DNA from: Citrus sinensis
Lineage: Eukaryota; Streptophyta; Magnoliopsida; Sapindales; Rutaceae
Assembly: GCF_022201045.2 (NCBI RefSeq)
Contig: NC_068559.1
Coordinates: 2,888,501 to 2,952,500, forward strand
Reading direction: 5' to 3'
DNA: 64,000 bases
Shown here: piece after piece, positions 1 to 64,000 of the stretch
Layout: every line of letters begins with the position of its first letter
How positions within the stretch are numbered: the stretch's first letter is position 1
Notes under the pieces: generated by a model
Seen by the model: the letters and a program-made list of their open reading frames with translations, nothing else
Databases searched by the model: none
What the model was told of the DNA's origin: nothing
Translations under genes and position numbers: made by a program

Positions 1-3000
1 TCAAGGGGGCAAAAAAATCTAATAGTTTTCTCTATTCTCTATGGTTATTGGTCATAGCTCAAATCCCCAAACAATTAAAGATAAAGTTAATTTATAATTT
101 CATCTAAAATTTCAAATTTTATCTTTTTATTGTTCTCTTAATTAGTTTCGTTATTTATTTGTTCTTATTTCTTTTTAATAATCTGTTGTTCATCAATTAT
201 TATTATTTTTGTGTGTGTTTGTTTTATCTATTTTAAAATAAAATTGTACCAAATAGCTTTAAAAAATAAAAGAATAGAAAAATCAGTTTAATCTGAAAAA
301 GGAGTAGGAAAAAAGATGTAATTTGAGTGAAGAAATAGTTAGTGAAAATGTTATAATTGAATTAAAAGTTCATTGATTAGCAATAGTAGAACATAATTTT
401 ATTTAATAATTTTATATTTTAGAATGTTGGAAGAATTGATTTTAAATAAATAAATTTTATAATATAACTAATATATATATATTTTGCCTCAAATTCTAAG
501 AATAACTAATTAAAATCATTTGCCTAAGACCCAAAATATGGTTGAGTTGGCCCTAGGCTAAAATCTTGAAAAAGCCTTCAAAGGGCCTATAACTCAGGAA
601 AAGAAAACTGCAATTTTTAAATATTTTATAAAAAAAATTTGTTTGTTACAAATTATTTGAGATAAATTTTAAAATAGAAATATACATTGGAGACTTAAAA
701 GCCAAAGGAAGATCAAATGCAAATTTTGTGATAAATCGGTAATTAATAAAAGTCTAAAACAATCCAAGAAACAAGCTACCTGTACATGCATGTGTGTGTT
801 TACTGTAAAAGAAGGGGGGGGGGGGGAAATGAAGAAGAAACATGTTACCTAACACATGTATGCAAACAAGTGTAGCCATCCGTTAGGTAAATCATTTATC
901 TGAACAGCCTCCCATGGCAAGGCAAAAACCTCAGCTTTTAAGAACAGTAATGCCTCTAATGGTATATACATGATGCTTTGCATCATGATTCATGAAATAA
1001 TTGGTATTCAGAATTTTGAGATTGTAGTTCCACTGAGCAACCTCCTATAACATAATGCGGGTAAAAATGCTATGCAATGTACACTCCATTAGTTCATTTT
1101 ATACAACTTTGATTGTACTGATCATTGTTTCTAATTTACGCCAGGCCTCTTAATTATTTTTTTTTTTTTGGTTCTTTGCAGGATCCTCCTAGAGAAAATT
1201 ATTTCTACATCCTAGTGTACAGAAGATCTTTATCTACTATGATCATCTTGTGTATTACTTTGATTAATTGCTGGGTTTGTTTAATTTATATTATTAAGTC
1301 AAGTGATACTTTCTTTTTGGAGTATTTGTTTGAGGATCTAATTATATATATATACCACAAACGGTTTCCCACAAAGGTAGAAATCGCTTAGCACAGCCCT
1401 AACATAATCAGTAGGTGTGTGAGTTGAGTTGATCATGATGTGTTCCAAGCTCTAGGGATATGCCACGTGTGAATGGGCATTCATAAACTGTACCAAAAAA
1501 AAAAATGTGGTGAACCAAGATGATTGAGGATATATCTGCATCTGTTTGCCATATATACTTTAGTGGAATTTACCGACCAAAGCCCTTAATTAATCAGTAG
1601 TTAAATCATGCTCCTAAAACGTAAATGAAAATGGTCAGCTAATCCAAATAAGTTGCATATATACCTGGGTTCTGATAGTGGCATCTAAAGTCGAGAAATA
1701 TTGAAGTTCATGTGAAGGTGGACAAATTTTTTAACTTTAAAATAGAGGGAGGGAAACTTATTGATGACCAATAGCGTCAGTCTCGAATTGTATTAATCTT
1801 GGATGTAATGTTTGCATGCAGGGATTTGTGTCTTGTGCAGCTTATCTCATTATGGGAAAGTTGATATGATGAAGCGAAAGGGTCCTGTTTTTGTGAGTTC
1901 TTTAATCCACAGGGAAAACCCTAGCAAAACCCTTTGGACACTTTAGCCAGACCTTCAAAACTTAACCCGAAGCTTAGAAGTGGCACAGTCCAGCGCCTTC
2001 GTTTTACACTCAAACAAAGTCCTCCTACCACTTTGAGTTTATTTACAATTTTATCTTAGTAGAGAATCATAGGGACACATCGTCGTTTTCCTGTCGACAC
2101 TTTCTGATGGTAAATTTTTTACTTAGGGCTACGGCTTTGATCAACAGAATACATCTCAAGAATATCCATTCGCATTACATAATTCTGTTTGTAATCCTAA
2201 GCAATCGAAAAATAAAAGGAAGGGAGAACGATTGTTAATCCCCTAAATATTTAGGAAAATAGGATTTAAAACTCTTTCATGTTTTAAAATGTTTTAAAAA
2301 ATACATATAACCTCTAAATTCTGTTAATTTTTAGAGCAGTAGCAGCAGTGGTTTAGAGAGAGAGACGATTTTGAGAATTTTGCACATTATTTCTTGTAAA
2401 TACAAGTGTTTTTTTTTTTTTTGGGTAAATATGCAATATTATCATTTTCTTAGTTAAAACAAACTGAAAATTAACAGAATTCGGGTTATATGTTTTTTTC
2501 AAAATATTAGAAAATTTTATATCTCTTTCCCAGACGTCCTTTTCCTAGAAAGAAAAAAGAAATTTTTTTATTGAGCAATGAACTTATAATCGTTGTTGGA
2601 TTTGTGTGGGGCCCCAGCAACTCATCAAACAGGGTGACAGAACCTGATCAGCAGACGGCCACAACGAACGGCGGCGATGGTAAACATAGCAGCTGGTGGA
2701 GTTCCGTTTAATTTCTGAAGAGTTATGGAACCGGGATTCTTGACAAATATTATAAGACAACAAAGAAACTTAGGAGCTATGGCTTTTATATTTACCGAAA
2801 TTGCAGTGCACATCAGAATTGATGGAATTGGGTGTTGGGACAGAGATTACCTTTGATTTTGGCCCAAAAAATTTTCCATGGGAGATGTGTGTATTAAGGG
2901 TTTTGCTAGGAGATATGTAAGCTATTTGTAACCGTCAAATGCTTTGATTTGTATTTCATTATGATTCAATGTATTCCCTACTCTGTTTTAATAAATTTTC

Positions 3001-3530
3001 ACTTTACATTCAAATCATTTACTGTGTGTTAAAAAAAATATTATGTAACCAAAGAAAATGACATTTTCTATAGGATAGATATATAAAATTAAATTCACTT
3101 TCATATATCATAAACGTAGGCTAGTAAATAATACAAGTTTTACTATACATTGAATTTATTAATAGAAGAAATATATTAATGCCAAGATAAGGATAAGTCA
3201 TTTTAAAGGTCAAATTGGACCAATAGACTTTGATGTAAAATAATTTAAAATAAGATGGACTTCTGTGTCAAAATTTTTAGATTTTAAGTTTTCTAATTTT
3301 GCGGCAAATAACAAGATCTACAGTGTTAACAATCCCTGTGTAATCCCATGTGTAACATAGCATGTAAATCTTCTCTCTATCTTTCTCAAACTTTCCGAGT
3401 ATTTTGAATAAATAATTTATATTACATTTGCTATACTTTCAGTTAATATATTATATTAAGTAAGTGATCAATAACTTCTACACAAATTACTCTTTACTTC
3501 CAACATTTTTAATTGGCACAGTCCTGTTTA
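1..3530. other. AT-rich intergenic region, no gene supported
   Basis: No open frame here is long enough or familiar enough to call. The sequence is AT-rich with homopolymer runs, including a G run near 816-826. A slightly GC-richer patch at about 2590-2830 has short open frames on both strands that I could not tie to any protein family. A stretch near 485-560 resembles text often seen at decayed hAT-type transposon ends, but I cannot show terminal repeats. Confidence 0.5.
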
Positions 3531-3807
3531 AAATTAAAGTTAGATAACCGTAACTTAAAAACTCCAATACTAAAGTATTTGATAAACACTAACTGCGATA
3601 ACTTAAACGATAAATAAATTTAATTTTACACTTATTTTATGAAAAATCTATTATATCTTTACTAAATTTGTCAAAATTATTATTTAAAAATTATATTCAT
3701 TATGTACTATTAACTTAATTTTTATTTCATACTTATAATTTTTTTTCCTACAGCAGCTGTAATTTTTTTAAACTACACTACCTCAATACTCAATACCAAA
3801 CAGGTCT
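3531..3807. mobile_element. MITE, family 1 copy 1 (GTTTG-ATTGAGG ends)
   Basis: A miniature inverted-repeat element of about 280 bp. The left end reads GTCCTGTTTAAAATTAAAG; the right end, reverse-complemented, reads GACCTGTTTGGTATTGAG. The interior is AT-rich and shares 'AAAATCTATTATATCTTTA' and 'TTGTCAAAATTATTATTTAAA' with the copy at 63.0-63.3 kb. The copy at 53.1 kb matches in reverse orientation, as expected for an element able to insert either way. No coding capacity. The terminus style suggests a PIF/Harbinger-type non-autonomous element (inference). Confidence 0.7.
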
Positions 3808-4177
3808 TTAGTTTATAGAGAAATAACCACTCCTCGAAATAATATGTAGCACAAAAACTAACCAATCCCCTTTCATTGCACAAAGAGGAATGGATCTTTT
3901 TCTTCCAAAACTAACAAATCACAGGGCGGAGGCATCCCTTATGCTTCAAGCATACATAAAAGTTTACTTTTACCTAACAAACCGGTGACATTGTCCAAAA
4001 CCAAAACCATTGTTTCAAGTCTTTACTTTTATAAAATCCAAAATGAGCAAAGAAGGCCTATAGGCAACCATCTGATGGAATTATTAATATTAGAAAATGG
4101 TGCAACTGATCCGCTGCTGCTAGGAACAAACCACAGCTCGACCCACCTGAAAAACTATCAGAAGTCAAGGCTGAGTC

Positions 4178-7100
4178 TTAACCTGCAGATGGTGACGTGA
4201 TGGTACCATCCTTCCCATATATACGCTGAAGTTCCCGGGTGGCAGCTTGATATGATGCTGAGAAGAACAGCAAATTTGAGTTGGAGAATCAACAATTAAG
4301 TTGTCATTCGCCAAATCTATTTTATTGACCTATAAAATGTAGGCATTACTGGGATGCTGGAAAAATATCTGCTTTACCTTTCCAGATGCGGTAATTCTTC
4401 TGATTAATTTGGGAGCCGGTCACATTTTGAATTGCATCAAAAAGCCTATCTTGAGGAGTATTCTTCAGCTCTTGAACAACTCCATAGATTGTCTTTCCGT
4501 TCTCAAAGTATATATGATTATTGGGGTGCTTGGTCTTGCAATTAGCATGACGTTCAAACTCATAAGCATTCAAAGCCTGCATATTACATTTCCAAAGATT
4601 GGTTTGGTCATGATACTTGGATTAAACATTCATATGTTCTTAATAAAATGTACTGAGTTGCTTACTTTTGTGTAGTTGCAGTCATTGCAGCCACATACAT
4701 ACCCAGTTCCTTTTATAGTTCCTTTAACACTTTTCTGCCCAGAAAGAAGGTAATCCAAGTCAACACAGTTGCAGAAAAACATACAATCCTTTCAAATGCA
4801 AAAGAAAAATGAAAATTAGCAGTAAAGCACACCTCCCGCGACCAGGAAACATACTTCACAGGAATCCCATCAAGCATACCAGTCGATAACAGACTTTTGA
4901 CATTTGAAGGGAAATTGTTTGATGGAGCCTTTTTGGCTGCCTTTGGCTTGCCAGTTCGAGGATTGGTTACCGGAATGTTATTTACAGTTGAATTCACATT
5001 TGGCTCAACTAAATTTGGCTGGCTTGGTTCTTGTGAAGCTTGAGGCTCAACCAAATCCAGCTGGCTTGGTTCTCCTGAAGCTTGAGGCTCAACCAAACTT
5101 GGCCCGCTTGGTTCTTGTGAATCTTGAGCTGAGTTCTGATTACCCATCAAGTTTGGTTCTTGTGAAGCTTGAACAGAGTTCTGAGTACCCATCAACCAGT
5201 TTGTTTCTTGTGAAGCTTGAGCTGAGCTTTGAGCACCTATCAACAAGCTGGGTTCTCGCGATGCTTGAGCTGAGTTCTGAGTAGCTATTAACAAGCCTGG
5301 TGAAGCCCGATCTGAATTCTGAGTACCCACTGACAAGCTTGGTTCTTGGGAAACCTGAGGTGAGTTCTGGGTACCTATCATCAAGCTTGGTTCTTGTGAA
5401 GCTTGAGCTGAGATCTGAGTACCCATCAACAAATTATAGCCACTGATGATATTCCCAGAGGGATTTGTCTCAGGTTCATCCTGATAACCTCTAAAAGAAA
5501 TGGTATTTGTCTGACCCTTGTAAAAGTTGTGACCCATGGAGAGGACTCCAGAATCCCCTTTATCTTGGGTAGAACTTACTGGGGCGATGTTGGAATCGCC
5601 CTTGTCATATGATTCAGGCATTCCTATTGGATTGTTACCTCCTTTGTTATATGAAGAACCCACTGAAATGAAATTCTCATTTGCTTTATCATAAGTCTGG
5701 CCTAATGACATAAAATTCTCACGCCCTTTATTATAGGAGCTCATTGACATCACATTGCTATCTCCCCTTTCAGAAGACTGACCAATTGACATAAAATTGC
5801 CATACCCTTTGTCAAATGACCGACCCATCAATGATAAGTTATCCTTGCTCCGGCTATAATTGTAACCCATTGATATGCAGTTCTCCTCTCCCTTGTTTAA
5901 GGTGTGACCCATTGAAAAGAAGCTGAAGTCAGACTTACCAAAGGTGCTGCCGATTGATATGGTATTCTTGTCTGACTTAATGTAATTTGGTTCCAGTGAC
6001 ATGGTGTTATTGTCCCTTTTATCAAAGGCAGTACCCATTGATAGTGAACCATTATCTCCACTACCATGGGAGAGCCCCATGGATGCTGATAGGCCAGTGC
6101 CAGAGTCCCCAACTTGATTGACTCTAACTTTTCTGATTCCACCAAGATTGAGACAAGAAGGATCTTCAAAATGAGACATAGACAAATCCATAGATGCATT
6201 ATTATATTGATCCTGAAAATCCCTTTTTCCCACCTTCAAATTTCCACCATTAACAGAAGGAGTGCTCCTATCAACAAAATTGACAGTCCGTACAGGCTCA
6301 GATCCAAAAAGGCAGTTACCAAATTCTCCTGAAAGCGACGGGAAATTAGAAGTGCTATGCCATTGGGGAGCATTTGTAGGTGAAATTCCTGAGACTGGCC
6401 TGCTGTCATGAGCTTCTATTGCTTGCTTCTTGTTACAGAACAGTTCTGTCCCAGAGCCATCCATAAACCATTGATGACTGCGCTTTGGTTCAATTCTTGT
6501 CGAATTGTCATAACCTACCTCCCCATCAGTTAGACAACCAGCATCCCTTGGCAGCCAGAAGCCTTTGTTCTGAAAAGACTGTTAAAACCCACAACATGGG
6601 ATGAAAAATCAGATTGAGCGAAAATTACGATATTAAGATAAAAGAGGCATGTTAAGAATGGACAAGAAGCTGGTTGTTTTACAAAGCTGTAGTAAAAAAG
6701 GTAATCAAATCTAAAAAGGAATGGAGAAAATAGAAAAAAAAAAGCATAAGAATATTGCACATTAAGAGAAGAAGAAATGTATTTGCAAATCTGTGGAAAA
6801 CAAAAAGAATCTCATGATCATTACGAATCAAACTTCCAAGGAAAGTGTCAAAATTAATAAATTAGCAGGCTGTTTTGTCTAGTCATAGCTTGATAAAGTT
6901 TATTTGATTCTAGTGAATAAGTATATCATCTATTCATTCACAGCTCAATTAACTAGGTTCTTAATTCAAGGAAGCCCCTAGATGATCCATCCCTTTAAGC
7001 TCTTTATATTTTCTCTCCTGGCAAGCAATATGATCAAAAAAATAAAATAAAATAAAATAAAATAAAAACAAGAAGAAGAAGCAGCCAATCCATGCGGCCG

Positions 7101-9106
7101 CAACACTTGATATTACTCTTTTACATACTCTAGTAGTTAAGTCCTTTTTCTTCCCATACCACCTTTTGTTAAGGTGCTAGTCCAGACTCTGTAGGAACCT
7201 CCTCTCACCCAATATAGATATAGACAGTGGTCAAAGCTGCTCAAGCAACTTGCAGCTTCAAAAGAAATTGTTAAGCACAAGCAAAAGCACAAAGGTTTCA
7301 AGGTAGGTTAGAGTGTACCCTCTAAGATTTCTTAAGACATCTGAATATAACTAAGAAAGAAATCATCCAATTCATCCATCAAGCAAAGAAATAATACTTC
7401 AGAAGGTCATTCTTGCAGTTTGCTGAAACCTTTATTAGCAGAAAAAGGGACATGAATTCAAACTAAAACATATGTAAAAACAATAACAGCGAGGTCCAAA
7501 TTCCATTTATTCACAAACCTTAAGGCTATCTAAAGAAAGGTAGCAGAAGGCCATAATATTGAAAGAACAGAACATGATTTGCCACAAAAAGCTGCTTCCG
7601 ATCAGATAAGGATTTGTTTGAAGATTCCCTAGTAAACCCAATATTTCACATAGAGTGGCATATCGATCTATAAGGAGTAAATCTCTTCAAATATTTCATC
7701 TTTTATTCTTTTCATTCAAAACTACAGATCATTACATTGCACCTCCTATATATCACTCTAAATTAGATACGACTAACACTTATTACTACACGTTTACAAA
7801 TTTCCATACCCCTAGGGTTGGCAATAAGCATAACCGTATCTTCATGATCAATAACGCTCATAAAGAACATCTCATTTATACATGGAAGGATAAGAAACTA
7901 TTGATTAACACTACTAATACTCATATTCAGACCTAACACGTTAGACATTCGTCAGCATATAACAGGCTCATAATACTGAGTCACTCAATAATTAGCTCCA
8001 ACTTTCCAAAAAAAAACAACCATTAACTAAAATAAAACTGGAAAATTACCTTTCTAGCAGCTCAATCCTTGTGTAAAAAGCATGTGCCGTGATTAGACGT
8101 AAATTAACTTGAATCCTATTTATAACAACTCTGGTAGCCCATTAGCCATAATTTCACATTTAATACAAAAGATAAACTTCACAAGGAATAAGAAAATCTC
8201 ATTCATACATGGAAGGATAAGAAACTACAGGAATATCACTGCTACTATTCAAATTGAAATCTTGCATGTCTAGAGGCTTGTCAGAAATTAACAAGCCTAT
8301 AATACCGGGTCACTCCATAATTAGCTCTCACTGCTTAGTGTCTCAGATACGAACTAATCGACAAACAAGGTAGCAATTAACTAACATAAAAGCGACAAAA
8401 TTTAATTAATTACTCACCCATCCAGAAGCTCACATCTTGTATATAGACCACATGCCGCAATTTTGTTGCAAATGAACTTAAAACCTATTTATAACAACTC
8501 TGATTGACATAATATCACATTTTAGACAAATTTTCAACTACATCCCTCAACCCGACCTGAGAATTTCCTTCCGAACCATGATCAACTGCCTGTCTAGCAG
8601 CTCACACCTCGTATATAAACCACGTGATCAATTCTACAATAAATTACTTACAGCCCATTTATAACAACTCTGATCACCATAACATCATATTTTAGACAAA
8701 ACATCAACTTCATCCACCAAGACAATTTTAAATCAGCTCAACCATTGTACACGAACCATGTGCAGCAATTCTATAGTAAATTGACTTACAACCTATTAAT
8801 AACAACTCGAATTACCATAATCTCATATTTTAGACAGAGGACCACCTTCATCACCCAGTAGAACCTCAAAACTAACTGCTAAACAGCAATTCAACCAATC
8901 AGAACGAGATCAAAAGTACCAAACAACGGCAAAAACTCAAACAAGGAACACACATTCCCAAGAACACAACAAAAAACTGTCATATAATCTTTTAAAAATT
9001 CAATTTCCACCATAGCATTTGCATGCAAAGGATTCAAATACCATTTTCACGGCGCGCCAATTCAACAACTCAACTCCTTCAAGGCCAGTGTGCTAATTAT
9101 CACCAT
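4178..9106 (-). CDS. TDBD (tify-domain-binding-domain) protein, 698 aa, spliced
   Basis: Assembled exons (minus): 9104-9106 (ATG only), 4833-6578, 4666-4734, 4378-4576, 4178-4257; total 2097 nt, 698 residues plus TAA at 4178-4180. The C-terminal ~115 residues form a TDBD-type domain: SLLSTGMLDGIPVKYVSWSR, then a Cys-rich turn (GTGYVCGCNDCNYTK), then NAYEFERHANCKTKHPNN and HIYFENGKTIYGVVQEL, ending in ...RIYGKDGTITSPSAG. The N-terminus MSFQNKGFWLPRDAGC is the form I recall for this plant family; it needs the ATG supplied by the 28-bp exon 9104-9131, because the acceptor at 6579-6580 is followed directly by TCTTTTCAG. The middle of the protein consists of two repeat arrays, listed separately. 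The domain occurs in nuclear proteins that contact transcriptional regulators (family knowledge); the exact function here is unknown. An ORF-only reading would start wrongly at Met40 (6464) and run through the intron at 4735-4832. Confidence 0.85.
4985..5435 (-). repeat. 16/14-residue QASQEP repeat array inside the TDBD protein
   Basis: Downstream of the MSMG repeats lie about seven 15-16-residue units of the kind SLMIGTQNSPQVSQEP / NWLMGTQNSVQASQEP. Three 14-residue units built on LVEPQASQEPSQ follow. The DNA repeats 'GGTTCTTGTGAAGCTTGA' on the plus strand many times, so this part looks younger and more prone to slippage than the 14-residue array. Confidence 0.85.
5495..6052 (-). repeat. 14-residue repeat array inside the TDBD protein
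   Basis: About 13 consecutive units of 14 residues (42 bp) follow the pattern x-M-S-M-G-x-S/T-Y/F-x-K-G-x-x-N. Examples are CISMGYNYSRSKDN, FMSIGQSSERGDSN, FMSLGQTYDKANEN and FISVGSSYNKGGNN; one unit is a residue short (VMSMSSYNKGREN). The units differ at many codon positions, so the array is old and held in frame. It is predicted to be low-complexity and disordered; no enzyme motif is visible. Confidence 0.85.
6579..9103 (-). other. Large second intron of the TDBD gene
   Basis: A 2.5-kb intron bounded by donor GT (minus, at 9102-9103, directly after ATG) and acceptor AG (6579-6580) in the context TTTTAACAG. It contains a diverged tandem repeat (7860-8850). The open frames inside it do not resemble proteins. 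Confidence 0.75.
7860..8850. repeat. Diverged intronic tandem repeat (~340 bp units, then shorter partial units)
   Basis: 'CATACATGGAAGGATAAGAA' and its near copy recur at about 7878 and 8206. 'CTAGCAGCTC' followed by a conserved TTATAACAACTCTG...CATATTTTAGACA tail recurs at about 8055, 8415, 8595 and 8735. The first two units are about 330-360 bp; the later ones are truncated to about 130-180 bp. Similarity is obvious by eye but heavily diverged. Confidence 0.7.
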
Positions 9107-9131
9107 GCCGAAACCACACCTTACTCAAAAT
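9104..9131 (-). other. 28-bp leader exon carrying the start codon of the TDBD gene
   Basis: On the minus strand a long pyrimidine tract ending TGTGTGCAG precedes ATTTTGAGTAAGGTGTGG. The exon ends ...TTTCGGCATG|GTGATAATT, so the ATG forms its last three bases. Joining this ATG to TCTTTTCAGAACAAAGGC gives MSFQNKG. The model rests on splice signals and phase, not on transcript data. Confidence 0.6.
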
Positions 9132-9390
9132 CTGCACACAACCAAAAAAATTAAAAACAAAAACCATGTATTCATTTTAACCCAAAAAAAAAAAAAAAAA
9201 GGAATAAGCCTCGATCAAGAAACGAACATGCAATTTTATGATCTATAGAGATAAAATACAATTCAATAATCTATACATGCACGCCAACATATATCAATCA
9301 TGCACGCACGCGCGCGCACACACACACACACAAGCAGCATAAATACAGTGACAATTAAGAAACTGCTAGTTTTTCTTAACAAGAGAGTAC

Positions 9391-9560
9391 CTCCTCCAGA
9401 GACTTGCGTCATATTCACCGAAGGCAATTGCCGGCACCGGAGAAGGAGTTCAATTTAAAAATTTTTATTCTTTTGCCTTTTTTTTTTTTTTTTTTTTTTT
9501 AATGCGTTTCTGGATTTTGGAATTTGGACAAGGAGAGTGACTTCAGTGAGCGAGTGTACA
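9391..9560 (-). other. Probable 5' untranslated first exon of the TDBD gene
   Basis: A minus-strand donor GAGGAG|GTACTC at 9389-9391 follows GC-richer sequence, including the reverse complement of CTCCGGTGCCGGCAATTGCC-like text. A poly-T tract (plus strand, 9480-9501) lies near its middle. The upstream limit is approximate. An ATG in this exon (minus, near 9410) would be out of frame if joined at this donor, so translation is better explained by the next exon. Confidence 0.45.
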
Positions 9561-9599
9561 AACGTTCAATGAAGCTGAGAAATGTTTGGGTTTTTAAAC

Positions 9600-12322
9600 T
9601 GTGAGGAAAGAAGGACTGCGGCACAGCTTCTCGTATGATTACCATTTCTAGAGATTGGTATCCTGACCGTACACGTGGACTCTAAGTAATACGAATTATT
9701 GCAAAAATCTTGCTTGCGGTATTGTTGATACTGTGAAAGAATAAAAAAATATATTTAACAATAGGAATATAATTGTGAGATAATAATCTTAATTTTAAAT
9801 ATTAATTCCATTTTACGAAGAATTCTTTTATGGGAAACCCAGTGCAGCTGTTGGTACTGTAACTGTACGAGGTCGCGGATTGGTTTTAGGCGCAAGTGTG
9901 CCATGTTGGTTTTACACTTGAGAGTTGTGATCATATGCGAGTCAACACCATGGGAGTGACTACGTGGAAACACACGTGGGAAAACAACATTCCTCCACGT
10001 CAACAAAAAGAACACTTTATTTTTTAAATTGTAACTTGATTTATCAAATTGATTTTTATTTTTTTTAAAAAAAATCTTAAAAAGAGTATGATGAGATTGA
10101 GATTATCTGCCAAGACGTTATACAAATGGTTTTGTAGAATTATTGAAGGTTAAAAACGCGAAAAGGGAAATGCATATTTTAATTACTCTTCAAATAAGGT
10201 AAGCTGGTGAGGGACATTACGGTAATACGGTGAATTGGCAACACGGCATGCGCGCATTCACGGAGATGAAAATGTTCCCCACCTCCATAATATATTCTCC
10301 TGAATCATCCTTGGTTGGGATAAAGCACTTGATTTCAATGACTAATAAATTTTTTTTTGAACATGAATGGTTAATTTTCCCCTATAAGGCAATGTACGTG
10401 TGCAGAAACCGAAACATACTCCATACTTTCCTTATATGTTTTGCAGTCAAGTTTTTATTTATTTTTTTTTTAATTTGATATTTGGGTAATGCGCTGGCCA
10501 CTTAAGAACCAATATTTGACTATCAATAGCAAATTGAAGAAATAATTATTACAAAATTCAGTGTGCAAGTGTTGTATTAATTGATGACATTATTCACTTT
10601 CCAATCAAGGCTATTGGAGTGATATAATGAATTAAAGCTAGCCAATTTTGCTAGATATTGAATTTGAAGAAGATAAGCTTACCATATAGAGGCAGAGAAC
10701 ATGATTTTGCACATAAATTCTTTGATTCTAAGTGCTTTAATATTTCACATGCAAGATTTTACTACCTTTTATGTTATTAACCAATAATATATATATATTG
10801 AAAAAAAAAAAAAAACAGTAGGTTGTGGGCAAGTGTTAGAACTATAAATTGTACTTCGAATGAATAATGTGTTTCCATTTATTGTCGGCAGAAAATACTT
10901 CTAGCTTAAAAAAAGAAAAAAAAAACTTTCAAGGGGTATAATAAGTAAATTATTCAAACTATATAATACAACTGAAAAAAAATGTTAACGCAGCTATCTC
11001 TATATTTTTTGGGCTGAAATGGAATACAAATATGTTTGGGCTCAAATCTTGGACATTCAATATCTTCAAGTCCATGCACTTTTCACTTCTCCAACTTCAA
11101 AGTTGGCCCATTGTTTTCTGTCTCAAAATTACGGTTATATCCCTCTGCTAACCGAAAAGGGCTTGCGATCGATGTTCGACATTTTCCCCTATTTATCACA
11201 CCAATATGAATTACTTAACATGGAAGTGATTACTCGTTATTGATGGTTACTCATTGCCAGAGAGTCATAGCATCAATTTATTTCTTCATGATATAATGTC
11301 CCCATTAATAGTTATGGCGTCAATACACGAATTGATGCCACTTTCTTCCACCCTTTTCCTCTTTTTTTTTTTTTTTCTTTTTCTTTGTTCTTTAATTGTG
11401 TTATTGAAACTCCATATATTATTTCTTGAGTTTCCAAAGTCTTCAGGAAAGATAATTTCTTACACTACCTAAATTTTTAATTTTCGTCAGCAAGTATATA
11501 CTCCTACACCAAAAGGATATCTTTTTTATACCTATTTATATATATACAATCTTCTTATCCTACCTAGATTTTTAATTTTGGTGGCCAAATTTCTTAAAAA
11601 TCTTACTTATTTCTATTTAATGTAGTGTCCCCATTTTGAAATAGAATTTAATAGAAACCAGCTACATGACAGGTTATTGTATATTAAATTAGAAAACTTG
11701 CAAAAAAAAGTTCTTTGATTTGCTTTTCACTGAGTAGCATTTAGCGCTTTTCAAGGATTTGGTAAAGTTATTAAGAGTTCCTCTTGACTAAAAATGTTGC
11801 GAAAAGATTAGGAAGCAAGCAACTATTAACCCCGTCTAATCTTCCGAAACAAAAAGTTCATCATATTCATGAAAGAAAGGATCATAATATTTGAAAGGTA
11901 TAAGATCAATTAACCATTAGTACTTGCTTCTGTTTGTTCACCAAAATCATCATTGCAGCATAGGTCGTGTTTGATATATTCGAAGTACTTTCACTTGAGA
12001 TCATCCTTACCTCATGATGACATAATAAATGAATTATAGAACCATCTTCAAATTGCAGGTAACGGAAAATTCATAACCATTGAATCCAAATTGAAAAAAG
12101 GGAAAAAGAAAAAAATTCATCTAGTGTGAAATCTTTTAAGATGCTCTATTGCGTACATAAATATATATGATCTGTATATCATATATGTAAAATATATCGA
12201 TCAAGAAAAAAATATATATCAACACAATATACTAAAATAAAAATGTCAAAACCCAAAAAAGATAAGTTAAAAAAGAAAAAAAGATTAAAAAAAAAAACCC
12301 TAGAGGTAGCTGGAAATTAGGT
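9600..12322. other. Intergenic, nothing recognised
   Basis: AT-rich sequence between the TDBD promoter and the first zinc-finger gene. Open frames (for example 10230-10478 and 11019-11243) lack recognisable domains and have no supporting splice pattern. A short direct repeat built on CTA(A/G)ATTTTTAATTTT occurs near 11467 and 11565. Confidence 0.5.
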
Positions 12323-12850
12323 TTACAAAAACCAATCAACTACGGGAGCCGCTGCCTTGTTGCTGCCAAGCCTATGACACTCCAGATCATTCTCATATGG
12401 AGTCAAGTTCAAATCCAGGCACAAAACCCTTCTGCTATTGGCTTTCTTCACCAACGGCGCCGTATCGGAAAGAGTCAAAGTTGACACTTTCTCATTTCCA
12501 TGCAAAGCAACCGCCCTGTGTCTCCTCATGTGCCCACCTAGGGCTTGGCCTATTGCAAACTCAAGCCCGCAAACTGAACATTCATGAGTCCTGGGTTTCG
12601 CTGGCGACTGCTGCGTGTCGGCTCCTCCTCCGGTACCGTCCGTTAGCCTTGGCTTCTTGTGGCTCGCCCTGTGCCCCCCCAGAGCTTGAAACGATGGGAA
12701 TTGCCTGTTACATGTCTTGCACTCGAAAACCCTACCAGCCGCCGTCATATCAACGCTGTTGACGGCGTCAAAGTGTCCTCCTTGTGACATAAACATCAAG
12801 CAGTTAGCCATGTTTAAGCTATGATCAAGCTCTTGAAATGTTCTCTTCAT
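12323..12850 (-). CDS. C2H2 zinc-finger repressor, ZAT11/ZAT12-like, array copy 1
   Basis: Single-exon gene, 175 aa. Two plant-type C2H2 fingers: [19 protein letters not shown]...H (about residues 42-65) and [19 protein letters not shown]...H (about 89-111). Both carry the QALGGH DNA-contact motif. A C-terminal EAR repression motif lies in [14 protein letters not shown] (about 144-157). An L-box-like hydrophobic N-terminus (MANCLMF) is also present. By family these are nuclear, stress-inducible transcriptional repressors; the target genes cannot be read from the sequence. The start [14 protein letters not shown] is shared with both paralogues, which supports it. The tail is extended (...AAAPVVDWFL) relative to copy 3. 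A TATA element lies about 135 bp upstream. Confidence 0.92.
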   Translation of the reverse strand: MKRTFQELDHSLNMANCLMFMSQGGHFDAVNSVDMTAAGRVFECKTCNRQFPSFQALGGHRASHKKPRLTDGTGGGADTQQSPAKPRTHECSVCGLEFAIGQALGGHMRRHRAVALHGNEKVSTLTLSDTAPLVKKANSRRVLCLDLNLTPYENDLECHRLGSNKAAAPVVDWFL

Positions 12851-12980
12851 GATCTGGCGTGAACTGAAAATGATCGACGATGAGAAGAAACAACTGTGTT
12901 TTTTTATTGGAAGAAAAGTGAAATAGTATTACGAAATGAAATGAAATGAAACGAGCTTAGGGTATGCATGGTTTGTGTTT

Positions 12981-12990
12981 ATTTTTATAG
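12981..12990 (-). promoter_or_regulatory. TATA box of C2H2 copy 1
   Basis: The minus strand reads CCTATAAAAATAAAC, 130-140 bp upstream of the ATG and aligned with the same element in copy 2 (shared CCTATAAA context). Confidence 0.65.
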
Positions 12991-13014
12991 GTTGGTTTTG
13001 AACTTTGAAGATTG

Positions 13015-13290
13015 GCGAAATGTTGACTTTCTGAGTTGACTGCTTGGAATGACGTTTGTGCCCTCCGTTTGCTTGTGGGATAAGTAAGTTAAGTGGTGGA
13101 GATTTTCGGAAATCAAGAGATAAGGTTACTGAGTTGAGTGCAAAGTGTGAACCGAGCCAACAGGATGAGCACGTTAGCACGACTTGGTTGCTGAGACAAC
13201 ACGCACAAAAATATCGAGGGGTGACTCGGTTTATTTCTTAGAATCTTCTACCTTGGAAGATTCTCAGCTTCTGAGAAACTGATATACAAT
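13015..13290 (-). promoter_or_regulatory. Conserved upstream block of C2H2 copy 1
   Basis: Shared with copies 2 and 3 (plus-strand text): TTGAC W-box cores at 13023 and 13036, GGAATGACGTTTGTGCCCTC, an ACGT-containing block (ACGTTAGCACGAC, ~13171), and a palindrome AGAATCTTC...GAAGATTCT (13240-13264) followed by CAGCTTCTGAGAA. The last resembles alternating GAA/TTC heat-shock elements. Conservation across paralogues is seen; the factor assignments are inference. Confidence 0.55.
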
Positions 13291-13449
13291 TCATTTATTT
13301 CATAGAACAGCATAAAGTGTAAATACTTTTTTATATATAAAGATTTTATAATGGGTTCGTACCTAAAACTTACAGGGATTGTTTGATTATATATGGTTAG
13401 TAAATTAATGTCTTTAACTGATGAACTCCCACTAGTAAACATAACTCCA

Positions 13450-16400
13450 CGTGAAAATTAAGAGTTGATATTTGGCAATTTAGAACGGGGATCAGTTCAT
13501 TTGTAAATCATACTACTAAGTCAAAGCTTGATAAGATAAATACATATTTAACCGTGTTCATGTGAAACAGGTGAATTTATACCGAAGTCATGGCTAGAGT
13601 ATAAGTAGATTCAATGTTAGCAGTACTAATTTGATTTTTTATCATAATAGCAGTCGTAATAATCATGTACCGTGCTCATTTTTTTTTTTTTTTTTTTGAA
13701 ATACAATCAGTCATTTTTTTTTTATTGAAACGATAATATATATGAAGCTTCTTGAGATAATGCTTAGTCATGGAATTGGTACTAGCTAAGTGTCCGGTGT
13801 GTAAAGGGTTTAATTTGACTTGACTTACAATTAATCGAGAAAGAAAATTAGAGTTGTCTGATGTGTCATAGAATAGAGTAAATAATAAATTGATAGTTCA
13901 TTGTTAAATCCCGGCTTACCTCATAAAATGGAGTTGTATTTTTGGAGTTGACAGACGAGTTTCCGTGAACTTAATTAATTCTCTTAGTTTAAGGTAAATA
14001 TTCTATAGTTTTCTTTCTGTTTTAACACTACACATTTTTTTGAGATGAGATTCATTATGTCGCCTGATCGATTTCTATTGGCTTTGATTTTTTTTCAATT
14101 AATATGTGCAATCGACGATCCACAACTTATTATTGTTGTTAATTAGGAATGGCTAGCAAGTTTTTGCAAGCTATAGCTAGATAGTTTAAGAAGAACACTA
14201 TGAAAACCCAAAAAAAAGTAAGTCAATTATAGATAATGCACTAACTTCGTTAACTTTCTTTTTTCTATTTTCATTTATTTTCTCGATGATAATGTTATTC
14301 ATAGATTGACTTTTTAAAAAAATTATTTTCTTATTTTCTTGAACGTAACAAAATTTACTATATACGATACAGTGTATTACTGAAATATGTTGACCATCGA
14401 GTATATATGTCATCATCCTAGATGATGTTACTAGAAAACTTAGATGAAAGTTTGATTAATTGGTTACAATCACGATTATATTAAAAGATTCATTGTATAT
14501 GCGTGCATGTTTGTGTTTATATATATATATAATATTAACTGAATGTTTTAAAATTACCTTTTAATTGAAAACAGTCTTTTTAAAATGATATTGGATGAAA
14601 CAATTTACTTACTCCATACCATATGTATATAGATATTGGGATTTGGTTGGAAAAAGAAAAAAAGAAAAAGAAAGGATTACAACGTGACTAATGTGGTTTT
14701 GGTACCATTCTTATCAAAATTAACTTATCAATTATTAAGTCAGTTTCACAGTAGCATCACTACGCAAAATATTTCTTTTAGGGGGAAAAAAAAAGGAGAG
14801 AAAATCATACCCCTTTGTCTTTATACATTTAATCTAGAACAAAACTGTGGGTGTAGTTTTCCAAATTGCAGTGCCGTGACCGTGCAGCTCAAAACAAAAA
14901 CCTAATTTCTTTATTCTTATTTTTTAATTAATTATCCAGAGAAAGAGAAGTCTTTAATCTCTTATATTTTTCTTTGCCCTCAATTAATATTTCGGATATT
15001 GCAATAAGGATTTCTATGGAGTAAGTAATATAATTATGATACGGTAGTTGGACAAGAGACTTAGTAGAGTTTTTTTTTTTATATATATATTTTAATTAAA
15101 TATTAGAATTTTTAGTATATAAATACACTGGAACAGTGAAAATATTTTCAAATCCACCGTTGGTTTGTGGGAACGAGTTTAATCTTCGCTGATGGTAAAT
15201 TTTGAGTTGATTTTTTCACTATCGTTAAAAATTACTTTTCAGTATTGTCATAGTAATTTTTCAGACTATATTCACTGTTGTTTTATATATCGAAATGATC
15301 TCAATAAATTTTTATTTTGTCACAATTTACTGGTGTTCTGCAGATCAAGACGAATCCCCATATATTTTCGGACCACACACACATACTCATCGCATTATAT
15401 ATGAAGGCAAATTGGCCACAAGATTTTATTTTCTTTCTAATTGTGAGCGCTTGATTTGGAAATTTCATTGTCGATTGTCGCATAAGTGAACCTGACGTTC
15501 CATGGTAGTACTTATTAGAGTCAACATCAAAATGGGCCTCTCTGTACGAACACGTATGTCAAGAAATTGAAATATAACTACTACAACTACTATCTAGATA
15601 TCTTTGCCTTGTTACTGTTAACAAATTTCCATTGAGCTTACTTAACTAGCACATAATGTCAATCACAAAACTCTAATAAATTCTAATTGACTTTGATACA
15701 TAATTTAGATTTATTCCCAATCAAATATTGGTGTTGCCATGGTGTCATCACTGTCATCATCAACTTTTATATGAATAATTTAAGAGATGAAGTTTGTCTA
15801 AAACATGCTCGGCTTTTCAAATTTAAGTCTAAGCTTAATCATGTCATCAACTTTGAAACTAAGCCAGCTTTGATGCTCACAGAAGTTCCATGTGTTAATA
15901 ACTTTTTTTTAATTGTAAATCAAATATCGAAAATTTCTCATGCGTGGATGTCTGCACAAATTTTGTACAGATTTAGGGTTTCACAATATTGTAAAAGTCT
16001 TTGACATTATTGTAAATCTTTTCACAACGCTGTAAAAGTCTTTCACACGATTTTAAAACTCTAAATCCACACGAAAATTCATTCAGTAGGAAAGAAAGCT
16101 TTATCAAAGTACACACTAAGGACTCTTACAATCAAGAGCCAATAAAAATTAAAACATGTTAAAAAAATGACCATTTCTAGAATGGGAGATATACATAGTT
16201 AGGTTTGGTTTCCTTCTAAACCAAAATAAATGCTTATTTATTTTCACTTTCTTTCTTCATTTGATTATAATACGTGTTTTGGTCGAATTTTTCCAAATTA
16301 ACGGGTAACCCTCTTGCCTCGTCATCCTAAGTGTACGTTTTTTGGCTTCTCTAATTTCATCCTCATCAACATCATGCTTAACTTTGACTTCCCATTATGA

Positions 16401-17730
16401 CTATGAAACAGAGTTTACACTAAATGAGACTTGAGGATTTGGACTTAATTTGTATACGTGTTTGATTACGTTAATTAGTTCTACCTATTGCTTGTATATG
16501 TTTGCCAGTATTGCTTCTATGTAGATGAACTTTATCAAGACTATTGAATTGGGAATATTTTATATATAGAATATAGATGAAAATTATCAAAATAATTGAA
16601 AGTCATTAGTTAATCTAATATAGTTTTTTTTTTATTTTTTAATACGCGGAAATATAATAATGTATGGATAAAGATGTACGGAATACGGATTTTGACTTTT
16701 GTTGAGATACTTAAAGTATGGCCTAGGTAATTGAATTTCTCCAACTCCTGTTAGTATGTCAAAGAGAAAATTCTCAGAAGACGTCTCAGGCATAATTTTT
16801 CTTTTTTCAATATAATAGTGCTCTATAATCAAAAGATACATTAACAATTATGAATACAAATCAAGGGGTGTGAATTCAAATAGCGGTAGCTACAAAGTTG
16901 TAATACTTGAATCCTGGGGTGTGTATAATTACACGTGTAATAGATATGCACAACTAATCAACCATTTGAAAGAGATAACATGTCAGCCAAATCAAATGAC
17001 CAATATCAATACGAAAGCAAGTGTTGACCTTTAAATAACAATATACATATACGGCTGGGCTACGGCTAAGTTACATTATCTGTAATGTAACTTTGCCGGA
17101 ACCTCTATATATAAAGATTTGTAGTGACGTATGAGTGAAGAATGAATTTAGATTTGGAGTTAGTGGGCTAAGAGCTCAAGTCAGTCAGAAAGTGTATTTA
17201 TCAACTATAGTCAACATTGCAACTTATTTGAAATAATGCACATAGTACAATTTTGTGTATATATACAAGATCTCTAACGTCTAAATCGACAGGTAAGTTA
17301 GCTATATCATATATAAAATGATTTTTTTTGTTTCCCTTCGAAATCTACCTCTTATTACTTAAAAGAGTGAAAATGTAAGCAGTGATGTGGGTTTGAACTT
17401 TGAAGTAACAGCGCAGACATTCCAGAAGGACAGTAATATATAATAATAAATTGCCAAAAGAATTACGCAACCTTGCTCTCAGCCTGATCTTCAAATCCAT
17501 CAGTCAAAATTTTTCTGCAACGCCCCACATGCTTTTTGAATCAATTCCCAGGTCCCAAGTAGTACTTCCTCCAGATTCATATTGGAGCTATAGCTAGGCT
17601 TAATTAAAAAAGATGACAGCAAAGTGAGAGAATTGATGAGCAGTCCACTTCTATTGACGTATTAGTGCTAATTCTATATTATAATATAAATTCCACGCAG
17701 AATTTTTTAATTTATCGTTCTGTATTTATA
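13450..17730. other. Spacer of array unit 1 to 2
   Basis: No gene. Contains blocks that recur in the other spacers: GCAGTGCCGTG...CTCAAAACA near 14868; GTGTCATCACTG...AATTTAAGAGATGAA near 15740-15790; CAAATAGCGGTAGCTA near 16877; GTGAAGAATGAATTTAG...GTCAACATTGCAA near 17130-17220; CAGACATTCCAGAAG near 17415. These mark the segmental duplication that spread the zinc-finger genes. Confidence 0.6.
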
Positions 17731-17851
17731 GGATAAAACTGTGGTGCAACTGTGGCACCGTGCCACAGTTGCACCCAACCGTTAGATTTTTACTTATTCA
17801 AGTGGACTCCACTCATTTAAGTGGATCCAACGGCTGATGCTATAGCCTGAC
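17731..17851. mobile_element. 121-bp palindromic miniature element with 11-bp target duplication
   Basis: Flanked on both sides by CTGTATTTATA (17720-17730 and 17852-17862). Inside, GTGCAACTGTGGCAC and its exact reverse complement are separated by one base (17744-17774). AACCGTTAGAT and ATCCAACGGCT form a second inverted pair around CCACT/AGTGG repeats. A target duplication of 9-11 bp points to a Mutator-like non-autonomous element (inference). Confidence 0.7.
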
Positions 17852-18196
17852 CTGTATTTATATTGATTATTACATCATCCAACCAATCCTTTACACTGTC
17901 CCAACTCTTTTGAATTAATTGAGGTGCCGACTCTTGACATTTTTAAGTACAATCAATCAACAATGAATCAAAGATCTCTACATCTATCAACACATAATAG
18001 AGTAATGACCTAACGGATGCTATACTCAGCAGACCTTTAGGCTGCAACAAGTGTGTACATTCAGACTACTAGTAAAACTTACATTATAATACATACGTGC
18101 TTAGATTATAACAACATAAAAAAAAAAAAAATTTAAGTAATGACCTAAAAATCAAGTAACATCTACGTCATGACCATTTCCCAGTATGCAAACAAA

Positions 18197-18733
18197 TCAC
18201 GCACACAATTCCAGATTAACCAGACTATCTACCTTGTTACCAAGCCTAAACGTTTCCAAATCATTCTCATATGGAGTCAAGTTCAAGTCCAAGCATAAAC
18301 CCCCTCTGCTATTAGCTTTCTTCACCAACGGCGCCTTGTCCGAAAGACCACTCAAATCTGAGAGTTTCTCATTTCCATGCAAGCCAGCAGCTCTGTGTCT
18401 CCTCATATGGCCACCTAGGGCTTGGCCTATAGCAAACTCAAGCCCACAAACTGAACATTCATGAGTCTTGGGTTTTATCGGCAACTGCTGCATGTCGACT
18501 CCTCCGTTGCCGTCCGTGAACCTCGGCTTCTTGTGGCTCGCCCTGTGCCCTCCCAGAGCTTGAAACGACGGGAACTGCCTGTTACACGTCTTGCACTCGA
18601 AAGCCCTACCAGCTGCCATTGTGTTAACGCCGTTAACGGCGTTAAAGCCCCTCCCATGCGACAAAAACATCAAGCAGTTTGCCATGTTTAAGCTGTGATC
18701 AAGCTCTGATGATTCTTGAAAAGCTCTCTTCAT
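18197..18733 (-). CDS. C2H2 zinc-finger repressor, ZAT11/ZAT12-like, array copy 2
   Basis: Single-exon gene, 178 aa, start [17 protein letters not shown]. Two C2H2 fingers, [19 protein letters not shown] and [19 protein letters not shown], are identical to copy 1 across these motifs. An EAR motif lies in [14 protein letters not shown]. The C-terminus diverges after RLGNK into [10 protein letters not shown], so the stop is later than in copy 3. By family a nuclear repressor of stress-response genes. The coding sequence is clearly more conserved than the spacers, consistent with purifying selection (judged by eye, no dN/dS run). Confidence 0.92.
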
Positions 18734-18850
18734 GATCTGGTGTGAACTGAAAAAAAAAATGAAACGATTGTGTTTGGTTTGAAGAAACAGAGAGAAAGAT
18801 AGAGAGAGAGAGGTGAAATGAAAGGAGTTTAGGTTGTGGCATGATTTGTG

Positions 18851-18860
18851 TTTATTTATA
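18851..18860 (-). promoter_or_regulatory. TATA box of C2H2 copy 2
   Basis: The minus strand reads CCTATAAATAAACAC, about 120 bp upstream of the ATG and co-linear with the copy 1 element. Confidence 0.65.
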
Positions 18861-18884
18861 GGTTGGTTTTGAACTTTGAGGTTG

Positions 18885-19165
18885 TGTTAAATATTGACTT
18901 CCTTTTGTTGACTATTGGTGGAATGACTTTTGTGCCCTCATTTTACTTGAGAGATACGCAAGTTAATTAGTGGAGATTTTTGCCATCTGGGAATAAGATA
19001 GGGGTTACGAGCTAACTAACGCATCGAGCGTGAAACGAGCCGACAAGACAAACACGTCAGCATGATATCTTCGCTGAGCTAACAAGCATTAGAACGAGTC
19101 CGCACTCGGGTTATTGCTTAGAATCTTCATGCTTTCTGAAGATTCTCCACTTCTCAGAACCTTTT
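18885..19165 (-). promoter_or_regulatory. Conserved upstream block of C2H2 copy 2
   Basis: Contains TTGAC cores at 18894 and 18908, GGAATGACTTTTGTGCCCTC, an AAACACGTCAGCATGA block near 19050 (TGACGTG on the minus strand, a bZIP-type core), and AGAATCTTC...GAAGATTCTC...TTCTCAGAA at 19120-19160. All occur in the same order as in copies 1 and 3. Confidence 0.55.
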
Positions 19166-22100
19166 TTTTTTTTAATTTTATAAAATTTATAAATTACAAA
19201 AATTTACTTTATACAGATTTTCTCTTTGTTTATATTTATAAAAAAATCATTTAATTTTTTTTATTCCACAAAAGATGGAAAAAATTTGAATTGATATTGT
19301 AGATTCGAACTTAAGTGAACAGTTAAAAAAAATTATTTGAAAACTATTTAACTAAACCTAATTAGCCAGCCAAAGATTAGAAACAACTCGATTAAGCCCA
19401 TTGGAGTCAAGTTTATTTAATGAGTTAAAATAGTAATACTAGAATCTCAATATTTTGAGTCTCAATTAATGTGTCGGCTTATTTATAATTACCACATCAA
19501 ATTAAACATTAATAGCCTGCCTATTCTAGTGCTGTCATATAAATTAGTACTCAAATTTGGAATCAAATTAAATATTAATAGCTGGCCTATTCTGGTCCCT
19601 AAAATTAATACTTGTCTTAAAATCATACAAGTATTCTAAGATAGGCCAAGTTAATCCATTTCAAATAGATCGGATTATTTTTTAAATAATCCAAATAATA
19701 ATATAGTTTGTAAATAACCATAAAGAATATTTGAGTCAACACAAAAAAAAAAAAAAAAATCCACGTGAAAGTTCGTTGTTAATTTCTGGCAATTAGAATT
19801 TAGAAATCATTATTTAATGTAGTAGTAAGTCAAGGCTTAAAGGTTTCAAGTATTCATGTGGAACCAGAGATGCCTGCTGGCAGCGGTACTAATTTGAATT
19901 GATCAGAGAAACAATCGATCTCTATTATTGTCTTTCACGTGTTTTATTTTATTTTATTTTATTTTTTACAATTCTTTTTCCATTTATAGAGTTTGTGTGT
20001 ACGCGGAGAAAATGAAGCTTCTGGGAACAGTCAAGTGTGTATTGACTGTTCTTGCAATCGAGAAATTAAGGGAGATTAAAAGCTTGCGCCGGCCTCTTCT
20101 TCAAATTGGCCATTAAAATTCGTAGAATAGACTAATTGACTGTTCAATCCAAGCTTATCCGCTATCTCATAACGAAAATGGAGTCGTTGTAGAGTTGGTA
20201 GCAAAGTTTCCTTGCAATTCAAAGCGATTAATATCATTTTGAAAAAGAAATTAAAAGCGATTAATATCATTTGTTATGAAATAGACCTAGACCATTTAAG
20301 TATCAAATTTAAAAAAAATTAGCATTTTAGGTATCATCCCTTTTCTAGAGAATCTAGGACAATAAAAGCTATTGAAAATTCAACAATTCAGACAAAACTC
20401 TCTTCGATGGAGAAATAATCAACATCTGCATTAGTTCATTCATCTAAAATTGAGTTTGCTACATATTTTTACTACCAAAATTTCGCTCTGATATTATTTC
20501 TTAGAAAGATAGACCTTAGACATTTAAATATTTAATATTTTGAAAAGTGGAATAATCCATCTACAAATAAGTGCATGTATCACCCTTTTTCAAGCTAATT
20601 TGAGACTATTTTACACTTAAAATTAATAAAAACATTGCGTTTGGTGTGTTTATATGCTATTCATTGCTCAACTAAGTTTTTTAAGTCGAAAGCATGACTA
20701 GAATTTTAATTTGCTGCTAAGGTTGATGCTTCTTTAACTTTCTTTTATGAATTTTTGTTTATTTCCTTGGTGACAGTGTTAATCATAAATTGACTTTCGA
20801 TGGCCAACTCATCATCTGCTTTATTTTATTAAAGCAAAGAAAACTATAGAATAAGAAGAATTAATAGAATTATTATAATTATATAATTAATTTTGTGTAA
20901 TTCAATTAGAAGGCTTTTGATTCAGATAGCTTGATTGATAAAATTTCTTGAGTGGAAATAACAACTCTATGGTTTGAATCTGCTCAAAGGGTGAAGAGGA
21001 AATTGAGTTTATTAGGCTTAAAAAAAAAAATTGAAAGAATAATCATCACTATACTTCCTCTACATAAAAAATGGAGAACAGGAAGGGTAACAACTTCACC
21101 TAGTGTAGTTTTGGATTTGGTACTAGTCTTACCAAAATTAATAAACCATACCCTTTTGTCTTTTCATCAACATTTCATCTTCAATTTCTATCATCATCAA
21201 CAGAGAGAGGGGAAGAAAAAGGAGGGGAAAGTAGCTAAAATTTCTAGAAGAATAGGTGCACGTAGTCTCCATTTGCAGTGCCGTGCGGTTCAAAAGAGAA
21301 ACTTAAATTCTTTCTTGAGTTGTTAAATTATCTAGAAAGCGCCTAGTTGATTTTATTTTATTTTTTGGGATTTTCCAGAAAGGAATTGTAAGGATCAATT
21401 AAATAAGCAATGGTTAGTTCGTTCATTCATGTTCGAAGATAAGGTGTGTTAAAAAATTAATTTAGATTATACCCATCCCTATCGTTACAAAAAAGAAGTA
21501 ATTGTTTCATTAGAGTTGTCAGCCGTACTTAATTAAATATTGATTTTGATGTAGATATATACACCTAATTAATAAAAATTATTAGGTGTAAATTTCCATT
21601 TTTTTAGAATGCAGACTAACAATTATGTATACGAAGAGTCAAATTCTACAGAAATTTATTTGTAGGCGTTTCTAAAAATGCGAAACTCTGTACTAATTAC
21701 TAAATAATGATTCCATGAATATTTATGAACCAAAATCAATATATTAACTCAATTTTACATAAATGAAGAAAACGTATGAATATAATAATTATCATGGCCA
21801 TTATGGCTGCAATAATAGAAATGTATATGAAAAGCAATCCCAAATTATACGATTGATTTTTTTTCCTTTTATGTGATTGATCTTCTTCTGCAAATTTGGT
21901 CTTTGCGCTATATTGAACCAATAAGAATGAATAATAATGTTAAGGATTTCAAATTTGAGTTTCATTGTTATGTGTCACTTATTTATTGAATGACAGATTT
22001 CATAGTTTATAAAATTATTAGAACCAAAGAATGAATGTCTATTTCTCTATATTTTTATGCAATTTCTTTGTAACTAGATTTGGTGCTGATTAAATGTAAA

Positions 22101-23409
22101 ATTTATTGGGCCCTATAAGCATGGGTGAGTAGTTTCTAAATATAGTTATTCAGTGGAACACTTGGAATTTGAATCCTAGAGAAGTTGGGAGCTAAAAAAT
22201 TGATTTGGGCTATGCCAACCTCCTATTTTTTGGGGGAAACAAAAACAAGAACTAAAAATATATAAAATTCATCACTAATTCTAATATATGGATCTCTTGT
22301 TTTATGTCAACATGGTATAATAATGTGTTGACTTGTCTCCCGTTTCTTAAAACCCAAAATGCCACCTAAATTTTAAGGCTCGCCTTAATACTTAATTATA
22401 AATTGACAATCAGCCCTTTCCACAATTTATCCGTGCGAGATAACCCTAAAATCTCCCTTCACACATCGAGAATTAGGTCGAAGAATAGAGACATCTCTTT
22501 CTTCCTGCTAACTATTGGTTTGAAACTTTTTTTTTTATAAAAAATTAACTTCCAACCTCTTCCATAACGTTGTAAAATTACCCAAAAATTCTATATAGAT
22601 AAATATGTACAGAATATGAATTTTGACTTTTTATTGAGATAATTATGATATTCCGTACGTAGCTAATGAATTTCTTATAAATCATGGTATGAAAAAAAAA
22701 ATCTAGAAAGTCCTCTAAAACTTAACAAATTTTCAATATTTTAGTTTTGCATAGTCAAAACAATTATTTTTCAAATAATTATGTATGCGTCGAGGGTGCG
22801 AGAGTTCAAATATCGGCAGCTAAAGCGGTACTAAACACGTTTAAATATCTATACACGACTATAAAAGAAAATCTTGGGACAATTGTATCTGCTGTTTAAT
22901 TGGTGGCTATTTCATCCACCGCTTGAAGGGAGTATTGACTTTGAACACATTTGAACAAGCCGTTATGCTTCTCATGTATTTGTAACCGACTGATTGTATA
23001 AAAATTGTAACTATTACAAAAGTTGCGATGAATATTTCCACTTCTGCTTCTTAATTGGTTTGGCAGTTTACCCACCGCCCAACAGAAAGGTCTAATATAT
23101 TCTTCTGACTTCAGTTTTGGAACAAAATCTTTCTTGAAATTTTTCATGCATGTTTCAATTGTTACCCAAGATCCTGACCCATTTTAATTCCCTGAGACTC
23201 TAACTTGTATCAAATAATCAAATTAATTATCTCTATATTTCCAATTGGCTAAGCTAACCAATACTATACTTGCCTCAAAATACTGCTAAAAAATGTAATA
23301 TTCCCATTCTCTAAGAAACAAACATTTATATATGAATGCGTAATTGTTCTCTCCAAACTTGGGAAATTTTTCCAAGAGAATGCATGTTTCGCCTACGATA
23401 ACTGTTATA
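19165..23409. other. Spacer of array unit 2 to 3
   Basis: No gene. A 66-bp imperfect tandem duplication starts at 19496 and 19562 (ATCAAATTAAA.ATTAATAGC). Shared unit markers: GGTACTAGTCTTACCAAAATT near 21119, GCAGTGCCGTGCGGTTCAAAA near 21276, CAAATATCGGCAGCTA near 22808, and TTGGTTTGGCAGTTTACCCA near 23056. Confidence 0.6.
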
Positions 23410-23788
23410 TTTACTACTTACATCCCTACTAAATTTTTAATTACCTATTGCATCCCTCTTGTTAAGAGATAACATAATTAATTGTAAAAATAAGGATACA
23501 AGAGTTGTTCAAGTGTGACATTTTAAAAATTTTAAATTAAAATTTGGTGCAATTCATTAGGATTAGCAAAAAATGCAAAATGCAAGCGTTCTTTTGGTAG
23601 TTATATAGGACTAATTCTTTTAATCTATTATTTAATTTTGGCACTAACTACTTAGAAATGTTACAAAATCCTCTAAAATGAGCAGATTAGTAAATGAACC
23701 AAAAATCATTAACTTTATATGTTATCTCTTAGTTAATAGGAGAGATAAAACTAGTAATTAAAAATCTAACAGGAATATAAGCAGTAAA
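23410..23788. mobile_element. MITE with ~75-bp terminal inverted repeats
   Basis: The left end TTTACTACTTACATCCCTAC...AATTTTTAATTACC...AAGAGATAACAT matches the reverse complement of the right end, TTTACTGCTTATATTCCTGT...GATTTTTAATTACT...AAGAGATAACAT. About 380 bp, with no coding frame. A clear target duplication was not found. Confidence 0.75.
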
Positions 23789-24706
23789 GATGACATTTAT
23801 TAGGGATGAAAAATGCATTCTCTCTTTCTTTTTTTGTGAAAATGATTAATTAGATTTAGATCCAACAATTTGGATAATTTTTAAAAATATATAGACTGAT
23901 TGAATAATTAGCCCAAACCTTAATAACTAAGGGAGAATTTACCCCGAAAATGGGCAATAATAACCTATTCACCCCACTTTGGCTTTTTCGTTTTCTAGAA
24001 CAACCATGAAGGACATAGCAAGAGATAATCGAAGTTTTTATTATGGCCTGTAGTCAAAACTACCTGGGTTATTTCGTTTTTATTGAAAAGAGATGAGCAG
24101 TCATATTCTTCTGATGTATGAGTATTATTTTTTAATATATATATTATAAAACGTAATCCTAAAATTCCACGAAGAAATTTAATTATTTCTTGTTGTTCAT
24201 TATTTATTAGTTATTACATCATTCCAAACTAATCCTTGCTCACTTCCAAGTCTCTGCGGAAAATTTATGAACGCCCATCGAATTCGACATTCTTATAAGT
24301 ACAAATGAATCAAAGATTTCTACAATGATTGCCTGTCCAAGGAACTATATATATTAATAAGATTTTGGACTATTTTCTTTTTCACAAAAGATTTTGGACT
24401 ATTTCGATAGAGAATACAAGGCAGCGATCAAGGTATACGTTGTTCCAATTTCTGTATTTACCAACTAATAAACTAATCACCTAACTAAATGTCATGGGAA
24501 AAGTATTCAAAACATCGGCTGAGAATAAAAAAACAATATAAGATTGAGACAAACCTCAATTCATGAACTAACTTTTAATTATGAGCTATGCTCGTATATT
24601 TTTATAAAATCAACTAACCTCTCTGTACAATCTTACTCCATTTTACAAGCAAATCGACTAATGTGCTTTAGTTTCTTCAAATCAACTAATTAATGAACCT
24701 CTCTTC

Positions 24707-25213
24707 CTAATTACTGCCAAGCCTATAAAATTCCAAGTCATTCTCATATGGAGTCAAGTTCAAATCCAAGCACAAAACCCTTCTGCTGTTAGCTTTCTCC
24801 ACCAACGGTGCCGTATCCGAAAGACTACTGAAAGCTGAGAGTTTCTCATTTGCATGCGAAGCACCCGCCCTGTGTCTCCTCATGTGCCCACCTAGGGCTT
24901 GGCCTATAGCAAACTCAAGCCCGCAAACTGAACATTCATGAGTCTTGGGTTTCACCGGCGACTGCTGCGTGTCGGCTCCTCCTCCGCTGCCTTCCGTCAC
25001 CCTCGACTTCTTGTGGCTCGCCCTGTGCCCACCTAGAGCTTGAAACGATGGAAACTGCCTGTTACATGTCTTGCACTCGAAAGCTCTATCAGCTACCGCC
25101 ATGTTAACGCCATTAACGGCGTCAAAGTCCCCCCCGTGTGGCATAAACATCAAGCAGTTCGCCATATTTAAGCTGTGATTAAGCTCTGTTGGTTCTTGAA
25201 ATGTTCTCTTCAT
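24707..25213 (-). CDS. C2H2 zinc-finger repressor, ZAT11/ZAT12-like, array copy 3
   Basis: Single-exon gene, 168 aa, start MKRTFQEPTELNHSLNM, ending ...EFYRLGSN. Same two-finger layout ([19 protein letters not shown] and [19 protein letters not shown]) and EAR motif ([14 protein letters not shown]) as its neighbours. Serine-rich linker (KLSAFSSLSDTAP) before the EAR region. It lacks the 10-residue tails of copies 1 and 2, probably the ancestral length given the shared RLGSN/RLGNK junction. The proximal promoter is shorter than in the others and the TATA context is changed. Confidence 0.92.
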   Translation of the reverse strand: MKRTFQEPTELNHSLNMANCLMFMPHGGDFDAVNGVNMAVADRAFECKTCNRQFPSFQALGGHRASHKKSRVTEGSGGGADTQQSPVKPKTHECSVCGLEFAIGQALGGHMRRHRAGASHANEKLSAFSSLSDTAPLVEKANSRRVLCLDLNLTPYENDLEFYRLGSN

Positions 25214-25284
25214 GATCTGGTGTGAAAACGACTGTGTTTTGATTGGAAGAAAAGTTCAGAGAGAGATGCACGGTTCCTGTCTGC

Positions 25285-25582
25285 ATACTTTAATAGGTTG
25301 GTTTTAAGTCAACGTTGACTGTAAGAAATGACGTTTGTGCCCTCTTCTAACTTGTGGAATAAGTAAGTTAATTAGTAGAGATTTTAGGGAATAAGACAAG
25401 GTTGCCAACATTCCAATGAGTTGGTTAGTAGTAAACGAGCCGGAAAGATGTACACGTCAGCATGACTCTGTTGCTGAGCCAACACATACGTACGTAGGCC
25501 GCTTACAGATCAACAACTCATCACTGGGGTTATTGCTTGGAATCTTCAAGCTTCTAAGAATCCTCTCAGCTTCTTAGAACGC
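25285..25582 (-). promoter_or_regulatory. Conserved upstream block of C2H2 copy 3, altered TATA
   Basis: The TATA position reads CCTATTAAAGTATG on the minus strand, against CCTATAAA in copies 1 and 2. Just upstream is a perfect palindrome GTCAACGTTGAC (25308-25319), two W-box cores head to head. GAAATGACGTTTGTGCCCTC, TACACGTCAGCATGAC and GGAATCTTC...AAGAATCCTCTCAGCTTCTTAGAA (25538-25579) follow in the same order as in the paralogues. Confidence 0.55.
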
Positions 25583-27412
25583 GATCATTTTTCTTTTTCA
25601 ATATAACAACATGTATATTTAAGTGCTCATGTGAAACTATAAAATTAATTTGTATTAGTGCTTTAGTTGAAATTGATCCTAGTGTGCAAAGGGTTTAACG
25701 TACTTGACTTGCTTTTCTAAGAAAATTAAACTAGTAAAAGTTTGTAAGTCTTCTTCAAACTAGCTATTAAATGTTTCAGATGTGTCATAATATAGATTGT
25801 TCAATCCAAGCTTATCTTATAACAAAAATGAACATGGAGACATTGTGGAGACAAGTTTTCATGAATTTGTATAAAATTCAAAACGATTAAAGAAAAAATC
25901 AAATTCTCTTCCGATTTGAATTCTTATCACAAAATCTTAATAAACTCTTGAGGAGAATATCCTACATTGATTGAGAATAATTCATAGATAAATAGTATAT
26001 AAGCTTAAAGCAATTCTTAACTCTTGGTTTTTGTTTTCAGTGTTGTTGATTAGGATATTTAACAACTTGACTATTGACCTTTGGGTTTGGTACCAGCCTA
26101 CATAATTAAGATGGGGTCTTGATCATTTTCCCTTAATTTATCAGCTCAGCCAGTACTCTTTACTATATCAGTATACCACTACATTGATATTGATTTGCTC
26201 TTAAAAAAAAAATCCATACCCATTTTGTCTTTTACATTCAATTTACAATTTCTATCATTGAAAAAAAAAATCTGTAATTTCTAGAAGAAATCAAAATGTT
26301 GGTTTATAGATTGTAAATTGCAGTGCCGTGGGGTTCAAAACAACTTAAATTCTCTTATTTGATGAGTTGTTAATTAGGATCCAGCTATGCTGTAATTAAT
26401 TATCGGCCATTTCTTTGTTGATCATGTTGGGAGAAAAATTGAACATTCTAATTCTATGTTGTCCTCACCTAATTGAATTATTGGATTTCAAACAAATGTA
26501 CAATTAATGCATCTTGTATAAAGCAAGTAATGTTTAGTTGGTCGTTTACTTATCTGTATCACATCTGATATAATTAAAGACACCTAAATAAATAAAAATT
26601 TATTATAAGGTGTGGTTGTATGCAGTCCTTTAAATTACGGAACGATAATTATTTTTACAGAATGTTCAATTCTTTCAAATTGTAAGTACACGATTGAAAA
26701 GATTGGAAGTTTCGCGGTTGATGATTGTCTCACAAGTGGGGCTGGAGCTGACACGTTCCCTGGAAGTACTCGTTACAAGCTAACATCATTGAACGCGTAT
26801 TTCATTTTCTACGTACTACTTATCTTCGCCTTTGGTTAGTATTTCTTAATAATTATTGATCGAGCTCAATTAACAGGCACATAAAATACTAATGAAAATG
26901 ATAATACATGCATGTGTTACATGTATTGACTTCGATACATGACTAAGATTTTATTCTCAATCAAATACTGGTGTCCAAAATGTCATCACTGGTCGGTCAT
27001 CATCAACATCAATTGATAATTAATGACAATTTAAGAGATGAACTTGACCTAAACATGCTTATGGCTTGTTCAAATTTGATCTAAGCTTAATCAAGTCGTT
27101 AGCTTGGATGATAAGCTTACACTTGTAGGAGATCTAAGTACATATGGAGGAAGACCTGATGAATATGTACTTTTGTAAGACCGACTTGACTGAGGTGGTA
27201 GACCCAACTATTAGTGGTTAGGCCTAGCTTCAGCTTGTTAATGTAGTATTACTCATGCTCTCCAAATGGCCATGGTGGGCACATCCTGACAATTAATGTT
27301 CATAATAAATTTAGTGTTACGGAACCCCTACTCTGCGCTGTCCCGCGTACTACATACGTACTGCGTTCTCCTAAGTAACGATTTTTTTTTTTTAATTTTG
27401 ATACAAAAATTA
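25583..27412. other. Spacer downstream of unit 3 promoter (unit 3 to 4)
   Basis: No gene. Shared markers: GCAGTGCCGTGGGGTTCAAAA near 26320, and TTGACTTCGATACATGACTAAGATTT...AATTTAAGAGATGAACTTG at 26928-27045, matching 15690-15790 of unit 1. Confidence 0.6.
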
Positions 27413-28190
27413 GGGTAAATTTCGAATTATGCCCTTCGTGAATTGATGACTATCTTCAAATCATTCTTTTTGCATTTGAAAACTTCAATTTACTCCATTT
27501 TTGTTCAAAAAAAAAATTAGAAAAGTTTGTCTTCTTAATAAAAACAAGGGTAAATTGAGATTTTAAAATGCCGTGATTTCAAGATGGATAAAAACTCGTT
27601 TAGTTTTTATATTTTGATATTAATGCCCATTTAGTTCTTATATTTTTTAAAATACATCTCTACCATTACTTTTTGTTCCTTTTAGCTTGCTCTTACAATA
27701 ATGTTTCTTTTTTTTCTTAAACATTAATAAAAAGGAAAAATTAAATTACCAATTAATCCCAAAAAACAAAATTTGCTACTAAAAGAGTACATATTAACTT
27801 TTATGGAACACTCTGTTGAGGAGTTAACATATTAATTTCTTTTTATTAGTCCAAAAATATTGATAATTTATTTTTTTATAGTTTAATTTTTTGGACATAA
27901 GTGAGCTTCCACAAAAATTAATATATATATTGGGATTAGATTGGTAATTTGAATTTTTTTTCTTTTTGTTAATGTCCCAAAAAAAATTATTATTGTAAGA
28001 GAATAATATTGTAAAAACAAGTCAAAAAAAAAAAAGTGACGGCAAGGTATCAATAGTTTAACGGGAGGGATGTTTTGGTATTTTTAAAAATATAGGAACT
28101 AAATGGATACTAACCTTATAATATAAAAACTAAATGAGCATTTATCGTTTGAAAATAGTTGATTCACGAGGGGTAATTTGAAATTAAACC
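27413..28190. mobile_element. Non-autonomous TIR element, ~780 bp
   Basis: The left end GGGTAAATTTCGAATTATGC...CTTCGTGAATTG...CTATCTTCAAA pairs with the reverse complement of the right end, GGTTTAATTTCAAATTACCC...CTCGTGAATC...CTATTTTCAAA. Subterminal text (ATGCCCATTTAGTTCTTATA on the left, its inverse on the right) extends the inverted structure to about 250 bp per side. No transposase frame. Flanks CAAAAATTA and AAACAATTA could be a degraded 9-bp duplication. Confidence 0.7.
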
Positions 28191-30346
28191 AAACAATTAT
28201 ATATATATATATATATATATATCTGTCAAGAGTGTGAATTCAAATAATGGCAGATAAACTATACTACTGATACGTATTTGTACACGTGTAGATACACACC
28301 GCTATCTTAATATGGTGAGTCAAATTGTATATGTAACTATGAATCATTCATTGATCACCAACAAGGAAAGAAAGCGTTGGCTTTAGATAACAAAGAAGAA
28401 AATTAAGATAAACAACGGTGACGTTTGAGTGAAGAATTAATGTAATTAATATTTGCTGTTAGTTGGCTAAGAGAACAAGTTATTGATCACCAAGTGGGGT
28501 TTGCTGCAAATAATATTTTAATTTAGTCAACATTGCAAGTGTGCCTTTGAATTATACGCACATAATTTATATAAACCAACATCGACATGCAATTTAGCTA
28601 AATCTGGGATATGATTTATGAGAAGTCAAAGAAAGGCTTGCTTTAAAGTCAGCAATGTGTTCAACTTTACCATATTCCGCCAGGACTAAAATGTATGTTA
28701 TCAAGACTTAAAAGCAACATCAATCTATGTTATGTTGTTCAGACTAATTAACACTAATTAGGGGATGGACCCCCCGTGTGAAAAACTTTGCTTCTTGTTT
28801 GTTTCTTTGTTATTTATTTATTATTATTATTGTCATTATTACTACTATTATTATTTATTTTTTGGTGTGAAGCCAAAGACTATGAAACGTCAATGTATGT
28901 ACACTAGGTTGGTTGGGGTGTCAGTTTATTATTTGACGGTTTAATTTGACTATTCATTTCTTTTAAAGAAGGGTCTAAAACCATGAAACGTGTTATATTA
29001 ATTTCCAGTTTTGCTGCTGGGCTTGGCAGTTTACCAAAACCAAGCAGCAAAAAGAACACTCGTTCTCAGTTCTCACTTCAATATACTTTTGGAATAAATA
29101 ATCCTGGAAATGTATCATGCTCTAGTTTAAACGCTAGACCCTGACCAGTTTTCTGGAGTTCCATTATGTCCCCTTACTTTCCTCTATGGAATGCCACAAC
29201 TGATCAGTCATTATCGAAGAAACGGACCGGTGCACAATTTATTTTCAAAACTTTGGAAACTTCCCATGTATTTCTCCTTCAATATCGCATCAAACAAGAA
29301 GTGCTCTTTGTCAAATAAGAAGTGCTTCTTCATCAAACGTGGCATGAAATGGGAAAATTAGCAGTTTCGCTGGAGATTAACCTGGTTAAGTTCTTCCGTT
29401 TTTCAAAAGAGCCTTTGGGCATGAGTTAGTCCTTGTGATGCAACGACTCTGTCGTTTTTGTTTTAAACTTCTTAAATTTTTATCTAAGGTATAAGAACTA
29501 TCATACATTTAAACACCATGTGAATCACAAATACGACCGAGGTCATGACTTATTACATATATCGTTAGTTGAATGGGTGAAGGTCATGACATACTACACT
29601 TTTTGATTGGTATGAGTCGAACTTTTGCCACAATAACCTGGCAAAACAATAGTTGATCGAATAGGTGCTTCAGAGGCTACAATAACTATTAAAAAAAAGC
29701 ATGAAAAAAAAAATTCTCCTTCTAGTTAGGATTAATAAAGGAATTAAAAAAAAAAGTTGGTGGTCTAATAGACTTAACCATAGATTATATTTGTTATGGA
29801 GCTACTCGGATATTTGTGCCCAAAAGACAGCATGTCACAACACAACTACTGGGTGGTCCCCCAAATATACACTTTCATTTTTCTTTTCATTTCATCTGAG
29901 ATATGCCAATATCTACTAGCAGTCCGCTGAGGTGGTACGGAGACATTCCAGAAGCAATATTAGTAAAATGTTAATCTTCAAATACAGTACTTGAAATCTT
30001 TTCACTAATTAGCAGAGCAGCCACACATGCTTATACAATTTCCACGTTCCAAGCACAAGTTCCCTCTGATTCACGGCGGTTTAAAAAAGGGAAAGAGTGT
30101 GAAAATTGATGAGCAGGCTATTCTTATGATGTTTTGACTTTTGAGTACTGATTTTTTCAATAATAGTACTAAAATTCAACAAGGAATTTTTCATTTGCTG
30201 TTACATAATTCCAACTAATCCTTGCTCAGACACTTCCAAGTCTCTGCTGCAGTTAAGAGGCCAATTCTTGACATTTTTTAACTACAAATGATTCAAAGAT
30301 ATCTAGAATTTGCATTCTGTGGGACAAGTAAGAGTGCAAGAACTCG
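28191..30346. other. Spacer and 3' flank of a lost fourth zinc-finger unit
   Basis: No gene. A TA microsatellite lies at about 28198-28222. Array markers continue: GGCAGATAAACTATACTACT near 28244; GTGAAGAATTAATG...GTCAACATTGCAAGTG near 28428-28540; GACATTCCAGAAGCA near 29943; and at 30205-30300 the block TTCCAACTAATCCTTGCTCA...CTTCCAAGTCTCTGC...ACAAATGATTCAAAGAT. That block elsewhere lies a few hundred bases downstream of a zinc-finger stop codon (24222-24325 for copy 3). Here no zinc-finger gene follows. Confidence 0.6.
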
Positions 30347-30486
30347 TGATAATGAGATTTTGGACTAACTGAACAGATTGTATGGTCACTGAAATGGATA
30401 TAAGAGTTAAGACATGTGATAATGAGATTTTGGACTAACTGAACAGATTGTATGGTCACTGAAATGGATATAAGAATTAAGACATG
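30347..30486. repeat. 70-bp tandem duplication
   Basis: Two adjacent 70-bp copies (30347-30416 and 30417-30486) starting TGATAATGAGATTTTGGACT differ at a single base (AGAGTTAAG versus AGAATTAAG). The near identity implies a recent duplication. Confidence 0.95.
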
Positions 30487-30879
30487 AGGATGTGCCCAGT
30501 TAAACTACCACCACCACTAACACACTCGTTATATTCAGCGAATGATACTCAAAATTCTTTGTGATGATGAAAAATAATGGACTGTGCGATTGAGAAATTG
30601 AATTTTGGTTCATGTGTTGCATAAACAGCTAACAACTGTACCTAGTATTTCTCTTAAAACTTTTTCATTTCAGTTGCCACTTTCTGGCAGCTTAAGTTCC
30701 AATGTTAGGGTCCCACCAATCCCCCTATTTCTATTAACAAATCTACTATTTCTACAGATATAGCATATCCACTTCTAGATCAAAGGGTGAGGGATACCAA
30801 CCTGAAAGAAATGTCACAATGAGGAGCGCTTTTCAGTTAGTTGTTCACATGCAGAAAATAGTTTATTGCAGGCTGGATC

Positions 30880-30900
30880 TTTACGTCTTCATGATCTGAT
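30880..30900 (-). pseudogene. Possible start-codon footprint of a lost fourth zinc-finger gene
   Basis: TCTTCATGATCTGATGAACT here resembles the conserved start region of the three paralogues, TCTTCATGATCTGGTGTGAACT (plus-strand view; CAT is the start codon). It lies at roughly the position expected downstream of the unit-4 3' flank, but no zinc-finger coding sequence remains between. It could be a chance match. Confidence 0.3.
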
Positions 30901-31706
30901 GAACTAATGACCTAATCAACTACCCTGCCTGTCATAGCCATTCTCCATTCCTCAAAAAAATCAAACAATATGTTTTAAGGGAACATATAATCATAGTGGA
31001 CATTATGCACATCTAGATTGAAGAAACTCTTCAACCAAAAAAATGAGTGCTCGAACAAAGTATTCTATGAAACTAATTGTAAAGCTTCATTCAATTCTAT
31101 CTTCCAATTAGAATCAAGCCATTGGCAATAAGTTTGGCATCTAAAAGTTTTGCTATAGAGCCAACATAGACATCATAAAGATAATAGAAATTGCTTCATT
31201 AATGTAGAGATCACAAAACAATCTAGTCCCGATGTCTCAAACAGAGACAAAGAATACATGAACGACAGAAACTTATGGGTTCAAGTTTTGGGAAAACTGG
31301 AACGTTACACAAATTATCTACCACAATAGCAGCAAATAGGAAAAAAGCAGGCACAATACTGATATTAATTAATGAAGCAAAAGTTAATATTGTTTTTGGT
31401 TGGTCTCTCTAGTGTAATTGACATCAACTCAATGGTCAAGAATCGGCAACCTCCACCTCCAATTCATGCAGTTTGGCAGGATAACAAACTGCAGTTAATA
31501 ATGAACTAAAAATCTACCCAACATAAGTGCAATTCGCAAAGCTCAAATGTGTAATCATAACATCAATTATCAAATTTCAGTGGAGGCAATAAATTACAAC
31601 AATTCATCCTCTAGTGTTATTACTATAAGCAATACAAACTAACCTATCAACCAAAAAATGGAACTTTACTCTTCAAATACAAAATCTAAAAATTTAGTCA
31701 CTTTCA

Positions 31707-31988
31707 CTAACATTCTTCATTTAATTCACTTTTCTTGTTCATCGGTATCATTGCCTTGGTTGATGGTACCAAATTTTGCTGGAACGAATCTTGCCTCTGT
31801 AACCACATCACGTGCCCCTGCAAAGAGGACCAAAACGAAAATCAAGAAACAAAACTTGAAACGTTATGATGGAAATTTTGTGATATAAAAAGAAGGGTCA
31901 CCTGAAGAGCAGCAGCCCAAGCAATGAGAAAAGAAGCGAACCAGAATTTCTTGTCTTTGAGGAGCTGCTTCGCTTCAAAATTTGCCAT
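31707..31988 (-). CDS. Small conserved membrane protein, two exons, 65 aa
   Basis: Exon 1 is 31902-31988 (29 codons, MANFEAKQLLKDKKFWFASF then LIAWAAALQ), with donor CAG|GTGACC. Exon 2 is 31707-31817 after CCTCTTTGCAG, continuing GHVMWLQRQDSFQQ. One likely membrane segment (FWFASFLIAWAAAL). I recall similar short plant proteins of unknown function with 'ALQGHMMWLQRQDSF' at this junction. After DSFQQ the present frame reads NLVPSTKAM... to TAG at 31707, whereas the alternative frame reads KFGTINQGNDTDEQEK to a stop at 31726. The latter looks more like the family tail. Either a one-base loss in the AAAA run at ~31771-31776 replaced the tail, or the assembly has an error there. Confidence 0.6.
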
Positions 31989-32099
31989 ATTAAAACCCTA
32001 ACCCTAGATTTGGCTGTGTTTGGGGGTTTTAGTTTCCTCCTCTCCTGCAGTGATAGACCGGAGTTCTTTTGAATAATAAAAGCTGCTCCTACCATACCG

Positions 32100-32815
32100 T
32101 AATCTGTCCTCCGGATCTCTACTATTTAACTAATTTCTGCCACGTCATTACATAAATAAAAAATTTCATGTTACTAGATCCAATTTATAAAAATAACTCA
32201 CTATTTAATAGTTCAAAAATAGCATTTTCGATAATAATGCCCATTTTTTGCTACTAAAATTTAAAAAAATGGTAATAGATTATTATGATTAATTAATCTT
32301 AGTTTTAAGTCATTTTGTAAAATTTCCAGTATGTTTGTTCAAATATTATTATTAACAATTAATTTTGGAATAGAATTTGAAATATTCAGAAAATTTTGAA
32401 GGTCACACTGCTTGTAAAGCCTTCTGAGAACATGACACATTACATATTTTAGCTTTTAAAGATAAGGTGTCAAAAAATACAAGTTATCATTTACGATCTG
32501 AAAACTACACATTTTGCTTCCTGAAAAAGAAGATTCACAGTTTCTGAGATAAAAGAAATGGCAGCTCATACTTAAGTGAACTCATTTTAACTTCTGTCAC
32601 TGAAGACAGTACCATAAAAGTATTAGACTGAGAAGTGAGAATGATAAATTCCCAATTAAACTAATAGAATCCATGTTATAAGTAAAGATTCACTAAAGTT
32701 CTCTGTAAAGACAAAAAAAACTAGACAAGACAGACTTCCAAAAGCAACTGATTTAGAGCATATCAGTAAACCTATATAAATGAACCAAACATAACCACCC
32801 CGAGAAGGATGAATT
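32100..32815. other. Intergenic, nothing recognised
   Basis: AT-rich spacer between the 3' end of the ALP1-like gene and the promoter of the small membrane-protein gene. Both genes are on the minus strand. The segment near 32450-32815 probably includes the ALP1-like 3' UTR. Confidence 0.4.
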
Positions 32816-35800
32816 TCAAGGAGGCAATTTTCCAGATAAGTAGAGAGAAAGGTTATCTCTCATTACAGAGGCAGTCTTGTCGACAGATTCGCAGGTTTGT
32901 TGATGATAACCAGAGTCGTGATGATATGACAAGGGCAGCTCATCTAGCATTTCATCCTCCATGTCGATGACAATGTTGTGCAGCAAGCAGCAAACAAGGA
33001 CAATCCTAGGCAATCTGTTCTTATCAGGCATCCACATTACTCCATGAATTATCCTCCATACATCCTTAAGCCTTGCTAGAGCCATCTGTGCCACCATTCG
33101 CGTAGCAGAATGTCGTTTGTTATACTCAGCTTCAATATCAGAGAGGCCTTTCCCTTGGTAGGGAGTAAGAAGCCATGGCAATAGGGGAAAACCTGTGTCC
33201 CCTATTATGTATTCTCTTAATTCTATTCCTTCTGAAAGCTGTAAACTCTTCCCATCAAGCCTTTTCCCTTCTTCAGTAAGTTTGAAGAAGCCAGAGTTCC
33301 GGAGAACAAGAGCATCGGTTAAACTTCCTGGCCAGCCAGCGATTATGTCACGAAATCTCATCTCTGGGTCCACGATTCCCTGCAGGATCATGCTATAGTT
33401 CTTCTCACGATCATACCAGACATTATTTGCTGGGTCCACTGCTGGTATATTCATGACAATGTGCGTAATGTCTATTGCACCACAACAGTTACGAAAGCCA
33501 CGAATTTTCTCAAATTTGGACTTTATGTCTTCCATTTCTGTTTCTTTTGAAGGCCATTGGAGATGATGGAGCCCTCTTTCTTCCATTGATTCCACAAACC
33601 GCCAGGTTACTTGGGAAACAGTCGACTGGTTCAACCCAAATAAATCACCAATGATTTGTAACGATTCGCCAGAGCTAAGCCTCCTAAGGGCAATGGCTAC
33701 CATATCATTTGGCGATAGAGGCTTTCCATTTGAAAAGGAGAAATTTGATTGCCTGGCTGCCAGATCTTCCTTCACAAGTGAGCATATGTAGTCGAATGTC
33801 TTTCTCGATATTTTAAAAACAGATTCAAAATTCTTTGATTTTTTCGATCCAAATAAAGGACCTATAAAGTGGAAGAGACAATATAGTCACTTGTGCATAT
33901 GCGAAGCTCTGAATTTCATGTCAACTTTCATAGTGAAAATAAAAGAACATCTAAAAGATTAACTGTAATAAAACTAAAGTGTAAGGAAGGTGAAAGCAGT
34001 TAAAGTCATACTAATTTAGAGATCAGCCCTACCAACATAAGGTAGCTATATTACAAACCTTATTTCAGAAAGAAAGAGGATAAGTTGCTTTGCATCTAAA
34101 AATGGAAGAACAAGTACTATGATTTTACTTTCCAAGTGAAAATCTACACTGATAATGTACTGAAAAGCATTCACCAAAGTCACTGGAAATCATACACTTT
34201 ATCATATAATAGCCTTGTATATGAATTTCCAAATGCATATTCTACTATCAGTTTTTCTGGTTTACATGAGCATAAACAATTATCAGATCTCACATCTCAG
34301 CAATCAAGACTTAACTGACTAAAGCTCACTAAGACACCTTGGTGTCCACATGGTCAATTTTATACCTTCATGTGGATTATTAACAATCCTACCAGTTCAA
34401 TACATGAAGTTCCATTTCATCTATTGGAAGGCCTTAATAAAATTTTATATGAAGGTATAAGAAGAAAGTAGAAAAGTTCTTCACTACTGGTCCAAAAACT
34501 GTATTGAGTGAACTAGGAAGGAAACTCTGCCCACCCAGTGCAAAAGAAACCCCACCACCCCAGGCCCTCAAAAGAATAATGTATGGATCATTTAGAAGAG
34601 ATTGATTGACCACTGCTTTGAGAATTCGCCGTATGCAAGGAGGCTGCGTAAAACATTTTGAGAGGATTTACTAAAAAGTATGTAATTTATTACTATATTA
34701 GTTCAAATTCCTAGGTCTGTTACTGAATAAGTACTTCAACCACACTATTAACTGCACACCATCAAGTTTCAAGATCTAATTATATGACAAATTACTATTT
34801 AGATCAAATTCCAGACTCTCTTATTCAAATAAGTTCTTCAACTGCACAAGTATCCAGCACACCATAAATTGTCAAGGTTGTATGGAACTAAAAGGACAAG
34901 GTTGGATCAGTACATCTTCTGGACTTGATACTCAAGGTGCTATAGAATATTAGCATCAATTAGTCCTAAGCACTCATATTATGATAGTCAAGTACAGATG
35001 ATGACAAACACCAATAAAGTGGTTTTTCTTCCAAGGATGAATGCATTTTTCATTCAACATAAATCCCTTGATCACCCATCCACCATCACCTAGAGCTATG
35101 TCCTAAAGTAAGTCATTGATAATCATGGCTTAACTCACGTAAATATGTCTTGACCTACTATTGTTTTCAAAGCAAAATCAACCTGAATACCGCCACCATT
35201 TATCCACATATAGGTGGGTATGGTTCTTCAGCATAAATCTTACCAAGTTAAGGGAGAAGATAACAAGAAATGAGGAACATATGATATTTTGGCACAAAAC
35301 TAAACTATGTTGTATCAAAATGATAATATTCAACGGAGAAAATCTATAGCTTAATGAGATCTTCACTTTGTGAAAAAAGACAGTGGAAACAGACTGTGAA
35401 CGAACACAATACCATGCAACTCCTATAAACTTATATTTCTATGGGGGCAATTGATGATACAGTGTTTACTAATCAGTTACATTATGTATATGCATGTCAA
35501 ATAAAACTGTAAAACAGTGATGAAATTACCCTCAAATATAACATTACATACAGCCTCAACCTCATATATTCATATTCAGAACTTCTAAAAGTTAGATACA
35601 ACCATAGTAATAGCTGCTAAAGTTAGAGATTCAGTAAGGTGGATCCAAAGTTTAATTAATAACAAATCCAAGAGAAAAGGGATTTTTTTTTCCTTGAAGT
35701 ACATATTTGAAATCTGATAAAATAACTGGATGACCAATATTCTAAGATCCACTAAACTCATAGGCTAACAAGTAAATAAAAGGCCTCATATTCCCAGTAA

Positions 35801-36432
35801 GATTACTTCTAAAGAATGTGATATCAAAGTAGTGCAAAAACACAAAAAACCAAACACAAAGAAAACAATGCATATTATATGTGGAAACAAATACCAACCA
35901 GGGGTCCTCTTACATGAAATATGAACATGAGTTCAGGATAATGTGAAATCACAAGGAATGTATGCCAGCAATCAATTTATCTACTGTTTCATACATATAA
36001 TCAAACTATTTTGATAATGGAATACATAAAAAGATCAATCGAATTACGGCAAACCAAAATCGACCCAGGTCATAAGTGTTCACCAAATACAAAGTGACCA
36101 CTTCAAATACTCTGAAAAGAAACACGAAACGAACATACCCAACAAGAAACAAAACAATGCACGGACCCAAAATCAATCAACAATATATCAAAACAAATGA
36201 AAATATACATAGAATGCATAACATAAACACACTGTAGAGAGAATGTTATATTACCAGAAATTCTTCTGGAAAAATTATCCCACCAATCCAAGGGCTGAGG
36301 TTGTGCCACCAAAGAATCAGCATCAGCATCACCATCACCATCACCATCAGAAGCAGCAGCAGCAGCCAAGACATTTTGGTCAACTTTCTTCTCTGCTTTC
36401 TTTCTCCTCTTCAACCCTCTAATGGGTCCCAT
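32816..36432 (-). CDS. ALP1-like: ALP1/HARBI1-like domesticated Harbinger transposase, 407 aa
   Basis: Exon 1 is 36255-36432 (MGPIRGLKRRKKAEKKVDQN..., ending ...RRISG with donor G|GTAATA). Exon 2 is 32816-33861 (GPLFGSKKSKNFESVFKISR...). Together 1224 nt, 407 residues. An N-terminal basic stretch is followed by an Ala/Asp-rich linker. A helix-turn-helix-like region (RRLSSGESLQIIGDLFGLNQ) and a DDE_Tnp_4 fold follow: GAIDITHI (first Asp ~190), GWPGSLTDA (second Asp ~242), and RHSATRMVAQMALARLKD, where the third acidic residue is replaced by Gln (~318). Plant ALP1 descends from a PIF/Harbinger transposase and is known to antagonise/associate with Polycomb complexes; loss of the catalytic triad fits a host role. 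The start agrees with the family N-terminus MGP(V/I)RG(F/L)K. Confidence 0.88.
33862..36254 (-). other. 2.4-kb intron of the ALP1-like gene
   Basis: Donor GTAATATAAC (minus, 36254 downward), acceptor ...CACTTTATAG (33862-33863). No embedded gene or obvious transposon. Open frames inside (34136-34318, 35161-35366) lack family resemblance. Confidence 0.75.
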
Positions 36433-38107
36433 TAAAACGTTAACCAAAATCAAATAATTCCTCCAACACAACAATAGAGCTATGATTGATAAAGATGCTT
36501 AAGTGGCGAGTGTTTTTGTTTCAAGTTTTGGTTTTTGGTTCAAAGTTTCGAGTGTTTTGTTGTTTCAGTGGGTCGTTGTTTTGGGTTTCAAAGCATGCAG
36601 TAATAAAGAAAGAAGTTGAGAGGAGAGTGAACGGAAATGGCTTTCAATGGAAACAAAAGAGTTTAAAAGAGAGTGACGTGGGAGTGGGATGATTTTTGTT
36701 GTTAAAGCAAAGACAATGTAGCAAGAGAAGCGATTCGAAACTAATCAAAACTTGTGTAGCGTTTTTAGGCAGGGTGCCTCTGCCTTGCCTAAGCCTTCCT
36801 TCTCTTCCTTTTATTTCTTTATTGCGTATTTACTTGATTTCTCAAAACTTTTTTTTCTTTCAAAATATATGTAATTATTTCCCTAATAATGATGATATTC
36901 TTTTTTCTCATGAATTAAGTTTAATATTTACAAATATATTGTTGTGATTCTCTGACTTTCGATATATTATAATATTTCTCCTACATGACTGTGATTATTT
37001 TATTTATTACTTTCTATTTATTTTAATATTTACCTTGTATGATTGTAATCTCCTTATTTAGTTATTGCGACAAAACTTTGAGTCACTCAAATGTATATTA
37101 TTTGAGAGCAGAATATGTCTTTATTTTTTATAAATATGAAATGTAATTAAAAAAAAACAAATATGTAGCATCACATAAATATAACAACAATTGGTGATTT
37201 ATATAACTAGTTAATATTTCAATTTCCATTATAGTCAAGTTGGTGGGATAAAACCCACTATTTATCTCATTTAACCTTTAGCCAATATTTGGTAATGAAG
37301 AAAACAATAATTTTAGAGATTTCAATATTTTTTCAATTGTAACTTGAGTTTCAACATTATGCATCACTCATTTATTGAATGATGAATATAAAGTTATTTA
37401 TTACTCTATTTCAACATATAATTAATAAATACCACATTAATTAAGACTCAAACCATAAAATTCCTAACATTACTCTTAAGAAAACATAATAGTAAATTGT
37501 TTACTTATTTTTTATTTATTTATTTTATAAGTTGTTTACTGATTTTACTTGAAAACAGGTGGCGGTCCGCCCGCCTTTTTCTGGCAAATTATAAAACAAT
37601 TACTAATCTTATCTCTTCTTTTGTTGATTTTTTTTTTCCTTTGTTTCTTTCATCTATCTTTCACCCATAATAGATTACTAGAAGCTCTGTGAATCTGAAG
37701 AAAATGATAGATGTTGCTTCTCTTTCTTTTCATAATTTATTTCCAATCAAATAAGAGAAATATTCTCTACTTTTAGTCTTTTTTAACCCTTCCCTTCGTT
37801 TTACAAATATTTTGCAACTTGAGAAACCATCAATTGCCCATTGGAAATAAGAACTTTGGCCTTTAACTTACTATTTTATTTTTTTGAAGTGACACTTGCC
37901 CCCTTCTGTCGTACACGAGAAATTGTGAGGGGAAATATCAGTTTCTCTTTGGATACAAAGTTATCTAAGAGAAAAAAATGGAAAAAGATGTGAGCTCAGT
38001 ATGCAGCTAATCCAATGAAAGCAAACAATTGATGTTCTTAAGAACATTGAAGACACAACAGAACTGCCTATCTCTCATTAACCAGAAAGAATGATCATTA
38101 GAACTTC
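36433..38107. other. Intergenic, nothing recognised
   Basis: The part next to 36433 is the ALP1-like promoter/5' UTR. The rest is AT-rich. A GC-rich hexamer pair GGCGGTCCGCCCGCC occurs at 37561-37575 with no further structure. Sequence before 38108 includes the 3' UTR of the PHIP1-like gene. Confidence 0.4.
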
Positions 38108-40959
38108 CTATAACTGTTCAACTTGAATTGTAGTGGAGTTTGTTTGATCAGCCGTTTTCTTTGGGCAGGCTGAAGAAAGATGCCCCTTTTCTCCACACTC
38201 ATAGCATGTTCTTCTCCTTATCTTACCACTAACAGCACTCAAACCAATGTGATCAGTAATGTCACTTGTTCCTGAGCCAGCATTAGCAGCAACATTACTA
38301 GTAACTGCACCAGAATTATCAGCATCGTTACTAGTCCCCAAGCCAGCACTGTCAGTAACTTTACTAGTCGCCCTCTTATTAGAAGGCAGAGATCTTGATT
38401 TTGAGTTTATTCCTTTCTTAGGTGGCACTGCACAACTAATCTTGACAGGTCTTCCGCGCACAACCTCTTGATCCAACTTCAGTGCCATTGACAAAGATAG
38501 ACTGTCGGAAAAATCCACATGGGCATAACCTCGGAATTCCCCAGTTTCTTTGTTGGTTCCAAATCGCAAGGATGATATTTTGCAATCTGAGAAAAGTTTC
38601 TTCAGATCCTCCTCGGTTATATCCCATGACAAGTTCCCAATGTAGATTCTGTTATAGCCCTCCACAATTTTTGGGGTAAAATCAGATGTCCTTTTGGCTT
38701 TAGTGGCCTTGTAGGGCTGAATTTTTAGGAAAAGTCCATCCCTGAGACATTATAAGTTCCATAAACATGATGAAGCGGGAATTGGCTAAGAACATAAATA
38801 TGCTAATTTCGGGATACATTACTCATTTCACTTACATCTCAGATCCATCCAGAGCCAAGGCTCGTTTCACTGCGCCTTCTGTCTGTAGAAGGAATAAAAC
38901 AAAAACTCAAATGAAGCAAGGCACAAACTCTATTCCAGAAGGATTAAATTTTAACAATACAGGTTAAAACAAGTTTTCAAAATTAGGAACAAGTAATGGG
39001 CATCAAGACACTGAGGTAAACAGGAAATCCGACCTGATATGAATGTTAGCCTGACTGTACCTAAAATGATTGATTAATTAGGTACAATGGATAAGGATAC
39101 AACGGAATACAAAAAGAAAAAGACTTTGGCCTACTGATTATTCAGTTAAACAGGTTAAAAAAGAGAGAGATAGAGACAGAAAGAGAAAGGTGGGGGAAAA
39201 TGCATCTCGATTTCTACTGTAAAACATTAGAAATGGGAAGGGGAAAGATAAACCAATATTTTCTTCTCCTTTTATACACCTAACAGAAACACAACCTTCT
39301 ACGTTCTATTAAATATGAATTTACAGCTTAGCGTGAACTATTTAAATAACAACTAGATGACAAAACACAGATGAAAGAAAAATAACATTATTAGTACCTA
39401 AATAACACAAAATAAAAATTCTAGCAATCCAATTGCAAAGTGTTCAGAAGAATACAATAAGATATAACTTGAATCCAGCACAAGCATGGAAACTTACCCT
39501 GAAATTGATAATAGCAATTCCTCTAAACTTCCCAGTATCAGGAAACGTCATATAATCAATTTCAGTTATGGTGCCGCAGCCTTCAAAGTACGTTTTAATG
39601 TCATTCTCACTTGCATTATAAGGAATGCCTCCGACATAAACTTTCGCAGCAATGTCGCCATTTACTTGGCTGCATAACCATTACACACACAAAGAATAAA
39701 TATTGTAAGAAAAAAATTATCCAATAATCATACAAGGAAGTCCAATTTAAGAAAGTAAGTCAAGTTATGCACAAAAGAAAAAGAATAAGGAAAAAAAAAA
39801 AAAAAAACAGAAAACAATGCTCTGTTTCATGCTAATGTCAAAGATAAAGATCAGAAAAAATATAATAACAATAATTAAACCTCAATTATCAGTATTTCAC
39901 CATTGGTTCATTAGTTGGAATAGAGAAAAAGGAAATAAACCTTGATGTCAGGGTGTCATCATTAATTAGAGGTTAATGTCATCCCAATTACTTGATTAAG
40001 CATTTTTGGCTAAGCATTTAACAAGCTTATCTTTTCAATCGTCTAAATGCAAAAACGTTTGGCCGCAGCACTGAAAATGGTAGCACTATTTCCACAGGAA
40101 AAATATAGCGAGAATACCAAAACTTCTCTTGCAAAATTCAGTGCATGCATCAAATACTACTTTGCCTCTTTTCTTTCTACAATTTGTTGTGCCAATTCCA
40201 ATATCTTCCAACAACTCAATTTACAATTACAATACAAAATACCCTCTATAGAGTTCAATCACCATTCACTAAATCATTTCCTACAATATAACTGGAAAGT
40301 AGCTATAGAAAACACAAACATAGAAGAAGAAAACTTCGAATAATCAATCAATTCTTTTCAATAAACTGTTTGTATCGATATTACCTGTCAATACCCCTAT
40401 TTGATTCCTCATTTACAACCACTCCATCATCTCCCTTGTTTGCTTCCTCATTCTTATTAGCCTTCCTCATCTTCTTCTTCATCTGTTTCTTCTTTACCTT
40501 CTTCTTCTTCATTAACTTTCTTGCTTCCTTCTTCACATCACCATTCTCTTCTTCTCCCCCCAATCTCTCCCTCTTTTCTTTCTTCTTCTTCCTCTCTTTC
40601 TTCTCACCATTTTCACCATCGCCACCACCCACTAAATCAAGATTCCTGCTTTCATCATCATTTCTTTTCCTCTTCTTCTTCGTTTTACCCACTTCCTTAT
40701 TCTCTTCTTCCCCAACATTTTTACTATTGCCACCTCTGTTTTTGCTACTCACAGTCTCTGCATCTTCAAAAGAATCTTGGGTTCTCACGCGTTTCTTTTC
40801 CCTTTTTGACAATCTGGGCTTCTGGGTAACCGAGTTCAATAGCTGCTTCAACGAATGCCCCTGAGAATTAGGATCCTGGTCGGGTCTTTCGGCTGATGTT
40901 AAAGACTCTGCTATTTCAGTTCTTAGCTTTTGCTTCAGTTTTCTGTTTGATAATACCAT
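38108..40959 (-). CDS. PHIP1-like: PHIP1-like RNA-binding protein (two RRMs, CCHC knuckle), 475 aa
   Basis: Exons (minus): 40385-40959, 39498-39669, 38836-38882, 38108-38741; 1428 nt, 475 aa, phases closing at every junction. The N-terminal ~190 residues are extremely Lys/Glu-rich (KKKKEKRERLGG, KLMKKKKVKKKQMKKKMRK). RRM1 spans exons 2-4 (KVYVGGIPYNASENDIKTYF ... GKFRGIAIINFR). RRM2 is NRIYIGNLSWDITEEDLKKL ... GEFRGYAHVDF. A CCHC zinc knuckle, CYECGEKGHLSSACP, lies near the C-terminus after a Ser/Thr/Ala-rich linker with four degenerate 'AGxGTS/SDxxD' repeats. The order Lys-rich, RRM, RRM, knuckle matches Arabidopsis PHIP1, reported to bind Ran2 mRNA and phragmoplastin at the forming cell plate. 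Start chosen at MVLSNRKLKQKL, the family N-terminus, rather than the in-frame Met 15 codons upstream (41004). Confidence 0.87.
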
Positions 40960-41009
40960 CTCTCCTTCCTTTAGAAGAGAAGCAAAATGAATTTTAAGGG
41001 ACAAGTCTA

Positions 41010-41480
41010 AACCCCCATTGTTAGGGTTTTTGTTTGCAATTGAAGTTCAAATTTCTCATGAAACGGCGTCGTAAGCAACAGAGTTGGGGCTTTTCATAAT
41101 TCCATTTAAAAACGACAGTTCGTTCCTACACAGTAGTTTCTTTGACCGACATGTCAACGATTTATGTGTTTTTATTTTCGGCAATATAATATTAGATGGT
41201 TTATATCCAATTGATTACTTGGTTATAAATAGATAATAATGCAATGATTAGGGGGATAAGAATTAAGATAAAATTAGAAAAGATGATGTATGTAGTTATG
41301 ATTACATTAAGCTACATACAAGCTTTTGGAGCAATAGCATTTATTTAATTCAAAAGTACTTCGATAATCATTTTAAAATAACTTTTACTACTAATAATTA
41401 TATTTAAAAATACATAACTTAAATTCCTTATGATAAAATTCTCATTTGTCAAATGATCAGCCCCCGTGCTTTGCTGCAGC
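41010..41480. other. Intergenic; start of duplicated B3-like/F-box module
   Basis: Promoter of the PHIP1-like gene, then from about 41320 text that recurs at 47215: ACAAGCTTTTGGAG...AGCATTTATTTAATTCAAA. This marks the outer edge of the module duplicated at 47.2 kb. Confidence 0.55.
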
Positions 41481-41483
41481 TAA

Positions 41484-42012
41484 TTAGTTTCTTCTTTCTT
41501 GATTGACCTACATGCATACACACAAAAAGCAAAGCCAAACATAACATTAATTGAAACAATTAACAATCTCATGCATATATATTATATATATTGCATAAAA
41601 TTAAATTATTTATTACCTTTTGAATAAGTAAGCTCAATTGCTCTCCTTCATCAGCCTGTGGATTGTAAACGCACCAACAATCGATTTGAGCATGAATAGA
41701 GAAGCCGTTGACGTGGGCAATGCCACTCCAATCTTGTTTCATTAATTTGTAGTAATTACTATTTTTCTGCCTGAAGCGCTTAATAACTACAGCACCAATG
41801 GCGCCCATTGGTGTATAAAGCTTAGCCATTAGCGTTTCGTTTTCGATTTGATTTTGGATCGGCTCTGGTAATGAATTGAAGTAATTAGTTGCCCTCTTAG
41901 TGAGGAGTAAACCATGATTCATATCACAGTATGTCAAATCTTTTCGAAATAGGTATTTGAGTTCTCCAACTTGAGGATAATTTTGAATTTGATTTGGTTG
42001 AGGATCCACCAT
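41484..42012 (-). CDS. Small B3-like protein, copy 1 (apparently intact), 139 aa
   Basis: Exon 1 is 41617-42012 (MVDPQPNQIQNYPQVGELKY ... LSLLIQK). Exon 2 is only 24 nt (41484-41507, VNQERRN-stop) after acceptor GCATGTAG; 396+24 nt close in frame. The pattern LFRKDLTYCDMNHGLLLT ... VVIKRFRQKNSNYYKL ... DWSGIAHVNGFSI ... CWCVYNP resembles the short plant B3 DNA-binding fold (opening strand 'LT.SD', a KYY-L strand, W..IA..NGF). I would not exclude another beta-barrel family. Two relatives lie in this window (47.4 and 60.2 kb). The TATA box CTATATAAAG lies 40-50 bp upstream. Function unknown; nuclear DNA binding would be inference only. Confidence 0.6.
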
Positions 42013-42050
42013 TTTTTTTTTCTCCCTAAATTTATGTTGATTAACTTTCT

Positions 42051-42060
42051 CTTTATATAG
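42051..42060 (-). promoter_or_regulatory. TATA box of B3-like copy 1
   Basis: The minus strand reads CTATATAAAG. It is conserved at the matching place in copy 2 (47848-47857) within a similar ~150-bp upstream region. Confidence 0.6.
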
Positions 42061-42224
42061 GAAAAGTTAACAAGAATTGCATGTGAATCAATAAACTAAC
42101 TAGCAAGCAATGAATAGCTTGCATGAAATAATGAATCATGTTTAAAAAAAAATCAACCAAAATTATGTTGTCCAACTAACAACTACTTCACGTGAAGAAG
42201 GGAAAATGATTTTTTTTTTTTTTC

Positions 42225-44000
42225 ATTCCTATAATGTCTTAATAAATCACGGTATCAATAGAGTAATTAAGTATAAATTGTGTAAATAAAACATAAGACA
42301 TGTAAATTTAACATAAAATTTGTAAATCAACATTAAAGTAAAATAAAGCATAAATTACTTAAATAGAATATAAGATTTGTAAATGGAAAGTAAAACAAGT
42401 TATCATAGGAGTGGTAGATTGGTGTATTATTGATAAACAATACAAAAACTTATAAATATAAAATAAAATTTGCAAATCTATATTAAGTGTAAAATAAAAC
42501 ATAAACAAAGTAAATAAAGTATAAGACTTGTAAATAAAAGATAAAACATGTAAATAAACATAAGAGTGGTAAATTTGTTTAGTATTAGTAAGCAAAAAAA
42601 AAAAAAACTTATAGATATAATATAAAACTTGTAAATCAACATTAAATATAAAATAAAACATAAATGATGCAAATATAACATACGACTTGTAAATGAAAAG
42701 TAAAATAAGTAAATTACCATATATAGGAGTGGTAAATTAATATATTATTGGTAAATAAAGCAAAAACTTATGAATATAATATAAAACTTGTAAATCAACA
42801 TAAAATGTAAAATAAAATAAAAATTAAGTAAATAAAACATAACAACTATAAATAGAATGTAAAATAAGTAAATTAACATAGAAGTAGTAAAAATGATTTA
42901 TTATTGGTAAACAAAACATAAACTTGCAGATATAATATAAAACTTGTAAATCAACATTAAATATAAAACAAATAAAAATTAAGTAAATAAAACACAAGAC
43001 TTGTAAATCGAAAATAAAACAAGTAAATTAACATAGGAGTAGTAAAATGATATATTATTAGTGAACAAAACATAAATTTATAGATGCAATATAAAGCTTG
43101 CATCAACATTAAGTGTAAAATAACATATAAATTATATAAATTAAATAGAAGACTTGTAAATTAAATGTAAAATTGGTAAATATTATAAGAGATATTTAAA
43201 AGAACAAAAAATTACAAATATAAAATATAATTCATTATAATAATGATTACCTTATATATTTACTCTTTTATTTCCAAATTGAATAATGATAAATTTAGGT
43301 CTATGTAATACATGTGATTACATATGTGAAATTTTATTAAGGATAAAACTTATTCTCAAAATCAAATTTTGGAAAACCTTTTTTTAATATTTTTTAAAAA
43401 ATTTTTGTAAGATAATTGATTTTGCATCCTTCTAAATCTCATTGACAGCAACCACAAATGATATTTTAATATCATTAAGAAGTAAAGTTTGAAACTATAT
43501 GAAATATTTATAAAACAAAAAATTAGATCCAATTTTTTTGATATTTCACACATGTCTAGTAGTATAAGAATGTATTGTTATTTTGTTTTGACTTGATCCA
43601 CATTAAGAAAAATGATTTTACTTAATTATTTTGTACAGTAAACAAATACTATAAAAATGAAAAAAAAATTATAAATGTCCTATCATGAATATAGAATTTA
43701 TGGTTAAACCAATTTAATAAAACTTTTTCCATTGTTTTCAATTCAATTGATGAGAAATTTTTTCTTTTGCTCAACTAAATTAAATAAATAAACTATTTTA
43801 TATATGAATGTTTAATGTTAATTTAAATTTTTATTTTTTTTAACAAGTGTTTTGCTTTATTTGTAATTTTAAAAACACCAGTTTACCACTCTTATATTAA
43901 TTTACTTATTTTACTTTTTATTTATTAGTATTATGTGTAATTTATAAAATTTATATTTATCACGGTATTGATATAGTAATTAAAAATTACATCATTATAG
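42225..44000. mobile_element. Possible element enclosing the minisatellite
   Basis: ATCACGGTATCAATAGAGTA near 42246 recurs in the same orientation as ATCACGGTATTGATATAGTA near 43959. The right interior (ACCACTCTTATATTAATTTA, ~43877) is the inverted form of the minisatellite landmark. Outer flanks CCTATAATGTC (left) and CATCATTATAGT (right) are loosely inverted. A repeat-bearing non-autonomous DNA element is plausible, but I could not define termini or a target duplication. Confidence 0.4.
42245..43200. repeat. AT-rich minisatellite, ~155-bp period, about six units
   Basis: Landmark (A/G)GAGT(G/A)GTAAA recurs at about 42408, 42563, 42726, 42881 and 43036. Each is followed by a TATTATTGGTAAACAAA-like tract, ATAATATAAAACTTGTAAAT, then AACATTAAATGTAAAATAAA. 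Units diverge by roughly 10-25 % by eye. The array lies between B3-like copy 1 and F-box A and is absent from the corresponding interval of the second module. Confidence 0.85.
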
Positions 44001-44038
44001 TATTTTCCTCATAAAAAAAAGTTCCTTCTTACTTTTCA

Positions 44039-44262
44039 AAGGTAATCGAAACCCCTCACATTTTACGATTCAATGAAACCCCTGATGTTAAAATTTTAAT
44101 GGCCAAATCACTTTTTCTATGAACAGTTTTATTTTTTAAAATATGAGACTTTATCTTTGTTGAAAAATTATGGGCTAAAATTTTGAAAGATGGAAACGCA
44201 CCTAGAAAAGGTGAACTATTCGATTACTTTTTGAAAATAAGAGGGGAGTTCCAATCAATTTT
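44039..44262. mobile_element. MITE, AACCCC-ended family, copy 1
   Basis: The left end GGTAATCGAAACCCCTCACA pairs loosely with the reverse complement of the right end, AAATTGATTGGAACTCCCCT. About 220 bp. Resembles the element at 58.5 kb in size and CCCC-containing ends. Confidence 0.5.
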
Positions 44263-44870
44263 TCCAATGTAAAAAGTTTTAAAAAAGTATTGAAAAAAGT
44301 ATATTTAATTTTACCAATAATTATTTGATTGGGTTGGCTGCCACCTACTTTCCTTAACTTTAAGGTTCCTTAGCTGCAAGAGTTTATTTTCTTTACTTTT
44401 CTTCAGTTTATGCGTTGGGTTTTTATTTGTTGAGTTTAAATTGTATATTTGTACTTTGCGTTTGGTTGCATTGTATATAATATTTAAAAAAAAAAAGGTT
44501 AAGGTAACGTGAACGTCTATCAAATTCGGAATTAAGGATAAAAGGGATTTGTTAATTTGTTCATTAAAATTACAACGAATGAAGAATCCACAGGTTACCA
44601 AATTACGTAACTAGTAGAGACGGGTGCCCCACAGAAACAAGTCTAGCATCTGTAGGATTCTCAAAGAAACCAAACACTATTGAGTCCCAAAATACTTGTT
44701 TATTATGAACACTTCCGGAGCAAATTAAAGAACCAAACATGGGAAAGAAGCACAAAAACAAGTAGAAGAAGAATCATCAAGGCCAGAAGCAGTTAATAAA
44801 TATTGAAGATGACACAAATTAAGGATTGTTAATTTCTTCACAAAGTTAATTTTACCACAATTACACCCTG

Positions 44871-46370
44871 ATGAATCTCATCATAGTATATAACCAATCT
44901 TTTTGGAACAGATTGATCATAACGAGAGAAGAAAATCCAGTTGATCTTCTTAGCAGTCTACCAAATGACATTCTATGCTGTATTATTTCATTGCTCCCTT
45001 TCAAATCTGCTGTTAAAACCAGCTTCCTTGCGACCCGATGGAGACACCTTTGGAAGATAACTTCGGAGAGAACTGGAACATTAGATGATGCCGTTGATGC
45101 TGTTTTTGACTTCTGTGAAGACTTTTATTATGAGCTAAACAATCTACAGGGACTTCAATTCAACTTTGGCAAAGGCAATGTGCTATTATGCTCTGTTTCC
45201 CCGGGTGGTAATAAACTTCATCTTGATTTTTCAACCGGGAAACAAGAATGTCCATTGCTTTTTTGTTGGGATTTGGTCATAAATTTCAGAATCCCTTCCA
45301 GTGAGCCCCATCATTGTATCAAGTTAATAAAAAATCTTCACTTAGTATCAGTAATGCATCATACTGCTGGGGTGATCTCATCATTAGCTTCAAAATTCCC
45401 ATTTCTTGAAAGCTTTACTATTGCAAAATGCAGAGGCTTATAATCTTTATCTATTACTGCAACTCCAAGGCTTTTGAAATTATCAGTCTTTGATTGCCCT
45501 GGCTTAACATATGTTCGCATTACAGCCACCTGTCTTAAATCTTTGAGGTATAGAGGGCTTTTTCCTGAGGTTTTGAGACATTATGGTCGGTCCATGGAAG
45601 ATGCCATGCTTGATTTGAGAAAAGGTCCGAGTAATAGCATCGATGATTTTTACTTTGGCCCAAAGCTATTTTCCTTGAGAAGTGCTAAAACTCTTACACT
45701 ATGCAGATGGACTTATGAGGTATATGCGTCGATCAGTTTTTGTACTTTCTAGTTAGCTCGCTAGCTCGCTTTGCTTTTCTTGTCCCATTCAACGGAGGGA
45801 CGTTTGATATCTAAACCTTTTTGTTGCAGGCATTGATTTACCCACATCGCAGGGTACAATTTAGAAAATTAGAGGAGTTATGGTGGATTGATTATGAGAA
45901 TGATGAAAAATACAACAGTGATGCCTTAATCTCCTTCCTGAAACTTTGTCCTTTGCTAGAAAGACTTTCAGTAACTGTAAGATTTTGTTGCAACTTTGGC
46001 TGAAATTTTGTAGTCAACACTGGTTCACCAAAATCAATTTCTCCTAATCATGCAGATTAGTCCAAAACCTGGAAGACTGACAATACCATGTGCTTGCTCG
46101 ACTCAATTAGCCGACGATACAATACCCAAGCAGCTCAAGTTTGTGAAATTGGAGGGTTTTAGAAATGAAGAAGATATGATCTCATTGGCGAAGCAGTTGA
46201 AAGAGGTGTTCTGTTTGGAGCCAAAAATTGTAGCAACTTCAAAGGAGATTTCTGTGAGGAGTCTGGTGAAGGCATTGGAGTTTCAGGAAGGGGAATCTGC
46301 TTATAAGTTTGTGAAAGAGGTGAGACATATTAATCAGTTATGCCCTAACCATCCTCATATGAGGCTTTAG
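44871..46370 (+). pseudogene. F-box/LRR/FBD gene A, one in-frame stop
   Basis: Exon 1 ends 45719 (donor GAG|GTATAT), exon 2 is 45830-45976, exon 3 is 46056-46370; all introns are phase 0. F-box: LLSSLPNDILCCIISLLPFK then SAVKTSFLATRWRHLWK. LRR-like beta-strands follow, then ELWWIDYEN and an FBD-like tail (KFVKLEGFRNEEDMISLAKQ). The frame is open except for a TAA at 45441-45443 in the sequence reading CRGL-stop-SLSITATP, where copy C has CNGLRTLYIDSN. Otherwise the gene is aligned with B and C throughout. So it is a recent loss, an allele, or an assembly error; the truncated 190-residue product would retain only the F-box. F-box proteins couple substrates to SCF ubiquitin ligases (family knowledge). 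The exact start is uncertain: an acceptor GGAACAG at ~44911 suggests an upstream exon I did not find. Confidence 0.75.
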
Positions 46371-46382
46371 CAATGAGACTTA

Positions 46383-47095
46383 GGCCCCGTTTGAGATTGA
46401 GGTTGAAACTCAATAATCTGCTTATTTTATAATTTTTGATAAAAATAGTGTTTGGTAAATTTTGTAAAAGCAGCTTATCTCATAATTTTCTTCATTTCGT
46501 CAGCAACTATTAAAAGTAGGTAGATGGTTGTTTTTCATAAGCAGCCAACTTATTCAATAAGCTCATACGCCTTTTTAAAATACCTAATATAACTTTACTA
46601 TTTTGATAAAAAGACAATTATTTCGTACTTATTTATAAACTTTAATATATAAATCATTAGATATTATATTACTACCACAATTTTATTGCAAAAATTTATT
46701 GTGAATGCAATACATATTACTTTTTATTTTATTTAGATTATATAAAAATATAAATTTTTATCATATTTTATGTAATAGATTATGAAGTTCTTCAGATTTT
46801 TCTTAATTGAGTTTTTTAAATTAATTTTACATATTTAAGAAAAAAGTATGTCTAAACAATTTATTAAATATAAAATAAAAAATAATTAAAACTTATATCC
46901 ATTTTGGTCATTATATAATACAACAACACTTTCTTAATAAGATTTACCAAACGCATATACTCTATTTTTCAAACTCACAGCAACCGCAACAGCACAGTTT
47001 ACCAAACATCAAGCTACTTTTTTAATCAGCAGCTTATTTCATCTGCACAGCACAAACAGTTTATTTCATCAGCCTCCGTAATTCCAAACTGATCC
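46383..47095. mobile_element. MITE-like element, family 1 relative, ~710 bp
   Basis: The left end GGCCCCGTTTGAGATTGAGG pairs with the reverse complement of the right end, GGATCAGTTTGGAATTACGG. Subterminal repeats GCAGCTTAT...CATAATTTTC and TTTTTAATCAGCAGCTTATT are also inverted. It sits immediately after the stop codon of F-box A. No coding frame. Confidence 0.6.
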
Positions 47096-47214
47096 TTGAT
47101 CTTAGTTTTGTAACTTTGAAAGGAAAAATTTGTGCATGAAAGGCATTTTGGAAGAAGAAGCAAATATAGATTGTTTCTTATATTCAACACCGGCTAGATT
47201 ATTGTTTATAGTAG

Positions 47215-47335
47215 ATACAAGCTTTTGGAGGCAAAAGCATTTATTTAATTCAAAGTAAAGTGCTTGGTAACCATTTTAAAAATAACATATACTGGATAAT
47301 TAAAATAGACAATAGCCTTGCTGCAGTGCAGGTGG
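47215..47335. repeat. Module boundary repeat, second copy
   Basis: ACAAGCTTTTGGAGGCAAAAGCATTTATTTAATTC-type text, also CCTTGCTGCAG, matches the segment at ~41320-41480 downstream of B3-like copy 1. It shows that the B3-like gene and its 3' flank were duplicated together. Confidence 0.7.
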
Positions 47336-47814
47336 TTAGTTTTCTTGAACCTGCACACAAAAGCCAAAGCAAATTAAGCCAAGCATAATCTGCATCCTAA
47401 GTAAACATAATGTGTATACACATATTAATGGCTGTTACCCTTTGAATAAGTAAGCTGATGATTTCTCCTTTAACACACCAACAACCGATTTTATCATTAA
47501 TAGAAAAGCCATTCACTTGGGCAATGCCATTGTACTCACACCAGGTTTGTTTCGCTACCCGGTAGTAAAACTTATTTTTCTCTCTAACGCGCCGCTATAA
47601 CTACATAATCAGCAACCGCCGCTGGTGTATAAAGCTTAACCAATAGTCCATCTTCAAATATCGACTCTGGAAATTCATTGAAATAATTAGTTGTGCTTCC
47701 CGTGAGACGCAAAGCATGATTCAGATCACCATATGTCAATTTTTTCCTAAATAAGTATTTGAGTTCTCCAATTTGAGGATAATTTTGAATTTGATTTGGT
47801 TGAGGATCCTCCAT
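47336..47814 (-). pseudogene. B3-like copy 2, frameshifted
   Basis: Exon 1 spans 47439-47814 and starts MEDPQPNQIQNYPQIGELKY, LFRKKLTYGDLNHALRLTGS, strongly like copy 1. After VVIA the frame shifts by one base (exon length 376 nt, not a multiple of 3, near 47596). Beyond it the expected reading returns in another frame: REKNKFYYRVAKQTW ... YNGIAQVNGFSI ... GCWCV ... ISLLIQR. Donor AGG|GTAACA and a 15-nt terminal exon (47336-47350, VQEN-stop) are conserved. The rest of the gene is well preserved, so the break is recent or a sequencing error. Confidence 0.7.
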
Positions 47815-47847
47815 TTTTTTCCCTAGACAATGTTAATTAAATTTTCT

Positions 47848-47857
47848 CTTTATATAG
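47848..47857 (-). promoter_or_regulatory. TATA box of B3-like copy 2
   Basis: CTATATAAAG on the minus strand, in a promoter segment conserved with copy 1 (AGGTTAACAAGAACTGCATG versus AAGTTAACAAGAATTGCATG). Confidence 0.6.
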
Positions 47858-48274
47858 CAAAGGTTAACAAGAACTGCATGTGAATAAACTAGCTAGCTAG
47901 CAATGAATTGCATGATTCATGTAAAAGAAATAATCAACAAGCATTATATTGCCCAACTGACAACTAGCTGTGATGCCGTATTACAAAATTCATACAAAAG
48001 TTTACAAAGAGTGGCATCATATTTGTTTAACAATATTAGATTTATGCAGGTACTTTGAGAGTCTACTCCTTATTGTAATCATACTAAAATTAATTACAGT
48101 GAACTACATAGGTACTATCTCTACATTAATCTTGGAACGTGAAATTAAAGACATTTTCACCCAATATAATCGAAAATTACCTAAATCATACAAATACAAA
48201 AAGGAAAAAAAAAGGGTCAAGATTATGATTGATTTGCATAGATTGATTGTTCCTCTCATTCAGTTTCCTTATTC

Positions 48275-48530
48275 AAAAGTCTTCACTTCAAAATCACATC
48301 GATGATGTTGGTTCATCTCTAGTTTCAAATGTCCTATTTTGTTGAAAGTTCAACTATTGCAAAACGCAAATTGGGTTACAATGTTTACACCTTAAGGCAA
48401 GTTCAAGGCCTTGCAATTTTCGGTCTATACTTGCCCACAGTTAAAATATTTTAGTTTTATAGCTACCGGACTTAAATATTTTTTATTTCAAGGGCTACTC
48501 CCCATTTTTAGATGCCATGCTTTATCTTTA
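48275..48530 (+). pseudogene. F-box/LRR relict fragment
   Basis: GTCTTCACTTCAAAATCACA ... TTTCAAATGTCCTATTTTGT, then TGAAAGTTCAACTATTGCAA, GGCCTTGCAATTTTCGGTCT and AGATGCCATGCTTTATCT align in order with 45340-45615 of F-box A (TCTTCACTTAGTATCAGTAA ... TTGAAAGCTTTACTATTGCA ... GATGCCATGCTTGATTT). Several stops and indels; no F-box remains. A fossil of a fourth cluster member. Confidence 0.65.
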
Positions 48531-49141
48531 AAAAAAAAAAAAAAGTCATGGTGATTGGTTTTTTTTTTTTTAATAGTTTAATCTGATGGACTTTTTGAGG
48601 CACTTCTGAAATCTTTGCACTTTTCCGTTAATTTAATACTAATTCATACTTGTCACAGTATTGGTAGTGATTCAGTCTCACTGTGAGCATTCTTTTTAGA
48701 AGTTTGTGGAAGAAGAAAATAGATCAATGAATTATGCCTTATGCATCCTTCTTCTATGATTTTATGCAATTATCTAAATTAAACACAGTTTCTTAAAAAC
48801 CATTCGATCAAATTCTGGGGACAAAGAAGATTAAACTGTAAAAGTAAGTACTTCAACAAATAGATTATTGTGGCTATTTCAAATACCTTATTTTTTCTTA
48901 ATATAAATATACATATATAGTTTTTTTTCTGGTTCCTTCCTTCACAAGTAATTCGGATTATTTTAGGATTTAGAAGCTACATAGGTTACAAACTCTTGAT
49001 ATCCAGAATTTTCTTTTAACAAAAATAAAAACTCCGGAAACTTTGTTTCCGTTGCTTTATTATATATATGCAAGTCACAGCTTCATTGAATCAATCAAGG
49101 AAAAGAAACTCCAAAACAAGGAGCGGCAGAACCGAGACAAC
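48531..49141. other. Intergenic / promoter of F-box B
   Basis: AT-rich. TTATTATATATATGCAAG at about 49057-49075 could provide a TATA box for F-box B, roughly 70-85 bp before the ATG. Confidence 0.35.
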
Positions 49142-50691
49142 ATGCACAATAACATTCTTCCTGAAGAGTAAGGACTTAAAGAGCTTGTACCTGTGTTTTA
49201 TGTTTCTGTTCTTCTTTAATTAGTTTCAACTTGACATATTGTTTTGCGTTTTTGTTTTTCAAAAATACAGAAATCAAGTTTTTGAGGGGACGAAAGATGA
49301 GGACTTCATCAGCGAATTACCAGATGATATTCTTTTCAGGATAATCTCTCCACTCCCTTATGAAACTCTAGTACAGACCAGAACTCTCTCCAAGCGTTGG
49401 AGAGAGTTATGGAAGAGGGCCCCCGATTTCTGTGGAACAATTGATGGTATCCCAATTGTGATCACTTCCCTTCTTGATCCGTTTTACAGGCAAACAGCTA
49501 CGCATAATCATCGCGAAGTCCAGCTTCACTTTGGCCACAGCGGTGGTCTTCTTGCCACCATTGAAGATAATGGGACACTTCATTTAAATTTCTCTGATGG
49601 AGGACAGGAAACTCGTAAGCATTTTGACTGGCGTTTAAATCTCAATTGTCGGTTCATAGTCCCAAAGGCATTTTCATTTGGGTTTCAATCAGTAAAATCC
49701 CTTCATTTAAATTGTGTCAACCATCTCACCAAGGAAAAAGTTTCTTTCCTTATTTCATATTTGCTTCTGGAGAGTTTGCATATCACTGATTGCAAAGGAT
49801 TGTGGTCACTTTTTATTCATTGTAGTTCCAGTCTTAAGACCTTGAAAATTGTGAATTGCCTTGCGCTGAGAGACATCGATTTGTTCACAGACAAGCTGGA
49901 GAATTTGTGTTTCCAAGGAAAAATTCCCTGGTTATGGCTCCATGGCATGCCTTTCTTGGAAAATGTCATGTTTGAAAGTCCTCCATGTTCAGATTCTTGT
50001 CGTCCAAGTCTTCTGCAAAGTCTAGTCAGAGTGGTAAATGTTAAAATTCTTACGGTATCTGGTTGGCTTTTTACGGTAGGTACTATTGCCTTTGCTTATC
50101 TTGGAGCTTGTAAAGTATACTTCGATTTGAATCTTGCTTATTGACCCAGTTGATGTTTCAAATTTTTTGTTTGATCAGGAAGCACTCCGGATTCGACCTG
50201 AATTCATAATGAAGCAGAACATCCTGCTAAAAAATTTGAAAGAGTTAAGGTGGATTGAAAGTTCAATGGACAATCTCAAGATAGATACCTTAATTCTATT
50301 CTTGTCAATCTGCCCTTCTTTGGAAAAGCTATTCATAAATGTAAAGATTCTTTGTTCGCTTTTTTCAATTCCAGCATACTGCGGTTTACTGAATTTCTTT
50401 TGTTCTTTTATCCCTTGACTGATTGTTTATATATGCTTATTATCTACTAAGTTAATTCCTGTTCATGATTTTCAGATGGATGCTACTAATTATGACACTC
50501 CAGTTGAGACAATCCCCGCAATCTACAGGGATGCATTGACTAACAAGGTCAAAAATACATGCTTAAATAATCTCAGGGTGATAAAATTTGAGAATTTTAC
50601 AAATGAGCACGATGAATTTAAATTAACAAAGCGTCTGCAAAAGGTAGCTTCCGTTGGGGCGATCTTCTTGACAACACCAAATGGAGAATGA
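49142..50691 (+). CDS. F-box/LRR/FBD protein B, 402 aa, four exons
   Basis: Exons: 49142-49167 (MHNNILPEE start), 49271-50075, 50179-50340, 50476-50691; 1209 nt, 402 aa plus TGA. All donors are GT and acceptors AG, and the phases close. The F-box is in FISELPDDILFRIISPLPYE then TLVQTRTLSKRWRELWK (about residues 19-55). Leucine-rich strands follow (SVKSLHLNCVNHLTKE, LESLHITDCKGLWSLFIHC, LKTLKIVNCLALRDIDLFTD), then an ELRWIESSMDN segment and a short FBD-like tail (LRVIKFENFTNEHDEFKLTK). Probably an SCF substrate receptor; substrate unknown. The most diverged of the three cluster members, and open throughout. Confidence 0.82.
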
Positions 50692-51596
50692 AGAAAGAAC
50701 AAGAATCAACTTGAGATTTTAGAGTGTTATTGACAGTTCAAGCATCATCTGTAAAAGCTGCAGCATGAATTCAGGAAATGCAGTGTTGATAGTCATATGT
50801 ACCAAACTTTGCCGAATAGAAATTTGGCTCCTTTAGAGCTCAATGAATGATTTTTGTAACATGAAATGAATGAGACTAGGCTATTACAAGTAGTCTGTTT
50901 TATATAAATGGTGTTCCAATTCATAAACAGCTAGTGCTAATCACTTATTTATGCATTTCTTGATCCGAAAGCCTTTTTCTGTGTTTAATTGATGATTTTT
51001 TATTTTTTATTTTTTGGGTCCAGAACTTATGTGTATGATCAGTTTCTCAATGAGACCTGGTCAATGAAATTTCACATATTTGCAGTTGATCATGTACTTT
51101 TTCCTAATAGAGCAGATAAGTTGTTCGGTATGTTCCAAGCACTTCAGTGTCTTACACACATACTCTCATAGTAACCAAAAAGCTACTTCTCTGACTTTTT
51201 GTTAACATTATATGATTTTCTTCATATTAAGTGTATCTTTGTCAAACAATAGTTCCACACTCAATATATTCATTGGATTATGAGACTTTATTAAGGCAAT
51301 CAAATGCCATTTCTTGCGCTCTTAGCTTCATCATGAAAAAGCAACCAAGTCCTATTAGTGACTCAAGAATAAATTAATGTAGTCAAATCCTCCTGCGATA
51401 TCTGATTATGGATTGCACGCACGACTTTAATCCATATACAGTGCACTTATGTGTATATAAATCACTTGGCGCAGTTAGGAGCAACCTCTATCCTTACAAT
51501 TCACATTCCAAAGTGAGTAATCCTTTTTCTTCACTTGTTATTAATTGTTTCCGTAATGTTGACTAACAAACGTTTTGCATGTATAGGAATCCGTTT
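50692..51596. other. Intergenic / leader of F-box C
   Basis: No gene recognised. A short frame at 50989-51171 has no family resemblance. A likely 5' UTR intron ends at TGTATAG (51586), as in gene B, where a short exon precedes the F-box exon. Confidence 0.4.
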
Positions 51597-53030
51597 ATGG
51601 AAGAAACTGCAGGTGATATAATTAGCAGCTTACCAAGTGAGATCCTTTTTCACATAATATCTTTACTCCCTTTTGAATCTGCAATCCAAACCATTTTTCT
51701 GTCAACGCGGTGGAGACTTCTGTGGAACATGGCTTTAGTGCAGAAGCATGGAACCAAGGAAGATGTTGCTTCGGCAGTTTCTCAGTTTCTTACAAATTTC
51801 AATGAGCATGATCCGAGAAAGAATACAAGGAGATTTATGTTCCACTTTGGCAAAGATAGTATTCTCACAGCTATTATTGCACCAAATAATAAACTTCATT
51901 TGCATTTCTCTGCTATAAAACAAGAATTTCCGCGGCGATTTGGTCTAGTTTTGGAGCTGAATCCTCAAAATCCTATCCACCAACCAAATCCCCCAGCCTT
52001 CTTTGTTAAAACTCTAAATCTAAGTTCAGTTAACTATCTTTCCAATGATATTGTTTCCTCTATAATTTCGAGTTTTCGGTTTCTCGAAAACTTGAAGATC
52101 AGTGGATGCAATGGACTAAGAACTTTATACATAGATTCAAATACAAAGCTTCTAGAGCTTACAATCTTCGATTGTCTTCATTTAAAATCTGTCTGCATCA
52201 AATCTCCTAAACTTAGGACTCTCCGATATAGAGGGCCACTTCCTTGGTTTTGGCCTGAAAATCACTATAACCTGGAAGATGCCATGCTTGATTTTAGGAA
52301 AGGTCCTGGTTATAGAGGCTTTGAGAGCTGTGATTTTGACCCGGTTCTATTGACCATTAAGAATGCTGAAGTTCTTACACTATGTAAATGGACTTTTGAG
52401 GTATGTCTCGAAGAAATAAAGTATATTTTGAAATGTTGGTTTAGAACTTTTTATGTTATTTTGCGTCACTAAACAGTTGAACTTCTAAAACCTCTTGTTT
52501 GCAGGCATTGATCTGTCCATCATTATCCTCTGTAGAAACAGAATTCCAATTCTATAACTTAAAAGAATTGTGGTGGATAGATAATTCGTCTGAAGGATAC
52601 AGTAGTGACTCCTTAATCACCTTCCTGAAACTGTGTCCTTCTTTAGAGTCTCTCTTCATTACTGTAAGTGACTCTATCCGTAAACTGCATAATAAGTAGG
52701 ATCAAGTGCTTTGAATAGCTAACATTTCGGGTACTTTTGAATCTGCAGAATGATCCTGAAAGCTACCACATGGCAAGCACAGCCGCATGCTCAAAACAAG
52801 TTGGCAAGCATTCAGAATTGGGAAATCTCAAAGTGGTGAAACTGGAGGGATTTTTAAATCAAAATGATGAGATCAAATTTGCTGAGCATTTACAAGAGAT
52901 AATCACTGTGGATCCCCTCATTCTAGCAACATCTGATGGAATTTGTTGGCGGCGTTTGGTAATTCCATCACAATCACAACAGACAAAGCAGGGCGTGTCC
53001 AACTTGGAAGTGCTAGCAGCCACACAATAA
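51597..53030 (+). CDS. F-box/LRR/FBD protein C, 414 aa, three coding exons
   Basis: Exons: 51597-52400, 52505-52663, 52749-53030; 1245 nt, 414 aa plus TAA. Start at MEETAGDIISSLPSEILFHI. The Met six codons earlier (51579) spans a likely acceptor (TATAG|GAATCC), so it is not used. F-box ~7-45 (IISSLPSEILFHIISLLPFE ... TRWRLLWNM). LRR strands include LKISGCNGLRTLYID, LLELTIFDCLHLKSV and LRTLRYRGPLPWFWPE. ELWWIDNSSEGYSSDSLITF follows, then an FBD-like tail (LKVVKLEGFLNQNDEIKFAE). Closest to gene A. Probable SCF substrate receptor, substrate unknown. Fully open. Confidence 0.85.
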
Positions 53031-53135
53031 AGCAATTATTCATACAAGTTAGTAAAAGAAGTAAAATATAAGAAAGAGTTGCTTCCCAAGCATGCTCATG
53101 CGTGTCTGTGACAAAACCTCTTTTCATAATCCTAA

Positions 53136-53408
53136 GATCCTGTTTGGAATTGAGGTAATGTATCTTTTAAGCCACAGCTATTATAGAAAAAAGATATAAG
53201 TAGAAAATAAAAGTTAATAACATGCAGTAAATATAAATTTTAAATAATAATCTTGACAAAATTATTAAACATATAATAAATTTTCTATTATATAAGTGAA
53301 AAATCATTTCAATATAACTTTCAAGTTATAGCAGGTAGTGTTTATCAAACACTTTAATCTTATAACTTAAAAAAGTATAACTGTCCAACCTCAATATCAA
53401 ATGTAACC
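53136..53408. mobile_element. MITE, family 1 copy 3 with TAA flanks
   Basis: The left end GATCCTGTTTGGAATTGAGG pairs with the reverse complement of the right end, GGTTACATTTGATATTGAGG. TAA lies on both sides, fitting the 3-bp TWA target of PIF/Harbinger elements. Interior related to the copies at 3.5 and 63.0 kb. Inserted about 100 bp after the F-box C stop. Confidence 0.8.
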
Positions 53409-53689
53409 TAAGTCTATGATAAGATTTTCATTATGTCTTGTAAACTAGATTAGCAATGCATTATGCATGTGCCACGATTTGTTATGACATGGAATTTTTG
53501 CGTTAATTTTGGTCTAATAATATACGAAAACTTGTTTTTCAATGTCTTATATATTTATGTGTTAATTTTTTAAGACATGTAATTTCTTATTGAGAGGTAT
53601 CTCTATTTTAATGGGTTATTTCACTATCACTGCTTGAAATGAATTAGTAGATAGACTGTAAAATGTTTCTAGACATTATCTGGTGTAGG

Positions 53690-54150
53690 TTGGTTATGTA
53701 TTACAAGCGAAATACCTTTCAGAGGGCATAACTTAGGTTACAGGTGTTCATTTTCAGCGTATAATATATCATTTTGAAGCTTACGACGAGACGAATCTAA
53801 CCGAAATAGCTTGCACCGTCCTAGCTCATTGTCGAACAAGAAATTCAATTTTTTTCCTGGTCGTATTTTAGTTTTAAGATTTTTTTTCTATTTTTCCTAA
53901 TTCTTCTAGGATTTTTATCTTTTTTTTTTTTTTTCTAGAACTCATATTTGAGTGCCATTTATTTTTATTTTCTTTTTTTGATTAGGAGAATTTTGGGATT
54001 ATTATATAAAGGGGTCTAAAACTCTAGTTTGTACTATTTAGAATTATTCAATAACTCTTTATTCAAAAACTGTTTCATCTATCTTCAACCTTTTTACGCT
54101 TCCGTTTCGTCATTATCTCTTCGTAATTGCACCGATACTGGTCGACATCA
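53690..54150. mobile_element. Possible LTR-retroelement remnant
   Basis: Text of a kind common in plant LTRs: a TATATAAA box near 54004, then about 100 bp of leader-like sequence (TCTAGTTTGTACTATTTAGA ...). An upstream stretch reads CATTTTGAAGCTTACGACGA. No paired LTR, coding domain or target duplication was identified. A fossil, family and age undetermined. Confidence 0.35.
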
Positions 54151-54886
54151 CTGATAATAGAGTGAATGATTTTTTTATTTTCTGTATCTATAGTGAACAA
54201 TGACATTTAGACAAAGAAAAAAGGAGCGAGATTGATAAATTTTTTTAATATACTCTATTTTAGACTAAGTCCTTCGGTCGCTATTTCTTGTTATACAAGT
54301 TTTATCAATAGAAACACAATCAGGTAAAATATCTTTGCACTGTTTATGAATATGTCTTTGTTGTGATTCACCACAGAGCTGAAGAAAATTTCTTCAGTCA
54401 TATTCAAATTATGCGTACGAAAGATTGGGTGGAAATTAGAGATACCAATAGATTAAAATATAACCATGCGCGGAGACAGGAACAATGTCACAAAATCAAA
54501 AGATCGCACTCATAAGTGATGTCCAGAAAATGATATAATTGAAAGATTTTTCTAATCAGCTATGTAATGATCACCAGCTTGCTGCTTGAACGTAGAATGA
54601 TTCATTTGCCAATTCCTTCGTTTTTTTTTTTTTTTTCAGAATGATGATTTTTTTTTAATATTTATATTGGCTTTACCTTTTCACTTGATGAGTTTAATTT
54701 AAAATGTTGGAGACAATTGCAAATTCAGCAAGAAAGATTCACAAATATAGCAAGACATAAATCCATCCACTCCTAATATAAATGATAACAACAGCAACAA
54801 CAATAAAAGTACAAAGAAACACAACTTCAATTCTCTCCACGATCTAAAACGATAAGAGAGACAAAGGTTTTTGATTAATTAGATTC
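54150..54886. other. Intergenic, nothing recognised
   Basis: AT-rich with T runs; the right part is the 3' UTR of the aquaporin gene. Confidence 0.4.
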
Positions 54887-55963
54887 TTAGAAATCATTGG
54901 CAGGAAGTGGCTGGTGAGCGTTGTCATCGATGAAGATGTGGTCGTAAACAATGGCCGCTATCGCGGCGCCAATAAATGGTCCAAGCCAGTAGACCCAGTG
55001 GTTAGTCCAAGTCCAGCTAACCACAGCAGGACCAAAAGAGACTGCTGGGTTCATTGATGCACCATCAAAAGCGCCACCAGCCAAAATGTTGGCACCAACA
55101 ATGAAACCGATTGCAATTGGTGCAATAGTGCCCAGATTTCCCTTCTTTGGATCCACTGCTGTTGCATACACTGTGTAGACCAAGCCAAAGGTCATCACAA
55201 TCTCAAAGACAACTGCATTCCATGATGAGACGCCAGATGATAGTGCGAATGCCGATGTTTCCTGCAGATCCCATCGAAATTTCAAGTCAAATTAGGCATT
55301 AAATTTTGTGTTAATGCTGTATACAATTTGCATTGGCCAAGTTGCTTACCAATCCACCGGTGGAAAACTTGAGCAGCAAGCAAGCAACAACTGATCCTAG
55401 CAACTGTGCAATCCAATACAGGATGCTCCTCAACAATGTAATGTGGCCTCCAACAAATGCACCAAATGTCACAGCTGGGTTCACGTGACCCCCAGAAATA
55501 TTTGCACCAACTGAAACAGCTACAAATAGGGCAAATGCATGAGCCAGTGATGCAGATATAAGACCGGCCGGCGTGGACGCCCCGCCATCCGTTAGCTTGC
55601 CTGCAAACAGAAAGAATCCACCGATCAATTTCTGTAACCAAAACTGTTGTAAAATTTGATACAAATTTATTTAATGCCATATATCTGTCACTGTCACGTA
55701 TACTAATACTAAGTCACTATTTCAATAGTAACATATATTATTTCATGCAAGCTTAATTATGACCCCCCCAAAGAAAAGGGATCCATTTAAATATTAAAAT
55801 ACAAGTAATTATTAGAATGTAAGATCTTACTAAAGGCCATCCCGGATCCCTGGCCGGCGAAAACAAAAATAATCATCGAGAAAAACTCAGCTAGAGCCGC
55901 CTTTAACGCATCAGGATGGCTTGCCTCTCCCGGCGTGCCGATGGCAATTCTGTAGATTGGCAT
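54887..55963 (-). CDS. TIP1-3: Tonoplast intrinsic protein, TIP1;3-type aquaporin, 252 aa
   Basis: Exons (minus): 55831-55963, 55350-55600, 54887-55261; 759 nt, 252 aa, the usual TIP1 length. Start [20 protein letters not shown] is the TIP1 signature. Six membrane helices and both NPA boxes are present: [12 protein letters not shown] (loop B) and [14 protein letters not shown] (loop E). The [11 protein letters not shown] motif in helix 1 and the ending PLPANDF match Arabidopsis TIP1;3 better than TIP1;1. TIP1 proteins carry water and small neutral solutes across the vacuolar membrane; TIP1;3 is pollen-expressed in Arabidopsis. Introns lie after codon 44 (phase 1) and codon 128 (phase 0). The antisense and frame-shifted open frames around 55282-55680 are shadows. 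Confidence 0.93.
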
Positions 55964-56050
55964 TTTTATCGAAAATTTTGTCAAAGAAAAACGATATTGT
56001 TTTAGCTCAAAAGGCTTCTTACAAGCTTGCTGGCTCTGTTTTGTGCTCCG

Positions 56051-56060
56051 TTTTATATTG
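56051..56060 (-). promoter_or_regulatory. TATA box of the TIP1;3-like gene
   Basis: The minus strand reads GGCAATATAAAACGGAGC, about 90 bp upstream of the ATG, implying a ~60-nt leader. An AT microsatellite (56095-56116) lies just upstream. Confidence 0.65.
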
Positions 56061-56116
56061 CCTAGCGGTGTTGTAAGAGTTTCTAGCACATTCATATATA
56101 TATATATATATATATA

Positions 56117-58518
56117 TGAGTAGAGAGAACGGCTAAGGAACCGTTACAGCCGGTACTCGGTAAAGCATAGTGACTGAGCGACCAATTAGGAGTGTCTGTT
56201 TTCTCATACGCCACACTTGGTGACTTTACAGCTAATGCATAGAGGCCCCACTTGTTTGGTTATGGTGGGTGACTGTGTGTGTGGTGGAGATGCGATTTAG
56301 CATCTGCAGAATCGGCAATGAGGAAGATATGGAGATCGCCGACAAAGCGACGTGGCGGGCCCTGCTTGTTGGAATGTGTGGTTGTGATTGCATCAGCCGA
56401 AACTCTTTGCGCTACGGACGGCGAGTAGTTGGATTGAGACAAGACCGACCATTGTAAATTTGTAATTATCAAATGTGTTAAACGGTGGACTTGGCGGGAG
56501 TTTTTATTCAGTGTGGTCGGGGACCCATTTTTTAGGCTGGGTCGGCTTCAAGTGGGCCCGACTATGATTTAAAACAAGCCGCCCAGTTTGTAGAGCCAAT
56601 GGACGATTATTCACGTTTTTTTTTTTTATATATATCATATTCATCACAGATTCCACTGTAGGTTTTCCCTACGTCAGTGTAACGGAACAATTTAATAAAA
56701 TTATACGGCATATTAAATTTTTTTTTTTTAAATGATGGATCACTATTAAAATGAATGGGGAATGAAGCAAAAAATTTCTGTAGTTAGCTTGATTATTATT
56801 GAGCTAAATAAACCTATTTTACTTACTATCATTCTATAATGGCTTTCAAAATTATTTTGCAAATATCCTGTTAATTTAACTAGTGAAACTGAATAATTAA
56901 ATTAACACAATAGGTTCCGAATTTCGACTTTTTTCTTATGTATGATGAGAAAATTGAGTCGTCATCTTATTACATAGTTAATATATATATATAGAGAGAG
57001 AGAGAGAGAGCGAAACAAATTCTAATTGTTACAATTTTAAAATAATTGATTGATTAGATTGATTATCAGTCACAGATATATGACAATGGTTTAAAATTTT
57101 AGCAGGTGCTAGAAGCATCGAACTAGTTGGGGGGGAAAAATGGAAAAAGTATGGATATACTGGTCGATGAAACACGGCATCAGATTTGGAACACTATTTT
57201 TAATGATCACATGGTTTTGCAGACAATAATTTTTTGGCTTTTCTGGAAAAGATATGTTGGGTGTCAGTCAAACTTGTGATATGGTCTATATCCAAGATAG
57301 CTACAGATTTGGATTGTGCTCACAGGTTGCGAACTATTGCTTCATGCATCCATGATTCCCTAAATTTCATTGTCAGTTGGGCTTCTGCAATGTTCCCTCC
57401 CTTTCTCTTCTTCTTCTTCTTCTTCTTTTTTAATTTAAATTTGTATGGGATAAGAAAGTGAGTGGTTATGAGCACAAAATACTTTTATGGTCATCAACTA
57501 AGTTATTTTTAAAAAATTTTAAGAATGAGATAAAACTAAAAAGGTTTTTTTTTTAATGTATACAATTTCTTCAAGAATTTTACCACACATATATTCACTC
57601 TTATTTGATAAATTGAGAAATATAAAAATTATATGTGATAAATTGTGTGTCTCAAAACTATCTCAATCAAGTTAAGTCACTGTATGGAACTGTGGGTTAC
57701 ATTAAATGACGACAATGCCTATAACCTAATTGCTTAATTTGTCCTGTCGTCGTAAAGTGACTAAATAAATCATCATGCATAAATAAATTCCTGATTTTTG
57801 TATATGAATCATCCATACTAATTTATTATGAGACGACCAGTTGAAGGTTACATCATTTTTCATTATTGGACCGACTAGTAGCTAGTTTTCTTCTTCATGT
57901 ATAATTACAGCTTAGATATTCAAGAGTTTCACATGTTATATATATATATAGTTCATCTCTAGTGTAGCCGTCCTCATTTTTTTTTTTTTTCATGCAGACA
58001 CGTTTTTAAACCGTATGATTTAAGAGAGTTAATTTTTAATACTATTAAATCGTACGACTTTATAGTTAATTAAAAAATAAACCTATTAAACAACATGGTT
58101 TAAGAGCGTATTAGCACAAAAAAAAAAAATTAAGGACATTTGCACCTAAGAATGATCATATATATGTGCATGGCTTAACAGAGTGACCGCATGAAAATAA
58201 AAAAAAGAGGGCAGTCGCATTAGATAAAGACTTTACATACAAATACAAGAATATGTATATGTATCTATATATGTATCATGATCCAAGAGAGATATTGTCC
58301 TTTTTCTAATCTTCCATATTTGAACCATTAGATGATACGCGCTAAGATTGAAAAATAAGCTAACAATCTACATTGAATGTGAATATAATGGGAGTAATTA
58401 AGCTCATTATTTCAATATATGGATGCGATTCTTTAATTCTATTATAAGGTAGAGTGATTTAGAAATATTCAAACTTCGCTGTCAATTGAAGTAATTAAAA
58501 TCAACATTTTTTGTTGGA
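56117..58518. other. Intergenic, nothing recognised
   Basis: A GC-richer stretch at 56250-56590 belongs to the distal aquaporin promoter. A GA microsatellite lies at 56992-57011 and a CTT run at ~57408-57427. Open frames at 56260-56472 and 57234-57461 lack recognisable domains. Confidence 0.45.
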
Positions 58519-58820
58519 GAAAATAATCAAAACCCCGCATGTTATTTATTTAAATATACTGTACATCCCTCCTTATGTCTCAAAACTCAATAAAGTTTCA
58601 CTATCCATTAAAAAAAAAACTGTTGTTTTTGTGCCTTCTATTATTTTATTCCTGATTGATGAATAAAAATTTCTAAAAGTAAAATTGTAAAATACACAAA
58701 AAAAAGGTTAAAGTTGACCAATTTTTTTTAAATAGCAAAACTGCAAAAGAGGTTTTGAAACATGAGGGGGTAATGTCATATTAATTTATTGAAAGAATCA
58801 TGGGGGTTTTGGTCATTTCC
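58519..58820. mobile_element. MITE, AACCCC-ended family, copy 2
   Basis: The left end GAAAATAATCAAAACCCCGC pairs with the reverse complement of the right end, GGAAATGACCAAAACCCCCA. Inner text (TGTCTCAAAACTC on the left, GAGGTTTTGAAACATGAGGG on the right) is also inverted. About 300 bp, no coding frame. Confidence 0.7.
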
Positions 58821-60149
58821 TTGTTTTTTTTATTTGTTGATGATCAAGACGAAAATTCTCATTAAGTTCGTCAGTAATTTCTTTGAATGGACGAGAAATT
58901 CTTCCCTTCTAATCCATGAGTATGTTATATAAATCTTCATTCAATATTGATTTAGTTCTTTACACAATACGATATAGTGGTTCAAAAGAGTTATGATTGC
59001 ATAAAACAAAGTATAATTAAGAAATTAAATCAGGCGAAAAAAATTATGATTGTGATTAGATATCTTGTATTGTATTGTTTGTTATGTCTTGCCTCCTCAT
59101 ATTATAAAATAAAGAAAAAGGGAAAAAAAAAAACACTAGTTATTAAGAAAGAAAAATTTGCTAACCACTTATTGATTTAGAGTAGATAACTCTTTGCTTT
59201 ATCCTGGAGATTAAGTCTTTTCATATGTGTGAACATATACTTTTTTTTTCCCCTTTCCTGAATTAGACTTCAACTTTAATAAGACGAGAGATTGTTCCCG
59301 TAAGCATTGGGCTTGCCTTCAAGTCCCTGCACGACTTACAATGATTTTAATGTTAAAAAGTAGACAATGGCTTATAATCTAACGTCTATCATGAGGATTT
59401 TGACACATATTTTGTTAATTAACTAAAGGGAGTTTGGATCATTGTCCTCAAGAAAAGAAAAATAATAGGGATAAACACTTTACATCATTTGCATTATTAG
59501 TATTTTACGTCCGATATTTTTCATACAAAAACATCAGGTATATATATATATATATATATTGGCTGTAACTTCAGCGCTTGTGCATACTTTGATTAGTCAC
59601 AAACAATGGGATTTTCTTCAGTGTCCTTGTTAGCTTGCGTCTTAGCCTATTAAGTGCTTCTAGTTTTGACCAAATTTTTCAACCGTCATATTTTACTATC
59701 TTATCCTAAAATAAGTAGGTAAAAATTAGTAAAAAAAAATCATGAAAGGGCAATGTTCAACAAAGTTTTTTAAAAAAACTGTGGATGCTAAACTCTGTTC
59801 ACATGCATGGATATGGGGTGAATTTGGTTATCATTACCATAAGTAAAAATAAAACAAAACAATACGTAAGAATACATGATGTTAATCAATACCGATCAAT
59901 TTTATATAGTGTTTATTATGTCGTGTCTTGAACCAGCTCTTATTTCTTTTTTTAATGAGAAGATTATACAGAAAAAAAAAAAGAATTAAAAACATTAGAT
60001 TAAAGCCATTAAGCCCTATAAAGTGACGAGTACCCACTTTATAACTTATTTTGTTATGAATGAAACAAAGAAAAATTGTCTAATTTTCTCTCGCTCTCTC
60101 TCTCTTTATCTCTCGATATATATATATATATATATAAACAATATTGTCT
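58821..60149. other. Intergenic, nothing recognised
   Basis: AT-rich, with TA microsatellites at 59539-59560 and 60115-60136. Nothing gene-like. Confidence 0.45.
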
Positions 60150-60709
60150 CGGATCAGCTGTATACACAAAGGACAACAAATTACTTCAAATCGTTTCCGG
60201 AGTCCAATCAAAATCAATTTCCCACAGGAATATTACAATTCAGTGCTATACACCAAAATGCCGAAGCTAAAGATGCATCTATTGATTTGGGCAAGATCGA
60301 ATCTAGTACTGTGTGCATTAAACCTGGGTGCATGGTGTAATCAAGACGGCGCCGCCGGCTTTCCTATTGGTGATGAAATTATCTGTTATTGGTGTGTTTA
60401 CAATCCGGAAGCCGAAGAAGATGAGTTGAGCTTACTTATCCAAAGTGTAACAACTAAACTAACCATTAATTAATTACACTAAATATTTTTAATTTTATCT
60501 ATCCCTCCATGTTTATGCATCATGCATGCATATTATGTTTATGTTTAATTAATTCAATGTAATAAAAATTTTCCATCTCGCACTTTAACTCACCGGACAA
60601 GCACTCTTGAATATAATACATACGTGATCGTTTTATTAATTTGAAGTTATAAAACATAAAATTATGCTTTTGACTTTGCTTTGCTTTTTGTGCACAGGTT
60701 CATGATTAA
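60150..60709 (+). pseudogene. B3-like copy 3, N-terminally truncated and frameshifted
   Basis: Sequence resembling the family from QRTTNYFKSFPESNQNQF (compare TKRATNYFNSLPEPIQNQ in copy 1) starts near 60160, but the first ~35 residues are missing. The later motifs appear in a different frame: ICYWCVYNPEAEEDELSLLI ending near 60446. A conserved donor (AGT|GTAACA) follows, and the matching tiny terminal exon lies at 60698-60709 (TGTGCACAG|GTT CAT GAT TAA). Right after it, a short stretch at ~60718-60740 repeats GCTAAAGGTGCATCTATTG from within the body (60265-60283). Confidence 0.6.
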
Positions 60710-61243
60710 GACGATTGATGCTAAAGGTGCATCTATTGGAAGTCAGGATGTGGTTGATAAATAAGCATTCATTATTTTCTGTTTTAATTACCAAGCGTAA
60801 GTTACTTTTAAAATAATTAAAGCGCTTTAGAATTAAATAAAATGCTTTTGGCTCCAATGGCTAGTATATCGCAGAAATTTTAGAATTTTGGACTATGGAA
60901 ATATAATAAGCGTATTGTTTAACGTAATGAACCACAGAATCTATTAAAACAAACACACCCTTTGAAGAAATTAGCCTTCACTGTTGTATTTACAGAATTA
61001 GAACTTAACTAAAACAAACACACCCTTTTGTATCTATGAATTTGTGTTTGGCTTACTTTCCTTTTGTCATTCGGTAATTAAAATAACCCTTATATAGAGT
61101 TGTTTTTGCGTTCAAACTCCATAATCAAACGGTATCCCTGCAGAATTAAGAAACGAAAACTCTTCGATATAAAGAGCCTAGAAAAGAATAACCATTTAAA
61201 TAAATTAAAAACAAATTATTGAGTCGTAGCTTCCTTTTTCACG
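60710..61243. other. Intergenic / promoter of the ClpB-like gene
   Basis: A 20-bp direct repeat ACTAAAACAAACACACCCTT / ATTAAAACAAACACACCCTT occurs near 60945 and 61009. No other gene. Confidence 0.4.
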
Positions 61244-62737
61244 ATGAAAGAACATAAGTTTCTGGTGAAGGAGATGGATAATCAAATAGTATCATTAGAA
61301 AAAATCCATCGTCTTCAAATTCAAGACGAAGCTCTCTTTTTAGCCTCTCGTATTGCTCAGCATCCAAGAAACAAAGCTACCGGTGAATTGCGTGAAAGAT
61401 TCATTGATATTCTTTTAAAGGGTATCAAGCGCTGCTTAAATAGTAGAGATAAGTATCAAAAAGAACTCGATAAACACAAGTACTTTCTCCGGCGAGCGGT
61501 GGTTGAGTATGAACAACTTGTTAAAGAAGATACTGATCATAGCAGTAGGTCTTTTTGGCTTCGGCAGATTGACAATGAATTGAAGGATGCCTTTTTTGAG
61601 TTGGTTTCGTTTATGAAGTTGAGAATGCAAGTGGAATATGATGATTTTGTTTCTTGTGTGCATGATGCTAAGAGAATGAAGGATTATTCAAAGATTCTTG
61701 ATCAAATTGATGCTAGGGTTCATGGGAAATTCAAGGAAAAATTGGCCGTTGATGTTGAAGAAATCGCGTTTGTAGCCAGTAAATTGACTGGGATACCGGC
61801 TTCCTGGTTTTGTACTAAGCCTGAAGAAAGATACATGAGAGTTCAAGAACGGTTGAAGAAGAGAGTATTTGGACAGAATGATGCAATTGATGTAATTTTT
61901 GAGGCCTTGACGAAGCCAAAAGCCGAAAAAGGATTATCATCGAGGCGGCAATTAGGGTTGTTTCTCTTTGCCGGTCCGAATTGTTCGGGTAAGGCAGAGC
62001 TTGCTAAAGCCATTGCCAATGAGCTTTATGATAATAATGACAATGACAATCACCTTATTCACTTTGATATGGGAAATTATACGGAGCTTGAGTCAATTAA
62101 GCATTTTTTTGATTCACTTGCTGCATTGGTGAAAAAAATGCCTTATAGTGTGGTACTTTTCGACAAGATTGAGAAGGCTAATTCCTCTATTCTTAATCTC
62201 TTGCTTAAGATTTTGAAAACAGATTTTAATCAAAAGGCAACGAGAGGGATTGCTGCCTTTGATCTTACAAACACATTGATTATCATGACATCGGATTTGA
62301 AAGATGAACAAGTGTATGAAGTGATGCTAACTGCTACTTACGGGAGGGTTAATGAAGTGACAGGAAGCTTATTTAAGCCTAGTTTGCTTAAGCTGTTGGA
62401 CAAATTGGTAGTGATTGATTTGGCAGTTCCTTTATTGGATACCACTCGGCTTTTGCTTAGAGAATGGGCGTGTGAAGAAACAAAGAGAAGAAATAACGAT
62501 AGTAAAGCTGTGATTGTGTGTGCTTCAACTTCAGCATTAGTACACATAGCATCAAATGCTGCGAGGAAGTATGGCCAAAACGGGGAGGGATTGAAGAGGT
62601 GGGTGGATCAGAGAGTGATTTTTCCTATGACGTCAAAGATGATTGTCGAAGATGATGGAGTTGCGGGAAACATCACTGTTTACATTGACCTTATTGAGGA
62701 GATAGGAGAGCTCTCGTTTAATTTGAAGCGCAACTGA
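61244..62737 (+). CDS. Solo ClpB/HSP101 D2-like AAA+ protein with altered ATPase residues, 497 aa
   Basis: One uninterrupted exon. Residues 1-165 are helical and charged, with no clear domain. From ~168 it follows the second AAA+ domain of ClpB/HSP101: DVEEIAFVASKLTGIPASWF, then RLKKRVFGQNDAIDVIFEAL, LFLFAGPNCSGKAELAKAIA, PYSVVLFDKIEKANSSILNL and LIIMTSDL. The C-terminal small domain ends YGQNGEGLKRWVDQRV ... ITVYIDLIEE. Key positions differ: Walker A GPNCSGKA (Thr/Ser after Lys is Ala, 251); Walker B LFDKIE (Glu to Lys, 308); sensor 1 TSD (Asn to Asp, 351); Arg finger region LLKLLDK where family has NRLDE; sensor 2 GAR replaced by GEG. The pore loop GYVG segment is absent. The N domain and D1 are missing. 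Likely a retro- or segment-derived, non-hydrolysing relative; function unknown. Met11 (61274) is an alternative start. Confidence 0.8.
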   Translation: MKEHKFLVKEMDNQIVSLEKIHRLQIQDEALFLASRIAQHPRNKATGELRERFIDILLKGIKRCLNSRDKYQKELDKHKYFLRRAVVEYEQLVKEDTDHSSRSFWLRQIDNELKDAFFELVSFMKLRMQVEYDDFVSCVHDAKRMKDYSKILDQIDARVHGKFKEKLAVDVEEIAFVASKLTGIPASWFCTKPEERYMRVQERLKKRVFGQNDAIDVIFEALTKPKAEKGLSSRRQLGLFLFAGPNCSGKAELAKAIANELYDNNDNDNHLIHFDMGNYTELESIKHFFDSLAALVKKMPYSVVLFDKIEKANSSILNLLLKILKTDFNQKATRGIAAFDLTNTLIIMTSDLKDEQVYEVMLTATYGRVNEVTGSLFKPSLLKLLDKLVVIDLAVPLLDTTRLLLREWACEETKRRNNDSKAVIVCASTSALVHIASNAARKYGQNGEGLKRWVDQRVIFPMTSKMIVEDDGVAGNITVYIDLIEEIGELSFNLKRN

Positions 62738-63031
62738 TCATCGAGTCATATGCAATTATGCATGCTGCTGCCTGGCTTCATATTTTTGACTCAATCAGTC
62801 ATCGAAGTGCAGTTCTTTTAATTTGCTAATTTTTCATTATGTCTTTTTCAATATTCATTTTTTATTAGTAACTAAGTAAAATCATAGCCAGAAAAATTTA
62901 AGCATATAGTTGTTAATTGCTGTTCAATTCTTCAATGTTTTTTGGTTTGTCCTTTTTTCAATTTGAAAGTGCCTTGCAAATTAAATTGAAGCTTATGTAA
63001 TCAAGAAAGTTATCAAGATGAAATAAAATAT
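62738..63031. other. 3' flank of the ClpB-like gene
   Basis: Probable 3' UTR, then AT-rich spacer with no gene. Confidence 0.4.
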
Positions 63032-63299
63032 TGGGTGCATTTGGGATTGAGGTTGGGTAGCTGTAACTTTTTAAGTAATAACACTAAAATGTTTGATAAA
63101 CACTTATAACTTGAAAGTTATGTTGATATGAATTTTCATTTATATGATAGAAAATCTATTATATCTTTAATAATTTTGTCAAAATTATTATTTAAAATTT
63201 ATATTTATTATATATAATTAAATTTTATTTTATAATTACAATTTTTTTCCACAATAGGTGTAATTTAAAAGTTACAACACTTCAATTACAAACAAGACT
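63032..63299. mobile_element. MITE, family 1 copy 4
   Basis: The left end GGGTGCATTTGGGATTGAGG pairs with the reverse complement of the right end, GTCTTGTTTGTAATTGAAGT. The interior shares GAAAATCTATTATATCTTTA and TTGTCAAAATTATTATTTAAA with the 3.5-kb copy, in the same orientation. Confidence 0.75.
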
Positions 63300-64000
63300 G
63301 TAGCTATTTATATATTAGTAAACTAGTAATTAATACACGGTGAACCAAATTCTTATTAATATATATAGTAATGTATAAAAGGCAAATTAAACTCAAGATC
63401 ATTAGTTGAATTACCTCTCAAATGATTTCGTATATTGCAAATTAATTAAGTACCTTCATTGTCAAATTCAGTTCCCAAAATCATTTACCACCATTGCTAT
63501 AGAACCCATCAGCAAATTCCGGCTGCTTTGCTAACATGTATATTATTCTTCATCAAGGAGCGCTGAAGCCTCCCTTAGTAACTAGTTTGAATTGTACCTC
63601 ATTAGTAGATTTTATTTTGTTGAAGTCAAGATGCTTAGTGGAAAAAGATTGCATGTACATATGATGGGTGTTCTTTAACATATATAATACATTAGCTCCA
63701 TATCAAATTAATTTTAAACATTCTCATTTCCCTTTTTTTTTTTTTAAATTGACATCAGACTCTCAAAAAGGTTGTAGATAGGAGATTTCTTTCTTTGTTT
63801 TATTTTTCCCTCTCATTCTATAAATAGTAGATTCACAATGTTTTGATAAAGTTACATATTCACGTGACGACACGTCGTCTATGGATCAAGTAGGTGATTT
63901 TATCACTAAGCCATTTGGTGGTTCTTATGCATATATCAGTATTAGTGAAAAAAAATACAAAATAATAAAAATAAAATATTTGCATTATGTGTTGTTTTCA
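63300..64000. other. Intergenic, nothing recognised
   Basis: AT-rich to the window end. The phrase ATGGATCAAGTAGGTGATTTTA near 63881 resembles text from copia-type integrase/RNase H regions ('DQVAD', 'TKP' nearby at ~63908) and may be a tiny retroelement fossil; too short to name. Confidence 0.35.

Follow-up and report, generated by a model that had tools for sequence, protein, structure and literature searches.

An intronless HSP101-related gene of Citrus sinensis with changed D2 ATPase landmarks and a reading frame that appears to be maintained

Pseudo-enzymes of the AAA+ and other P-loop families keep the fold and lose the catalytic residues while their sequence is maintained. In ClpB, the D2 small subdomain packs against the large subdomain of the adjoining protomer. 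The residue following the Lys of Walker A helps to hold Mg2+. One report describes the middle (M) domain of ClpB/Hsp104 as being in contact with NBD2 and as making disaggregation with Hsp70 possible (PMC3887210). The SMXL (SMAX1-LIKE) proteins of plants are characterized in another report as atypical Clp-ATPases with a double Clp-N domain and a D1 domain, which carry an EAR motif as well as Walker motifs and in many cases also contain RGKT (PMC9133912). Here we describe a gene from a 64-kb stretch of Citrus sinensis DNA (the window, 64,000 nucleotides in full), which is best explained as a protein-coding member of a small plant family putatively derived from HSP101. A search of the PMC literature found nothing on this gene or its family.

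The window gene and its degenerate D2 module

The window gene (C4; positions 61244-62737, + strand) is a single intronless frame of 497 codons plus stop, which runs from ATG to TGA with no internal stop, and within the window this frame is the sole match to itself at a meaningful E-value. Its best solved relative is rice ClpB1 (9ip0; phmmer E=7e-37), which aligns over residues 361-862 with residues 19-494 of the window protein, and identity to HSP101/ClpB1 is about 30%. Pfam still recognizes the D2 core as AAA_2 (E=4.4e-18), all other Pfam matches being below threshold. A significant D2 sequence match, the feature expected of ClpB/HSP101 descent, is therefore present in both searches. The N domain and a complete D1 are absent, as the protein begins at the equivalent of residue 361 of 9ip0.

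The D2 large AAA+ subdomain (residues 168-392; 61745-62419, + strand, delimited by Pfam, phmmer, profile and model) is degenerate at each of the landmarks compared, all of which lie on the + strand. In Walker A (GPNCSGKA, 61973-61996), Thr251 after the Lys is replaced by Ala; the GAPPGYVG pore-loop segment is missing at a junction between residues 291 and 292 (62116-62117; phmmer and alignment A1); in Walker B (VVLFDK, 62150-62167), Glu308 is replaced by Lys to give FDK; at the sensor 1 position (TSD, 62294-62296), Asn351 has become Asp; and at the Arg-finger position (62393-62395) NR reads KL, with Arg384 replaced by Leu. The sixth change lies in the D2 small subdomain (residues 393-497; 62420-62734, + strand, delimited by comparison and model), where the GAR of sensor 2 reads GEG, Arg448 being replaced by Glu (62585-62587). 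Residues 384 and 448 are taken to be the Arg-finger and sensor 2 positions, respectively. All six altered positions are at least 90% conserved in alignment A1, which comprises the window protein and 68 bacterial ClpB, and the HSP101 of C. sinensis itself (L023, on C3) retains all six. None of the D2 features of a functional disaggregase, viz., the Walker A Thr, Walker B Glu, both sensors, the Arg finger and the pore loop, is kept in the window protein; Gly249-Lys250 of Walker A and Asp307 of Walker B are retained. The earlier note had claimed an open 497-codon intronless relative of an AAA+ D2 in which all ATPase landmarks are changed, and both the frame and the changes, six of six, are confirmed here.

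The same note had described the N-terminus as helical and unrelated, which is not borne out. Against a ClpB profile, residues 19-133 align in register with the portion that covers D1-small and M. The profile was built from 70 bacterial ClpB loci and A1 from 68, both drawn from the best 80 of 585 confirmed relatives in genome_contigs; L096 was excluded by choice, and the others failed the cutting pattern or were too short. Residues 1-165 alone score 12.3 bits against this profile (E=2.9e-6 for one sequence); the highest score among the shuffled sequences for which one was reported (459 of 500) is 7.2 bits, and the reversed sequence scores -1.8. Plain phmmer of residues 1-165 against the six paralogue pieces of C. 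sinensis listed no match. On balance, residues 19-165 (61298-61738, + strand), helical in the model, probably represent what is left, in diverged form, of the D1 small subdomain and the M domain.

An AlphaFold model computed on the ClpB alignment (mean pLDDT 77.8, pTM 0.64) has long helices at the N-terminus and best matches ClpB chains (1qvr, E=5.2e-22, rmsd 11.6), a match that is not independent, as the input alignment contained ClpB. Its D2 core corresponds to ClpB NBD2 (4lj4, TM 0.79 by the target's length). A single-sequence AlphaFold model was set aside (mean pLDDT 39.9).

Other frames in the window include three intronless C2H2 zinc-finger genes that resemble one another and lie one after the other on the - strand (12323-12850, 18197-18733 and 24707-25213; Pfam on the first), each with a 10-residue stretch near its end. 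An open frame of 319 codons (32816-33775, - strand) matches the Harbinger-type DDE_Tnp_4 (E=4.2e-30) and may be a domesticated transposase, since Gln stands at what we take to be the place of the third acidic residue. Three clustered open frames on the + strand (44871-52472) resemble F-box/LRR genes, and the middle one, on which alone Pfam was run, has an F-box and AtMIF1-type LRR.

Parentage and relatives in the same genome

The HSP101 gene has four introns in the aligned stretch, as inferred from tblastn pieces, and the window gene has none. This absence of introns together with the missing 5' half points to a processed, truncated copy. Among six paralogue pieces HSP101 scores highest (129.1 bits, the next 98.2). 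Two other routes to the parent were abandoned: the tree gives the window row no place, its branch amounting to 10 changes per column, and diagnostic sites (8 with HSP101 and 9 with organelle-type ClpB, and also 9 against 8) favour no side. A DNA-level origin from a ClpC-type gene may be compatible with the intron evidence taken alone, because in ClpC-type genes a single exon accounts for most of the aligned region. We suppose that the ancestor was a processed copy of HSP101 (cytosolic ClpB), truncated at its 5' side and starting near the end of D1, so that the hexamer-forming N domain and D1 would never have been present.

The surroundings of HSP101 on C3 include an adjoining diverged copy (L024, C3:7965000-7974000), whose D2 still shows gaps resembling introns as well as in-frame stops. 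A third D1 fragment there carries a stop (C3:7981942-7982055). Read by these features, the HSP101 neighbourhood is a decaying tandem array.

Besides the canonical Clp genes, the same genome has four relatives of the window gene, viz., a copy on C1, two on C2 (C2a and C2b) and a stretch on C5; a scan of viral_contigs (11 stretches) found no relative. The C1 copy (L019:2720-5026) is identical in DNA to the window gene at 597 of 759 positions in the 5' half and at 667 of 952 in the 3' part. It has three in-frame stops among 433 aligned of the 497 codons, and 11 of the 21 listed indels have lengths not divisible by three. It also shows a gap of 91 nt and carries an insertion of 657 bp (L019:3476-4132), and judged by these lesions it is a pseudogene. 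It shares with the window copy the Walker A Ala, the Walker B Lys, the loss of the pore loop, the Arg-finger Leu and the loss of sensor 2, and has Lys in place of the Walker A Gly. It keeps the sensor 1 Asn, the change to Asp being private to the window copy. Since five of the six lesions are common to both, most of the ATPase loss is older than the split between C4 and C1.

By blastn, the similarity between C1 and the window gene extends from 7 bases before the ATG to position 63032, 5 bases past an AATAAA (63022-63027, + strand) that is the first after the stop, at 285 bases. Further upstream the similarity is weak (score 50, equalled by 7 of 300 shuffles), and we therefore withhold the claim that C1 is a retrocopy of the window transcript. 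At 76 bases upstream of the ATG there is a TATA-like box (61168-61173, + strand), and such a hexamer occurs 76-93 bases before the ATG in all four copies compared, which is weak evidence because the DNA is AT-rich. These signals are compatible with a gene and are no proof of transcription.

The two C2 relatives, C2a (L020:2671-3468, - strand, 265 codons) and C2b (L021:2730-3476, - strand, 248 codons), are both open and 67% identical to each other. Each aligns collinearly with the window gene in two blocks (E of 2.8e-17 or lower), one pair covering residues 52-166 and 378-495 of the window protein and the other residues 47-173 and 401-494. The missing middle is the D2 large AAA+ subdomain; the D2 small subdomain is retained. 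Pfam finds no match over the cutoff on C2a or C2b. If the window gene were not at hand, these proteins would be difficult to classify, and their N-terminal parts alone remain below significance against the ClpB profile. The C5 stretch (L111, C5:541000-546000) holds the N part only; the segment around it is duplicated and has 91-92% identity with the C2a locus.

Selection and the function that may be retained

Pairwise omega between C4 and C1 is 0.52 over 430 codons, with omega=1 rejected (2dlnL 14.8), and between C2a and C2b it is 0.66 over 232 codons, with omega=1 not rejected (2dlnL 3.56). The neutral distance between C4 and C1 amounts to about 0.35 per site, from which orthologues would be expected beyond the genus. 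A branch model of four taxa (the window copy, C1, C2a and C2b) gives omega of 0.20 on the window branch, 1.07 on C1, 0.68 on C2a, 0.61 on C2b and 0.56 on the internal branch. Neutrality is rejected on the window branch (2dlnL 7.17) and fits the C1 branch (0.01). On removal of codons near indels, window omega is 0.21-0.22 with 2dlnL against omega=1 of 6.34 to 7.57, and none of 40 parametric bootstraps under omega=1 reaches the observed 6.34. The data do not reject one shared omega, estimated at 0.555, in favour of five separate values (2dlnL 4.47, 4 df), nor omega=1 on the C2a and C2b branches jointly (2dlnL 4.32). Under neutral change at 0.19 per site, C2a would be expected to gather 5.8 stops and C2b 5.5, and a frame free of stops arises in 0.3% of 300 runs for C2a and in none for C2b; at 0.1 per site, the proportions are 3.7% and 7%.

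Both a catalytic loss predating the duplication and later purifying selection are thus found for the window gene, with limited power and by comparison with paralogues of the one genome. Within that power, the sequences show that after the C4/C1 split the window copy was retained under purifying selection and the C1 copy decayed, and the gene appears to be kept intact by selection. The claim that the frame represents a maintained pseudo-ATPase and not a decaying copy gains support from the open frame beside a wrecked C1 copy of the same age, from the five older lesions and from omega of 0.20-0.22. Its companion, that the losses were coordinated, fails if a single event is meant, because C1 still has the sensor 1 Asn. 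On the note's suggestion of a scaffold or a decoy subunit of HSP101, these results bear only indirectly.

We consider it quite likely that the window protein is a maintained protein without ATPase activity, and somewhat probable that it belongs to a maintained HSP101-derived family whose function lies outside the ATPase. The sequences show that residues for nucleotide hydrolysis (Walker B, sensor 2 and Arg finger) and the pore loop for substrate pulling had gone from its D2 by the time of the C4/C1 duplication. Two further members lack the AAA+ large subdomain altogether, and their open frames encode M-like helices together with the D2 small subdomain. As the C2 relatives persist without the large subdomain, the retained function plausibly resides in these two parts. 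The protein may be a non-hydrolysing binder, whose most likely docking partner would be HSP101 or the HSP70 that works with it, and which would limit or tune disaggregation. Docking on HSP101 is proposed because of the contact of the M region with NBD2 and the packing of the D2 small subdomain on a neighbour's large subdomain, and by this analogy HSP101/HSP70 is put forward as the target only tentatively.

A scaffold in an unrelated process, outside the chaperone field, is a serious possibility, though not the one we favour. The extreme divergence of the window protein would suit it, as would the upstream DNA, where the best heat-shock element in 400 bases fits 7 of 9 places and is equalled by 388 of 500 shuffles. 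Most conserved blocks of the family likewise consist of residues other than those conserved in ClpB. Nothing speaks directly against such a role, but the retained parts are those that make contacts within the ClpB/HSP70 system.

A more specific version of the HSP101-derived family is speculative and, in our estimation, unlikely to hold in full. Truncation to M plus D2 would have been followed by loss of catalysis and of the pore loop and then, in the C2 members, by removal of the large subdomain, so that M-like helices came to be joined to the D2 small subdomain, the family capping or tuning HSP101 spirals as a non-firing subunit, with the window gene as the intermediate that ties the C2 proteins to HSP101.

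It is rather improbable that the window gene is a retrogene in the course of being lost, one that worked until not long ago and now drifts with a frame left open by luck. Its sister C1 is dead, only the window branch has lost the sensor 1 Asn, and a model in which the C4 and C1 branches have the same omega is not rejected (2dlnL 3.44, or 3.0, 2.34 and 2.52 with codons near indels removed), all of which would fit drift. However, omega=1 is rejected on the window branch, and a neutral window branch of the fitted length, 0.18 per codon, would be expected to gather 4.2 stops at 0.06 changes per site and is free of stops in 1% of 300 simulations.

A maintained nucleotide sensor, in which ATP bound through the Walker A Gly-Lys and the Walker B Asp is not hydrolysed and binding acts as a switch, would suit the retention of Gly249, Lys250 and Asp307 and of a D2 core that is recognized by Pfam and modelled as ClpB NBD2, but is quite improbable, given the Ala after the Walker A Lys, the sensor 2 Arg replaced by Glu, the Lys for the Walker A Gly in C1, the two C2 relatives that do without the entire module, and a pairwise omega that is highest in the AAA core (0.63 against 0.47 and 0.51 in the other parts), where constraint is weakest, though the difference is not significant.

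If the preferred reading of an HSP101-derived family with a function outside the ATPase is right, a single genome holds several stages, viz., a live HSP101, a copy with a dead ATPase and copies without the ATPase module. One could then test what use the various parts of a disaggregase have in the absence of the motor, and a regulator of plant heat tolerance could come to light.

Comparison with known systems

The window protein is collinear with HSP101/ClpB1 to the end of D2, probably from the D1 small subdomain through the M domain onward, and HSP101/ClpB1 is its best match both among solved structures and among the plant's own paralogues. It differs from HSP101/ClpB1 in that the gene lacks the N domain, the D1 large subdomain, introns and the C-terminal tail, and in that all six D2 ATPase landmarks are changed. 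With the SMXL proteins it has in common that it would be a plant ClpB-like protein outside the disaggregase role, and there is a weak match to SMAX1 (E=1.4e-4); unlike them, it has neither a double Clp-N domain nor D1. No DLNxxP or RGK(T/V) motif was found in the window protein, and its LxLxL-type strings at residues 237 and 317 lie inside the D2 core. It is neither a working disaggregase nor an SMXL, the latter because the double Clp-N domain and the EAR motif are absent. Its closest parallel in kind is with the AAA+ and P-loop pseudo-enzymes, as the fold is kept, the catalytic residues are gone and the sequence appears to be maintained, but unlike these, the family of the window gene also has members without the whole ATPase module.
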